In this document: in pieces, positions 1 to 64,000 of the stretch
Numbering within the stretch: position 1 is the stretch's first letter
How the letters are laid out: the number at the start of each line of letters is the position of its first letter
NCBI GenBank assembly: GCA_956465555.1
Contig: OY101115.1
Location: 620,001-684,000, forward strand
Direction of reading: 5' to 3'
Length of the DNA stretch: 64,000 nucleotides
DNA from: Nitzschia sp. pyKryTriq1
Taxonomy: Eukaryota; Bacillariophyta; Bacillariophyceae; Bacillariales; Bacillariaceae
Notes under the pieces: model-generated
Databases searched by the model: none
Told to the model about the DNA's origin: nothing
Seen by the model: only the letters and a program-made list of their open reading frames with translations
Program-made: the position numbers and the translations under genes

Positions 1-325
1 ATTCTGCAGTAATGTCGTACTGGTACTGTACTGTACAGGTACAGTACCTGGTACTGTACCGCCGGTACATACCGGTAGATACTCGTACTAAGTGTACCTG
101 TGCGCGAGAACTTGTATGGTTCAGTCAATAATAATCGCAACGAACCCCCCCCCCTCCAATTATTTACGTAACGCATGTACGACAACTCGTATGAAGCAAG
201 AAGCAATAATAGATGGCGATGCTGGCGGAATGAATCCCAGCTAGCAATGACTTTCATACGTACAGTATTATTTCGACTATCAAACCTAACCCCCATAACA
301 AAGTTAAAGCAAAAGGCACCAAACT
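1..325. other. Gene-free left edge
   Basis: No gene is recognised here. The first 100 bases are almost wholly built of GTAC, GGTACC and CCGGTA words, as in many other gaps of this window. A run of C lies near 145-155. The stretch just before 326 is the 5' flank of the selenoprotein gene. Confidence 0.6.
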
Positions 326-952
326 ATGTATCGCTCTCTCTACCTTTATATTGTACTTTTGACATGCTGGACGGCCCTCCAAGTCGAATCGGTTTTGACA
401 GGAAAGATCGTGAGCTGCCCAGCGTGAACCTTAAACCGACACAGGACATTGAAGTCGTTCTTGAAGGAGGGAGAAGCGGAGGAATACGAGGGAATTACGA
501 TTGAATGGATTCGAGGTTAGTGTCGCGAAGAACTTCTTGGGGGCTTTCTTTGGTGGTTGTCCGTGTCTGCCTTGGCTCGTCTCACTTTTGTTCTTCTGAA
601 TATTCGTGTATTTCTCACAGGGAAGCAGGCAGTTTTGACGATTTACGAGGATGGAGTGGAGAAGGAGCAAGTGCATTTGTATTCTTTAAAGACGAAAGAT
701 GAAATGCACAACAAATTTCAGGAGAAAGGGTTTAGAAAAAAGTCTCAAACAGCGTTAGTTGAAGACAAAAGGTTACGGGTGGTGGAAAGTCAACTTGCCA
801 TACAGGAGCAATTCCAGCCAATGTACTCGAAAGTGTTTATGATGTACGGAGTTATTGGATTTGTAGCGGTCGCATTTATGGTTATGATTCAATTGAATGG
901 AAAGAAACAACGGCGGGCCTTGCAGGCCAGAAACATACCTGTGAGAGTCTAG
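326..952 (+). CDS. Membrane-anchored selenoprotein M/Sep15-type redox protein
   Basis: Exons 326-515 and 621-952 are joined across a 105-nt GT-AG intron (516-620), giving 173 residues if the in-frame TGA at 425-427 is read as selenocysteine (U34). The start at 326 gives a hydrophobic signal peptide (about residues 1-22). The motif C-P-A-U is followed by TLNRHRTLKSFLKEG, then the beta-strand and Asp-Gly pattern of the SelM/Sep15 thioredoxin-like fold (EWIRGKQAVLTIYEDG) and a helix ending in EKGF. Family members are ER-lumen oxidoreductases with CGGU (SelM) or CGU (Sep15). Unlike the soluble animal proteins, this one has a C-terminal membrane segment (about 134-152) and a basic tail, so a lumenal domain with a type I anchor is inferred. 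A SECIS hairpin lies 225 nt past the stop. Without Sec decoding the product would end at 33 residues. Confidence 0.85.
425..427 (+). other. In-frame TGA, predicted selenocysteine codon
   Basis: TGA sits in the reading frame between signal peptide and redox domain, as the fourth residue of C-P-A-U. This is exactly where SelM proteins carry Sec in CxxU. The frame on both sides matches the family, so the TGA is an insertion codon rather than the end of the gene. Confidence 0.85.
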
Positions 953-1176
953 AGAGGACGAAGGAGAGCTAAGCCAGCATTCTTTCCTACCATTGACTTT
1001 CGGAATGACGAGGTCTTACTGCGCCCATACTTCTGGACAAACGAGCCTTTGACGATGAAAGTCCTGGTGGAGAATTTCAATTGCTAGGTTGAAGGATACG
1101 GAAAGCCGTAATGGTGACCAGTCGATAGATGCAGAATCATGCCCAACCGTGAGCAAAGCTATTTTTCTGAAGCGGA

Positions 1177-1228
1177 ATGACGCAGGACCAATCAACATGC
1201 CTTCAAAGCATGGGCTTGTCCTGCTGAT
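1177..1228 (+). promoter_or_regulatory. SECIS element (form 2) of the SelM-like gene
   Basis: The hairpin begins with ATGA (1177-1180) and ends with TGAT (1225-1228), the two sides of the non-Watson-Crick quartet. Between them GCAGGAC (1182-1188) pairs perfectly with GTCCTGC (1218-1224). The unpaired AA is at 1194-1195. Above it CATGC (1196-1200) pairs with GCATG (1208-1212) around a 7-nt loop. AA below an extra mini-stem is the form 2 layout. Its place in the 3' flank of a gene with an in-frame TGA makes chance unlikely. Confidence 0.87.
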
Positions 1229-1869
1229 ACTCTTCGAGAAAATAATCTTGTAGAATCTTCGGAGATTATCGAAACTTGCATAGGCAAGAAGAACGACACA
1301 TACAATTGATGTAGTCTACTTATTGAAAGATATCTTCGCATGATAGAAGTATCTGACTCCTCGCATAGCATCTTCGTCTTCGTCGGCCACCAAAACTGCA
1401 TGACTACCAGAGAAGAACCACGATACAGACGATTGAAAATGTAGTCCTAGTCTAGACTAGTTAATGAAAGATACTGTAGTATCTTCGAAGCATCTAGTCT
1501 GTGCGGTCGTACTCCAAACAATAAAATGAATCATCAAGATTCAATGACGAAAAGTCAAATCGAATAAGATATCTATACAGTATGTGGCCGCCCTCCCGCC
1601 GCCCGTCCTGATAATTGACCAATCCGAACCAACCCGCACAGTGGTGGTGCGTGACGGCACTCTAGAATATAGCGTAATTTTGTTGTGGCGCGGTTTTTCT
1701 TGCTAGCTTGGCGTCATCGCATTATTATTCTTCCCATTCTTTTCTGTATTAGCTAAGAACCGGAGAGAGACACATCACAACACCTGATATCATTCCGTAG
1801 CTTGACTATTGGTACCTCTCGCTTTCTGATCGAATAAGAAAGCACATATTTCTGCATCGAACTCGGATC
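1229..1869. other. Intergenic, no gene seen
   Basis: This holds the rest of the selenoprotein 3' flank and the upstream region of the next gene. I see no coding signal, RNA gene or clear repeat. Confidence 0.5.
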
Positions 1870-4303
1870 ATGTCGGAAAGCTACTCGAGGTGAGAGATAT
1901 GCTTCGTACGATGCAAGAACTTGGAGTGAGGTTCTTCCGCACGCAGTTCTTGATTGCTCGCTGCGGTTCTCATGTGGTCATGTCGCTGGATTCCTCGGCG
2001 GGGTGCTGTAGGATATTTTTTTGGAATGATAGCCATTCGACTGCAATCTTATAATACTCATCACTTCATGTTCCTCTCTTTTTATCAGGTCTCTGGTGAG
2101 GCGTTATTGGGTTCTGGCCCTTGTTGCCTTGTTGACATGGGCGTTTCATGCCAGTGTCAGCCGCAAGTTTTCGCAGATGATGACGGGCATGCAAGAAGCC
2201 TCAGCTCTCAAGAGTGCCATGCGAATGGATGAGCTCATTTTATTCGACGACTATCGTAGATCTGCTCTGTATCACCTGGCTAGCCGTCGACATATCCAGG
2301 ATGCGTACAAGAAGGAATACGAGGCTATGGATCTGATCCATCGGATCCGCGCAGAAGAAGCCGAATCTGCAGCACTTCACGCCGCCGCATCGGAGTTGGC
2401 AACGGAGGCTGAAAACGATGAAAAGAAGGCTGAACGTTTGGATTATGCGAGTATTGGAGACAACCTTGACTACATCGCTTCCAAACTCCAAGGGACGGTA
2501 ATAGAGAAACGAGCCGAAAAGGAGGCGGCTGAAGCGAGCGAGCGGTTGACACATGCTGACGAGCTTGAACGGAAAGGTTCAGAACGATTGGCTCAAATCG
2601 AACAACAATTAAATACTACTGGCACAACCTCAGAAGTTGTAGCAGCTTCGCATGAAGGCCTCTGTGCGTGGATGTCATGGGCCTGCAAGAGTATTGATAG
2701 GACCGCGCCTCCGGAATCGGTTCAGAAAATCTCAGACGAGGCCATTGCTATTGCTGCCTCATTCGAAGAAGCGCTGAGACTTTTGGACGAAGCAAAGAAA
2801 GAAAGAGATTATGCGATGACGCTTCTGCATAAATCTGCAAAGGATGTCAACGAGTCCATTGCCATCCTGGAGGAGGCAAACGATTACAAGGAATATGCGG
2901 ACGAGGAGCATCTAGAGGCGATGGAATTACACGACAAAGCCAAGAAGGAGAAGCAAGAAGCCGTCCAGGATGAGACTGATGGCGAGCTTGAAGATAAAGA
3001 AGTTGAGATGGATGAAATACGACTCATAAGTGCGCTAAATGCTTATTCTCGCGACGTTGTCTCTGCTAGAGCCGAGGCGGAAAACGCGACTGCACTGGAC
3101 TACAGCAGAAAGGAAGAGCGTGAAACTATTATGAAAATTCAGACGCAAATTAGGAGTGTTACCTATGCTGCAAAAAGGCATGTAGCGCATGCCGGCTGGT
3201 ATGCTCTCATGTCGATTTGCCTCGCCATTGGACTTTTCGTTCTCATGATATTGCGAATAGTGAACACCTGCCAGACGATCGAACCGTGGTTTTGGATCCT
3301 CCGTCAACAGCACCTGGAGATTCGAGACATCAGCTACGTATATATCCACTTTCTTCTTTTGATCCTGACGATGGCGTTTTCAGGACAACTGCTACACGAC
3401 TACCACCGCCACGGAATTCTGGGCCGAATTGAGATTACGACCCTGTTTGCGCTTGTTGGATCGTTTTTTCAGGTGACATTATTGCACTTCTTCCCGAATG
3501 TCATACGGTTGGTATCTGTTTCAAGTCTGAATACGCATACGTTTTTGACCCTCCTACTGGAAAATGTTGCAAAAAGTGGCATCGTCGTTTTTGCTCTCTA
3601 CATCCTGGAAATCCTTTTCCTTTGGGTGAATTTCGGAGACTCCATCTTCTCACGGGTCTACCGACTAAACGGGCCTTGGCTCTGGGGCTTTGTGGTGATT
3701 GCAGCGATGCTGCACATGTGTTTTATCGAGAATTACAGTCAGCTTTCTAGCGACAGCGAATCGCGAGTGATCGGGTCGGAGATGTCGAGTATCACTGCTC
3801 CAGAAAGGAATCCAGGGACTGAGCTGAGGTCCCTGGTAGATGAATCCGCGAGTCCAAGTACGCCCTCTTCTAACTCTCTGGGTAGTATCGATCTGGGCTC
3901 GTCGTCTTCTAGTACCGGTGCGAGGCGGCCGAATAGCATGAGCTACGGCAGTACGCAAGGGGGCAGCATGTCATTTTCGCCGGAAGTATCGTCGACTTTC
4001 ATCTCATCTTGGAGTTCACAGATGAAGAGGCTTATGTTCCTTGTTGACATACTGCTTGCCTCTTGGGCTGTATGGGTTGTTCGACATGACATGGCAATCA
4101 TATTCAAGTTGTCCCCTCTCGCCCCCAGAATCATCTGGGGATTTTTCCCCCTTTGGGTGCTTGACATCGCGCTTGCTGCCGTACTAGTTGTTCTTGCTTA
4201 CATGTTTTGTAAGTGGAAACAAAGGAAGCAGCAAGAGGTTGAATACAGACGCGATGGATCTGGATCAGCGGGACGTATTGCCACCACGCCGCTTCTTGGG
4301 TAA
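1870..4303 (+). CDS. Polytopic membrane protein with long coiled coil, unknown function
   Basis: A short first exon (1870-1889, MSESYS plus two bases) joins 2089-4303 across a 199-nt intron with GTGAGA and TATCAG ends; the split codon becomes Arg. The product is 744 residues. It has an N-terminal membrane segment (about 13-30), a long charged helical region rich in Ala, Glu and Lys (about 70-350, coiled coil), then about seven more membrane segments between 377 and 716. These are interrupted by a Ser-rich loop (about 558-638). I do not recognise the family. The distal exon could be read alone from a downstream start, but the spliced start adds a coherent N-terminus. Codons 634-744 and the 3' flank are duplicated immediately downstream. 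Confidence 0.72.
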
Positions 4304-5143
4304 TTGATATGCAGGCCATGCCGTGTCGCCCCTGGAGAGAGCAGCAATGTTCTCAACTTCTTCTATTCCGAAGAGACTTTGTATTCGAGTTTAAGTTTAT
4401 TTCTAGTTTCACCGTCATTTTTTGTGTTACATCTTGACTCCTCTACTAGTAGTAGTAGCTACTCCTGGTAGCTAGTAGGAGTAGGAGATACCACATCGAC
4501 TGTATGATTATCTCTATCTAGTCTACCTACCTGGTAAAGAATAATACCTCTACTAATGTCATTTTCGCCGGAAGTATCGTCGACTTTCATCTCATCTTGG
4601 AGTTCACAGATGAAGAGGCTTATGTTCCTTGTTGACATACTGCTTGCCTCTTGGGCTGTATGGGTTGTTCGACATGACATGGCAATCATATTCAAGTTGT
4701 CCCCTCTCGCCCCCAGAATCATCTGGGGATTTTTCCCCCTTTGGGTGCTTGACATCGCGCTTGCTGCCGTACTAGTTGTTCTTGCTTACATGTTTTGTAA
4801 GTGGAAACAAAGGAAGCAGCAAGAGGTTGAATACAGACGCGATGGATCTGGATCAGCGGGACGTATTGCCACCACGCCGCTTCTTGGGTAATTGATATGC
4901 AGGCCATGCCGTGTCGCCCCTGGAGAGAGCAGCAATGTTCTCAACTTCTTCTATTCCGAAGAGACTTTGTATTCGAGTTTAAGTTTATTTCTAGTTTCAC
5001 CGTCATTTTTTGTGTTACATCTTGACTCCTCTACTAGTAGTAGTAGCTACTCCTGGTAGCTAGTAGGAGTAGGAGATACCACATCGACTGTATGATTATC
5101 TCTATCTAGTCTACCTACCTGGTAAAGAATAATACCTCTACTA
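3968..5143 (+). repeat. 588-bp perfect tandem duplication
   Basis: Bases 3968-4555 and 4556-5143 are direct, adjacent copies that I find identical by eye. The unit covers the last 111 codons and stop of the membrane protein gene, its 3' flank and a TAG/CTA-rich stretch. The junction falls within CTACTA/CTAG repeats. Identity in non-coding bases implies a very recent event or an assembly artefact. Confidence 0.93.
4556..4891 (+). pseudogene. Duplicated 3' end of the membrane protein gene
   Basis: This 111-codon frame repeats residues 634-744 of the preceding gene, including the last two membrane segments and the basic tail. It begins with ATG because the duplication breakpoint falls at an internal Met codon. 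No promoter or upstream coding sequence came with it, so I treat it as a gene fragment. If transcribed it could give a two-segment membrane peptide. Confidence 0.75.
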
Positions 5144-5222
5144 GAGCTCTACTATCAGTAGTAGTAATATTATCTCGTATTAGGATGCAATGAGCGCCGG
5201 GTAAAAAAAATCAATGGAAACA

Positions 5223-5294
5223 CTCCGACACAGGGAATCGAACCCTGGTCTCCCGCGTGACAGGCGGGGATACTAGCCACTATACTATGTCGGA
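5223..5294 (-). tRNA. trnD-GUC: tRNA-Asp (GUC)
   Basis: On the minus strand the acceptor stem TCCGACA pairs with TGTCGGA and the discriminator is G, as usual for Asp. The anticodon loop is C-T-GTC-A-C within CCGCC/GCGGG arms, and the T-arm contains GGTTCGATTCC. There is no intron. CCA is not encoded. Confidence 0.95.
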
Positions 5295-5438
5295 ATCACT
5301 CATAAAGCAGATTTTTTGATACAGAATCATGGAATCCTTTCTTGAAAAAAGAGCGGTGAGTTAAAACTGTCAGCAAAAATATGATGAGCACTAACAGCTA
5401 CCCTAATCTACCGCTATACCGGTGCTAGAATACGTTTT

Positions 5439-8400
5439 CTATGATTGCTGAGTACTTTGCTGAGCTGCCTGAGCTCGCATCGATTCAGCGGCTTGAAAAA
5501 CTTTCTGGACATTGGAAACTGACTCCGGAGTCATGACAGCTTGGATCTGTTGATACGCCTGAAAACAAGGGAGACGAAAGTAAGATATTTTTGCAGCCTT
5601 GACGGGACGATCATCGTTTATATGGAAGCTTACCTCTGGTTCGCGCTGGAAAGCGGCACTCAATGTGTCACTCAAGTATAGCAGTTCATCTACTCGGTCC
5701 AGGGGTGAAGTGAAGTCCTCGTCCACGTCTTCGCGGTCTTCATCCCAGTCCCCACCAAGCAAAAATTTCGCCATGTCGTCATCCCAGCTCGTGACACCTT
5801 GCAGAGCTTTGCGATACGATTCATCGACCTCATTCGTCACGTCCTCGTCCTCCCCAAAGCCGAGGTCGACGTCCCCAACGTCGCCGTCAATGCCTCCTGC
5901 ATCACCAAGATTGTCATCCTTAGCTTCGGTTTCGCCCTTCTCTGCTTCAGTTTTCAAAGCAATCGTCATGCGTACAACAGTATCGATGAGTTGTGGAAGG
6001 GACTGTTGAATGGAAGGTGGAAGAGATGCTGCAGGGATCTGAAGTATGGCCGTGAGACCGAGGATGGTCAGCTTCCTAGGGAGCCACCGGTCCATCCCTT
6101 CGCCGTCTTTGATCCATTTTGCAAAGACCTGTTGGGTAACCCCACGCTTTTCCAGCTCGACGAGTTCTCGCTGAGGATTGTAATACAGCGCGGAACCCAG
6201 AATCTGGTAAATCGAAACCCTTGTTAGAGGGCTATCTGCGTTTACTTGTTGCCCAAGCTTTCCAAGCGAGATTTCGTTGATAATTGGAATGTACATGTCG
6301 ATTTTCCCCGGGCAATTGTGCAGTAAACTCATGAATAGTGACAGAGCATAACGGCATTCAGTTTCGGACGCCCTGTCATTCGTCACTGTTTTGGCTACCA
6401 TGCTCACGATGAGATCAATATAAGGGATCAAGCCTTCGGGCAACTGTGCCTTGCCTGCCAAAAAGAAATCTGGCGCCTTTTGGATATAGCTTTGAAGACA
6501 AGGGACCATCATATTCAAGTAATCATACGCCCACTGATCAAAGGCAACATAAATAAGAGGAAATGCCTGCCACAGTTCAGGGGAAATTTGATCGGGGAAG
6601 TATGTCAAAAAAGTCAGGATATCCAAAGCGCATTCGAGATATTCAATGTACTCGCCGTCGTTGCCCATGATCTTCAGAACCAGTGGGATAAGCAGGTATT
6701 CAAGATTCTTCAGTATCGATGGCTGATCACAAATTCCCTTTAGGACAGTAGCGATACACTCCAAACATTGCGCTGCTGCCATTGCTGCATCGTCGTCATC
6801 TTCGTCTTCGCCTGCCGTGCAGTACTGGTTGAATGCGTTACTGAGCTGCGTTACAAGTTGAATGGCGTGTGGTTCGATGTGGTCACCAAACTTGTCCAGT
6901 AGCACTTGGAGCGCGCTTACAACTTCATCGTTTCCGATTTCATTCATGATTCTGAAATATTCTGTCAAAAGCTGTGGGAGCACGGGTAACAGTGTATCTT
7001 CAGCGCCATCGGCTTCTATCAAGAAGCGCAGAGATTTGCTGGCTTCGATTTGAACAGGTAGAGCAGGATCGCTCAATCGTTGGAGAGTCAGTTGCAGCAG
7101 CGTTCGGAGATTTGACCCATCGTCAGACCAAGTAACAGTCGAATACTGTTGAACCATCCAACAGGCCCGATAGCGAAGGAATGCTACGGGTGAATTGAAG
7201 TCTGGGAAAACCGAAGTTACCAAGAGGCCTTCGATTTCCTGGGCATATTTGTCTTTCGCCAATAAAAACTTGGCCAGAGATCCGAAAGTCAGGAGAGCTC
7301 CATCCTTTTCGATATGATTCTTGCTTTCTGGTGGCGATGCTGCATAACGCTGGAGCATCTCAGTCATTCGTCCAAGCAGGTTCTGTGTCACGTCCTGGCC
7401 TCGATGCTTCACAAGATCGGTCACTAGAGTGATGGCAGACATCCGAGGGTCGTAAAAGTCAGCTAGGGGACTGTTCTGTCTGTGAACGAACTCGTGTGGG
7501 TCGTTCTCAAAGATATCGATGTCTTCCTGGGTCAAACACATTGTTGGGAAACACACTTGGTACAGCAAAAAGTCAAGATGAGGCTTCAGCAATTTGTAGG
7601 TTGAGGACAGCTCCACCGCAAGATCGACATAAGTCAAACATAAATGGACAACACGATCGGTGCAGAATTGTCCGCTGGGGCGGAGATTGAGAGTTTCGCA
7701 AACAGGCCCCAAAAACTGAGTCGCTACATTCTGAGAAAAGAAACGAGCAAACTCCTTCGCGTCGTCTTCGGCATAACTGGGGATCCCGTAGCGCGAAAAT
7801 AAACGGCTCATGATCTGAACGGCCCACTTTTTAACTTTCCACCAGGGCCACGCGTTTCGTTCTTCGATATTAGTGGGTTGGTTGAGTGGTGGCTGCCCTG
7901 TGCTTGCCTCTGGGAGTGGTTTCACAAGAGCTCGTTGAAGAATATCCAGCCAGGGTTGCATAGATTCGGGGTTCGAAAGAGCTGGCGAAGGGTCTTTCCC
8001 GTCGCCCCCAGGTAGGTAAAATTGTGTTGATGACCAGAAAATCTTTAGAATCTGCTTCAGCATCATTGCCGCCTCCAAAGAGTGCTCTTCCGGGATGGAA
8101 AGCCGTTGAGCGAGTGGTAGGAGCAAGGGAAACGACCGAGCTACAATTTCGTTCAGCGGTCCCCGCTGTTCTTTGCTCTTGTATTCATATCGTTTGCACA
8201 CTTTCCGGAGTGCCAGCAAGGCGTTGTGTACACGGAGACCCTGCGAAGGATCGTTAGCACCATGCTGAATTGTTTGTAGAAGTGACGGGATAAGGTCGGG
8301 CCAGTTCTGAGGAAAGTCGTGAATGACTATCGTGTGCAACGTCTCGGCTAATAAATCTCGCAGGCTCTTTTCTGGTTCGTCGAGCAGAGCTGCCACCAAT

Positions 8401-8859
8401 CCAGGTCGGATTCTCCCCTTGTCCTCCTCATCCAGCAACGGAGGCTTCTTTCCTTCCCCTTCTGAAAGCGGGTAGCCAGCAAAATTCACTCTTTCTGCCC
8501 AACATTCTCTACATACATTCTTTAGTTGAATTGCTGCAGCTTGTCTGACTTCAAATTGGACCTAGTGTAAAGAGATTGACTGGTGAGTGTGCTATGGATT
8601 ACGTGACGAGTTGAAATTTCGCACCTCAGCGCGAAAGGCAACAATGATGACGTCAACACTGTAGAATTGTATGCTGCGGGGTTCGCGCACGGCGAACACT
8701 TACCTGCTTTTCGGCAGCAACCTGCAACAAATGGACTGTGGCTCCTTTGATGTGCTTCAAATTTCGAATAGTCTCTTCTGCAGGTCCCCGAAGATTGGCG
8801 TCCGGACTAAAAGATTGTTGAAGGACAACATGAAGCTGTTCAACATCCATGGTCGCCAT
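5439..8859 (-). CDS. Importin-7/8-like karyopherin beta
   Basis: Three exons are 8859-8704, 8561-5634 and 5558-5439, with introns of 142 nt (GTAAGT...ACTAG) and 75 nt (GTAAGC...TTTCAG). The product is about 1067 residues, normal for importin-7/8. The N-terminus (MDVEQLHVVLQQSFSPDANL, then the ARM/HEAT repeat with EVRQAAAIQLKNV) is the importin-beta N domain that binds Ran. HEAT repeats follow to about 930. A strongly acidic loop (about 935-1000) and a C-terminal helix complete the family layout. It should carry cargo through nuclear pores. The 75-nt intron has no stop and keeps frame, so retention would add 25 residues. The MATMDV start at 8859 was preferred to an upstream Met at 8904 because the family starts right before this helix. 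Confidence 0.9.
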
Positions 8860-9539
8860 GGTTGTATTGGTAGACTTTGAGGCCTGGAATGGCCACAGCG
8901 CCAAGCTTTGTGCCGCCAGCGTTTTTTACAGTACCAGTAGTTGAGCTTTGAGCGGAGTGTGGAGGCGTGTGGTTCCGGCGTTCGTGCGTGGCTGTCGCGG
9001 GGCAAAGCGCGCGAAATGCATCGTGATCGATCGCCAGCCCGCCTGATCCTCGTTTGGGCGGGCTTGGAAACGCATGCTACGCGACGAACCCAAGCCCAAG
9101 CCTGGTGAAACGCATGCAGACACAGTGCAATAATAACGGACTGACAACTCTCTCCCCTCAAAAGGTATTTTACTTCTGTTCCGGTACGAGTGAGTACTGG
9201 TATACTCTACAGTACTCTCTGGAGAGAGAGAGAGAGTTATTCTACCGGTACTTGGAAGAGAGCTAGAGACCTCTCTCTTTACGAAGTATTGTATTGAAGT
9301 ATTGTATCACGACGTCGGAGTAACTTAGTACTGTAAAATGTTCGAATTACTTCAAACTTTCCTTTCTACTATACTACGACCGAAACTCGACGTTTCGTCC
9401 TCTCTAGTCGATAGGTCCGACCGACTACGAGCGGCGCAAATGATGATGGAACAACATAATACATGTAGTTCGGCATTTAATATTTTGCTCGCAGTGGAAA
9501 ATCGATATTCACTACTCCCCGTACCAGTGTAGGATGGTT
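8860..9539. other. Intergenic, promoter side of the importin gene
   Basis: No gene is seen. There is a short GA microsatellite at about 9220-9237 and GTAC-rich words around 9180-9330. The left part is the upstream flank of the importin gene and the right part the 3' flank of SufE-BolA. A TGACGTCA palindrome (8648-8655) lies just inside the first importin intron; whether it binds a bZIP factor is unknown. Confidence 0.45.
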
Positions 9540-10550
9540 CTAACCGCTGCGCTGCTCTGCCTCGGTTGGGGTCAGCGACTGTATTTGCAGTGCATGAATT
9601 TGCGGCATAAGTTGACCAAGAATCATGTAAATAAGTTGATGTCGTTTGACAAGATTCAGGCCTTCAAATGCATCCGCCACAATCTGGAGTTCAAAGTGCG
9701 ACTCTCCGTCCATGTCGTTTCCAGCATGCCCAGCGTGTTGATGAGAATTATCGATTAGTACAAGGGAGGTTGGTTTCAGTACTTGCAGGGCTGCGACAAT
9801 AGCATTGTATTTTGGTCCCTTGCTCGGATCTCCTGGTGCGGATGTTTCTACTTCTTTGGCAGTTTCACTACTTGCGTCCACATTGCCTCCTGTTCCTGCT
9901 TCCCTGGCCGCGGCATCCAAAGCAAGCGCCTTTTGTTTCATCGAACTGAGCATGTTCAGAAACCCATTGTTTCTTCCAGGAGTCAAAGATTGCTCGATCC
10001 GTGCTACCTTGATAAATTCAGGGTCGACCTTTTGGATATCCTTTGCTGTGTTCCCCGACAAACACCTGATTTATTCTTCGATGAGTACATGTACTGTGCG
10101 AAAGGCAATGACATCAGCCATAACCCCATTTTAAGCTACTCACCTGACCAATAACGCAACAAGTCCTCGTGTTAGCAGACCATCTGAGTCACCAATGAAG
10201 TTGATGACATAGTCGCCGACCTCGTCGCTGTATTCTGCTTTTCCATCAACGTATACAGTCGAAAGACAACCAGGAACCTTGTTCTCGGGAATTTTGGACG
10301 CTTCGGACATGTTGTTGGCTTCTTTGGTGTTTTGTGCCATGTACAATAGCTGCTTATAGCGAAGTTGCTCATCCGGAATAGAGCTGAAGGCATCGGTCAC
10401 CTTCTTCAATTCTGGGGTCAAACCGAGATCGACATCGCTCTCCCCAGAGGCCAAGGGCATTCTCGCCCCATGATAACTGCGTCTTTGGTCAAGCAGAAAA
10501 GCATCTGCCGACGCAACAATCCCGATCAAAACAGCAAGCGTGAATCTCAT
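9540..10550 (-). CDS. SUFE1: Plastid SufE-BolA fusion, Fe-S cluster assembly
   Basis: Exons 10550-10144 and 10065-9540 are joined across a 78-nt intron (GTGAGT...ATCAG), giving 310 residues. Residues 1-18 are a signal peptide ending in ASADAF, the Ala-Phe type site of secondary plastids. Next comes a SufE domain with PDEQLRYKQLLYMA and VPGCLSTVYV, whose Cys accepts persulfide sulfur from the desulfurase SufS. The C-terminal third is a BolA domain, ending in the helix with HQLIYMILGQLM. The fusion is the same as in plant chloroplast SufE1, where BolA modulates SufE or glutaredoxin. The start at 10550 was chosen because it gives the signal peptide; an upstream Met at 10619 would bury it. Confidence 0.92.
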
Positions 10551-11288
10551 TTCTATAAACGTGTCCAACGATTGTGCGGATTGCGTTGAAATAATGGCGT
10601 CGTGCTCATTTTTGTTCATGTGGTGTATCGTGTACAGTATGAGTACAGAACCGATTGATACCAGTACGAAGAAATCGTGCGGTCTCGATTGATTTCGCTT
10701 TCTTCTCTCCCGCTCGAAACACGCACGAAAATAATATCAAATCTATCACGATGACGACGTCATCATTGCATCACGAATCATCATCAATCATCATCACGAA
10801 GCAAGCGCTCATGCGTGCGCGTTCGCCGTTGCGGCTCCAGTTGGAGGGGAAGATTTCCCACCAACATCTGCTGGTACGTATCATTACCTTCAAAACAAGA
10901 TATGCGGGCAAGTACTGAGAATCTACGTACAGTACCTTGTACCTGTAGTCTACGCGATACTACAACTACAGTACGAAGTAGCGCGGCGATCAAAAGTTGA
11001 CACGCATATAGGCCAATGAGACATCAAGAGACAGAGCACGCTTTTTCGTGATTGAATCGCTTGGCGATTTTGTGAGCCAATCAGCGCTAGCGCTGTAGAA
11101 ACGGAGTACAAGTCTACGGCGAAGAAGATGCCCATCACAAAAAAAGCATTCATCCATATATTCCAGTCAACAAGCCGATACCTTATCTTTTCGAAAGGGA
11201 TCCATCATCGGGGCTGATAGACATCCTTCCGTCAGTTTCCTCCTAACTAGTTATTGGAAAGCTCCAAGCTAGCTGGGTATCAGGAGCC
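10551..11288. promoter_or_regulatory. Divergent intergenic region between SufE-BolA and the DUF6824 gene
   Basis: The two genes start outward from this 738-bp gap, so it holds both promoters. It contains an ATC/ATCA-rich stretch (about 10740-10800) and a palindromic TGACGACGTCA (10752-10762), made of two TGACG half sites of the kind bound by bZIP proteins. GTAC words occur at 10920-10980. No gene is seen. Confidence 0.4.
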
Positions 11289-12695
11289 ATGTTGAGCTCT
11301 GGCCCTCGGCGCGCTCATTCTGGATCATCTAGTAGTAGGAGGGTGTCATCTCCAGGGATAAGTTCCATCGTACTCGCATCGGACGCTCGGGAGCAACACT
11401 CTCTTACATCCCAGCCTGCTAGCGCGGGATGGTTAGCACTGCATGGTGTTCCTCTTGCTACAGGACGGGAGCAGGTATCCAAGCTTGGCATGTTTAATGC
11501 GCCTGGCTTATCTTCCTTTCCAGAAGGAAGGCAGCAAGAGCAGCCTCGCGACACTCATTCTTTGTCTCCTAGTATGCCCCAACAAAAAGGCTGTGGCATT
11601 GCACTTTCCAGTTCCGCCTCTACTCAAAACAACCCATCCAGCGATATTCCGCATCCAAGCCAGTCCACAGACGCGTTTGTGCCAACTCTGGAGAAACCCG
11701 GGGCTGCGGCTTCTACTAGCAGGAACCCAAGTCCCGAACAAATCATCCAAACATCGTCGCCATTGAATCATCAATCAAGCACCACACCACCACCCACTGC
11801 TATGTCATCATCTGACACCAGAAGTCTGATCCACCCACATGCTACATCATCCACCTCAGGCACCTCACCACCATTGACTACCACATCCCCGTCGAATCAC
11901 GCTGATTCTCCCGTGATGGCCTTGCAACCACCTTCCGCACCCGAACACTCCCACCCCCACCATTGCATGCAATCCGTGGATACACCAACGACTGGTGTCT
12001 CCCCTATCATGCCACCCTTGACCAATGAGCACCAGAGATTGGAGCCTCGTGCTTCCCTCCAAGCCGGGTATGCTTCTGGGTCCAATTCTCCGGCTCGCAA
12101 GCGTGGCTACCCAGCGAGTGCAACTACTGCGGACGATTTGAATCAGCGTCAGCCTACTTATGAAAATTTACCGTTCGGACTTCGAAATAAAAAGATGAAG
12201 GCAACCGATTGTCTCTTGTACGCTGCGACCTTGCTTTCGAAGGATGATTCTTCCGTACCAGCTGACGTTCACCCAAGAACGGAGAGGCATCGCTCCTCCT
12301 CCTCTGAGATGACAGCTCCGGCGCCAAATAATGCTGATGTCGCATCAGAGAAATCTGCCGAGGATCTCGCCAAACCACGCGAGTACGATGTACTCTGTGG
12401 TCGTGGTGGGCTTATCAATAAACACGTCGGGAACGTTGTGTATCGGAAGGTCGTCGAACACAACAAATCCTATTACCAGAGTGTTCACAAGAAGCATCGT
12501 ATCCTTGTGAGCCAGTCCATTGTTCAATCCATCTCGAAATTCGGAGGCCGTTTCTTAATCCATGGAACCAAGAGTAAGTCTTGGATTGAGATTGGCTACA
12601 AGAAGGCGGTTCAGAAGACGAGCCAGGCCTTGCGCGAACGCACCCCCCCTCAAGATGAGGAAGGCGTGGAGGAGGAAGATACGGAATCAAAGTAA
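11289..12695 (+). CDS. DUF6824-domain protein
   Basis: A single exon of 468 residues. Residues 1-340 are low-complexity, rich in Ser, Pro, Thr and His, and likely disordered. Residues about 364-450 are a compact basic domain starting YDVLCGRGGLINKHVGN, followed by YRKVVEHNKSYY and a segment ending in WIEIGYKKAVQKTSQALRE. This is the DUF6824 pattern, a family much expanded in diatoms, for which a DNA-binding or regulatory role has been suggested but not shown. The tail is acidic. The start is the first ATG of the frame, after a gap with no other coding signal. Confidence 0.8.
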   Translation: MLSSGPRRAHSGSSSSRRVSSPGISSIVLASDAREQHSLTSQPASAGWLALHGVPLATGREQVSKLGMFNAPGLSSFPEGRQQEQPRDTHSLSPSMPQQKGCGIALSSSASTQNNPSSDIPHPSQSTDAFVPTLEKPGAAASTSRNPSPEQIIQTSSPLNHQSSTTPPPTAMSSSDTRSLIHPHATSSTSGTSPPLTTTSPSNHADSPVMALQPPSAPEHSHPHHCMQSVDTPTTGVSPIMPPLTNEHQRLEPRASLQAGYASGSNSPARKRGYPASATTADDLNQRQPTYENLPFGLRNKKMKATDCLLYAATLLSKDDSSVPADVHPRTERHRSSSSEMTAPAPNNADVASEKSAEDLAKPREYDVLCGRGGLINKHVGNVVYRKVVEHNKSYYQSVHKKHRILVSQSIVQSISKFGGRFLIHGTKSKSWIEIGYKKAVQKTSQALRERTPPQDEEGVEEEDTESK

Positions 12696-12993
12696 GAAGA
12701 GGAAACCACGAATAGTACCGCTGGTAGACATGGCATATCGAGGTCCTGATTCGAATTCAAGAGGCGTTGAAAAATCATTTTCGACTAGTTTGCCTCTAGC
12801 AGCATTGACTTCAGTCAATAATCGTCAAAGCGGGGACTTCGCGGTCCTTCTTCGCATTCCTTTCTTCTTTTGTGCGGCATTATAGTAACGGTTCTTCCGA
12901 AGGCCAAGAGCTTGACTAGACTGGTAATCATAACAGTATAGTACATAAAATGTGAGGAATTTTAAATTAAATTTATTTCAAGTGTCGCTATAT

Positions 12994-13572
12994 TTATATC
13001 GCCTTCTTGAGCATTTGCATGACAATCATTTCATCGCGCCGACCAATTGCACCGGCGATTTGTTGATGCCTTGCTGCAGCCGCTTGTCGATAATGGCTTG
13101 CGATTGCTTCTGGATCGCATGTTTCCATCATGATTTGATTGTTTTGTTCCACAAGCACTGCGATATAAGCATCCATTCTGCTTTGATTGCGTTCGTCGAT
13201 GGCTTCGGGTGTGAATCGCTCGAGCCCACGGACGCAGTATTTCCTGCTCTTGTGGGCTGTCCCTCGAATCATCTTTGAAATTAGGCTAAAGCACTTTTGT
13301 CTTATTTCGGAATATTCTTCTTTGCTGTACCAACAAGCGGAGATCTCCTCATCTGTATACTCATGAAGATGAAGCCCCGATCTGACATGACAAGTTTCTG
13401 CAAACGAGACTCCTTTCCTCTTCGTAGCTGATCGCGTTCTTGTTAATCGTTGCCCCCCTTTGAATGCGTACTTGCAAACATTGGCGCTTGGACTGATTTC
13501 TTCGCGCATATGCATCCCCTTGTCTACCAGAATCAAGGGAAACGATGCATTGGTTTTGGTCTCTTGGCACAT
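12994..13572 (-). CDS. Unknown small protein, likely lineage-specific
   Basis: The frame from 13572 gives 192 residues; a longer frame reaches 13776, but the added part is hydrophobic and unlike the rest. The central segment VSFAE followed by HLHEYTDEEISACWYSKEEY and IRQKCFSLI, then RGLERFTPEA and RNQSRMDAYIAVLVEQNNQ, resembles uncharacterised diatom proteins with a WYS...E core. That recollection is not verified. The tail is helical and rich in Ala and Gln. No signal peptide or membrane segment is seen from this start. Function unknown. Confidence 0.65.
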   Translation of the reverse strand: MCQETKTNASFPLILVDKGMHMREEISPSANVCKYAFKGGQRLTRTRSATKRKGVSFAETCHVRSGLHLHEYTDEEISACWYSKEEYSEIRQKCFSLISKMIRGTAHKSRKYCVRGLERFTPEAIDERNQSRMDAYIAVLVEQNNQIMMETCDPEAIASHYRQAAAARHQQIAGAIGRRDEMIVMQMLKKAI

Positions 13573-13842
13573 GGTGATTGTTTTGACAAACAGGGTGAAA
13601 GTAAAAAATGTGAGCAAATGATGCTCGAGTGCGCCAAATGATATGGGAAAGAGGAGAATGACACACCCCAGCAAGTACCTGTACGGTACCGTACTGTACA
13701 AGTAATACCGGGGTATTGCAGGAGAATTCTCCGATGTTTTCAAAGGAGAACTTCTCGAAAAGGTTCTCATAATCATGTAGTAGCGGATGTATTATTATTT
13801 TAATACCAACAACGCACGGCCCGTGAATGAGCAGACCGCGTG

Positions 13843-15190
13843 AGGGCTTATTAAAAAATGATATTGTAGTTTGGATAGCCGATAAACATCTCATGACTTG
13901 TCCGTCCTTCCGGTCGTACAAAAACGAAAACCGCAGTTACAATAGAGTAAAAGAGAAGCGTACAAGGAGTGGTTTTCACGCCACTCCCTTCTTGCTTGTT
14001 TGTAAAAGAAGAACTTCTGGTGCTTCGCTTCAAGCAGGGAGTAGACTTCGAAATGGAAACACACTACTCGCTATGCTGCCAAACATAGTCAGCAGAACTG
14101 GGTTATCAACAAAACAGTGAGCAAGGTTCGCGGTACAGTGCATAGTTGATGTTGAAGTGATAGGTTTTCACCTGGTACTGTAGCAGCTGATGCGGTGGCA
14201 TGAGATTGTAAGGATTGTTGATGTTTGTGATGATGACGATGATGATGAGTCAGTCAAATTGAACCGACGGAGTATGCAGGGGGTACTCGTAGGACCTTCA
14301 ACGTTCGCGGTATAGTGCATAGTTGATGTTGAAGTGATAGGTTTTCACCTGGTACTGTAGCAGCTGATGCGGTGGCATGAGATTGTAAGTTTGTTGATGT
14401 TTGTGATGATGACGATGATGATGAGTCATTCAAATTGAACCGACGGAGTATGCAGGGTACTCGTAGGACCTTCAAACAAGCTCATTGTGAACGAAGTCAT
14501 CCACCGACCGTGGTGGTGGCGAACCAAAAGCGGTGAAATAATAATAAACATAAGAATCCAATTTTCAAATAACGATCTCATTCGTTCGGCCATTCTTTAG
14601 TTGGGCAAGGGCTTATTGAAAAAATATTCAAATGACTTCTCATTTCGCTAATGCAAAAAATAATAACACAGCGCAGTTGCAGTTATTAAACGAGTAGTAG
14701 AGTAAAAAAGAAGCTGCATCTCTCTCAATCTTCAATGCCACTCCCATTTATTGTTTCTAAAAGAAGAACTTCTTGAGTTTTCTCACACCGGTACGAGTAG
14801 GCTACAACAACATGCATTTAGACGAACAGCAAAAGAAGGCTGATACTACAAGTGCCTCGTCGGGTGCGCGGGGACCACCACGAGAGAGAACGCCGTGGCA
14901 ATGTACTGTAGTTCGTATGAATTCGTAGTAGTACCCCGGCCAGGCACAATCATTAGATCCATCACCACCACACCAAACAGATCGGCAGAAGAACTTCTCC
15001 CGCGTTCTTGCCGCGGTGCTTCGCTTCAAGAAGGAAGTCGACTTCAAAATGGAGACGTATGATACTACTGCCAAACACAGTACGAACTGCGTCGTTCTTA
15101 AAACAGCAAGGTTTCGCGTTTTAGTAGTAGCGTGAATTCTTCATGTTGTTCCTCATCATGTTGCTGTTGAAGTGATAGGTTTTCACCCCG
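13843..15190 (+). repeat. Diverged copies of a non-coding unit
   Basis: The block at about 13843-14180 is partly matched by 14600-14780 and 14990-15190. Shared pieces in the same order are GGGCTTATT followed by an A run, AAAGAAGAACTTCT, GGTGCTTCGCTTCAAG, GACTTC-AAATGGA-AC, CTGCCAAACA, and GAAGTGATAGGTTTTCACC. About 200 bp separate the two parts of the second copy. I see no terminal inverted repeats or coding remains. Confidence 0.6.
14126..14475 (+). repeat. Tandem duplication of about 175 bp
   Basis: Bases 14126-14302 and 14303-14475 are two direct copies, each starting GTTCGCGGTA and ending AGGACCTTCAA. They differ by a few substitutions and small indels (GTAAGGATTG versus GTAAGTTTG, GCAGGGGGTAC versus GCAGGGTAC). 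Each holds a GATGATGACGATGATGATGA stretch. Confidence 0.92.
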
Positions 15191-16049
15191 CAACGCCCCT
15201 TCTTCATAGATCTTTGAACAGAGCGACTCGCGCTCGTCGTAGTGGTACTCTGACCGACTAGCCTTTTGCGTGTTGTATTTGTCCGAGGCGAAGCAGAAAA
15301 CGACCCAGTATATAGGTCTACGAAACACCGGTAGTACAAGAAGTGTCAATCCACAGCAATCATCCCTCATCACCTCGTACCGTACCGGTAGTCTACTCCT
15401 CTGGGAGGTCCCGGTATGAGTCCCAGGCAGGGGCGCCATAGCTACTAGTAGTAGTACGACCACGAGTACTAGTAGTAGTAGTAGTAGTAGTAATACCGGT
15501 ACTACAGCATTCTTATTAATCACTACCGCCGGTATGTTTCTTCTTGGTTGTTGTTGATCTTCTTGTTCTCGTCGTCTCATCATCAGCAGCGGGGGCCATT
15601 GCGCTCATGGTAGTCGTTTTCGTTGTAGTCATGAACAACCAACGAGACTCATGACGCACTACTACTACTTCCTACCGTAGTAGTAGTAGTACTACTACAG
15701 TCGCTCTCTCCACCATGCCGGTCCGTATATACCGGTATTTGTACCGGTAGTATTGGACACTGTAGAGTGATCCGAGAGAAGAGATCGGATGGGTCGATGA
15801 AGAATCAGTGAATGACCGAGTCTTGCACGCAAAAAAAACAACGCTGCGCTTCGCGACGCGATGCATAACCACAACTGTATGAGATAAGAGAAGGATGCGA
15901 AGACAAAAATCGACACAGGTAGTAACTTACTGTAGCACGACACACGAAACACTTGCATCATCTTGCGATCCCCGCATGTCATCATGAGAACGACACGACT
16001 GTCGTGACAATAGAAACAAAGAAGAGTCAGATACAAACTACTGCAAACA

Positions 16050-19000
16050 ATGGATCAACTTGTCAAACAGCTGCTGCAACACGGAGGTGTGGAAATTGAT
16101 GGTTCCTCGGCGAGCACATTGGGCGACCATCAGCAATTAGATTATTATGTGTCCATTTTGGAATCCTGGTTGGGCTTGCCCGAGGCGGAACAAGATTGCG
16201 AATCGGACCTCATGGAAGACTCGGCTCCATTCAGTGAGGCCTTCTACCGCACATTAGAAGATTTATTGATCCAGGTGTGGAAACCAGAGGTGTCATCGAC
16301 AACTTCCTCATCGCAGCCATTGATGCTTCACTCCAATCCATTTTTGGATCTGGGTTGCGATCCAAAGGAAATGACGCTGTACAAGGCGATGGAATCGGTT
16401 CGAATTACGAGACTGCTCCGATACTGGATGGAGTTGAATGTACGCGGGAGCAATATTATGTTTGATGAGGAGGCAGCTTATGGCGACGACACGAACGCTT
16501 CCCTCTCTCACTTTCTGCTGTCGAATGCAACGACCGAGGCGACACCAACTGGGGCTCAAAATCGAAAGATGTATCGAATTATACAGGCCCTCTACTACCA
16601 TGTGGAGCAACTGCCTTTTCTACAGTCCCAGCTATACTTCTATACTCAATCTTTAATGCGCGGGGAACGAAGCTCGTCGTCCTCTGGAAAAGCCGTGACA
16701 GATGCCCAAGCTCGGCTCGCGCAGTACAAGGAAACCCAAGATATCTCGGCAAAACTCAATCAACAATGGGAAGACCACGTGGATGCATTGGAGTATGTCC
16801 TTGGAGAATGGTATGCCATGGGATCTGTAGATATGCGTCGTCAAGCAAGGTCACATTTGGGATCGGTCTGGGCGCACTTTGTGGCGAGATCAGGTGGTGG
16901 CGGGGCCGGGGGCGGGGGCGTCAAGATGGAGAATACTTCCTCGAGTGGGGTCCGGATGACATTGCGGATACTTCATCGAATTTTGCTAGGGACTTCGGAA
17001 ACTATTCACAAGTCTCATGAGCATTTGTTACACTACCACCTGATACCGTTACACAGACCGACTTCGATGGTCCTCTGGAGAGATCAAACAAGCATGCTCG
17101 AGTTGTACCATGAACCTCTGGTTCAATGCATCGCAATCCTCCTACAGAAACGACCCGATTGGATTCCCAAAGTCATTTCATCCTTGATGGAACCCGAAGT
17201 GTGGAATAAGGGTGGAAATACCCCGAAATTGGTTCTTTTGCTGCATGAAATCGACACCTACATTGGACTTCTCCCAAATGTAGGAAACAACCCTCAAATT
17301 CTCGGTGATACTTGGCCGACTCTTTTGCGAATGCTGGGAGGATGTATGGCATCTGATCATTCTGGTTTGGCGGAACGGGCCTTGACGTTTCTCAAGACCA
17401 AAAATTTTCTCGCCCTGGTGGAGGGCAACTTCGAGCAGAGTCTACGGATACTTTTGCCATTTCTTGTGAAAAACGAACCATCGTGGAATCCAACAGTTCG
17501 AAAAATGACCTACAATGTGCTCAAAACATTACAGGACTACGATGCACAAAGATTTTTGAAGGTGGCGGAGCAGTGCTATCCGAGCGATATTGCGGAATCA
17601 AATCGCAGCGTGCATTCTCCTGAAACGGAAAAGCCCACCGGGACAGGGACTGCAAAGACAGCGTCTACAACAAATGGACAGCCGGATGTTCCAAAAGATT
17701 TTTCGCTCAAATCTGCAATGGGAGGGTGGAAACCGCCTGGTGCTACCTCAACTACCGGTAGAGGGACCAATAGTTCTTCGCTCATGTTACCCCCGTCGAG
17801 TAGAGGGCCTCGAGCACCAGGAAAGCCGCCCCCGCTTGGCGTCACTGGAGTGGCTCCTTGGAGCGTCAGTAGTAGTCCTTCGACCGGCCCGAGTGCTGCG
17901 ATGCGGTCGGGGCGGCAGAATCCTCCCCTTGGGGTGACGGGAGTGGCCCCCTGGAGTATACAAAAGGTCCCATTGAGCGTGAAGCGAACGGCTGGTGAGG
18001 CTCTGTCGGAACTTTCTGAAGAAAAGTTGCCTGAGGAAAGTACCACTAGTGAAATCGAAGCACAGAAGCCGCAGCCAAGAGTACTTGCTTTCATGGAACA
18101 AATAAAACCACCAGAGCAAGAAGAGGGCACCTCGTCCTGGTCGAAAGCATTAATGGCAGAAACACCGACTCTTTTACCAAAATTGAAGTTTCATGACCTG
18201 GTGTTTGGCCATGATCTAGGGTCCGGTGCATTTGGATCCGTTAGATACGCTCGGCTTATTGATAAAAGTCGAACCCGATCTCAATGGCCAGAATTTGCTG
18301 TCAAGATTATTTCTACCGAGAAGATCAAGGAAATGGGATATGAGGCCTCCGTGCAGCGAGAACTAGCCGTTTTGAGAGTGTTATCGCATCCTGGAATTGC
18401 CCGACTGATCTCTTCGTTTCGCTTTCGAGAGGGAGTGTATCTTGTGTTGGAATACGCCAGCGGTGGAGACCTTCATTCTCTTCTACGCAAGAATGGATCA
18501 CTTGACCATGACTCAACTCGTTTCGTTATGGGTGAAGCAGTCGCCGCGCTATCAAGCATTCACGATCTTGGTCTTGTCTACGGTGATCTCAAACCAGAGA
18601 ATATTGTGATAACTGAGTCGGGACATGTAAAGCTCACTGACTTCGGTGGTTGTCGTCCAGTGACACATGAAGGAAAGCTCCTGATCGAATCTGTCGCCAA
18701 AAATCTACTGAAAGACCTGCGAGATGGCGACTGGAAATCGAAAGCCAAAAAGACGCAACCTTTATTTGATATGGAGGAGGAAGAAGTTGGTCAAGAACTG
18801 GACGAGGGAGATGCCGAATTCCATCTCGAACAAGATCTTCGAGTAGAAGGTACAACTGCCTATCTCCCACCAGAAGTTGTGATGGGCGGCATTCCTACCG
18901 CGGCCGCGGACTCGTGGGCACTAGGATGCGTGATCTATCAGTGTCTTTCAGGAAGACCGCCCATCCTCGAAGCCGACGAGTCTATGACCAGAAATCGTAT

Positions 19001-19493
19001 CGTATCATTCGAAGTCGCATCTGGGGGCAGAAACGATGATGAAGCCAAATTATTTGGGGATTCCCACGGTTCTGCGATTGAGTCCAAGGCCAGGAAGCTT
19101 ATCATCCAGCTCTTGAATCGCCATGCAACGGAACGACCGTCTATGCAGCAAGTAGCACAAGAAGACTTCTTCGCTGGTTCAGGAACCAATGTTTTCACGC
19201 TCCATAGCCAGCCCGCGCACCCTCTCGATATCGGTGATGTAACCCCGGTCGCAGACGCTCAGTGGACACGCCGCCAATTCAGTTCTATATGGGCACCACA
19301 GCCACAGGCATATGATATTTCGCTACAATCGCCAGATAGACCTCAAAATCATGGTGATGGAAGCATAACTCCTATTCCAGAGGGTCAAGAAGGAACGGCA
19401 TTCTTCTCGAAATCAACCCAACCCTTGGATCTCAGGCATATCTCCGAGGAAAAACTGCCGCCAATGGCAAAGAAGGCGATAACCGAGGAATAG
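16050..19493 (+). CDS. Large Ser/Thr protein kinase with long N-terminal region
   Basis: A single exon of 1147 residues. Residues 1-560 are mainly helical without a family I recognise, perhaps HEAT-like. A Pro/Ser-rich linker (about 565-700) holds the repeated motif PPLGVTGVAPWS twice. The kinase domain (about 711-1040) has the glycine loop GSGAFGSV (724-731), the ATP-binding Lys in AVKI (K752), catalytic VYGDLKPEN (D846), DFG (864-866) and PPE in place of APE (about 940). HRD is replaced by YGD, so this is a non-RD kinase with no Arg before the catalytic Asp. The activation segment carries a long acidic insert of about 50 residues. The sequence is nearest to AGC or PDK1-like kinases, but the subfamily is uncertain. 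All catalytic residues are present, so activity is expected. Confidence 0.85.
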   Translation: MDQLVKQLLQHGGVEIDGSSASTLGDHQQLDYYVSILESWLGLPEAEQDCESDLMEDSAPFSEAFYRTLEDLLIQVWKPEVSSTTSSSQPLMLHSNPFLDLGCDPKEMTLYKAMESVRITRLLRYWMELNVRGSNIMFDEEAAYGDDTNASLSHFLLSNATTEATPTGAQNRKMYRIIQALYYHVEQLPFLQSQLYFYTQSLMRGERSSSSSGKAVTDAQARLAQYKETQDISAKLNQQWEDHVDALEYVLGEWYAMGSVDMRRQARSHLGSVWAHFVARSGGGGAGGGGVKMENTSSSGVRMTLRILHRILLGTSETIHKSHEHLLHYHLIPLHRPTSMVLWRDQTSMLELYHEPLVQCIAILLQKRPDWIPKVISSLMEPEVWNKGGNTPKLVLLLHEIDTYIGLLPNVGNNPQILGDTWPTLLRMLGGCMASDHSGLAERALTFLKTKNFLALVEGNFEQSLRILLPFLVKNEPSWNPTVRKMTYNVLKTLQDYDAQRFLKVAEQCYPSDIAESNRSVHSPETEKPTGTGTAKTASTTNGQPDVPKDFSLKSAMGGWKPPGATSTTGRGTNSSSLMLPPSSRGPRAPGKPPPLGVTGVAPWSVSSSPSTGPSAAMRSGRQNPPLGVTGVAPWSIQKVPLSVKRTAGEALSELSEEKLPEESTTSEIEAQKPQPRVLAFMEQIKPPEQEEGTSSWSKALMAETPTLLPKLKFHDLVFGHDLGSGAFGSVRYARLIDKSRTRSQWPEFAVKIISTEKIKEMGYEASVQRELAVLRVLSHPGIARLISSFRFREGVYLVLEYASGGDLHSLLRKNGSLDHDSTRFVMGEAVAALSSIHDLGLVYGDLKPENIVITESGHVKLTDFGGCRPVTHEGKLLIESVAKNLLKDLRDGDWKSKAKKTQPLFDMEEEEVGQELDEGDAEFHLEQDLRVEGTTAYLPPEVVMGGIPTAAADSWALGCVIYQCLSGRPPILEADESMTRNRIVSFEVASGGRNDDEAKLFGDSHGSAIESKARKLIIQLLNRHATERPSMQQVAQEDFFAGSGTNVFTLHSQPAHPLDIGDVTPVADAQWTRRQFSSIWAPQPQAYDISLQSPDRPQNHGDGSITPIPEGQEGTAFFSKSTQPLDLRHISEEKLPPMAKKAITEE

Positions 19494-19881
19494 ACAGTCA
19501 TTTACGAATAGATGGAGTAGAGGGGACGTTTTAAAAGTAGGCTTAGTCGTCTTGAGGAGTAGCAAGAACCAAGGAGTTCCTGTACCACTTTCATAAGAAA
19601 ACGGTCGCTCTCAACGGTGACAACTCGGATTAGTCAACTGGTGTGAGCGCGTCAAAAACAATATAAAGAAAGCAACATACTTATTCGTATAGCAGGTGCG
19701 ATATGAGGTGGTGTCAACCTGTTTTGCATCAAACCATTCGACGTGAATCGCGCAATAAGGATGTCATCGGATATCCATACGTAACGTGATTATCGCATTC
19801 GTTAAGCATTTCATATCGAAGGGGATTGGTCGCTCTTACAACTTTCGACCTATGCTGGAGTGATTGATTCGAACTTGAGCG
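19494..19881. other. Intergenic, no gene seen
   Basis: This is the 3' flank of the kinase gene and 5' flank of a small membrane protein gene. I see no repeat or RNA gene. Confidence 0.5.
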
Positions 19882-20370
19882 ATGACATTAGTGGCCGGAT
19901 TGCTTTTCGTTGTGCTGCCTGTAATTTTCTTTCAGGCTGACCCAGTGACACCACTGAATCGATCCTGGCAAGATGGACAGTATCGAATGATATGCATCGT
20001 ATTGGGTGCACTTGGTGGTGCTCTTATGGCAAAGCGAGACGATGGAAGCTTAGGATTCCGATGGGCAGCTGGGGCCGTGGCGGGTGCAATTACAGCAGGT
20101 CTCTCCTACCAAGCTTCCGAAAAAGTTTACGAAAACATGGGAGTTCCATCTGTCAATATCTTCATCATATTGATTTGTTCTCTCCCAGGTTTCATAGCTT
20201 TTCTTTTGGTGAAGCGTTGCTCAGACTATACCTTTCCCGAACAACCCACATGCCTCACTGCATCGAATCAACGGACGGCACCAGAGTCATCTTCAGGAAG
20301 AGGAAAAGTGACTTCAGATTTCCCGGCAAAGCAAACGACGCCCTTGCTGCTCCATTCTACAAAAATTTAG
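19882..20370 (+). CDS. Small multi-pass membrane protein, unknown
   Basis: A single exon of 162 residues. There is a hydrophobic N-terminus (about 3-21), two Gly/Ala-rich membrane segments (about 36-76, with GALGGALMA and AAGAVAGAITAGLSY) and a fourth (about 91-110), then a polar tail of 50 residues. Glycine-rich paired helices suggest tight packing, but I do not recognise a family. It lies between the kinase and a convergent unknown gene. Confidence 0.55.
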   Translation: MTLVAGLLFVVLPVIFFQADPVTPLNRSWQDGQYRMICIVLGALGGALMAKRDDGSLGFRWAAGAVAGAITAGLSYQASEKVYENMGVPSVNIFIILICSLPGFIAFLLVKRCSDYTFPEQPTCLTASNQRTAPESSSGRGKVTSDFPAKQTTPLLLHSTKI

Positions 20371-20639
20371 ATACAGAGATGGGGATAATTCAGGTTGAAA
20401 AAACCATCCGGACAAATCGCAGTGTCTAGTTCTTAGAGTAAGAATTTCCAGTGCTGCAGCGACTCAGCAATCACTCGCTTATTCAAATTGCAGGACGTCG
20501 GTTCTTGCAGATGATGCGGGCTTGTGGAAAATCGAGAGCAAATTGATCTCATCGGGAATAATATGATAAAATTTAAAGCCTTTCATCGGATAGAGTGAGT
20601 CAGTCTACGAATCGAAGGTGGCAATCCCACAGCAATGTC

Positions 20640-21230
20640 CTACTCGATGCATATTTCCTCGAATTCGTTGTCGGATTCTTCGTCCTCAAAATCATCCATA
20701 AGCGACGAGAGATTCCGCAATTGATACTCGTCTGAATCGTCTACTAAGCCAGTGTACACCGGAAGGGTTGGTCGGTGCTCCCTTTCGTAAAGTGAGCTGT
20801 TCAGTTTCGTAAACTCGGGGTTGTTTGGCCTAGTAGAGCTGATACGAGCGAAAGCTCCAGACGTTCCAATAAGCCGATTTCTCTGGCCAATACTTTGTAT
20901 TTGACTATGTGATGAATCATAATAATGTAAATCGTGTCGCCGATTCCATGGATGCTTGGTACTTTCAGTGGCAGGATCAAAGGATTGCTTCGCCTGCATC
21001 AAATAGATTCTTCGCTTTTCTTGCTGTTGAAGAGCATCTCTTTCCTGCTGTCGTTCAATCATATCCAGAAAGCGTTGACGTTCCCATTCAGAGTGAATGC
21101 TTTGACGAATCATAGCTTCTTGTACCTGCTTGCTTTCCTCCTCTTTTTTCATTTCGTAAAAGCAACACATGCCATTAGCCAGCACGGCGGAGGCGAGGTT
21201 GACGGCACAAACAGCGTGCTGAAGAACCAT
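20640..21230 (-). CDS. Unknown protein with N-terminal anchor and coiled coil
   Basis: From the Met at 21230 the frame gives 196 residues. It starts with a hydrophobic segment (about 4-25, signal anchor or signal peptide), then a highly charged helix (about 27-85) rich in Glu, Gln and Arg, and ends in an acidic tail rich in Asp, Glu and Ser. The frame remains open up to 21407, but the extra N-terminus would place the hydrophobic segment internally. No family recognised. Confidence 0.55.
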   Translation of the reverse strand: MVLQHAVCAVNLASAVLANGMCCFYEMKKEEESKQVQEAMIRQSIHSEWERQRFLDMIERQQERDALQQQEKRRIYLMQAKQSFDPATESTKHPWNRRHDLHYYDSSHSQIQSIGQRNRLIGTSGAFARISSTRPNNPEFTKLNSSLYEREHRPTLPVYTGLVDDSDEYQLRNLSSLMDDFEDEESDNEFEEICIE

Positions 21231-22296
21231 GACTATTTCAACTATATTATAATGCTCGAAGTCGAAGACGTGATATATCGACCAAGATTGTGGATTGTGG
21301 GACAATTTTTTTGGTGACACGAGGCTTACACCAGGTACGCTTGAAAAGGAGGACGCGAAGTGGTCAAGGAGTAAAGAAGCAAATCCACAACTAACTTGAC
21401 CACGCACACGAGCACAAAACGTTTGTACTTCCTATGCAGGCTGTGTTTGAATGCCAATGTGCAATGGATCCGAGAGTGTCGTAGGTCCTAAACACTGTCG
21501 GTTCCAAGACCTGGTTTGTCTAAGCACCCAGATTTTGAATGGAAACACCAAAACTGCCGTCGTCGGAACGAAAAAGTGAAGGTTCCTTCCGAGAGAGAGG
21601 CAGAGACCACTCCAAAGATCGGTAGGATTTTTTAGTCCACTGGAATTCAATATTCATACACGTATATCTCAATTCGATCCGTTCGCGGAATTCACATGGT
21701 GAAATCCGTTTTGCAAAGCGCCCAAATTGGCGCGCCGAGCCCTGGAGGCATATATTTTCACAATATGACTCCACAAAACGCACTGAATGACGAACCGAAC
21801 AGAGCACTATTTTGAATTTTTTGTTTTACTACTACTCCTACTCGCGTGTTTCTCGGAGTGGTAGTGAGACTGCAGATTCATTCTTTTCTACTATAGTGTA
21901 GACGAGCATTCGTAGAGAGGGGGGAGAGAGTAGAGAACAGAAGGATCTCTACGTGGTCTCCATAATTCTTTTTAAAAAAGATGGGCACCAGAACAGCTTG
22001 GTCAATGGCGTCGACGACAACTTTTCAAAAGAATAAACCTACGTTACAACCGCCTATTAGAGTAGAGTGTAGAACTAGTTCGTCGAATGCCTCATTCTTA
22101 GAAGCTAGGTCTGATGCAGTCAGCACCAAAAATCGAAATACAATACAGTAAGATGCAGCGATGAATAGTTGTGGAAAACCTATCTAGTAGAGTTGCCCAC
22201 TTTTGGCGTATTTTCGTACTTATTCCGAGAATTTGCCTGCAGCGATTTCCGAGATCAATCGTCCCCCTTGCTCCCTTCGAAACTTAGATAGCGCAA
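21231..22296. other. Intergenic, no gene seen
   Basis: About 1.1 kb without a convincing frame. It has TAC/CTA-rich words near 21830-21900 and a GA-rich stretch near 21915-21935. The right end is the 3' flank of the nitrile hydratase gene. Confidence 0.5.
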
Positions 22297-23811
22297 TCAT
22301 CGTGGTAAGTTCGATGCGACTGCAACTCCGATCATTGTGTCCCGTGTGATTATACTTCGCAATTCTTCCTCGGACCAATCCTCCGTACCCTCTGGACGAG
22401 CTGGCAGTACGATGTAGCGATGATCAGCCGTAGAATCGTGGATTCGGATGGTCGTCCCACTGGGAAGGGAGACCCCGAATTCTTCAAGGACACGACGAGG
22501 TTCCCGGACAGCTCGAGAACGGTATTCTCTTGATTTATACCAGGACGGCGCTATGCCCAACAAACTACTGGGGTAGCAGCTGCAAAGAGTGCAAACTACA
22601 AGATTGTGGGTTGTTTCTGTGTTTTTGAGCACAGTAAGGACAGTTGGGGCGTTTGGGTTTGACGAGTTGATTCCAAGTTCTGCCGCTGCAGAAGCCGAAT
22701 CGGAAAGTAGTCGTTCTTCAAATTGGGGGTCCGTCCAAGCTTTGACAACTAGAGTTGCACCTTCCAATTTCTCAGCTGCTGTGTCCATCCGTTCAGACAT
22801 AAGTCTTATTTCGTCCGAAGTCGCTATTCTTTTTTCAACTAGAAGACGAAAGAGAGCCTGGAAGAGTTCTTTTCCCGGAGTTGGTGGTCCCTCCCTTTGG
22901 ATAGCGCGTGATTCCACAACGTTTCGAGCCTCGTGGACGTGGGAGTCCTCGTCACCGTGGTCGTTATGATGATGATGATGGGAGTGGAAATCAGAGTGAG
23001 CATGATCGACACAATCGTCTCCAGATGTATGGTCAAAAAGCAACTGGTTTTCAAAGCTATGACCTGTTGCTCGCTCGGCTGGTTCCAGCCAGTGCTCGTA
23101 GACCTCTACTTCGACCACATCGTCGCCACCGTCCTTTTCGATGGCAGCAGGGTCAAATTGCTCGGGCCAAATATCCCGCTGACGAAATCGCACTCGATAA
23201 AGCTGTACCTCGGGCGCCTCTAGACCAAAAGCTAGGAAAGACGGATCTCCGTGTGTACCACATACTCTCTCGATAGTTCCAGCGACACCATAAATATAAC
23301 CAGGAGTTCGAATATGGGGGCGTCTCCATTCCGCGTTGGAAAGGTACTTTTTCACTCGAACAAAATCTCCAGTGTCAAAAAGAGGCCCTGGGCTGCCGAT
23401 GGCTTGTCTTGAGTCGTTCTCCGCCGATCCACCGAATAGAGCCGAATGCAACTCTTTATGGGAGATCACACGGTGTTCTAGAAGCAGAGCAACCATTGCG
23501 ACTGTCCATTTTTCGTAGTACGAATATCGCCCATATTGGTCGGGTGTCAAAGATTCTATCGCCCGCCGTAACTCGTCGGTTCTCACAACGTTCTTGGACG
23601 CCAGGACCGCAAAGAGAGAATGACATTGCTGCTCCCACGCCAAGAGATCTTTGACTGGCTTTTCTCCGGCACCCAAGATGGGCCCGTATTCGTTCACATC
23701 GCCACCAATGTCATGGGATGGACGGTAAGTAGAGATTTGCCGGACGCATGCTTGCTGCTCCTTCACCTCTTCGTTCCAGATCATCTCCCTAGTCCGCGTG
23801 GCCGGCAGCAC
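22297..23811 (-). CDS. Fused nitrile hydratase (beta subunit, His-rich linker, alpha subunit)
   Basis: A single exon of 504 residues. Residues about 30-125 and 140-255 match the two parts of the beta subunit, with HDIGG near the start, YYEKWTVAMVALLLE, and a C-terminal barrel with FDTGDFVRVK and RTPGYIYGVAGTIERVCG. A linker of about 45 residues (about 265-310) is very rich in His and Asp, with five His in a row. The alpha subunit follows (about 320-504) with metal site VCTLCSC (Cys407, 410, 412), SWYKSREYRSRAVREPR and IRIHDSTADHRYIVLP. Thr in CTLCSC indicates the cobalt type. Bacterial enzymes use two separate genes; beta-alpha fusions with His linkers are known from the choanoflagellate Monosiga and a few other protists. 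It should hydrate nitriles to amides. Whether the linker supplies metal is inference. Confidence 0.92.
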   Translation of the reverse strand: MLPATRTREMIWNEEVKEQQACVRQISTYRPSHDIGGDVNEYGPILGAGEKPVKDLLAWEQQCHSLFAVLASKNVVRTDELRRAIESLTPDQYGRYSYYEKWTVAMVALLLEHRVISHKELHSALFGGSAENDSRQAIGSPGPLFDTGDFVRVKKYLSNAEWRRPHIRTPGYIYGVAGTIERVCGTHGDPSFLAFGLEAPEVQLYRVRFRQRDIWPEQFDPAAIEKDGGDDVVEVEVYEHWLEPAERATGHSFENQLLFDHTSGDDCVDHAHSDFHSHHHHHNDHGDEDSHVHEARNVVESRAIQREGPPTPGKELFQALFRLLVEKRIATSDEIRLMSERMDTAAEKLEGATLVVKAWTDPQFEERLLSDSASAAAELGINSSNPNAPTVLTVLKNTETTHNLVVCTLCSCYPSSLLGIAPSWYKSREYRSRAVREPRRVLEEFGVSLPSGTTIRIHDSTADHRYIVLPARPEGTEDWSEEELRSIITRDTMIGVAVASNLPR

Positions 23812-24372
23812 AGGATCAAATGTAGAGTGTTGGAGACAAGAAGGGAAGTCAAGTCGGACTTCGGTCTAATATCGGGATTGTTTCAAGAAAGTGATCTTGA
23901 AGCATCCCTTGTTCTTTTCCTTCCGTGCTTATTTGCGGCATCCTTTTGCCACTTTTGCCACTTTTGCCACTACGCACTGTACGCGGTACGAACAATACCA
24001 GCACTTCTTTTGTATCATCAGTACGTCAATCCGAGGGTCCGGTCTTCCCTTCAACCGGCGGCGCGGTTCGTCCGCCCTCAGTTCGATCCATACTGTACCG
24101 GTACTGTGCCGGTACGAGCGCAGGGGCTACGAGTATGTACAGTATCTTATTTATCTTTCCCAAAAGGCAGGGTCTACTATTAGTAGAGGAGGAGGATGAG
24201 AGCAGGCAGAGATTGTCGGCACATCGCAGTGTCAAAGGAAGATCCTGCGTCCGAATTTTCTACCGCCAGTGGACTATTCGAGAAAGCTGGGGAGAGAAGA
24301 ATCGTCCCAACTAGTAGACAAAGAAAAAAATGTAGGTTGCATCTACTCTAGAGTGTAGATTACGATCCCTCG
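23812..24372. other. Intergenic, no gene seen
   Basis: This gap is the upstream flank of the nitrile hydratase gene and the 3' flank of the first GH81 gene. Plus-strand frames across it run into the hydratase gene antisense and look like chance. A repeated CACTTTTGC motif occurs at about 23945-23970. Confidence 0.45.
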
Positions 24373-27300
24373 CTAGTTACCATCCGGGTCGCATCCCCCA
24401 CAAACTCCCGGAAATTCATCAACAGCGACGGACTTGCATGCAGCAGTTTCGGAGAGGCCTTGGTTCGTCATCAACCATTCGATGCGATCGCCGCAAATAA
24501 ATTCTCCAGCATAAGCCCGAAGAACATCTGATGTACAAGTCAGGGGTCGGTTGCATGTTATCCCATCAGCAGGAGGGACTAGAGACGGTTGAAATTCAGA
24601 TATCAGATCTTCCACATCCTCGACCACGGAATCTACCACATCTGCCAAGGAATCTGGTTTACACAGGCCGCAAGCTTCGGGGAACTCGTCCACTGCAATT
24701 TGGTAGCAGGCATCGTACTCCGACTTCTGCTGTTGATTGATGAGATAACTGATTCTACTGCGACAATCGTATTCACCAGCCATGGCTTCAAGAGCACTAG
24801 CGGTGCACGTGCTTGGCTGGAAGCACGTCAAGTCTTTTTGACCCACTTCCCAGGGGTAGGACTGTACAAGCTTGTAGGGTTCGTCGACGCTGGGCCTTGT
24901 CGCAATGTACCAAATTGTGTTAGACATTGAGTGACCGTTTCCACCCGCTGTCTCGAATACCGAGTCTGTAAGGTTTTTGGCGTGACCGAGCGCCTTTTCT
25001 TTGAGACCCAAAGTTGCCAAAAGAGCAAGGATTTGAACCGACCATCCTTCTTCGATACAGGCCTGATTGCATGACTGTGCATACGGGTCAAAGGCTTCCC
25101 TGGCCCATGCCACGCTGTCCCGTTCCTCGGAAATGGAAGTGAGAGGAATGAGCTGAATGCCATAAATCAAGTAGGGTGCGTTGCCAAACCAGGTCCCAAA
25201 GAAAGCTTTGGACGACCACAGAATTCCAACAACGTTGTGCTGGTAAGCCGCATCGAACGTGCTTTGAGTTCCTTGATCATGAGATATCTGCCAGTACCGT
25301 TGTGTTGATCGCAACTCCGTCGCAACCAGCAAACGGCCAATCTTGTAGATATTATCCGCAGTCTCTGCCTTCCCCGCGTCCCCTCCGTCGCTGAAGATGG
25401 AAGACATGGTCTTTCCGAAAAGAGCCACGGCCTCGTATCCCGCAATGGCCTCGCTGGACGATTCTTGGTTCATTCCCGTTGGGGAAGCCGGCCGAGATAT
25501 TCCGCTGGCCCAAGAGCTTCCGTGATACCAGTCCTTGTGACGAACAGGAGGAAAAAAATGATCATCCAATGATGGATTCGCGATGTCTCTTACAAACATC
25601 AGCACCTTCTCAAAATTGTCTCTTCCCCACTCTGGGTCAAAGTGTGCAACTACTGCCGCCGCGTAGATATGGTAACCATAGTGAAAGTGGTGGTCGTTGT
25701 AGAAACCTGCTCCGAAGTTCAGACCTTGATCGCTTAGACCCGGACAGTTCGGAAAGACGTTTTGACAGGTGCCTGAGGCGTAGTCACACCCGCAGTTCAC
25801 TAACCCGCCCCAATCAGAATCATAAAGAAAAGGCGCCTGTGCATCGCCATTTATCCAAACTTCCACCGCACTTCGTAAATGATCCAAAGCCTCGTCCATG
25901 GCAAGCTGACTGGGCAATGAACTCTGACCACACGCTTCAGTGATGGTGTCCGAAGCCAACGAGCGAACCATGGATCGCCGTCTTCGGGTACACATGTGCA
26001 ACATTTCCTCTGCAATCAATAGAATCCGAGACAACTTTCCAAGAGCCTTTCCACTGAAATAGGTGTCTCCGGCACCTATGAAGAAGTTTTGGGGAACCCG
26101 GTATAATAAATCTTTTGTCACGGCTTCCATCAAGTCCGGGACCATTGCTGCCTCTGGAAGCCTTGGTGCCGCAAAAGAAATTGGTGGAAGTTGCTCGGAT
26201 ATTGCCCATTTAGACCCTTTAACCACGCAAACCGGCCCCAGCATTGCAGCGGCGCAATAGTCTCCTGCCCCAGCTAACTTATCTTGATGATGAGGCATGG
26301 CAAACATGATCAATTCTGTGGTTGGGTTTCTACTTCTGTCCATTGGTTGGGGGTCCCAGTCAAAAATCAGAGCTGCTTCGTCACCACCCATTTCGTGACC
26401 TACCGCAGTTGCTTTTCCAGGATATACTTCCGAATGGGACCGAAGCAACGCTTTGTATTCTTCAGTCTGGGAATTTTCTCCCTCGAAAACCATGGCAAGC
26501 CTTACAGTAAAAGAACCCCCCTCGGGTAGTCCAGGCGAGTCCACTGCCTGTAGCATGAAGCTCCCCGTAGTCACGTTCTCCTTGCATTGGAAGAACGCTG
26601 GATGAGAAAAGAAGACCAGCCATGTCAGCCCTGTCTCGAATCGCAGCTCAATGTCAGTTTTCGCTTTGAATGTGCTTCCTTCAGTGCACGCTGCTGTGCT
26701 CGTTCCACCGTCCAGTAGAAGGGATGAAACAGTATTGCTCTCCCCGTAGATGGTGGGAACGATGGCGCTGCTCGAAAAGTTTGGGTAGATCATCGTCGCA
26801 TATGGCATGCCTCTGACAAGAGAGGATTGCATACCGTGGTACGCCCATTCAAGAGTGATGCCAAGGTCGGTGACGGCTAAAACTGTGTACCCCTTCTCGG
26901 CTGAAGAATCGACCTCCGGTGCCGTAGTAAAGTCCACAGCTGCGCCTAGTGTCAAGGCCGCCGGCTCGTCCACCGATACAATGACTTGGTCCGCTGATGC
27001 TTCCACTGTAGAACGATGCACTCTCATTCCAGGTATGGCACCAACCACGTCAACAATATAAGGCATCGTATATGCTCGATGGTCGCCAGTGGGGGTTTCA
27101 TCGTCATGCAGCAGCAGCAAGTTTTGGTACCAGGCATTCGTCGGTAGCGCTTGATCGGGATTGCTTGCCCTCAATGGAGCCAATCTAGCAGCTGGTTTTG
27201 ACCCCTCGGGCCGCGCAACATTAGGTAGATCCAAGTCTAACACGGGATCCAAGTACGAGAAAGGGGCAAAGGACAATGCTGCAACATCTTCGTCCTCAAA

Positions 27301-27747
27301 GCCCTCGTTAACTGCGGGATTCTCAGGAGAAGAGTTGTCGGCCGGTCCGTCCGAGTTCGTGTTACCACTACTCGTGTTCTCCGTGTCATTTGGAGGTGAG
27401 TTTGCAGTCATCGATGAGGAAGTTGTGTCTTTTCGCTTTCTCCTCTGGGTGTTAACCGAAACCACGAGGCATATAAATATCAAGGAGACAACAGCAACCA
27501 TCACTTTGAATCTTTTTCGCCGGTACCATCTCGACGGGTCTTTACCTGTTATAATGACCTCATCGGCCGATGTTATTTTGTGGACGAAATCCCGTTCGTC
27601 TCCCGTCATCTCAATTTCGACTGTTCCGGGCTCCGTCTCCATGGTCTCCATGGGATTCATTTCCCAGTCGTCTTCCGAGTAGGTGCTGCTTTCGTCTTTT
27701 TCTGTCATCAGAAGCCTCCTAAATAACTCGTTGGAAGCAGATCTCAT
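24373..27747 (-). CDS. GH81 endo-1,3-beta-glucanase, membrane-anchored (copy A)
   Basis: A single exon of 1124 residues. A cytosolic acidic N-terminus is followed by one membrane segment (about 78-97) and a Ser/Asn-rich stalk, so a type II membrane protein is inferred. The GH81 catalytic region (about 160-950) has LPTNAWYQNLL (about 200-210), FYNDHHFHYGYHIYAAAVVA and the acidic site region NQESSSEAIAGYEAVALFG (about 758-776), where the family has its catalytic Glu residues. It hydrolyses beta-1,3-glucan, in a diatom plausibly chrysolaminarin or callose. Two C-terminal Cys modules of about 60 residues follow, each with C-x4-TCT, an AGE-x2-C step, a WL/YL helix and DEFP-x2-CG. A paralogue lies on the other strand at 31104-34905. 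Confidence 0.92.
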   Translation of the reverse strand: MRSASNELFRRLLMTEKDESSTYSEDDWEMNPMETMETEPGTVEIEMTGDERDFVHKITSADEVIITGKDPSRWYRRKRFKVMVAVVSLIFICLVVSVNTQRRKRKDTTSSSMTANSPPNDTENTSSGNTNSDGPADNSSPENPAVNEGFEDEDVAALSFAPFSYLDPVLDLDLPNVARPEGSKPAARLAPLRASNPDQALPTNAWYQNLLLLHDDETPTGDHRAYTMPYIVDVVGAIPGMRVHRSTVEASADQVIVSVDEPAALTLGAAVDFTTAPEVDSSAEKGYTVLAVTDLGITLEWAYHGMQSSLVRGMPYATMIYPNFSSSAIVPTIYGESNTVSSLLLDGGTSTAACTEGSTFKAKTDIELRFETGLTWLVFFSHPAFFQCKENVTTGSFMLQAVDSPGLPEGGSFTVRLAMVFEGENSQTEEYKALLRSHSEVYPGKATAVGHEMGGDEAALIFDWDPQPMDRSRNPTTELIMFAMPHHQDKLAGAGDYCAAAMLGPVCVVKGSKWAISEQLPPISFAAPRLPEAAMVPDLMEAVTKDLLYRVPQNFFIGAGDTYFSGKALGKLSRILLIAEEMLHMCTRRRRSMVRSLASDTITEACGQSSLPSQLAMDEALDHLRSAVEVWINGDAQAPFLYDSDWGGLVNCGCDYASGTCQNVFPNCPGLSDQGLNFGAGFYNDHHFHYGYHIYAAAVVAHFDPEWGRDNFEKVLMFVRDIANPSLDDHFFPPVRHKDWYHGSSWASGISRPASPTGMNQESSSEAIAGYEAVALFGKTMSSIFSDGGDAGKAETADNIYKIGRLLVATELRSTQRYWQISHDQGTQSTFDAAYQHNVVGILWSSKAFFGTWFGNAPYLIYGIQLIPLTSISEERDSVAWAREAFDPYAQSCNQACIEEGWSVQILALLATLGLKEKALGHAKNLTDSVFETAGGNGHSMSNTIWYIATRPSVDEPYKLVQSYPWEVGQKDLTCFQPSTCTASALEAMAGEYDCRSRISYLINQQQKSEYDACYQIAVDEFPEACGLCKPDSLADVVDSVVEDVEDLISEFQPSLVPPADGITCNRPLTCTSDVLRAYAGEFICGDRIEWLMTNQGLSETAACKSVAVDEFPGVCGGCDPDGN

Positions 27748-28318
27748 TTACTACTTGTTGAAAGAAATCTGTACCCACTTTCGCTCTATTGCTTGCATGT
27801 TAATTCCAAGTACTTCGTAGCTTATTGCAAGTCCCGTGTGGGGGGTGAAGGATTTGTGAAGGAAGATAATTTGGCGACCAACAAGAAGATTCTATCGGTA
27901 CATGCATGCATGAGATGAGAGATGATGAGATCCATCTAACAAAGAAGTTATTGGTGCGCGTGGTCGGTCATTGTGGTGGCAGTGTTCTCTACGTACGATT
28001 GGCTGTGGTAGCTTTTACGATAGTACTTGTCCGAATTAGACAACTCCGACGAAATTTCTTCATGTGTGTGACGTACCTGTACTTCGTACGTTTCCAAAGT
28101 CAGTCGTGAATACAACTATTTCGAAATTTCGCGCATTGGCTCGAATTTTCAGCATGTCTGGCCGTCATCCGAAGTGGCCACAGATTGCAGATTGCGAAGT
28201 CAAAAATCGAAACATCATACAATCTCTCACAGCTCACAAAAGCTACCGGTACCGGTACATGGCATCATGCCGAGCGTACAGTATCTTGTCATACAATACC
28301 TCAATATTTGAAATAACC
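27748..28318. other. Intergenic, no gene seen
   Basis: The gap lies between GH81 copy A and a membrane protein gene that start outward from it, so it contains both promoters. A frame open from 28064 continues into the downstream gene, but its added N-terminus looks non-coding. GGTACCGGTAC-type words occur at about 28240-28260. Confidence 0.45.
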
Positions 28319-29011
28319 ATGAACTATTCCAAGCAAACTGAACGATTTATTGCGACAGGCAACATACTGGTCGTGGTGTTTATCATTGTGTGGAAAACGT
28401 TCGGCCTCGGTTGGCTCCCGTTTGGGCTGAGCGAAGCTTGGGTGAAAACGACAGATCCTTCCGAACCTTACTATCCTCGGCACAATCGTCGAGAGGTGGA
28501 ATATAACGTATTTTATCTTCTTTTCTATGGAATCTTTGGTCTTTGTGCACAATGGTCGTCTTTCAAACTTGTCACAAATCCCCACGACAAGTCGGCAAAA
28601 AATATTTTTGGTGCATTTCACGTGTCCATAGCCGTCTATCACATTTTGTTTGCAACAAGAATGATTGAGGGGAAATCACTCATTTTGAACGATTTTCCCT
28701 TGTACGTCACGTATTTCGCCCAACTGGTCTTTCTACTTTGCTTTATCATGGCATTAAACTTCTTCTTGAAACCCTATGACGCAGCAAGAAAAACAAGTCT
28801 TGACTTGTTATCGTTCGTCAATATTACCCCTCCGGGGATTCACATGATTATGCTGGGGCTTGGACTCGAAAACAAAATGGTTGCCTATTCAATCAATGGA
28901 GTATGCTTTTTAGCAATCCCATTCCTTTTGAGTGCGACGGAGACGGCCAATATTCTATTCGGTGGAAGAGCCGCGGCAAACGGAAGGAGCAAATCGAAGA
29001 AGTCCGCCTAA
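28319..29011 (+). CDS. Six-pass membrane protein, unknown
   Basis: The Met at 28319 gives 230 residues and places the first membrane segment (about 12-30) close to the N-terminus. Further segments lie at about 64-82, 98-114, 124-146, 160-180 and 186-208. Segment loops contain conserved-looking charged pairs (RRE, KPYD). The tail is basic (GRSKSKKSA) and probably cytosolic. I do not recognise a family. It lies with a methyltransferase gene between the two GH81 genes. Confidence 0.6.
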   Translation: MNYSKQTERFIATGNILVVVFIIVWKTFGLGWLPFGLSEAWVKTTDPSEPYYPRHNRREVEYNVFYLLFYGIFGLCAQWSSFKLVTNPHDKSAKNIFGAFHVSIAVYHILFATRMIEGKSLILNDFPLYVTYFAQLVFLLCFIMALNFFLKPYDAARKTSLDLLSFVNITPPGIHMIMLGLGLENKMVAYSINGVCFLAIPFLLSATETANILFGGRAAANGRSKSKKSA

Positions 29012-29129
29012 AAATAATGACAAGAAATTGGAAGGTGGGACTCCATCGCAAGAAAGATGATGCTAGTAGTCGCTCGAGTGCTTGTACTGTAGCAACGATA
29101 CTTCTCGCTCGCTTCAGTTCGAGACATAC

Positions 29130-30143
29130 TCAAGGGTCCTGGAGATAAACAGATAACTCTATTGAACAAAACAAGATCCGAGCTTGTGAGATCGCGCCCC
29201 TCAAGCTGCAAAGATCAAACGTAGCAAGCAAGGCAGACTTACCGATACCATCTTGCATCATATTTTTCTTTGTTTCGTCACCGTCGTGGTCTGGTTCGCA
29301 ATACTCGAGCCACGACATGGCCAGTCGAGTGCGCACTGTCCCCTTTTTCTCAAGCTCAGATATGTAGCGCCGGTAGTCGTCGATTTGTGCGAAAACAACG
29401 TTGTCAGCCGCCACAAAGGAGCCCTTCCGGATGAAACCTCCGTTCTCTAGTTTTTGAAGATCGCTGAGATAAAGGGACTTGTCATGATCCAGAAACAGAA
29501 AGTCGATGGTATTGGATTTCATATTCCGTCTCAGCAGCTCTTCCAAACTCTCAGCTCCAGCAGGATCCAATAATAATACGTTTATGCAATCTGCGAGACC
29601 AGCCAGCTCCACCATTTTTCTTGCAACTTGGGCATTTTGTTCCACGACCTCGACGCTGCAAATATCAAACTCGCACTTGAGGTATTTCAACGTCTTGGCC
29701 AGCAGTATCGACGAGTAGCCGCAATACGTTCCAATTTCCACCAAAGACAGCAACTTGGATGATGATGATTCGGCGTTAGCGTGTAGACATTCGTTCAGAA
29801 ACTCCTCGACAATTGTTCCTTTTTCGTGTCCGACGTGCATCATCCAATGCCGTTGCAAAGAAAACTCGTCAATGGAGCGAAGAACTGCAGCAGCCCTCTC
29901 CGATGATGTCGCCGACAATGACACATCATCAGTCCGCATTATTTCCCGTTGCACATAATTGAGTAATGCCTGTTCGGTACCAGCATGAAAAGCGAGGATA
30001 CCGTTGCTTGGGTCGCGTCTCAGTACTCGTAGTGGTGATGGCGGGTTCTCAGCTGAGACTGCATTTGCATTCTTTGCATCCTCAGTAGTGTCGTCGTCGT
30101 CGTCGTCGTCGCCAAAACAGTCAAAGGGGTCTTCTTCGCTCAT
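29130..30143 (-). CDS. Catechol-O-methyltransferase-like SAM methyltransferase
   Basis: Exons 30143-29243 and 29158-29130 are joined across an 84-nt intron (GTAAGT...AATAG), giving 309 residues ending DGIELSVYLQDP. The SAM-binding motif VEIGTYCGYSSILLA, the acidic SVEVVE and the metal-site region FLFLDHDKSLY plus AADNVVFA match COMT, which transfers methyl to a hydroxyl of catechols with Mg2+. MMHVGHEKG lies before the SAM motif, as the MNVG(D/H)xKG segment does in COMT. The N-terminus (about 1-50) is acidic and lacks a targeting signal. The tiny last exon of 29 nt was chosen because it restores an acceptable C-terminus in phase; the intron itself is open and in frame, so a 337-residue retained form is possible. 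The natural substrate is unknown. Confidence 0.87.
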   Translation of the reverse strand: MSEEDPFDCFGDDDDDDDTTEDAKNANAVSAENPPSPLRVLRRDPSNGILAFHAGTEQALLNYVQREIMRTDDVSLSATSSERAAAVLRSIDEFSLQRHWMMHVGHEKGTIVEEFLNECLHANAESSSSKLLSLVEIGTYCGYSSILLAKTLKYLKCEFDICSVEVVEQNAQVARKMVELAGLADCINVLLLDPAGAESLEELLRRNMKSNTIDFLFLDHDKSLYLSDLQKLENGGFIRKGSFVAADNVVFAQIDDYRRYISELEKKGTVRTRLAMSWLEYCEPDHDGDETKKNMMQDGIGKSALLATFDLCSLRGAISQARILFCSIELSVYLQDP

Positions 30144-31103
30144 GGTGGTGATTTCCGGTGATGCATTGGTATGGTTTTACCACAGGTAGGATCATCTATC
30201 CAAATAATTAGTGGTGATTGATTTGTCTCACAGTGTGACAAGGAGCGACTTTCTTGGTGGATGACGACGACGAGGATGAGGAGGAGGAGTCGACAGTTGT
30301 CAAGCATCTCAGCAGGCAGCAGGCAGGATGCACATTTTGTTGTCGTCGTCGCTCTCTACCCGAGACGCCGGCATACCTGTACCAGGTACCCGGTCCAAGT
30401 ACGAGTACCGGTAGTACTTGCGCAAGTACTGTATGTTTTTCTTCTCCCTTTTTCTTGTTCGTGGTGGAGGTGCACGCGTGCAGCGCGCACGCACCAGTCG
30501 TAAAAGTGATGATTCTCTTCGGTTCTCCTTGCTTGCTTGCGAATGGGTCAGTTGAAGCGAATCCAAATTTGAATCCAGCGTGCTATTCTCTCGATATTAC
30601 GAGTATGGTTTATGGCTTTATTTAGAGGGCTCGTTTGCTTCCGAACGGTCCATTAAGTGACTTTGGGAAGGCATGACAATGCAACTGCGTAGTTTGGGAC
30701 TGATGCACATAAATAACAATGCTCTGATGCTTTGGGACCCAAATCGACGGAATTCACCCCCTAAACAGTCATCGTACGTCATAAGGTGTCAACCAAAGGA
30801 GAAGGAAAACGGAATAAACATCATACCGATGAGCGAGAGCCGTTGATTGCTGTCGGTCGGCCACTTTTCTTACAGAAAAATAGATGACCGACCCGCAGAC
30901 GCACTTGATTCCTGTGCATATGCAAGTTCAGCCGACGACCACTAAACTTTTAATAGCATTTCATTATATTTTGCATTGGCGGAAACGCAAAAGCAAAGAG
31001 AATATTTTGCTCATAAACTTAACTGCGGGCAAGCTTGTACTCGTACTTGTAACGCAAGACAACAAGTAGTGTCAAGAATTTTAAAGTATCGATCTGTCTG
31101 ACA
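30144..31103. other. Divergent intergenic region, no gene seen
   Basis: The methyltransferase and GH81 copy B start outward from this 960-bp gap. It contains GAC/GAG-rich sequence (30255-30300) and GTAC words (30380-30430). No convincing frame or RNA gene is seen. Confidence 0.45.
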
Positions 31104-34100
31104 ATGACGAACGCTTACGATGAACGTACGCCGTCGGAGGTGACGAGTCTTTTGAGGACTCACCCGTCGGCTCACTCGACGGACTCCCCCACTCCTCGAT
31201 CGTACAGCAGCAGCGAAAGACTTCCCCTGGTCTCATCGTATGAGGACATGCGTCAGAGTGTCGAGCTTCAGCTCAAAGAACTTAACGATGCTTCCATGTC
31301 AAAGCTTGACACCTATGTGCCGAGCAAGAAAATTCTGAACAGCAAGCACGCCATTCTGATTCTTGTCCTTGGCTGTACTCTGAGTGTCCTTCTTGTTTCC
31401 ATCGTGATCTTGAAGCCGAAGTCGCCAAAGTCGCCAAGCAACGTCAACCCGGTAGCGCCAGCCACCGGCGCCATGCCGTTTTCGCTCCTCGACCCAGTCC
31501 ATGACCTTAACTTGGCTTCTTTTGATCGACCTGAAGATTCTTCGCCTCCAAAGGCCATGTTTATCAAACGGCCCGACGGTGTGCGTTCGACTGTGCATGA
31601 TCCCCTTCCCACCAATGCATGGTACCAAAATCTGCTCATGCTTCGTGGCGAGCCATCCAACATTCACCGCGTCTATTCGACACCGTATCTCCTCGATGTT
31701 GTCGGACCCGTCCCTGGAATTCGAGCCAATTCGAATCATATTCTCTCTTCCACGAGTGTCCTCCAGCTGACCTTTATTGAGCAGTTTGGAATTACTCTTG
31801 GTGCAGCTCCGAGTTTCGCTCATCATAGTCCGTCAAAAGAACACGACTTCAAGTATCAGGCATTGGAAACGACCGAACTTGGAGTGACGCTGAAATGGGT
31901 AAGTGGTATCTTGACAGACAGGGCGTCCAAGAATATGTTTTCGACCGCTTTCATCACACTAACATAATTTTTTGTCGATTTGTTACTTTCTTTCCTTTAG
32001 AACATCATGAACATGATCTCTACCATCGTCAGAGGAATGCCCTACATCACCATGGAATACATCGAACGCAATGCGACGCTCGAGTCCGGTGAAACCCTCT
32101 TGCCAACCATTTCATCGCCCATTGGACTCGTGACTGCCCCCATTATCGATGGACATGGGCATTCCAAGTTGGACTGCTCCAAGGATGGTGCAGAGGCTTT
32201 GGTCGAAAAGGAGCTTGAGTTTCACTTTCTCGACAGTGACTTTACTTGGCTAGTATTTTTCTCCGAACCTGTCTGGATCAAGTGCCATTCAGTCGGTGGG
32301 ACAAATATTCAAGTCATCCGTTCCGATGACGACGAAGAAAGTGACGCTTCTGAGCATCCTTTGGTCATCAGAGCCGCATTGTTGAACACTTGTACGACTG
32401 GGCGCAATGCAGAACTCTGCAAGGAAGGATTGGGCGATCGTCTGCCGGAAGAAAAACAAGTAGGAGAGTACGCAAACATCCTCCGCCAGTATTCTGATTT
32501 CTATCCTGGACAACACACTTCAATGTCTTTCAACATTGCTGATGATGCAACCGAGGGAGATCTTATTTTGGATTGGGATGTCCAAGTCATGGGTGGAATC
32601 AGCGGTGAAAGCTCCATGCAGCAGTCTCTGAGGAAGCTCGATGATACTACCCAGGAAAGTAGTTTGATCTTGTTTGCTTTGCCCCATCATCTTGATCGGT
32701 TTGGAACAAACATGATGCCTAATGGAATCAAGTACTGCAAGTCGTCCTTGCATGGCCCAACATGTTTGGTTGAAGGTTCGATCTGGACCCTAAAAGAACA
32801 GCTTCCCAGGATTGGTCTCCAGGCGCCAAGGCCGCCACGAGCAGAGTTCCTGCCGGCACTGGCTGACGCAGTTCTTGGAGATATCAACTACACTTTGCCG
32901 GTATTTTTTGAACGAGGTGCTGGTGATACGTACTTCAGCGGCAAGATGCTTTCCAAGCTTGCAAGAATCCTCTTGATTGCAGAAGAGCTTATTGACATTT
33001 GCGAAGGAGGGAATGCAATCACGGACACAGATGAGTATGCTATTGCCTGCAGCAACGTGACGTTGCCCAGCGATGAGCAAATGCAAGATGGGATTGACCG
33101 CCTTCGAAGATCAGTTGAAGTGTGGATCAATGGCACAGCGGAGACACCCTTCGTATACGATGAAGAGTGGGGAGGGGTTGTCAGTTGCGGATGTCTTTTC
33201 AATGGGAAAAAATGCGACAACGTGTACCCCGATTGCCCTGCCTTTGTTGACCAAGGCTTGAACTTTGGAAATGGTAAGTGGACTGGTGCGGGTCATCCGG
33301 ACGAATGTCTATTCTGCTTTGTATTGTTTCTCATCCAATTCCCTTGCAGGCTTTTACAACGATCAACATTTTCACTATGGGTACCACATCCATGGAGCGG
33401 CTGCTGTTGCCCACTTTGACCCAGAGTGGGGTAGGAACCATTTTGAGCAGGTTCTTCTCCTCGTCCGAAATATTGCGAATCCATCGAAGGACGACCAAGC
33501 CTTTCCACTCTTCAGGCATAAGGATTGGTATCAAGGAAGTTCTTGGGCAAGTGGTGTTCCTCGACCTCCTTATCTGAATGGGAAAAATCAGGAGTCCTCC
33601 AGCGAAGCTATTGCAGCCTACGAATCCGTGGCACTTTATGGTCAAGTAATGCAAGAAGCCTGGAGCTCGCATGACGCCGGCAAGGCGGCCATCTCCAAGG
33701 AAATCCTTAAAGTTGGCCAGCTGATGACATCGACTGAACTTCGGTCTGCGAAAAAATATTGGCACATCAAGCACAATAATAAAGCCGAGGAAATCGTTCC
33801 TAAAGCTTACACTGCCAATGTCGTCGGGATCCTGTGGAGCACCATGGCACAGTTTGGTACATGGTTTGGCGCCGCTCCATACCTCCCGTATGGTATTCAA
33901 TTGTTGCCCCTGACGCCCATTTCGGAAGACAGAGACGAGTTGGATTGGGTAAACGAAATGTACTACCCCTTTTCCAGAGCTTGTGCCGACTTCCACCAAT
34001 GTGCTGAATCTGGATGGTCAATCCTTCAGATTGCAATTCTGGCTACCGTTGGCTACGCCGAGCATGCAGCTTCCCGTGTCAAGGAGTTGCTGGATGAATC

Positions 34101-34905
34101 CTACGAAAACGCTGGAGGAAACGGGCAATCGAAATCCAATACTCTCTGGTACATTGCCACCCGCCCTATCATTGAAAATCCTGTCCAAATGGATCAGTCG
34201 GATATTCGTGGAAGTGACGAACTCAGGCCAGCTCCTTCATTTGAGCTCAGCAACTGCTATACCGATACTTGTACGTCTGAAGTCCTAAATCAAGAAGCCG
34301 GTCTTTACACTTGCCGTACCCGAATCAACTGGTTGATCCACTCCGAAGGAAATTCGCAGTGGGAAGCTTGCGCGATTGTGGCAGATGAATACCAGGACAT
34401 CTGTGGTCCTTGTAAGCCCGGTCCGAAAGGACCCAAGACCGAAACTGAGAGTGGAAGTACCACAAGTCACGAAGTTGAGCACGACGATGCTCTTCAGTGC
34501 GATACTTGTACCTTGGAAGAATGCAATAGCGATCTCAACAGATGCCCGATCTTCGATCGCACTTTCGTTTGCACTCATGGACCTAGCAAGGGGGGCTGCA
34601 GTGGTAGCCCGTGGACCCTGGGCCATGAGCAATGTAGAGCTTGCTGTGAGATGACATCGTGCACCAAGCTCAAGGATGAGGAGGCAAAGAAAATTACAAA
34701 GGATGGCAACGCACTGGATCGTGTCCGGTGCCCGCCCTGTGAGCCAAGTGTGTGTTACGGAAAGGTCAACCAGTGCCCACTCCATACTGCTCCATACATC
34801 TGTCTCAGTGGAAACAGTGCAGGAGGATGCTCTGCGACCCCGTGGCAAGTTGGTTCAGATGACGAACAATGTTCTGAGTGCTGTGAGATTACCGTCACTT
34901 GCTAG
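31104..34905 (+). CDS. GH81 endo-1,3-beta-glucanase, membrane-anchored (copy B)
   Basis: Three exons, 31104-31898, 32001-33273 and 33350-34905, with introns of 102 and 76 nt (both GTAAGTGG donors), give 1207 residues. One membrane segment (about 82-104) follows a polar N-terminus. GH81 signatures are LPTNAWYQNLL (about 168), FYNDQHFHYGYHIHGAAAVA and NQESSSEAIAAYESVALYG (about 769-787). After the catalytic region comes one module of the same kind as in copy A (about 991-1045), then two further Cys-rich repeats of about 60 residues (each with GGCS-x-PW and ECC or ACCE), absent from copy A; these may bind glucan. Copy A is intronless, so the two differ in structure as well as in tail. Activity on beta-1,3-glucan is expected. 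Confidence 0.92.
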
Positions 34906-34981
34906 ATTAGAGTGAAGTCGAAAGCGTATATCATACTCTACTATTACAGGAGCCTATAGAGAAACTAAACTTAATATTAAG

Positions 34982-35749
34982 CTAAAAGCTATACCATAAC
35001 AGATCACTTATAGGATAGCCTCCACCTTCGAACTTCACATCCTGCCTTGGACCATCGAGAAGCACCGAGATTACGCCTCCGCCAGTTTTCGCGCCAACAA
35101 AAGTACCTAGACCCGCCGCTGTATCTCCTAGCATTTTCCCATCAGCAGCGACCCCAGAAGAGGAAATGGGACCCACCAACAAAACATCGCCCTCGGGCAT
35201 GGCCTTTGCAGCTGCCACAACGGCATCCAGCGATTCTGCTTTGGATGATGTTGTGGTGTCAAGTCCCAAACCAGTGGCTATATCTACGAGGCCTTTTTTG
35301 CTAGACAAGACTCGAACCTTTCCAGGTGTCACTCCAGGCCCTTCTCCTGCCTTTCGTTTGACAGTCAGATCGAGCAGTTCACTTGCTAGTACATTCGCAT
35401 TGGCGTCCCTCCCTTCCAACAAGTATACAACCTTGGCGTTGGTACAAAAGCGAGTGGCGTCATTCTCCCGGACTGGTTTTGCTGTCCTTGTCGCGGTGAC
35501 AAAGGTATGAGCAAGTGGAGTGACTTTAATATCCACTGCATGTGCCTGTACAGGCTCAGCAAATACTGCCGCCCCAGCAATCGCAACGGATGTTGCGGCT
35601 GTCGCCAGGAACTTTCGTCGGCTCGCCCCGTCCGTCAAAGAAGATACTGATGATGTTGGTGGTCGGATCTCATACCCAAGAGCCGACTCCGAGAGGAGCA
35701 AGCGCCATTGTGCAAGTAGAAGAACGGGAACTCCTGGCAAACCCCTCAT
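34982..35749 (-). CDS. Putative thylakoid-lumen protein with twin-Arg signal, unknown
   Basis: From the Met at 35749 the protein has 255 residues. An N-terminal hydrophobic stretch (VPVLLLAQWRLLL) could be the ER signal needed for a secondary plastid. Residues about 45-75 form a twin-arginine type signal, SRRKFLATAATSVAIAGAAVFA, ending near QAHA. This double arrangement suggests import to the thylakoid lumen by the Tat route. The mature part (about 75-255) is Ala/Gly/Val-rich without membrane segments and ends GGYPISDLLWYSF; I recognise no family. The frame is open to 35893 and an earlier start is possible. It is convergent with GH81 copy B and divergent from zeaxanthin epoxidase. Confidence 0.65.
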   Translation of the reverse strand: MRGLPGVPVLLLAQWRLLLSESALGYEIRPPTSSVSSLTDGASRRKFLATAATSVAIAGAAVFAEPVQAHAVDIKVTPLAHTFVTATRTAKPVRENDATRFCTNAKVVYLLEGRDANANVLASELLDLTVKRKAGEGPGVTPGKVRVLSSKKGLVDIATGLGLDTTTSSKAESLDAVVAAAKAMPEGDVLLVGPISSSGVAADGKMLGDTAAGLGTFVGAKTGGGVISVLLDGPRQDVKFEGGGYPISDLLWYSF

Positions 35750-36372
35750 TGTTTCTTTGACTGATGCTATTGAACATGTACTGCAAACACAGAAGGGACA
35801 TCTTCCTACAGTACGAATATCGAATATGCACCCGGCAAAAGAATAAGAGACCGCGGTACCATGAGACAAAGATCGAAGATCCACCGCACGCAATGACGCG
35901 GGGGAGACGGAGGACGGGGCGCGAGGGGGAGGCTATTCGTGCCGTACTGTATCCTACCGTACAGTACTCGTACATAATACAGGCGGGGCGGGTCCCCTTG
36001 ACATATGCCCCCCCCCTGAACAGAGAGAGATCTCTGAAAGGGGTGAACCAAGGTGAACCAGCCCTGAAGTCGTCGAGGGGGGTACTGGTACTTTTTTGCA
36101 TTTTGTCTACATGAACGAAGTACAGATAGAAAATCCTTTACACGTGGAGCCTTTCAGATCGTCCTTCAGAGAGCGCCGCCTCCAAGCAAGAAGATCCGTC
36201 GTCATTCGAGCGGCACCGCACTTCAACTTTCTTTTTCTTCAACCAGCCGATGACATCGATGCAACAAAACACAAATCCGAAGAATCAACCTACCGGTACA
36301 TGATCCATCGATCGATTGATAGATTGACAATTCATTATTGCTGCATTCGTCTTGAAGATATTGGTACTGACA
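35750..36372. promoter_or_regulatory. Divergent gap between lumen-type protein and zeaxanthin epoxidase
   Basis: Both flanking genes start outward, so this 623-bp gap holds two promoters of predicted plastid genes and could co-regulate them. It includes a C run (36008-36015) and GTAC words around 35940-35975. No defined factor site is recognised. Confidence 0.4.
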
Positions 36373-38244
36373 ATGGTTAAATTCTCATTTGCGGCAATGT
36401 CACTAGTAGTCCTCGCGGCTGGTGGTGTGACCGCCTTTGTTCCTGAGTCGACGAAACACACGACGTTGTTGGGTGAGCCGACGACGACCACGAAAAGTCG
36501 TTTATTCGAAGGAAAACAAGCCGAATCGTTCGGGCCCGCTCAGCTTTTGCGGGAAGTAAAGACAAAACTCCCTCAGATTGAATGGCTCGCCGAGGGGGAA
36601 GGCAATCCAAACAACAAGGTGAACATGCCAGATTATGTGAAGCAGATTCTCCACCAACCCCAAGCTCCTCAACGAGTTGCCGAACACGAAGGACGAACTC
36701 ATCGAATTCGAACCCGAGCCCAACAAGCATCGGCAGATGCTGCCGCAATGCGAGGAATGCTGGTGGGAGAAGAAGACGAAAAGGCTTGGTGGCGGACACC
36801 TCGTGATATCCCTAAAGGAGGTCGAGCAGTTACCAAAGATGATCCTTTGACAGTGTTAGTGGCTGGTGGAGGTTTGGCTGGATTGGTCACTGCCGCTGCT
36901 TGCCATGCCAAGGGAATGAAGGTTGCTATTTTTGAACAAGCTTCGACCTACGCTCCCTACGGAGGTCCAATTCAGATCCAGTCCAATGCCCTTCGGGCCA
37001 TCCAGCAAATCAGTCAAGAATGTTATGAGGAGCTGGTGGCAGCTGGAACCGTCACGGCAGATCGAGTTTCGGGTCTCAAGATCGGGTACAAGAAGGGAAA
37101 CAAACTTGCAGGCTTGTATGATGCTGGAGACTGGCTAGTCCGTTTCGATACTGTGGGGCCCGCTCTGGAAAAGGGCTTGCCGGCTACTGTTGTCGTAGAT
37201 CGTCCCGTCATTCAACAAATCTTCGTCAAGCATGGCCTTCCCGAAGGCACGGTCCGAATCAAGTCGCGCATTCAAACTTACGAAGATCTAGGAGACGGAC
37301 GTGGAGTCTGTGCGACCCTTGAGGATGGTACCAAAGCATATGCTGACGTACTGGTTGGAGCCGACGGCGTGTGGAGTCAAGTTCGAAAGTGCATCCACGA
37401 TCTGGGCGAGGGGGCTGGAGGATATGCGGCATCAGGTGCTGCTGGTGGAGCTTTGGACGACGCAGAAGCTCGCAAATTGGCTCAAGATACGATCCGCGTG
37501 GCAGCACAGGCCGATCGACGATACTCTGGCTTTACTTGCTACGCAGCACTGGCACCTCATCGGGCCTCCAACATCGAAGACGTATCGTATCAAATTCTCC
37601 TGGGAGAGAAGAAATACTTCGTATCCACTGATGGTGGCGGAGAGCGACAACAGTGGTTCGCATTGATTCGAGAACCTGCTGGTGGAGTTGACCCAGAGCC
37701 AACAGCGGACGATCCTCATCCGAAGTTGACTCGCCTACGGAAGGAATTTGCTAGTGACGGAGAAGGCGACCCGGATGGCAACAAGTGGGATCCTTTTGCC
37801 TTGGAACTTATCAATGCCTCTTCGGAAGAGGACATCAAGCGACGAGATTTGTACGATGGCGCTCCGCTCCTTGCCACTCTAGATCCCCAGCGATTGCTAA
37901 ATCCTTGGGCCAAGGGTCCTGTTGCCATCTGCGGAGATGCCGCCCACCCAATGATGCCAAATCTTGGACAAGGGGGATGTCAAGCAACCGAAGATGGCTA
38001 TCGCCTGGGGGAAGAGCTGGCCAAGGTTGCCCACACTCGGGAAGTTCCCGGAGCTCTTGGAAAATACTCTCGAGTTCGAGTTATTCGAACAGCGATCATT
38101 CAAGGTCTGGCCCAGCTAGGATCGGATCTTCTTGTCGATTTTGACCTGATGATGACAATTCCATTGTTGGGACCCTTCTTCCTGACAATGACCCAACTTT
38201 CCATGCCATGGATTCTTCGATTCCTCTACACTGCAGAGTTCTAG
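36373..38244 (+). CDS. ZEP: Zeaxanthin epoxidase, plastid
   Basis: A single exon of 623 residues. Residues 1-20 are a signal peptide ending GGVTAFVP, an Ala-Phe type plastid pre-sequence. A linker of about 140 residues precedes the FAD Rossmann motif [15 protein letters not shown] (GGGLAG at 165-170). Also seen are [36 protein letters not shown] and the second FAD motif [21 protein letters not shown] (521 onward), all typical of ZEP. The FAD mono-oxygenase epoxidises zeaxanthin to antheraxanthin and violaxanthin, and in diatoms it also reverses the diadinoxanthin cycle. The C-terminal FHA domain of plant ZEP is absent, as far as I can see. The start was chosen at the Met that gives the signal peptide rather than 36352. 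Confidence 0.94.
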
Positions 38245-38323
38245 CTAGAAGACTAATACTACCGAATAAATGATAGGAAATGGACAACGTTCCATCGTTT
38301 GACTAATTGTAGGTTATAGACCT

Positions 38324-40663
38324 CTACCGACGTCGACGGCGAGTCGTAGACGTACCTGCTCCAATCTCTCGGAAGAGTTCATCAGCACGACGCTGCTCCG
38401 CTTCCAACTCCCGTTGGTTTTCTTGCAGCCGCTGTTGTTGTTCCGATTCCCTGGCTTGAACGGGTTTTAGAGCAATGCGTTCGCAGGCGTCCACCTTTCG
38501 TGGGACAATATTCTTTCGAAAGGACTTGAAATTCGGACCATTGGTACGACGAGGACGGCGTCCAAGTGCATCTCGTGACCCATTGGTGTTGCTACTACCT
38601 TCGGTGGTGGTAGGTGATACAATGGCGACTACCTGTGCCGATTGGGCTGGAGGCATCAAGTGTTCCCCCATAATTTCAGCATTCATCTTGGAGGCTTTCT
38701 TTCGCCATGCTTTTCTCACGGCATTATCCCTCGGAGCGATAGTATACCAGCCAGATGCGTCTGGCTTCCCGAGACACTGCTGAATATTTGAGTCGCTAGC
38801 GTCAGTCGAAGAACTTGTGGCATGGTTGCTGCGACGAGGCTTCTTTGGGGGGTCTTGTGGTGACACGTCTTCGTCGTCCTCCATGCTTACATCATGTTCG
38901 ACTGGGAAATCTTCATTTTCTTGGTCATCTTGAGCATCTGCTTCCTTTTTACCAGTCTCTTCGTCTTCAGGAACAGGCGATGCTTCCTGGTGTACTGTTT
39001 CTGGTGCTTGTTCCACATATGGTATCTCTCGACGTTGTCGTTTTTGGTGGGTTGGGAATGGAACTTCAGTCATGGAACAGGAATCGACTTGACTGCTACT
39101 GTTGCTGTCGTCGCCCGGGCGTTTCCGGGAACCCGTTGCGATGATTCCAGAATTGGTACTTTTAGCACTAGTCCTCGTCGCTGTGGAGAGCTCTTCTTGA
39201 GTCTGCAACTTATTAGCGTCTCGTTCTTTCGAGGGCGCGGGGGCTTCATCCTCGGTGTCACTGCTGCTATCCGACGTACCACCAGCAGGCGGAATCTGGG
39301 GGGCGCCGCTCGGTGGGGTCCTTCTACTACCGTTGCTCGTAGTAGATGGCAAGGGAATCGCATTGCCCTTGGTATCGACAAGCTTTGGTTCTTGGCGTGA
39401 GACAGCCTTGGCCCAGGCTTGTTGTGTGAAGGAAAATATGCCATCTTTCGCTGTAAGTTTCGAAAATAGTCGTTTTCTCGAGGAAAGGACCAGGAACACT
39501 GGGTTCTTGTCGGCGAGAGCCTCGAGGGATCCTTCAACTTTCTCCATCCTTGCCTTTTCATTGGATTCCTCGTAGAGTGGAACGAGTCTTCCTCCCGAGA
39601 AGCGAATGACGGGATCCAGTTCGGTCTCTTCCAACGTGAAGACGACGTAGCCTGCCATGAGTTTGGGGTCAGCGGCCTTGGTCCTGAGTACGTTCATGCT
39701 GCCATCCTGTGTAAAGGGTGCCCTATACTGTTCGGGCGAGGGCAGAGGATCTTTTGAGGACTTGTGATCCATCAAAACTTGCAAATAGTCGGGTGTAACG
39801 ATGGGTATTCCTCGACAACATGCCGCCAGTGGCTTGGCAGATCCCGAGGCCTCCGGTGTGATCAAATGGGTGGTGTTCTCGGTAATCATAGCCGTTTCCA
39901 ACGCTCCAATCTGGTGCAGTTTCTTGTTCTTCCATTCCGTTTGAATTGGCGTGGGAACCCTTGAGAATACCACCGAAAAGGGAACCCATGTGACTTTGAG
40001 GGTCGATCCGTTTAGCCCAGCTTGCATCATGATGGATAGTTTCTTCGTGGTGACGTCCAGAACCCGAGACTGCCCGACATCGACTCTGACTATCTGAGGC
40101 TGCTGCTGCTCCTTTTCCTTCTTCCAAAAGTCTTTCATCGAAGGTGGGAGTTCCATCTCGGGCACAGCGGTTCCATCACCTAGGGCGGCCAGCTGCTGTG
40201 GGACTCGTTGCGATGCTTGCGAAATCATGCCACCGGTCCCTTCATCATCGGTTTCCTCCTCATCATCGTCGTCTCCGGCGGCCTTTTGTTGATTCTCTCC
40301 CACATCATCATCACCATCATCACGAGACGGCGATGATGATTCGGCAATAAAAGTACCCGCCTTGCCCACATTTTCCAGTACCAAACACATTTGAAATGGA
40401 TTGGCTTGGCACGCCCGACGTTCCGCGTCATTGCGAGGCTCTTTCACGCAGCGGACGGTGAAATGCTGGCGGCTCACACTCTTGTCGCTGGGAAACGTGA
40501 CGTCTCCCGCCTTGCGGCCCAGTGAGAATAGAACATTCTTCGCTCCATGCTCTGCATTATCATTATTTTGTGGCTCTTGTCTACCACCAAAGAAATTCAA
40601 GACGGTGCTAGGTGTGCTACAATTTGGCGACGAGACCTCGTACGATTCGACGCGGATCCACAT
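38324..40663 (-). CDS. NBS1: Nibrin-like DNA-repair protein (MRN complex)
   Basis: A single exon of 779 residues from 40663. The N-terminus MWIRVE leads into an FHA domain (about 1-120) with SLGRKAGDV and SVSRQHFTV, the phosphopeptide-binding core. A BRCT domain (about 210-310) has ITENTTHLITPEA and GIPIVTPDYLQVLM; a second, weaker BRCT follows (about 315-430). A long acidic, Ser-rich disordered region leads to the short motif NFKSFRKN (about 711), matching the MRE11-binding NFKKFKK of nibrin. Near the end RADELFREIG resembles the ATM-binding acidic-FxF/Y-type box of human NBN. Together these identify the MRN subunit that recruits MRE11-RAD50 and ATM to double-strand breaks. The frame extends to a Met at 40738, but human nibrin also starts with MW just before the FHA fold. 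Confidence 0.88.
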   Translation of the reverse strand: MWIRVESYEVSSPNCSTPSTVLNFFGGRQEPQNNDNAEHGAKNVLFSLGRKAGDVTFPSDKSVSRQHFTVRCVKEPRNDAERRACQANPFQMCLVLENVGKAGTFIAESSSPSRDDGDDDVGENQQKAAGDDDDEEETDDEGTGGMISQASQRVPQQLAALGDGTAVPEMELPPSMKDFWKKEKEQQQPQIVRVDVGQSRVLDVTTKKLSIMMQAGLNGSTLKVTWVPFSVVFSRVPTPIQTEWKNKKLHQIGALETAMITENTTHLITPEASGSAKPLAACCRGIPIVTPDYLQVLMDHKSSKDPLPSPEQYRAPFTQDGSMNVLRTKAADPKLMAGYVVFTLEETELDPVIRFSGGRLVPLYEESNEKARMEKVEGSLEALADKNPVFLVLSSRKRLFSKLTAKDGIFSFTQQAWAKAVSRQEPKLVDTKGNAIPLPSTTSNGSRRTPPSGAPQIPPAGGTSDSSSDTEDEAPAPSKERDANKLQTQEELSTATRTSAKSTNSGIIATGSRKRPGDDSNSSSQVDSCSMTEVPFPTHQKRQRREIPYVEQAPETVHQEASPVPEDEETGKKEADAQDDQENEDFPVEHDVSMEDDEDVSPQDPPKKPRRSNHATSSSTDASDSNIQQCLGKPDASGWYTIAPRDNAVRKAWRKKASKMNAEIMGEHLMPPAQSAQVVAIVSPTTTEGSSNTNGSRDALGRRPRRTNGPNFKSFRKNIVPRKVDACERIALKPVQARESEQQQRLQENQRELEAEQRRADELFREIGAGTSTTRRRRR

Positions 40664-41039
40664 TTTGTTGTGTCGTTTTGTGCACACTACTTGCCCCGTC
40701 TCGACGGGATTTTGTCCCACCTCCTCTTTTGAAAGCAAAGCAAAATAGGATGTCGTGGACCAACCGGTACGAATGTGTGAAAACCACTCTCTACTCTAGA
40801 GAGGCTGTCATTGTGATCAGCATGACCCGCATTGATGCGATGATGCAGAAGATGCAAAAATCAAAATCTCACGCCGACGCGAATCTTTGTGGGACTACAT
40901 CCGGGAATGAAGTTTCGCATCCAGACAAAAGGATGCATCTCCACTCTAGTAGAGAAGATCAAATTCAAAAATAGTCGCATGGCGGTACTAAGAATCAAAG
41001 AAAGTTGATGATTCACCACCCAACATTCCTGAGTAGTAG
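40664..41039. other. Intergenic, no gene seen
   Basis: The gap is the upstream flank of the NBS1 gene and the 3' flank of the cupin gene, both on the minus strand. Short CTCTACTCTAGAGA and CTCTAGTAGAGA palindromes occur near 40790 and 40945. Confidence 0.45.
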
Positions 41040-41711
41040 CTATCTTACGAATTGCTGTACATAATCTTCTCCGAGTCCAATTTTTTCGTAGTGTTTTTTG
41101 GCCAGCTCCAGTTTGGTAAATACATCATCTGCTCCCACTACATTTCCTTCGGTGTCACAGTACAATAAACTCCCCGTCACATGAAACAACGTAATCATTT
41201 CCTCGACTCCTTCGGGTACCACAAGAGTATGAATTTCACCAGGCGGTTCAAAAATATAACTTCCTTCTTGGGCCACCCAATCATGTTCCAGATAACGCCA
41301 ACTTCCCTTCAACACATGCCCATGAACAGGACCAGGATGACGATGTCTAGACAAGAGACCAGACCCTTTGACTCGCAATAAGTTCACATAATATCCACCC
41401 GAGACACACAAACAAAGCGGTCGAAAGGAGACGGAATCTGTTTGAGGAACCCATAATAATTCTTCATCAACATCAGCAGGAAGTGCCTGGGGTACAAAGA
41501 TCTCTGGCAACCCCTCTTTGGGTTGTACTCCTTGATATGGCTGATAGGCATCTTTCTCTGTAGTATCTACCTGTTGTTGTTTTCGGGCCACCAAGCGCGT
41601 TGACAATGGGTGGGATGATTGCAGAGGAGCAAAACCGAGCCCATCTTGTGATGCTGATGCCAAAACCATGGCCACGAGCCAGAAACAGCGACGACTCTCT
41701 CCTCCAACCAT
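41040..41711 (-). CDS. Plastid-targeted cupin, dihydroxyacetophenone dioxygenase-like
   Basis: A single exon of 223 residues. A signal peptide (about 1-27) ends DGLGFAPL, again an Ala/Gly-Phe plastid-type site. The cupin barrel (about 95-195) carries HRHPGPVHGHVLKGSWRYLEHDW, with clustered His metal ligands and a conserved Gly, and GSYIFEPPGEIHTLVV with the final His of the second cupin motif. The pattern FEPPGEIHTL is typical of the ChrR-like and 2,4'-dihydroxyacetophenone dioxygenase group, non-haem metal enzymes that cleave C-C bonds. The substrate in a plastid is unknown. Confidence 0.82.
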   Translation of the reverse strand: MVGGESRRCFWLVAMVLASASQDGLGFAPLQSSHPLSTRLVARKQQQVDTTEKDAYQPYQGVQPKEGLPEIFVPQALPADVDEELLWVPQTDSVSFRPLCLCVSGGYYVNLLRVKGSGLLSRHRHPGPVHGHVLKGSWRYLEHDWVAQEGSYIFEPPGEIHTLVVPEGVEEMITLFHVTGSLLYCDTEGNVVGADDVFTKLELAKKHYEKIGLGEDYVQQFVR

Positions 41712-42608
41712 GATATTATGTTTTAAAGGATCACTCGTAATTGTCTGATGAAGAAAATCTTAACCTAAGGATGAAGGTGTGTGTTGGCATTGATGGAGGG
41801 AGGGAGGTCGTTAGCTACGAGTTACGATCTATTATCGTCTGTTGTCATTATTATTTTTCGACGACGATGACGCGCGGGCTTTTGTTGGAACTCTCCCTCT
41901 CGCAACTTCAACTTTCAAAAATGCGACTACTTCGATTCACAATGGACGATCTTCCTCCCATTGGCGCGGGCGCCAACAAACCCTCAACTCTCTCGGACAC
42001 TGTAGACCGATGGTATAGTACTTGGTAGTGGGATAATTCGTTGGCCTATGCCCCTGATCGATTTCGATTTGCGTAGCAAGATCGTCCTCTCTCGGGGATA
42101 CCCTTGGGTACATCTCCTTGCCTCAAGGTGTAAAGGGATGGCGGGCGGGTTTTTAAAGCTAATTAAACTCGTCGACTCGATGATCTTATGAGATCCATCG
42201 GTCGTCTCTCTTCGGTATCGGCTCGAAATCTTGTGTTGTTCGTTCGACTTCTTGTCTGTCCTTCGTTCGTTGGGGGTCTCCAGGATGATGGGTGCTTTCT
42301 CCATCTCTCTTCTCGCACTTGTCCCTACACTACATACTTACCGCTACCAGTGATGGTAATGTACCGGCAAACTATACTTTGTACCTTTTTTCTGTAGAGC
42401 TGGCTATAGAGAGATGAGATAAGAAGTACGAGTAAAGAGTTTCTAATACAGATCACGAAGGCAGCTTACAATATCATTTATTATAAAAAAGGTACGACGT
42501 CGTATCCATAGGCAGATCTATGAATTCGCACGTTCAGAATTGCGACGTATCACTCTGGTGTAGAACGAAAACTTTGTGGCTCTCTTGTAGAAAGAATCAA
42601 TTAGTCTA
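41712..42608. other. Intergenic, no gene seen
   Basis: About 900 bp without a convincing frame. Short frames at 41741-42028 and 41984-42304 lack any recognisable motif and have poor composition. Confidence 0.5.
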
Positions 42609-43735
42609 CTAGAGTTCCTCAGTCGTGACTTTTTTGGCGGTGATCGTCGGTGGCGTAACCTTCGTCTTTACTACCGCTTTCATCAAATGGATACCCCCCT
42701 TGCGGACCGCCTCAATAGCTTCATCTCGCACCTTGGCTGCCTCCTCGTACTTTGCTTGTAGTGCATCTAACTCGGCATCATATTTTTCTTTTGCTTCCTT
42801 TAGCTTTGCTTCCTCCACCTTTACCATAGCCATCAACTCTTGTTTCGACTTGGCCAGATATTGTTCTATCAACTCCCGGGTAACAGCGTCACATCGATCC
42901 AAATCGGTCGGTGTGCACTGGGGCACTAAATTCTCTTTGGCAAATTCAGACAATTCTTGGTACGTTCGACCACCTTCGTACTCTTCCATGCTATTGGGGT
43001 GGCCATACATCAGCGTTGGAAACGATTTGATGTCCATGTATTCACAAAAGATTTTGCCTAGCTTCGATGAGCAATCCACTTCTGCCACCAGACCTACTTC
43101 ATTACCATCCCATTCTTCTGCTAACTTTTCCCCTATAACAAAACCCCCGAAGAGAGATATTTTATTCCACAATGTTAGCTTTTTTGAGTTTGCGATCGCT
43201 GATATGCAGGAATTCTGGGAAAGAGGACGAAACTTACAATCCTGCGACCAAGACGTCAAAGATTAGTAAGGGCCATGTTTCGTGGTACAGCATAATCATA
43301 ACACAAGTCGTCGAGTGTAAGGACTTACCGGTGCCTGTATTAATACGGATATAACGAGAGAATGGAACATGTTGTTGAACGAGAGAAATGGAACATGTTG
43401 TTGTAAGATGTCGAAATGACACATTTTTACTTCATCGGAGAACAAACATTGCGGTCATTGGCTCACCAAACGCTTGCAGAATGCACACCACGGCGCGAAA
43501 AACCTGTCAAAGATAAAGTAAAGAAGTATTAGTAAGACACAAATTGAACTCCGAATGAAGAATCGAGAGACATCTCACGATGTGTTCGGTACAATGCGAC
43601 GACGTACTTGATGAAGACAGTCTTTCCGCTCGTTTGTTCGTCGAACGTTCGGCTATTCAAACTCAAAACGTCATAGGCACCGATCTTGGGAACAAAAGCC
43701 AAGAAGGCAACACAAAATGAAAACAACCTCATCAT
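42609..43735 (-). CDS. Short protein disulfide isomerase with CAFC site and two micro-exons
   Basis: The best model has five exons: 43735-43608, 43503-43467, 43334-43329 (6 nt, Ala-Pro), 43241-43238 (4 nt) and 43132-42609. All four introns (104, 132, 87 and 105 nt) have GT-AG ends with strong donors (GTACGT, GTGAGC, GTAAGT, GTAAGT). The spliced product has 232 residues and reads VFIKFFAPWCAFCKRLAPDW and on to EKLAEEW, an ideal thioredoxin-fold PDI sequence. Without the micro-exons the core APDW-EKL segment cannot be assembled. A signal peptide covers residues 1-20, the CxxC site is CAFC (about 49-52), the thioredoxin fold ends near 130 and a charged coiled tail follows. The C-terminus TTEEL is a poor match to KDEL. 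It is a paralogue of the two PDIs on the plus strand. Confidence 0.88.
43353..43403 (+). repeat. 25-26-bp tandem pair inside a PDI intron
   Basis: Two adjacent copies of AACGAGAGAATGGAACATG plus TTGTTG, the second with one extra A, lie in the intron between exon 2 and the 6-nt exon of the minus-strand PDI gene. Confidence 0.8.
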
Positions 43736-45168
43736 GATAATATATGAAGCAGACTTTCGAATCAACAAAGTGTTTGTCGACAAGTACGGTATCCATTGTG
43801 GAGAGAGCCGAGCGAGAGAGCCGCATACATCCCACCAGCAAAAGAGCCGCTCTAGTAGAAGAGCCCCCTGCGTGCAACTGACGCGGTCCGACAACTGCCT
43901 CCAGCAGAAAAGCAGCGACAAGCGACTAAAGAAACGAAAACAAAGCGGCCACCTTATGTACTGTTGAAATACTAAGGTAATGAGCCTAGTATTTGGGCGA
44001 ATAGTCTAGTGCCTCGTCGGCGCGGGGTGGCCCACGCGGACCACGGACCACGTGGGCCGCGCGCAATTTACCCGAATTATCATGTAATATTTCCAATGCT
44101 CAACTTTGGAGTCGTCCGAAGCTGCAAGGATACCATTGCCAGACAAATGTTATGCATCATTCAGCATCATTACTTTATGAAGAAATATATTTTGTTTTCA
44201 AAAGCTGTGTTTGATGAATTATTTGATGTCCTCTTCGTGTTTTTCATTGCAGAGCGACCGGGTTGCTTTGAATCCAGTGGGTCAGCTACCACGTAGAGAA
44301 TGTACCACATCCTACGTGTGGGCCGCACACAACAATTTTTGTGGTCGAACCAAAAATGCATCATGGCCATCCTCCGGATGCACTGCAATAGACAATAAAC
44401 TAAAGCCAAACAAAATTACTGCTACAAAGTTATCTCTTTATTATCAGTTGATATCATGTGATGATTGGATTCATTGTTGAATGCTTCGTTTCGGACGAAT
44501 TGTCCAGATTTCTAGTCACAAACCCTCTTGTGGTGACATTTTACACGTTACGTGCGTTAGTTCGTGTAGTCCAGTTGGTCAAAAAAGGGTCGTCTACTCC
44601 TACCTCTACCAAGATAGCTTTCCAAAAAACAAACTATTCTAAATCAAAAGACTTGTTTCAACAACTTTATTATTAATAATTTAGGGGAGTGATAGTGGTG
44701 TCTTAGTTTGAATGAGTTTTGATAACTACGGAAGCCTTTCAAATTTGTTGACGACAAGCCACGTGGCGTTCAAATAAACCGCGGCGCGCATGCAGTCGTC
44801 GGCAATCAACGGTCATAATTATTAGAGGTTCATCATTCTTCCTCAGGCTTCTTTGGGAGTGACCGGCTCGCGTGATGAGGAAAATTTCCTCATCACGAAA
44901 TTATTTATTAACTGTTACGGTAAGTGTACCGGTAGGTTCTACCGGTATGATATCGTTATCCTTTGGTTCTATCTCGACCGCGCGTGAAACCCAAGCCCCC
45001 GGCCGATCGTGCAACCATCATCATTCATCCATGTCTCCTTGCTTGATTCATCATCCATACCTGGTACCGTACTTGTACAGTACCGGTAATCCATCGTCCA
45101 CGGTATCGAGAATATCGAGCTTCACGTCATATTTTTTGGACCATTGGCAACACAACAAGCTATCGACC
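43736..45168. other. 1.4-kb intergenic region between PDI genes
   Basis: No gene is seen. GGCCCACG and CGTGGGCC arms (about 44030-44060) can form a hairpin, and CACGTAG...CTACGTG (about 44291-44319) another. Both are followed by similar GTGGGCCGC words, hinting at a small degenerate element. A perfect palindrome lies at 44871-44897. The right end is the promoter side of the Cys-PDI gene. Confidence 0.45.
44871..44897. repeat. Perfect 13-bp-arm palindrome
   Basis: CGTGATGAGGAAA and its exact reverse complement TTTCCTCATCACG are separated by one base. It lies 272 bp upstream of the Cys-PDI start. It could be a regulatory dimer site, a hairpin or chance. Confidence 0.9.
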
Positions 45169-45952
45169 ATGAAAATCTTTTCTGTTGCTCTCCTTGGCCT
45201 TTTGGCCGGAACTAATGCCATCGAGCTGACCCCCGACAATTGGGACGATGCCGTCGCTGGAAAGACAGTCTTCATCAAATTCTTCGCCCCTTGGTGTGGA
45301 CATTGGTGAGTGGTGTTGTGGTTTGCTTTGCGCGCGTTTGAAGGATCGCCACTTTGTCTCTGAAACCTTTGGTTGTTTTTTTCTCTTGATCTTGCCCCCG
45401 ATCTCATCGCCTCTTTCCACTGTGTTTTTTCGCAGTAAAAAGTTGAAGCCCGATTGGGACAAGCTAATGGACGCATTCGCCGACTCGCCCTCCGGACTTG
45501 TCGCCGATGTGGACTGCACTACTGAGGGCAAGGCACTCTGCGATGCCAATGGTGTGCGAGGATATCCTACTCTGAAGTGGGGAGATCCGTCGGCCTTGGA
45601 AGACTACAAGGGTGGACGCGACCTCGACTCATTGAAGAAATTTGCCGAGGAAAACCTCAAGCCCATCTGCTCGCCCTCCAACATTGACCTTTGCGACGCT
45701 GAGAAGAAGGCCGAGATCGAGAAGTTCATGGCTATGTCCGCTGATGACCTTGATGCCGCTATCTCCGACAAGGAGAAGAAGATGGAAGAAGCCGAAGAGG
45801 CCTTCAAGACTGGCGTCGAGGAACTTCAAGAGAAGTACCAGAGTCTGATGACCGCCAAGGACGAGACTCTTGAGGAAATCAAGAACTCTGGACTTGGACT
45901 CATGAAGGCCGTCAAGGCCTCCAAGGGCAAGTCTAGCAAGGACGAGCTTTAA
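45169..45952 (+). CDS. Short protein disulfide isomerase, CGHC, KDEL
   Basis: Exons 45169-45305 and 45436-45952 are joined across a 130-nt intron (GTGAGT...CGCAG) to give 217 residues. A signal peptide (about 1-18, ending TNA) precedes one thioredoxin domain with FFAPWCGHCKKLKPDW (active-site Cys43 and Cys46; the intron splits the second Cys codon). KGGRDLDSLKKFAEENL closes the fold. A charged helical tail of about 80 residues ends in KDEL, so the protein stays in the ER lumen, where it should oxidise or rearrange disulfides. It has one catalytic domain instead of the two of classical PDI. It is the cysteine counterpart of the gene at 46876. Confidence 0.95.
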
Positions 45953-46875
45953 AGTTGCTGCGATACCAAGCAAGAATATAAACGTCCCCTGTCGTCACCG
46001 CTCATCCATCTTCCTCTGCTGGTTGCTGCGTACTACTAATCTTACTTTAAATTTCTAAACCAACTTGCTGTGATAAAGACAAACGCGAGACACAAACTGA
46101 CTTGCACATCAAAGCAGAGTTTGTACGTTGAGTACTGGTGTTTATCTAGCTAGGTAGAGAGTAGACTACGAGTATGCTGTATCCGTCACAAACGGCACAC
46201 AAGTCAGACGCAAGGAGATGGACAAGATGATGCCTGCCGATCATACTTGTACCTGGTAATAACTGGTTATCGTTACTAATTATTGCTAGAGTACAGTACT
46301 TCGACCGTCGCACACGACCGTTTGCCGATCCAGATCTTCCTGCTGCTTCGCTTCCTGTTCGGATTCGATTGTCGCCCAAAACAGATGGCGCTGGCTTTCG
46401 GCAATTTCGTTGGCACGCGGGCCGGTCAGTTCCCCAGCAAAGCCAAACGTCTACCACCGGTACTGTACCGGTACCAGGGACTGTACCGTACTCGTACCGT
46501 TACGAATGCACACACTTGTACTCGTACAGTACAAGTACTCGTACCGGTATGTAACCAGATCAAGTACTGTGCAGGTACATACCGCTCGGTACGTTCTTGC
46601 ACGGGTACAAACATTACGAACGGGTTCTGGGGGGGGGGGGGGTCATTTTTTTCGACCCGGGCGGGGGACGTACTTAGAATGCTGCTTTTGTGGTTGGCCT
46701 TCGTTCGTCGTTGGTACCAACGACGTAGAAATCTACGGTAAAAGCGATCGAAATAGATCGTGCGACGGTGTTCTGCCGGCAATGCGAGCGACCCCCCGCT
46801 CGATCGGTTGAACTCGAAGTCATCTCACCTCGAAGAATCTGTTGTCATTCTCACCAGAAACAACATCTTGTGACC
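45953..46875. other. Intergenic between tandem PDI genes
   Basis: No gene is seen. The sequence is dense in GTAC/CCGG words (46455-46560) and holds a run of 14 G (46629-46642). No SECIS-like fold is seen after the Cys-PDI stop. Confidence 0.5.
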
Positions 46876-47685
46876 ATGAAAACCTTTACCGTTGCCCTGC
46901 TTGGCCTTTTGGCCGGAACTAACGCTCTCGAGCTGACTCCCGAAACTTGGGACGATGCCGTCGCTGGAAAGACCGTCTTCATTAAATTCCTCGCCCCTTG
47001 GTGAGGTCACTGGTGAGTTATTTTCTTGCGCTTGACGAACCTCGGTTGGTTCTTTCGGGACATTTTTGGAAGAAATCGTCGGAAGGTCCCCACGGGAGAT
47101 GGATGACTTGGTTCTCTTGATCTTGACCGCCAATCTCATTTCTCCTTCCATTGTCGGTTTCATCGTAGTAAAAAAATGAAGCCTGATTGGGACAAGCTAA
47201 TGGACGCATTCGCTGACTCCCCCTCCGCACTCATCGCCGATGTGGACTGCACTACCGAGGGCAAGGCACTCTGCGATGCCAACGGTATTCGAGGATACCC
47301 CACCATCAAGTGGGGAGATCCGTCGGCCTTGGAAGACTACAAGGGTGGACGCGACTACGACTCGTTGAAGAAATTCGCCGAGGAAAACCTAAAGCCCATC
47401 TGCTCGCCCTCCAACATTGACCTTTGCGACGCTGAGAAGAAGGCCGAGATCGAGAAGTTCATGGCTATGTCCGCCGCTGAACTTGATTCCGCCATCTCCG
47501 AAAAGGAGAAGAAGATGGAAGAAGCCGAAGAGGCCTTCAAGAATGGTGTCTCGGAACTTCAAGAGAAGTACCAGAGTCTGATGACCGCCAAGGACGAGAC
47601 TCTTGAGGAAATCAAGAACTCTGGACTTGGACTCATGAAGGCCGTCAAGGCCTCCAAGGGCAAGTCTAGCAAGGACGAGCTGTAA
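46876..47685 (+). CDS. Selenocysteine-containing protein disulfide isomerase (UGHC), KDEL
   Basis: Exons 46876-47012 and 47169-47685 (intron 156 nt, GTGAGT...CGTAG) have the same lengths and phase as the Cys-PDI gene 1.7 kb upstream. The first active-site codon, TGT in that gene, is TGA here (47002-47004), giving APW-U-GHC-KKMKPDW with U43. The rest is intact to the terminal KDEL: 217 residues with signal peptide, one thioredoxin domain and charged helical tail. Changes from the paralogue are few and conservative (Leu to Ile, Val to Ile, Leu to Tyr), and many codon changes are silent, so the protein appears to be under selection rather than decaying. A SECIS-like hairpin lies 158 nt past the stop. 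Sec PDIs are known from some algae such as Ostreococcus and Emiliania. A nonsense mutation is the alternative. Confidence 0.82.
47002..47004 (+). other. In-frame TGA, predicted selenocysteine codon of PDI
   Basis: TGA replaces the codon for the first, nucleophilic cysteine of the CGHC motif. The paralogue at 45169 has TGT at the matching place. The reading frame continues normally for 174 further codons across the intron. Confidence 0.82.
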
Positions 47686-47843
47686 CTTTGCTCCGGGTCT
47701 ACATTTTGCGTTGTTGTATGAGCTGTAAAGTATTCGCTTGTGCGTTGCGTGTTTGTTTGGCGAAAAACCGATGGGGTGAATGGTGAAGTGTTGGCGACGG
47801 CGAACACTTCCGGGCTGTAGTCCGTGGTTATATTATTGCAGGA

Positions 47844-47908
47844 ATGACGTTTCTAGAATTGTCACAAATGCTTTGTTTTTGTGTCAATCTTGCGACTGAG
47901 AAAGTGAT
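47844..47908 (+). promoter_or_regulatory. Candidate SECIS element of the Sec-PDI gene
   Basis: The element starts GGAATGACG (ATGA at 47844-47847), the same core as in the SelM-like gene, and ends TGAT (47905-47908). TTTCTAG pairs with CT-AGAAA around one bulged G. AA follows directly, then TTGTCACAAA pairs with TTTTGTGTCAA with one mismatch. Unpaired bases on the 3' side make it less regular than the first SECIS, so the fold is probable rather than certain. Confidence 0.65.
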
Positions 47909-48593
47909 CCAGTCTCTGTGCAAGCCGGTTAGCTTCATTGCTGGCGAAAACGGAGAACGATTGCATTGCAATACCTTTTCTTGTGGACTACAGTCTTTCA
48001 TTTATTCCCTTCGATTTGAAACCATTCATTACGCGACGTGAAGAGTGGTACGGAGGTTCACTGTACACAAGCTTAATTACGAATAGTAACTATTATTTAT
48101 TTGATATTTTATGATTCAGATGCCGAGCTTAATTTTGGTACACTGCTGCCACAGTTCTACCAGTATGATTTTCGACGACAACAGAACTCTGACGCACCTT
48201 TTGATTGCCTGAACGTACTTGGGCACAGTACTAGAGTAGAAGTTGACTCCTCATGCTAACTTTAAAAGTCCACGACGCTCCAAAATGTTTCATAAAAAAA
48301 TGGTAGCCGTTTTACGGGAATCGTGGTACTGTAGTATGCACTTTACGTACAGTAGTCTAGTCTAATTACGTTGTCATTAACATTATTTCAATCATTCCTT
48401 GACAAAGTAGAGGAGGATCCCCTGTTGCAGAGAGTTTACTTGTGTACCCATGCAATAGTACAACTGCAATAACTCTAGCTAGTACTGTACTGGTAGTCTA
48501 CTACTATTTCTCCAGAAAAAGTAAATATCAACGCCAACATATTTCAATATTTATAAAGCTAAAGTTTATCCGCTTTTGGTACTGTACTGAGCG
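47909..48593. other. Intergenic, no gene seen
   Basis: The gap between the Sec-PDI SECIS and tRNA-Arg is AT-rich with no convincing coding frame. GTAC words occur near 48320-48350 and 48480-48500. Confidence 0.5.
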
Positions 48594-48665
48594 GCCGATG
48601 TGGCGCAATGGTAGCGCGTTTGCCTCCTAAGCAAAAGGTTGTGCGTTCGAATCGCATCTTCGGTA
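48594..48665 (+). tRNA. trnR-CCU: tRNA-Arg (CCU)
   Basis: The D-arm is GCGC-AATGGTA-GCGC, the anticodon loop C-T-CCT-A-A sits within TTTGC/GCAAA, and the T-arm is GTGCG-TTCGAAT-CGCAT. The acceptor stem GCCGATG/CTTCGGT has one G-T pair and one T-T mismatch. The anticodon CCT reads AGG. There is no intron. Confidence 0.9.
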
Positions 48666-49413
48666 GAAGTCATCAGAACTTTTACATCCGTACTGTAGTT
48701 CTCGGTCGGTCATGGTGTGGCTTCCTTTTGTTTTACAAGAATGATCCTCTAGTCCACAACATTGCTGCTACCGTTTCTTGTTTGGGTTTAGTATGAGTAT
48801 GGATATATATATCTTCGAGTTTGCATACTGAAAGCAACAACAGATTGCTTTCTCTACAGTACCGTATCTCCTCTCTCAACTACTACCAGGTACTCTAGCT
48901 CTACTACCCGAGTACCACCTGTGCGCACTTGTATCATGCCCCAGTTTGAAAACACGGGCTTCAGACCCACCACTCTAATCATCATCATCATCAATCATCA
49001 TCACGAAATAATTTGGCGAGGTCCCGTATTTGAGCAGTTCGAGCTCTCGAAGAATGATGTGTCGTCGATCTGGCTGCTGGCTGAGATGCCGCCCCGCCCC
49101 CGGCTGGTTCGTTTGGGGCCAACCGTTGAGCGGGCCAATAGCATCTCGTGTAGAAATCCTACGTGGCCATACTGCGAGCCACATGGAGAATCTCCTCGAA
49201 CCACATCGTCGAAGAGCGAGACGGATGGCCCAAACGTTTCAGTTTTCGTCGGTCGTCTTGCACCACACCTCACACGACTACAGTACAGTAAAGTTAAGCC
49301 TGTACGACGCTTTTCGCGAGGTTCACAATCAAAAAAGTGGAAATAGAGTTGTTGTTTGTTGTTGTTTGTGAAACACGCATCAATATATCACCCACAATTA
49401 CTATTAGTATATT
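48666..49413. other. Intergenic, promoter side of a ubiquitin protease
   Basis: No gene is seen. Short ATC repeats occur at about 48980-49005. Frames on both strands here are overlapping and without motifs. Confidence 0.5.
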
Positions 49414-51630
49414 ATGACAGCACTAGTCGTCTCAATACAACCCTTGGGTGGTCCCTCGTTTGGAGATTATCATCATCGACAGCAGCAGCAGCAACAACAC
49501 GAGCACGATGATGAAGAGGACAATGATGAAACAGGGCATGTGGTACAAGAAGTATTGGTGGACGAGACCAATGCCAGCACGCAAGAGAGCAACCACAATC
49601 GCAACTATTCTTACAGTCATCCCTCTGTAGATGCTGCTCCTGCTCCTGCTCCTGCTCCTCCTCCTTTATCTCCCATGGACGGCATGCCTCGTTCTTGCTA
49701 TTCCCTCGATGAAGAAGAAGTAGCAGTAGACGTGGAGGCCGACGACAACGATATGGTACTTGTACAAGCAGAGGACGATACAAGCACCTTACCAATTCTT
49801 CGTGCCCAGAGTCACGATTCGGAAGGCAGCTATGTGGTGGTCGATCGAATCAATGACGATGACGACGATGATTCGCTTCCCTCGCTCAACGACATGGAGG
49901 ATGTTGTCAAGACAGACCAAGTAGTAGTGGAGCAACAACAGCAGGAAGAACTGGTTCCTCTACTGCTTGCCGCCTCGACTGATAATGTCATGGAGGATGA
50001 GGGAGAAGCTGTTGCAGCACCGAGTACAAGTAATTGTACCACTACCACTACGCCGCAGCTGCCGTTTGGAGGTCTGAACAATCTAGGAAACACGTGCTAT
50101 CTCAATTCAGCGCTTCAGATGGTGGCAAGTCTCGATGATTTTTCCCAGCAAATTCAAGAGCACATCCCCGCCGCTGAAATTGCTGCTGCTGCTGCTGCTG
50201 TGGAAGAAAAAGAAGAATCAGCAGCATCGTCCTCCACCACAGAAGCAGAAACCCTGCGACAAGCCTTGGTCTCGGTATTGGAGCGGTTGGCTCATGGGGA
50301 AACCTTTTCCCCGGACGCCTTCAAGAGCAAGGTGGATGAACGGTCGCCACTTTTCATTGGGTATCGACAACAGGATGCTCATGAATTCTTAACAACACTG
50401 CTGGATCTCGTCGATGAAGATTACAAGAAAAAAGATGAACCACCACAACCACCAGCGGTGGATGACGAGGAGATGAAGGTTGATGATAACGACAAAGTCT
50501 CCTCCTGCTGTTGCTCGACGTCGCATGACGTTGTGGTGGGCACAAACAGTCTTGAACAGGATGACCAACAAATGCTGGACGGGGCCGCGTCACCTGTCAA
50601 GAAGCAGCGTCTCGATCAAGGTCATCCTCACGAGGCAGAATCGGCCGTTCCAGAAGTCAACGACATTCCGTCCTTGGTCACTAGTCAATCATTCAAGGAT
50701 TTGCAGTTTGCGGATATCGAAAACCTGCTCCACGGAGATGGTGCCGCAGCAGCAAAAGGGTCTCGATGTGCTGCGGCAGAAAAGGAAGAAGGACTGAAAT
50801 GCAAGCTGGTGGGTGGACGAATGAGTACCTCGGGTGCTGCGCTGACACGATGGGACGAGGAAAACAATATGGCCGCGTCACCGAACAGTGTCAAGCCCAT
50901 GGCAGAAGATGATAATGATGTTGATGGTGAAAGTAGCCCCGCACCAGAGGAAGAGCAAAAGCCCTTCTCTCCCGTGGACGACTACTTTACAACGCAAGTT
51001 CAAGTCTGCCTGACGTGTGACTCCTGTAAATACCGGCGAAGTCACACAGAGACTTATCTTCACTTATCTTTGGAGATTGGACCGTCGATCGGCAGTATCG
51101 AAGAGGGTTTGCGCTCTTTTTTCAAACCTGAAAAGAGGGAGATAAAGTGTGAGAAGTGCTTTTGTGAGACTGCCTTGCAAACCACAGAAATCACAAAACT
51201 ACCGCGAGCCTTACTCTTCCACCTCAAGCGATTCATTGTCGACATCAGCCCCGACTATACCAGCATCTCTTATCGCAAGGATCAATCACCTGTATCCTTT
51301 GAACCACACCTCGAATTGGACGAACACTCGGGCGCCCTGAGCGAGGTTGTGGCTATCGATGAGATTATTCTTCCAAAGAATTCTCGATATGGAATCCGAA
51401 GTGTAGTCAATCATATTGGTAGCTCAGCATCGTGCGGGCACTATACTGCTGACGCGTTTCGAGTCATGAAGGACGACGAGGAGGACGACGAGGACAATTT
51501 GGTGAGGGACAAACGAGAGTGGCTCCGATTTAATGACTCGTACGTTTCCAAGATTTCTCAGGCGGAAGCTGTCGACAATGCGGCTAGCACTGCCTACATG
51601 GTTTTGTATGAGCTAGAGGCAATGGAATAG
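49414..51630 (+). CDS. Ubiquitin-specific protease (USP family), copy 1
   Basis: A single exon of 738 residues. An acidic, low-complexity N-terminus (1-215, with His/Gln and Pro/Ala runs) precedes the USP fold. The Cys box is GGLNNLGNTCYLNSALQMV (C228), the QQDAHEF motif is at about 315-321, and the His box is CGHYTADAFRV (H676). A Cys pair CLTCDSC and later CEKCFC form the zinc-binding knuckle of many USPs. A disordered insert of about 170 residues (about 340-515) splits the domain. WLRFNDSYVSKI near the end is the last conserved USP strand with its Asn/Asp. It should remove ubiquitin from proteins; the target is unknown. It is related to the gene at 54952-57995. Confidence 0.92.
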   Translation: MTALVVSIQPLGGPSFGDYHHRQQQQQQHEHDDEEDNDETGHVVQEVLVDETNASTQESNHNRNYSYSHPSVDAAPAPAPAPPPLSPMDGMPRSCYSLDEEEVAVDVEADDNDMVLVQAEDDTSTLPILRAQSHDSEGSYVVVDRINDDDDDDSLPSLNDMEDVVKTDQVVVEQQQQEELVPLLLAASTDNVMEDEGEAVAAPSTSNCTTTTTPQLPFGGLNNLGNTCYLNSALQMVASLDDFSQQIQEHIPAAEIAAAAAAVEEKEESAASSSTTEAETLRQALVSVLERLAHGETFSPDAFKSKVDERSPLFIGYRQQDAHEFLTTLLDLVDEDYKKKDEPPQPPAVDDEEMKVDDNDKVSSCCCSTSHDVVVGTNSLEQDDQQMLDGAASPVKKQRLDQGHPHEAESAVPEVNDIPSLVTSQSFKDLQFADIENLLHGDGAAAAKGSRCAAAEKEEGLKCKLVGGRMSTSGAALTRWDEENNMAASPNSVKPMAEDDNDVDGESSPAPEEEQKPFSPVDDYFTTQVQVCLTCDSCKYRRSHTETYLHLSLEIGPSIGSIEEGLRSFFKPEKREIKCEKCFCETALQTTEITKLPRALLFHLKRFIVDISPDYTSISYRKDQSPVSFEPHLELDEHSGALSEVVAIDEIILPKNSRYGIRSVVNHIGSSASCGHYTADAFRVMKDDEEDDEDNLVRDKREWLRFNDSYVSKISQAEAVDNAASTAYMVLYELEAME

Positions 51631-51805
51631 AAAGGGTGAGGAGGCTGTTGATAAAAGGAAGTGGAATAACAATGGATTATGACAGCTTTTCTTCTGATTT
51701 TTATCGCTTATAGTAGAATGTTGTCTTGCGTTCTGTCGTTGGCGAGATGCATTGCGTGTGTAAGAGAAAAAAATTTCCGGCATCGTTCGCATGGTTTATA
51801 AATCG

Positions 51806-52432
51806 TCAAAGAAAATCGTCTTCATCTTGTTCTGCTACCGGCACCTCTTCCTCTTCAAACGTAAAGTCATCGTCCTCAATTTCCTCCACGAACGCGAAGT
51901 AATGCTCGTCATCAAGCCCATCCACAGCAGCCGAAGCCTCAACTTCGTTGAGATGGCTGTCAAAAATCATCTCCTCTACTGGTTCGATTTTGAAGCCACC
52001 AGAGGAGCTGTGAGGCCTTTCTGGCGACGATTCCTGCTGCATAATCGCCTCCTCTTGCCGGATTTCATCTAGAAGAAAGCTACATGCGTCTGGGTCTACG
52101 ATTCCCTCGTACTCGTACATTTCGTCATCCAGAGGAGGCCGAGTGATGCTTCCCACCCGTCCATGAGAATACCATTCGTCGTAGTCTTCTTTGAATGACG
52201 ATCGCGCCGTTGTTGACAAAGCAGGACTCGACGAGTAGTAGCGACAACGTCCCGGATGCCTGGCATGCTTTCGGCGATGATCGTCCTTCAATGGGATTGT
52301 GAGCAGCTGCACAGCTGGAACAAGGGGCTGAGCCCATGATCGCAAGGATAAGGTGCCTTGCGATACTTTTGCCATGGCAGCCTTGGCAGCGAACATTGCT
52401 TTATGGCATGAAATCAGACCTTGTCGAAACAT
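51806..52432 (-). CDS. Unknown protein with possible mitochondrial pre-sequence
   Basis: A single exon of 208 residues. The N-terminus (about 1-60) is rich in Lys, Arg, Ala and Ser without acidic residues, consistent with a mitochondrial targeting peptide. A middle section with EDYDEWYSHGRVGSI and IVDPDACSFLLDEIRQEEAI may be a small folded region. The last 60 residues are strongly acidic (EEIEDDDFTFEEEEVPVAEQ). No family recognised. It is convergent with USP copy 1, with only 175 bp between stops. Confidence 0.6.
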   Translation of the reverse strand: MFRQGLISCHKAMFAAKAAMAKVSQGTLSLRSWAQPLVPAVQLLTIPLKDDHRRKHARHPGRCRYYSSSPALSTTARSSFKEDYDEWYSHGRVGSITRPPLDDEMYEYEGIVDPDACSFLLDEIRQEEAIMQQESSPERPHSSSGGFKIEPVEEMIFDSHLNEVEASAAVDGLDDEHYFAFVEEIEDDDFTFEEEEVPVAEQDEDDFL

Positions 52433-53453
52433 GGTTATATCGTTGGAAAATGAAGAAAATCTTGTTTGCTATTCGAGGAGAGTCAGTGTGTAGCGTCGTT
52501 GGTCAAATCGAAAATGTAACGTATAAGAATGATGGTGTACTACTCGAGTATGTCGTAGTTGGCGGAGGAGATTGTTAGCAAAAGCAATATCGCGTTAATA
52601 ACGAAATGTATTGATCAATCTCTCGATCTAGTAGTAGTAGTAGTAGTAGTAGCTCGCTCTCTATTGGTATGTTCGAGAGGGTGTTTGCTGATGGAGGGAG
52701 AGGTGTTCGGAAAACGAAATCAAATGGTTCTCAGTTTCGAAGTTGTTGCATCAACAGAACACATGAGGCTTCTGGTTTCTGGTTGGAAGTTTGGCGCGAG
52801 CGGCTGGGGAGCTCGTTTCTTGCCCTGTTGTAAAAAATGAGCGCCAATCAATCCAATCACGTACAGTCAGATATTATACGACCCGCGGTACAGTAGTACG
52901 GTAGATCGAATCTGAATGACATGAAATCAATCGGATCCATAAAAAACGCGAAGCCAGCAGTCAGCTCTGCTGAGCAATAATTTCCACTCTTCATGTACTC
53001 TACTACTAGAGTAGCTACTACTACTAGCTAGTAGTAGAGTAGCTCTACTGTACTCTCTACTCTACTAGCTAGTAGTAGAGTAGTAATGCTCCAGTAGCTA
53101 GTAGAGTGGGCAGCACACCATTGCATATCCGTGTTCTAAATCTACTACTAGTAGTAGTAGCAGTATGGCCGTTTCCTTGAAATCGACTGGCAACCAAGAA
53201 TATCCTCCTTAGATCATGGAGGGAGCTCTATTCATGCTTCTCCCATTCCTCTCTAAGTTACTGTAACTTGAAGTGGTAATTTGGATTGCTACCAGTGTGT
53301 AATTGATCTATCTAGCTGTCATGAAGGAGCCCATTTACTCTCGGAGCTTGTTGCTGCTCCATGAATCATAATTCAGTTGATATGCATTTAATGTACGTAT
53401 CTTTCTTTCCGGTAGGTGGAGATTGGGTCGTGCCCAATCCAAGATAGCAGCTA
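52433..53453. other. Intergenic with TAG/CTA microsatellites
   Basis: No gene is seen. TAG arrays occur at about 52628-52652 and 53143-53162, and a dense mix of CTACTA, TAGTAG and GCTAGC words at 52995-53110 can form many small hairpins. Confidence 0.6.
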
Positions 53454-53984
53454 CTACGCAGCATTGTCATGTCGAATGCGCCATTCTTTAATCAAAGTAT
53501 CATGTGCATCAGCTGCATCTCGGAAAGATGGGCCGTATTCATCCAAATCGTAGTTGTTCTCAAAAATGAGAGGGTTCACTGCCCGGATGGAAAGAATAGG
53601 ATCGAATTCATCCATTGATGATGATAGCTTGGGGGAGGCGGCAGTCGACCACCCGTTTCTCTTGCCTCCTGAAGGAGAAGCTGCGCTGTGGTGAACGGCG
53701 TTGCGCCATCGGGCGTAGTACTCTGACGAATCTTCAGAGGAAGATGATGTCCCGTAGGGGCGAGCGCTCTTGTCCGACTGAAAGGCATTCATCGTAACTT
53801 GTAACCGGGGCCAAGCAATGTCGCGTTCTGAGGAGTCACTGTTACCCTCCAACCAAACAGTTCTATGCGTCAAGGATGAAAACTGGGCAGCAGAGGCCGC
53901 TTTCGCAGCAACACCACACAACTCACGTTGATGTTGGGTTCGGGAGAGGACAGAGGCCATTCGAGAAGAAACTGGGAGCGTCAT
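53454..53984 (-). CDS. Unknown protein with possible organelle pre-sequence
   Basis: A single exon of 176 residues. The N-terminus (1-45) is basic and rich in Ser, Ala and Gln, without acidic residues for the first 20, compatible with a mitochondrial signal. The middle is Ser-rich. The C-terminal part contains NPLIFENNYDLDEYGPSFRD and ends in an amphipathic helix DAHDTLIKEWRIRHD. No family recognised. It has the same strand and general build (basic head, folded tail) as the neighbour at 51806, but I see no clear homology between them. Confidence 0.55.
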   Translation of the reverse strand: MTLPVSSRMASVLSRTQHQRELCGVAAKAASAAQFSSLTHRTVWLEGNSDSSERDIAWPRLQVTMNAFQSDKSARPYGTSSSSEDSSEYYARWRNAVHHSAASPSGGKRNGWSTAASPKLSSSMDEFDPILSIRAVNPLIFENNYDLDEYGPSFRDAADAHDTLIKEWRIRHDNAA

Positions 53985-54951
53985 GGTCGTCGTGAGGAAA
54001 CTTTCGATGAACAGAGGTCGCTTGCAAAGGAGGCTCTTGGAGAAGTCTTGATGGTTCGGGGTTTCGAACGGGTTGAGACGATCACTTGTCTGGCTTCCTT
54101 GGGTGCAGAGAGAGGAAAATAATGAGCTGCACGTCGACTTTGTGGGATACCTTTTTTCACAATGCTAGCAGTCGGAATTCAGAAACCGCTTGACACACTG
54201 ACATCCACATTACACTGTAGTAGCCTGGTACACGCACGTCGCGGGATGGCCACTCCGCACGAGAATGCACGAGAAAACACAACGCTTCGCTGTCGTCGTC
54301 ACTCGATGAAATTGGAAACTCTGCCACCTCAGTGAAAGAACCCATAATAAACAAAGGCAGTATATATGCCCCTTCTCTGAGCAGATGTTCTTCGGATCAA
54401 ATGCGAGCTCTTCTTGGTTGATAACAAAACTGAAACTTTTCGAGCTCTTTTTTGGATAAAAAGTATCCCCACGAATCATTAGCGGGCGTCACTTTCCGTG
54501 TAGTTTGTGTCGTAGCCTCCGGTGACACGAAACCCATCACAATTTGGACGTCCGGGCTCGCGTTGTGAGAATGATTGGATGGCTGAGGTTGGACCGGTAG
54601 TAATGTACCGGTACCGGTAGAACGTACTATGTAGGTAGGTAGTCTACGTAACTAAATAGTCCGATGTCGACCATGATGAAAGAATGATGATCAATAACTT
54701 ATTGATGATTCTTCCTCTCTCTTAGACTAGATTAGTACGAGTAGCACAAACGCAAGTATAGTGGTGTTTCAGCATCTGCAAGAACTCTTGTCTCGATTTG
54801 TAGAATAGAAGAACTACGTTACCAGTACGATACTACTACGGTGGGATAAGCGGAATTCTCGAATAGCAGACCAGCTAGATAGAATAGAAAGACTCTATCC
54901 AAGAGTCGGGACGTTAACGTACTTCAAAAGTAATCACTACCCTAAAGGTTG
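53985..54951. other. Intergenic, no gene seen
   Basis: About 970 bp holding the upstream flank of the unknown gene and the 3' flank of USP copy 2. GGTACCGGTAC words occur at 54600-54625. Short frames at 53928-54479 lack motifs. Confidence 0.5.
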
Positions 54952-57900
54952 CTAAACTGCAGAATAAAGAAGCATGTAGGCTGTGCGCTGGTTCTTGGCC
55001 GAGGCTCGAACGTCTTGCAGAGTCGTTTCCGTCGTCACTCCGTCATCGTACGAGACCCACTGCGGCTCTGTAGCCTGATCATCGTTTTCAGGCGTCTTAT
55101 CGTCGTCGTCATCCTTTCCATCCTTTGTTTTGTATCGAAGGGCGTCCGCCGTGTAGTGTCCCGAATCAGCGGTATTGCCAATGTGGTGCACGATGGACTG
55201 CAGAGCATAGTTGGACGGCAAAGCACTCGACTGCTGGACCTTCTTGGAACTCATAAAGGTATCCAGCGATAACTTTGCAGTCAATTCCACTTGCGCTCGA
55301 TTCTTCTGAAAGCTAATCTCCATTTCTGGAGGGCGTGCATCATCTTCCTTCCGCGGGATGGGCTTCTCCACCATCTTGAATCGCTTGAGATGTACCAAGA
55401 GTGCCTTGGGACGCGAGAGAATGCGCATGGTTTGAGTAGCAGCAGTCCCATCCTTACATTTTTCACACTTAATTTCACGATCTTCGGGCTGGAAAAAGTT
55501 TTCCAAGCACCCTTTTACGGCTGGTTTGGAAGGCAGTCCGCTTGTATCGTTGGATTTTTCCAACGCGTCGATATCCACCGACAGATACCGATACATTTCT
55601 TCCTTGGTTCTGCAGTGGGAAGTACAGCATTGCAGGGGGGTGAGAAAGATGAAAAATAGCGGTCGTGCAAGTAAACTTGTGTAACCAATAATTCGTACCT
55701 CGAGTAGCCGCAAGACTTGCATTTGAGGCAAACTTCGACATCCAAGCGGAAAAAGTCATCCGTAGGCAGGACTTGTCCCTTGGAAGAAGGGAACGGGGAG
55801 GATAGTGGGCCGTCATCCTTTTTCTCTTCTTCCTTTGTTTCCTCGTGAGTCTCGATTTCCTCGTGCATTTGATCAATCAAATCTCCCAAGAATTCATGAG
55901 CATCACGTTGTTGGTACCCAAGAAACTTATTCGTTTTGGCGTCCATGGCCATTTTGAGCCCTCGGGCAGTCGCAGAACCCTCCTTGCCTTCTTTCGGATG
56001 AATGACATTCTGATATGTTGCACAGAATGAGCTTACCAAACGATGCCCGGGACGAAACGGAAACAGGTTGCCTACAAAAGATGGAACCGAATACAGCATC
56101 TGAAGAGAAGCATTGATGTAACAGGTATTTCCCAAATTGCGAAGACCCACCCACTTGGGAGGAGGTGGGACACTCTGGATGGGCGATTTGGGAGACGACG
56201 GCAAGGGTGGTCGCGCTCGAATAGGAGACAAAGGCGACCCAACCGGTTTTGTGGTTTTCTTCGTGGAAGAAGAAATTGGGCCCATACCGGCAAACGGATT
56301 GCGTCGTGGTGACTGATGGTCTGCCATCTCCAGTGCCAGGGTAGCCGTCTTGGTAGGCGGTTTGCTTCCGTAGTACCCCTTTCGGGGGAACAGTCGTCTC
56401 TTCTGACCTGACAATCGACTGGCCAGAGGCGACGTACCAACTACCAGAGCCGTACTACTCTTCTTTGAGGGAGATACCAAGTCAGTATCAAACTCCATGA
56501 TAGGATCATCGTCTTGCTCAAGTTTCTTGGCGGATTCGTAGGCGAATCGCGAGGATGACGAGAACGGTTTCTTTTGGCTAGAAACGTTCTTGAGAGGGGT
56601 CTGAGTATTATCTTTGCGGTCCAGTTCTTCATCGCCAGAGTCATAGTACTGCGTTGGTACCTCCGTTGGTGGCGTCGAGCCGACCGTGGCATCATCTTCG
56701 TCTTGAGGATCCGAAGCCTGGTCCTTCGATTCGGAAGTATTCGCAACGACAGTTGAACGGCGGGGAGCAAAGAAATCTTTCGAGGATTCTGCTTTCTTTT
56801 GGGGCGCTGGAACCTCACTTTCCTGTTCCTTCTCACTCTTCCCAGGACTTTCGCCCTTGTTTTGCTCTTTTCTGTCTTGCCTTTGAGTAGCGGCAGGTTT
56901 AGCTCGAGGAGCAAAGAAACTGGTGATAGAACCAGGGCCCTTCTTGGAAGTCTTGGATTTTGTCTTGGCAACACTGCTGTTCTTCGTCTCCTCGTCCATT
57001 TCTTGTTCGCCGTCATTTTCGTCGTCATCATCGTCATCTAGAACGCTCTTGCGAAAGCTAGTGGTGCCTGGGGTGACAACTCGTTTTGCCATCGGGGTGG
57101 TGAGATCTGGAGCCGAATCGTCAAAGAGATTTTCATCGTCCGAATCGTCATCGTCTCGGCGCTTGCGCTTGAGCCTTCGCGGTTTCTGCTTTTTGGCCTG
57201 TGCGGCCTTGTGGGCCTCAACCTCCCCATCAAGGTCGGAGGACGGCGGCATCTCCTCGCTGTTGTCAAAGGTGGCTTGATGCTCGCCATCATCTTCTTCG
57301 TCGTCGTCCATATCGACAGGATAGTCCTTCGCTTCCTCCTCTTCTTGTAGCTGCCGCCTCTTTTTTTTAGCCGATAGCAACTCCCTGTGGGGTTGACGGT
57401 TGAAGACTTCATCATCGTCCGAATCCCAGTCCTTTATGTTTTTCGCATTCTTGGCCAGGAACTTGGATGCCTTGCTCCTACTCGGCTTGTACGAACGAGA
57501 TCGAGAAGTCATCGTTTTAGTTTGCTGCTGCTGCCGTTCTTCTTCCAGAGCTTCTGCCTCTTTGCGAGCCAGACGGCGTTGCTTCTTGTTCCACTTCTTT
57601 TCCACAAAGCGTGAAAAGGCCGCCCACTGCTGCAAGGGGGGACGTCCCGTCCGAGGATCGGTACCCAAACGGGCTGCCACCTTATAGCCTTTGCCGGTCG
57701 GGACATTACCTTCGTCCACCGGAACAGTACTCACGTGGAAACAAGCATCACCACCACTGTCTGCTGCTACAATAATTTGCAGGTGGGTCACTTTTTTCCA
57801 TGGCAACTTGTACTTGCCTCCAATGTAAATACAGTCCGAATCTGCCTGCAAGACAGTTCCCTCGTCCAAGCGTTTGGGTGGTTGTGGCGCAGCGGATCCA

Positions 57901-57995
57901 GGGTTTTGAATCATCATCGTCAGGACTTGTACCTCCTCAAAGGGGCAGCAGACGTCCTCGGTCACGCCGGGCTCGACCGTCTTCTTTCCTCCCAT
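54952..57995 (-). CDS. Ubiquitin-specific protease (USP family), copy 2, with PIP-like motif
   Basis: Exons 57995-55699 and 55609-54952 (intron 89 nt, GTACGA...CTGCAG) give 984 residues. Residues 1-110 may be a small folded domain of unknown type. A long charged disordered region (about 140-600) contains PGSITSFFAPR, which resembles a PCNA-binding PIP box, and a second DFFAPRR. The USP domain has GLRNLGNTCYINASLQML (C625), YQQRDAHEF, the zinc Cys pairs CLKCKSC and CEKC, and the His box DSGHYTADAL (H917). The end, RTAYMLLYSAV, matches the final USP strand. If the PIP motif works, the enzyme could act on ubiquitinated chromatin or replication proteins; this is inference. It is a diverged paralogue of the gene at 49414. 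Confidence 0.92.
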
Positions 57996-60199
57996 GACGA
58001 TGATGGTGACTGTCTGTCTGAAGCAAAGTTACTCCGCAGCTACGTACTCGTAGTCAGGTAGGCAGGCAGGTGGCAGTTGGAGCTCTTGCTTTCTTTTGTA
58101 CGAGTACTGTACAACGGCAAGTAGTGGTCTTCCCTGTGACTTTGGACAGTCCATATACTGTCTGTACTCCAGTATGAAATAATCAATGATGGATGGAGTT
58201 AGGGTGTTGGTGTTGGTGTTAGTGTTGGTGGTGTTCTGTTGTTGCTCTCTCAGCGCAGAGTGCTGTCCCCCCACCACTATGATGCGAGGCGCCGCCGGCT
58301 CTCTCCTCCTTTTGGATCGTGCACTTTGCCGCTAAGCACTCGTTCTACGTCACTGTTGCGTATAAAACCTACTGAATGTGTTTGGCGCGAACCTTGTGCC
58401 CAATGCAATGCACTACTGTGCGCGGCGGCTTCTCGATGTTATTTTTTCGGCGCGGAGATTGATGACCCCTTCGACCAACCTTCCAATAAGACGTACGTAC
58501 TACAGTACTACCGGCGGTAGTACTGGTAGTGTAGTAGTGCTGATAATGTAGTAGTACAGCATGACGATGGTCGTCTACCGCCGGTACTATACCGGTATAG
58601 TAGTAGTACCTTCTACTACTCTAGAGAAGAGCAAGACTACTCTACTAGTAGAGTTTTGTCATCGCTTCTTGGTTTATAGAAACTCCCCTATACGACGTGT
58701 AGTAGTAGGACGAGGACCACGAGAAGAAACGTACTCTAGTAATACCGGTGGTGATTTTCGCCGCAGTAGTACTCTAGCTAGTAGTACTACTAGGCCGTCT
58801 TTCCAACAAGAACAAGAAACCACTCTCGACTTTGATCTCCTCGTCGGCTGCCTTGTTGTTTGCTATCATCACAGTCAGTAGTATACTAGTAGTACCACAC
58901 CAATTGTACTACTATGATGTACTACGACTGCAAGAAGAACAGATAGCGGTCGTCGTGTGGCGATATATCATACGCGTGTTGTTGTTCTTCTTGTCCTGCG
59001 ATTAGAGTATTCGTATGGTCATGATTACACCAACAAGCATGGAGGTGCGCCTCGTTCAGCGCGCTCGGGGCGAGGAATACAAACACAATAACATGATCAA
59101 GAGCAGATCGAAGAGAGGAAGATGGCTACGATTATTACCACTGTTGTACCAGTACCGTAACCATACCGGTACAGTACCTGCTATGGTACCACAGGTACGA
59201 CCGAGGCAGGATATCGAAGAGCTACAGTATGTGGTCCTTTGCACACTGAGGTTGTCTTTCTGTCCGTGAAACAAGAATACTTCGTACTCGTATCATCTCA
59301 ACCATGATGTCTTGAAGCAATGTCTCGATCCGCACAGACAGAAGACTGTTCCATGTGTACGAGTCGCACTTCTATTAGAGGAAAATTCTGTTCATCGCTT
59401 CGACTCGCCAATTCTCTCGAGGAGGACGGAATGCAAGCGGCTACCATCGACCATGTGGTCCCAGAAACACATGCGAGTAGAATTGTATTGGAACTCTGCC
59501 TTTGTCGGAGGTGGCGCTTGGACGTTTCGTTCGCCATTCGCCACTCCGCGGGAGTTGGATACGAAAACAAGAGGGAAGTTTTCATCCCTGCCTGTGTCCT
59601 ATCATCGCTTCATCGTGTGTGAATGTGCCGTAGTACCGAGAAAAAATCTCGTTTCAAAAAGTGAGAAACCTGCGCTACCGTACCGGTACTTGTACTGTAC
59701 AGGGCTTCTGGATTTGTAGTTCGATGCCGATTAACGATCCAACCATAAGTATCCCAATTAACGTACGACATTCTGGCGACACTTATTTAGCGGAGTGTTA
59801 TTATTCAGCATGTATAAACTAAATTTCCGGGAGCCGTTTACTATTACCAGCGCTTACCGTTGGAGAGGAACCAAGCGTACCGGTGCTTCCAACATGTGTA
59901 ATATAAATACCTACAAAAATGAAGAAAGAAATGTTGCTCTCTTGTCTAAATACTGAATGGATTGACAACCGATCGTGCAACTGATGCACTCTTGCTCACA
60001 AAAAATCTCATCCCAAGGAATGCAAACATCAATTGGCCATTCTTCATTGTTCATTGTTCGTTGCTGTAGTGTGCTCCTTCCACGACTCCTCTCAATTTAA
60101 AGTGAAGAGTCAACTTTCTCGATAGCATTAAGACAAGTGATAGAATTGGGTTCGTTGGGCGGCAATAACAAGTTTCAAGCGACAATAAGAATTACAGAA
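57996..60199. other. 2.2-kb gene-free region
   Basis: No convincing gene is seen. It is crowded with TAG/CTA arrays and GTAC/CCGGTA words (58490-58620, 58730-58800, 59140-59200, 59670-59700) and a GTGTTG repeat (about 58203-58230). Short frames here have no motif. The right end is the promoter side of the carbonic-anhydrase-like gene. Confidence 0.55.
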
Positions 60200-63100
60200 A
60201 TGAAATACACAGCCTTGGCCTTTTTTGGGCTTGCGATCGTAGTGTCGTCTCAGGAAGACCTATTCAACTATGATAGTACGTCGGGAAGAGACTACGGCCC
60301 GCAAGATTGGGACGAAGTTAGTTGTAACGATCTTGACACATGCGTAAGTTCGTCGGTTGTTAGCCCTGACTCGAGGAATCTTGTGAAACAAAGTAATATG
60401 ACATGGCTCACCCCTTTGCTTATTTCGCTTCAAATAATAATAACAGCCTGGATGGCCAGAAAAGCTGGAGGGTTCTCTAGGATGGCGTCTTACCGAGAAT
60501 CAATGCCGATGGTGCCCGATTGAAGGAAATAGTTGCGGTCAGCACCGTCAATCGCCCATTGATCTGCAACGTGATCGCGCCATTGCAGGCAACCCAAACG
60601 AGAAAGAATGTCCCGATTGGCACTGGTAAGAGCATAAAAACCCCACTGTATCAAAATATGATCACTATGCTTTCTCGTTGTCTCACTTTGTGTTAATTGA
60701 AACCTATAGGATTCAATACCTCGATGGTACTTGTGCATGGGAGGACATGCAAGGACAATTCGAGATTGGCCGTAATGCTTTGATGATTCATACCCCAATT
60801 CGAAGCAACGGTGATATCGACTGCGTCAATGAGGCCGGAGAAAGAAAGTTTCCCAAACTGGATTACAGTAAAGGATTTCCCGATTGGTGGTATTTGTCTC
60901 GGACAGACATCACCGTCCCTAGTGAGCACGTCCAGCACGGGAAGCGATACGCAGCAGAAGTCAAGCTTTCTCATTTTTATGAGATTGATCACTACAAGAA
61001 TAGACTTGGTGTGATCTCCTTTTTCATGCAAGATTTTGAGGGAGAGCCATCTTGGCCCTATCTTGATAAGCTCATTTGCAAATGGAGACTTGAAGAGGAG
61101 GCAAAGCGTGTGTCGTGCGGCTTGCCCCCGGCTCCAGTTTACAAAATGTGCGAGCTGTACCGAGGTCAAAGTCGATCGGCAGATGATTTTGAGGCCCCAA
61201 CACAGGCGGTGATTGTTCCGACCCGTGCGCCCTTAGTTGCTCCTCCGGCCATTCCCATCAATAATTTTGGGGGAGATCCAGAAGAGTTCCGTCTTCCTCT
61301 TGCACTCTGCCAAGGAGATTGTGACTTTACAGGTGATTGTGCACCAGGCTTGATCTGCCATCGACGTGACGCATTCGAGGCTGTACCTGGTTGCATTGGA
61401 GGGGAGTCAGACGAGACAAACACAGACTACTGCGTGTTCGATCCGTATGGCCAAGGCTATTCCACTCCAACTCCTGCGCCTACCATTGCCCCCTCTATCA
61501 CTGCGCGTCCTACTATTACTCCTCTCAACCCTCAGCCCTTGGTGGACTATGGAGGTACGCCTCCTATTGGCAACATGCCTCTCCAGATCTGCGAAGGTGA
61601 CTGTGATAAAGACGAAGACTGTAGTTTCGGTTTGATCTGCTTTCAACGCGGTTCCAATGAGACCGTGCCGGGATGTATTGGAGGCGAGCTTGACAGCAAT
61701 AAGACAGACTACTGCATTTTGGACCCGTATGGATCCGGGTACGAGTTGCGCTTCACTACTCTTCCAACCGAAAACCCTACGTCAAAAGTTCTCGACCCCA
61801 CTACTTCGCCAACTACGAATCCTACAAAGCAACCGACTCCTCCTCCTAATGCTTTTCCAACTTCGGCACCAAGTGCATCCCCAACTGGGGCTCCAGTTCC
61901 AACGGTCTCGCCAACTTACTACCCTCGTCCTGTTGGAGAGCCGCTAAGGCTCAAAAATCTTGGGTGGGAGCCTCCGGTGCCACTGGATGAGTGTGCTGGT
62001 GATTGCGATGTTGACGAGGACTGTGGACCTGGTCTTTTCTGTTATCAGCGAAACGTGGCATATGAAGTAGTGCCTGGTTGTGCTGGGGGGGATGAAGACC
62101 CATCCCTTACCGATTACTGCGCTTTCAAGCCCCTGCCAAGTGATGCACCTCCTGTCCCAGCCCCGACAAAGACGCCCACAACGGCGGCTCCAACGAACAA
62201 GGGAACTCCTTCACCAACAGGAATACCAACGGTAACTGCCACGCCAACTGGATTCGTTGGGGATTTGCCCAACATTACTATTGTTGGGTGGTCACCGAAA
62301 GATCCGCTTGACGAGTGCGAGGGCGACTGTGATGAAGACAGTGATTGTTTGCCCGGATTGATTTGCTTCCAGCGAAACAGGGCAAACCAAGAAGTCCCTG
62401 GCTGTCTCGGTGGATCATTTGATAACACTCTGACAGACTACTGTATCAAAGATCCCAACTTCGTTGACGAAAAGATTGGAGATGATGTAGATATCACTAC
62501 AGCATCACCAACGAAGAAGGCGACCTCTACACCAACTGTACTGCCGACAATGGCTCCAACAAAAACATCAGTTGGCAACTCACCTACCGAACCTGCAGGA
62601 ACTGACGCACCTACTGATGGCACAGTTGTTGAGCTTTTGCCAATCAAAGACCTGGGCTGGACACCTCCCGACGAACTCAAGCCGCTTGGTCGTTGCGAGG
62701 GTGACTGTGATATCCGACAAGATTGCGCAACAGGACTTGACTGCTACCAGCGATATTTACCGAACCTTGCCGTGCCCGGATGCTCTGGAGGAGAGCTTGA
62801 TGACACCCTCACCGACTACTGTGTTCCTATTGAAATGATGACACAAAGTTCTCCAGCGCCTGCCCCGAAGCCCGTCACCTTGTCACCGGTAGCTGAAACG
62901 CAAGTACCCGTTGATTCTCGGGCTGACGAAACTACGAATACAACTACACCTGCGCTTCCAAGTCTCGAATGCCGTGCCTACACTTCAGTGAATTTTTTAC
63001 GCATGTGCAAACAGGACAGTTGTTGTGTGAACCCACGATCTGAATCCGACTTTTGCCACGAGTCTTATGTGAAACTTGGCAACGATACGGAATCCGCGTG

Positions 63101-64000
63101 CCATCATTGCTGCTTGGAACTCCAAGGTGAAGCGAAGGCAGTAGGTCCTGACGCGGTCGTGAATCCTGAAATCCCAAAACTTTTGGAGTGCGATACTGTT
63201 GATCAGCCAGGTCGAATTTGCCGTGCTAACAGTTGCTGTGACGCTACTGGAAGCCAAAATGGCTTTTGCCAGCAGCAGTACTCCAAATACACACAAGAAG
63301 AGATGGAAAGCATCTGCGTAAGTTTACTGAACCATCTCAGCCCACTTTTCTCTTGTCATTCCTGTACCTTACCTCTTCTTTATATATCCATATCTACTCC
63401 ACTCCAGTGGTATTGTTGTCATCCGTCCAAGACTATGGACTTCGACGTTCGGCGATCGCTTGCTGCATCACCGGAAGATGAAGAATCCTCCACAGCCAAT
63501 AAACCAAAGGGTTTGAGGCAGAAAAAGAAGCACCCCCAACACGATTCCAAGGCCGCAGCGAAAGAATTCTACAAGAACCAGACTCTCCCGGTTACTGAAA
63601 ACGATCGAGTCACGCATGATGTCAATGGAAGACCTGTCATTGTGCGCGAAGAGAACTTTGAAGAAAAGGGCACGATGGATGAAGAAAAGTACTTCGAAGA
63701 GTTAATCGCCAGTTACAAACGACGAGCACTCCAACAATCTATCGTCGAAAACTACGACGATGTTCACTGGTGGCCCTACGAATGGTTCCTCAAGGTTGGA
63801 ACCGAATATTACTTCCGATACGAGGGTACTCAGACCGTCCCCCCTTGTTATGATACTGCTCACTGGCGTGCTTACAAGGATCCGATTCGGGTCGCTCCTC
63901 ACCAAATGCGAGAATTGGAGCGTTTAATTGCTTGGCGACGAGGCGATCAGTGCCAAGAAGATACCGCTGGGAAACCCACCGGCAATCCCAATCTTGTTAA
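60200..64000 (+). CDS. Carbonic-anhydrase-like secreted protein with inserted Cys repeats (partial)
   Basis: Exons 60200-60343, 60447-60625, 60711-63317 and 63408 to the window end; introns are 103, 85 and 90 nt. A signal peptide (1-18) is followed by the first half of an alpha-carbonic anhydrase fold, with GQHRQSPIDLQ and PSEHVQHGKRYAAEVKLSHF. Five repeats of about 45 residues come next (61308-62822), each C-x-GDC-x5-DC-x2-GL-x-C-x-R...VPGC-x-GG...TDYC, separated by PT-rich linkers. Two CC-containing modules follow. The second half of the fold then appears with YEGTQTVPPCYDTAHWRAYKDPI (63815-63893). The HxH zinc pair is missing and the third His (ExH) is Lys, so catalysis is unlikely. At about 60780 the frame breaks by one missing base; downstream the frame is open to the window end. 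A cell-wall or surface role is a guess. Confidence 0.78.

Follow-up and report, generated by a model that had tools for sequence, protein, structure and literature searches.

A tandem pair of nearly identical, putatively ER-resident protein disulfide isomerases in a diatom, one with cysteine and one probably with selenocysteine at the active site

The window analyzed here is a 64,000-nt stretch of DNA (C1:620001-684000 of a 40.65-Mb assembly in 20 contigs) that carries two neighboring genes of the protein disulfide isomerase (PDI) superfamily. The two are very probably tandem paralogs of the endoplasmic reticulum (ER) with KDEL ends, copy 1 being a CGHC enzyme and copy 2 a UGHC selenoenzyme made by way of a SECIS element at 47842-47900. 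The selenocysteine (Sec) reading of copy 2 is well supported by several features of the sequence, namely the decoding machinery apparent in the genome, a reading frame conserved beyond the TGA, another UGHC PDI elsewhere in the genome, and a SECIS candidate bearing a signature seen behind other Sec genes of this organism. In the proposed mechanism the cell's machinery, directed by the putative SECIS in the 3' UTR, would read the UGA at codon 43 of copy 2 as Sec, and Sec would then take the place of the N-terminal nucleophilic Cys of the active site. The Sec enzyme might be expected to act faster in thiol/disulfide exchange and to be harder to inactivate, copy 1 could work without selenium, and the work may be split between them according to selenium supply.

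Why proteins keep Sec over Cys is a standing question that has usually been approached with engineered mutants. The pair amounts to a natural test, consisting of 92%-identical neighbors set apart by the catalytic atom and 18 further residues, and it permits the two enzymes to be compared directly in their kinetics, their resistance to over-oxidation, and the dependence of their expression on selenium.

Structure of the Tandem Pair

Table 1. Coordinates, in window positions, of the tandem genes, their candidate elements, and related genes.
Feature	Position	Strand	Details
SelM gene	326-952		CPAU; Pfam Sep15_SelM, E 1.1e-9
Diverged third paralog	42609..43732	-	Active site CAFC; exons 43608-43732, 43467-43503, 43329-43334 (6 nt), 43238-43241 (4 nt), 42609-43132
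Copy 1 (Cys) exon 1	45169..45305	+	Signal-like N-terminus; thioredoxin domain up to CGH and the TG of Cys46
Copy 1 Cys43 codon	45295-45297	+	TGT
Copy 1 intron	45306..45435	+	130 nt, GTGAGT...GCAG; 3' half alignable with the copy 2 intron
Copy 1 exon 2	45436..45952	+	Remainder of thioredoxin domain, tail, KDEL, TAA
Copy 2 (putative Sec) exon 1	46876..47012	+	Last codons TGG TGA GGT CAC TG
Possible cryptic 5' splice site	47001..47006	+	GTGAGG; in frame, 12 nt upstream of the assumed donor
Copy 2 in-frame TGA, codon 43	47002..47004	+	Putatively read as selenocysteine (UGHC); the PDI on C2 has TGA at this site too
Copy 2 intron	47013..47168	+	156 nt, GTGAGT...GTAG
Copy 2 exon 2	47169..47685	+	KDEL, TAA; purifying selection, given equal time
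SECIS candidate	47842..47900	+	GAATGA (core AUGA 47844-47847), imperfect hairpin of 18 pairs, closing UGAG

The original prediction described adjacent twin genes with equal exon lengths and phase that encode nearly the same KDEL protein, and this description is borne out. Exons of 137 and 517 nt make up both genes (217 codons), the intron phase matches, and in each the codon for the second active-site Cys is interrupted by the intron after its TG. The 50 nucleotide differences between the copies are distributed over codon positions 1/2/3 as 10/7/33, and meaning is changed at 19 of 218 codons, that is, at C43 (TGA in copy 2) and in 18 replacements. The next matches of the proteins in the genome reach at most 41% identity over comparable stretches, against 92% between the copies. 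Both proteins end in KDEL, the basis on which an ER location is proposed for them, and their N-termini look signal-like by eye. The thioredoxin domain (Pfam PF00085), single and of the a type in these proteins, is recognized with E-values of 3e-21 for the joined copy 1 and 5.6e-21 for the other protein, and the closest solved relatives of the pair, by sequence, are TXNDC5 and PDI.

The difference that had been noticed at the first active-site Cys, TGT against TGA (CGHC versus UGHC), is present at the codons listed in Table 1. The W, G, H, and C codons that flank the TGA of copy 2 are unchanged in meaning, with GGA/GGT and CAT/CAC differing silently between the copies, and a comparison of the two genes revealed no lesion in the coding frame of copy 2 besides the TGA.

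Relatives of the Pair

A second UGHC PDI is encoded in the genome at C2:991726-992356 (FLAPW-U-GHCKSMKPAWD), with an intron that sits inside the Trp codon immediately before the TGA. Other members carry Cys, with CAFC (the third paralog of Table 1), CAHC (C5:193 kb), or CGHS (C1:453 kb) at the active site; further members, read by eye, have CLDC (C5:99 kb) and CGHS (C7:1401 kb). Tail similarity and a tree built without L135, an outside relative introduced below, join the tandem pair to the CAFC, CGHS (C1), CAHC, and CLDC members, and the C2 protein to the C7 protein, whose row read CGQS (a misreading) in this tree and CGHS in the tree with L135. In the tree without L135, TXNDC5 falls beside C2 and C7, a grouping that is lost once L135 is added; the tree with L135 has no starred fork around the tandem pair and leaves the branching there unsettled. 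The pattern TGA-GHC occurs at 43 sites in the genome versus 17 for the reversed control; the two of these that were read in context, C1:667001 and C2:992133, lie in PDI genes.

In viral contigs, the TGA-GHC pattern returned 56 stretches in which no PDI frame was seen by eye, an alignment scan returned 121 and the exon-2 protein 35, and none of these was confirmed. Genome contigs searched with one protein gave 250 stretches and no relative; searched with the alignment, they gave 196 stretches and one confirmed relative, L135, which has CGHC. L135 is filed under a proteobacterial metagenome-assembled genome and is tentatively taken here for eukaryotic contamination. At the 18 replaced sites it resembles copy 1 at nine and copy 2 at four.

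Selenocysteine Decoding and the SECIS Candidate

Silicon transporters are matched eight times in the assembly, with E < 1e-260 in seven cases, which marks the genome as that of a diatom. To judge from its gene content, this diatom genome decodes Sec: three tRNA-Sec genes (anticodon tca), SepSecS, and a SelD gene that itself has an in-frame TGA (at KG-U-ACKIP) were found. Genome-wide, there are 13 TGA-Sec candidates besides copy 2. Of four GPx matches, three have TGA as the codon of the Sec position, as do three of the five SelU/PRXL2-like matches, two MsrA genes (15 match rows), and SelT; there is also one UGYC thioredoxin. In assigning Sec-site motifs to these protein families we have in part relied on what we take to be their usual forms.

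The element originally predicted behind copy 2, a SECIS-like ATGA at 47844, 158 nt past the stop, was confirmed in position, the word GAATGA starting 156 nt past the stop. A SECIS search did not refute the prediction: a signature common to other Sec genes was found at 47842-47900, although Rfam SECIS_1 had no match at 42000-49000, nor anywhere in the genome, and since it also missed the clear Sec genes of this genome, it cannot judge copy 2. Scanners that required an apical AA 7-16 nt downstream of AUGA picked up good elements in some Sec genes but scored copy 2 weakly, with 11 of 200 shuffles doing as well; these scanners overlooked four of the nine other Sec genes then tested and, being of low power, were superseded by a word shared among the flanks. 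That word, GAATGA, occurs in 11 of 12 Sec-gene 3' flanks, copy 2 included, at 47-258 nt after the stop used, and is absent from the 923 nt downstream of copy 1.

The signature, GAATGA followed by a hairpin closed by UGAN, was defined after the copy 2 flank had been seen alongside the others. It is present in 10 of the 12 Sec genes (copy 2 and nine of the 11 others, missing from the remaining two), where the start of the flank called Prxl_C6, an in-frame TAA, probably lies in an intron. None of 22 control flanks, that of copy 1 included, has the full signature, and four have GAATGA alone, the controls being genes without a TGA seen in the match rather than proven Cys genes, with L050 and L051 near duplicates, and the flanks L003 to L060 being started at the next in-frame stop after the domain match, which introns could make false. 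Shuffles of the copy 2 flank reproduce the signature in 36 of 4000 cases; among 426 window tiles, a set that takes in the real elements, 5 contain it, as do 5 of 880 tiles of other loci. With -11.6 kcal/mol, the copy 2 hairpin belongs to the weaker ones of the Sec-gene set. SelD, a later case, has the signature 191 nt past its stop. Taken as a sequence feature, the element at 47842-47900 is a credible SECIS.

Six sites in the window fit the signature: that of copy 2 and those at 1003, 1175, 39604, 7369 (minus strand), and 2024. The SelM gene was discovered through the site at 1175, where the element is clean (GCAGGAC/GUCCUGC, AA, UGAU); the fit at 1003, near SelM, is weaker. Inspection of the frames near 39604 and 7369 (minus strand) revealed no evident Sec gene. 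Having already yielded SelM within the window, the signature may help to find further selenoprotein genes of this diatom.

Selection after the TGA and Alternatives to Selenocysteine

The remainder of the TGA copy had been described as intact, and the ratio of replacement to silent change is well removed from 1: pairwise dN/dS (NG86) between the copies is 0.18 overall, 0.20 before the TGA, and 0.178 in codons 44-174, after it. In codons 175-217 there is a single nucleotide difference, which is silent (dS 0.04 vs 0.28-0.32 elsewhere). Since pairwise values are blind to which of the copies is constrained, omega on the copy 2 branch was estimated under a codon model with outgroups, imposing equal time on both copies, first on a fixed tree and then with a star of outgroups. 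Under equal time on the fixed tree, omega is 0.16 for codons 44-174 (omega = 1 rejected, p 9e-5) and 0.05 for codons 44-124 (p 1e-6). Three other outgroup sets, L135 included, gave 0.06-0.30 under equal time (p 0.0015 to 5e-6), the top value of 0.30 coming from L135 as sole outgroup, when nearly all replacements fall on copy 2; with the equal-time constraint dropped, the omega of the copy 2 branch is not identifiable (2dlnL 0.16). Downstream of its TGA, copy 2 evolves under purifying selection, provided that time is set equal for the two copies. Counts of replacements alone do not decide the matter, because in a neutral simulation with half of the substitutions placed on copy 2, 47% of runs had replacements as few as observed. 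Conversion from copy 1 does not by itself produce a low ratio, since silent and replacement differences would be erased alike.

These results bear directly on the possibility that copy 2 is a decaying gene in which a nonsense mutation leaves a 42-residue peptide. In ordinary decoding TGA is a stop, it is one of only 50 differences between the copies, and the neutral simulation does not on its own exclude decay; however, no other lesion is present, omega after the TGA lies far below 1 under equal time, the SECIS signature stands behind copy 2, and the related gene on C2 has the same TGA, so that decay appears highly improbable. An error of sequencing or assembly at one base, both genes being CGHC, deserves as little credence: although TGA and TGT are one base apart, the codons around the TGA differ between the copies, so that it is no chimera of copy 1, and the SECIS signature is found only behind the TGA copy.

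Somewhat more thought is owed to a bypass of the TGA by splicing, which we nevertheless consider unlikely. Use of an upstream donor, CCTTG^GTGAGG (47001), would excise W-U-G-H in frame and render the TGA intronic, giving a single-cysteine product (...LAP-C-KKMK) in which no stop is met. The sequence TGG TGA GGN inevitably spells a donor-like GGTGAGG, and an intron interrupts the Trp codon at the corresponding position in the paralogs C2 and C5a; the TGA of C2, however, is 3' of its intron and so cannot be skipped likewise. Purifying selection on exon 2 would be expected unchanged under such splicing, but between the two donors W, G, and H are preserved, their codons having changed only silently, and the SECIS signature, found behind copy 2 and not behind copy 1, would be idle. 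Moreover, G at +6 occurs in no donor of the paralog and SelM models, according to a hand tally by eye rather than a genome-wide matrix.

Direction of the Change and Age of the Pair

If copy 2 is indeed a selenoprotein gene, the direction of the change is near even, with a lean toward gain of Sec in copy 2. On the one side, the ancestor would have had Sec, and copy 1 would have reverted TGA to TGT and lost its SECIS. The change from Cys to Sec is regarded as the harder direction (PMC7539508), copy 2 has L39, M49, I68, and I92 in common with the UGHC PDI on C2, and the tree without L135 gives copy 1 the longer branch. Only L39 among those four residues is limited to the two UGHC rows, however, and the C2 protein agrees with copy 1 at positions 23, 24, and 86; the subfamily members read (CAFC, CGHS, CAHC, CLDC) and the outside L135 (CGHC) are of Cys type, and no trace of a SECIS is found near copy 1. 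We give this course slightly less than an even chance. On the other side, the ancestor would have had Cys, and copy 2 would have gained both Sec (TGT to TGA) and, within its 3' UTR, a SECIS, a course that we hold to be about evenly probable. Parsimony on residue 43 favors it (one change versus two or more), the sole outside relative found has Cys and sides with copy 1 more often than with copy 2, and the near 3' flank of copy 2 has no counterpart beside copy 1. Against it, such gains, for which a SECIS is required, are considered rare, no fork is starred in the tree near the pair, and the copy 1 branch is the longer when L135 is left out.

The flanks complicate any simple history. The near 3' flanks (300 nt) of the two copies align no better than shuffles (138 and 143 of 200 equal the score), and nothing was detected in 150 nt of 5' flank (123 and 161 of 200). 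Longer flanks are borderline over GTAC-rich stretches, both at 400 nt on the 5' side (3 and 11 of 200) and at 900 nt on the 3' side (64 and 5 of 200), and the 3' halves of the introns align clearly. The near identity of codons 175-217 and their low dS make it likely that the 3' end of the coding sequence has undergone gene conversion. It would appear that either the duplication took little flank with it or it is older than the coding divergence implies, conversion having refreshed the coding region; under the latter course, neither the contrast of TGA with TGT nor the presence of a SECIS behind one copy only would have been erased by conversion. The original prediction saw a switch, of either direction, caught between neighboring paralogs. 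Its TGT and TGA neighbors are real, but as the near flanks can no longer be aligned and conversion seems to have affected the coding end, the age of the pair may exceed what its coding divergence suggests, and the pair is perhaps maintained rather than a switch in progress.

A recent gain of Sec can be put forward tentatively. A Cys PDI would have been duplicated and one twin would have acquired the TGA and a SECIS-bearing 3' UTR, conversion keeping the remaining coding sequence alike; core residues nearby, F39L above all, and perhaps L49M, V68I, and L92I, would have moved to the states of the UGHC PDI on C2. If this is true, the pair would illustrate in detail the difficult step from Cys to Sec, the unswitched twin next to it serving as a control.

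Comparison with Known Systems

Selenium is reported to be needed for growth in many species of the group (PMC6254913, Table 1), and Sec-containing PDIs have been described from several algae. EhSEP2 of Emiliania huxleyi, found by 75Se labeling, is a UGHC PDI-like selenoprotein that resembles copy 2 in its single thioredoxin domain and in having Sec first in UGHC (PMC6254913). It differs in belonging to a haptophyte and in that the available parts of that paper describe no Cys twin in tandem with it; the likeness is one of description. Thalassiosira pseudonana has two Sec-PDI homologs (PMC2375036), and algal PDIs have been divided into PDI_a to PDI_e, of which PDI_a is mostly Cys in algae (PMC7539508). 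These are likewise diatom or algal Sec PDIs, and the accessible portions of the two papers mention no Sec/Cys PDI tandem. Titles, abstract openings, and paper sections from mostly non-subscription literature contain no tandem Sec/Cys PDI pair, though Fig. 4a of PMC7539508, with U and C forms in gene clusters, could show one.

Outside the PDIs, placental mammals possess tandem selenoprotein duplicates, GPx3/GPx5/GPx6, some with Cys, that derive from a Sec ancestor (PMC3316567); the arrangement is like that of the PDI pair, but the setting is animal and the ancestor had Sec. For a possible role of the pair, a model is offered by Methanococcus maripaludis, in which sets of Sec and Cys isozymes are switched by selenium, an archaeal case and the only one of the two for which such regulation is reported (PMC11097638). 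The nearest parallel is a recent GRX duplicate pair of Fragilariopsis cylindrus, one member with Sec and one with Cys (PMC7539508). As with the tandem PDIs, these are closest paralogs in a diatom that differ as Sec and Cys; they belong to another family, and their flanks are homologous, whereas the near flanks of the PDI pair cannot be aligned. PDIs with UGHC, and in a diatom a GRX pair of Sec and Cys forms, were thus already known, and the tandem Sec/Cys PDI pair is a clean further case.

Diversity of the PDI family

Two members of the PDI family of Nitzschia sp. pyKryTriq1, at 453 kb on contig C1 and 1401 kb on contig C7, carry a CGHS active site lacking the resolving cysteine; the family of this single genome therefore spans UGHC, CGHC, CAFC, CAHC, CLDC, and CGHS active sites. 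Two micro-exons of the diverged CAFC paralogue seem to be required both for its reading frame and for the conserved AP-DW. At 4 nt, one of these is unusually short. L135, the outside relative of the tandem PDI pair, lies on a contig filed under a proteobacterial MAG and is possibly eukaryotic contamination.

Four thioredoxin or MsrA matches in the distal part of C1 were found again in that of contig C3, in like order and with like scores, the positions differing by an almost uniform 1.14-1.15 Mb. This recurrence points either to segmental duplication on a large scale or to a duplicate in the assembly.

Features of PDI-family and selenoprotein genes
Feature	Location	Strand	Remarks
L135, CGHC relative	RFOM01000068.1 2839-3531		intron-free
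Micro-exon GCACCG (6 nt), CAFC paralogue	window 43329-43334	-	good splice signs
Micro-exon GATT (4 nt), CAFC paralogue	window 43238-43241	-	good splice signs
PDI-like thioredoxin protein, UGYC	C5:563593-563871	-	TGA at first Cys
SelM (Sep15/SelM) selenoprotein gene	window 326-952	+	exons 326-515, 621-952
SECIS of SelM gene	window 1175-1228	+	organism-specific signature

SECIS signature and selenoprotein genes

The SECIS signature of this genome is organism-specific, comprising GAATGA followed by a hairpin and a closing UGAN; among the genes read, it lies ~50-260 nt from the stop. For the UGYC protein gene on contig C5, a search reaching 300 nt from the stop did not turn up the GAATGA/UGAN signature. 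The SelM gene, previously unsuspected, came to light because its SECIS pointed there; it encodes CPAU, with TGA at 425-427. By means of this signature, the selenoproteome of Nitzschia sp. pyKryTriq1 could be listed.
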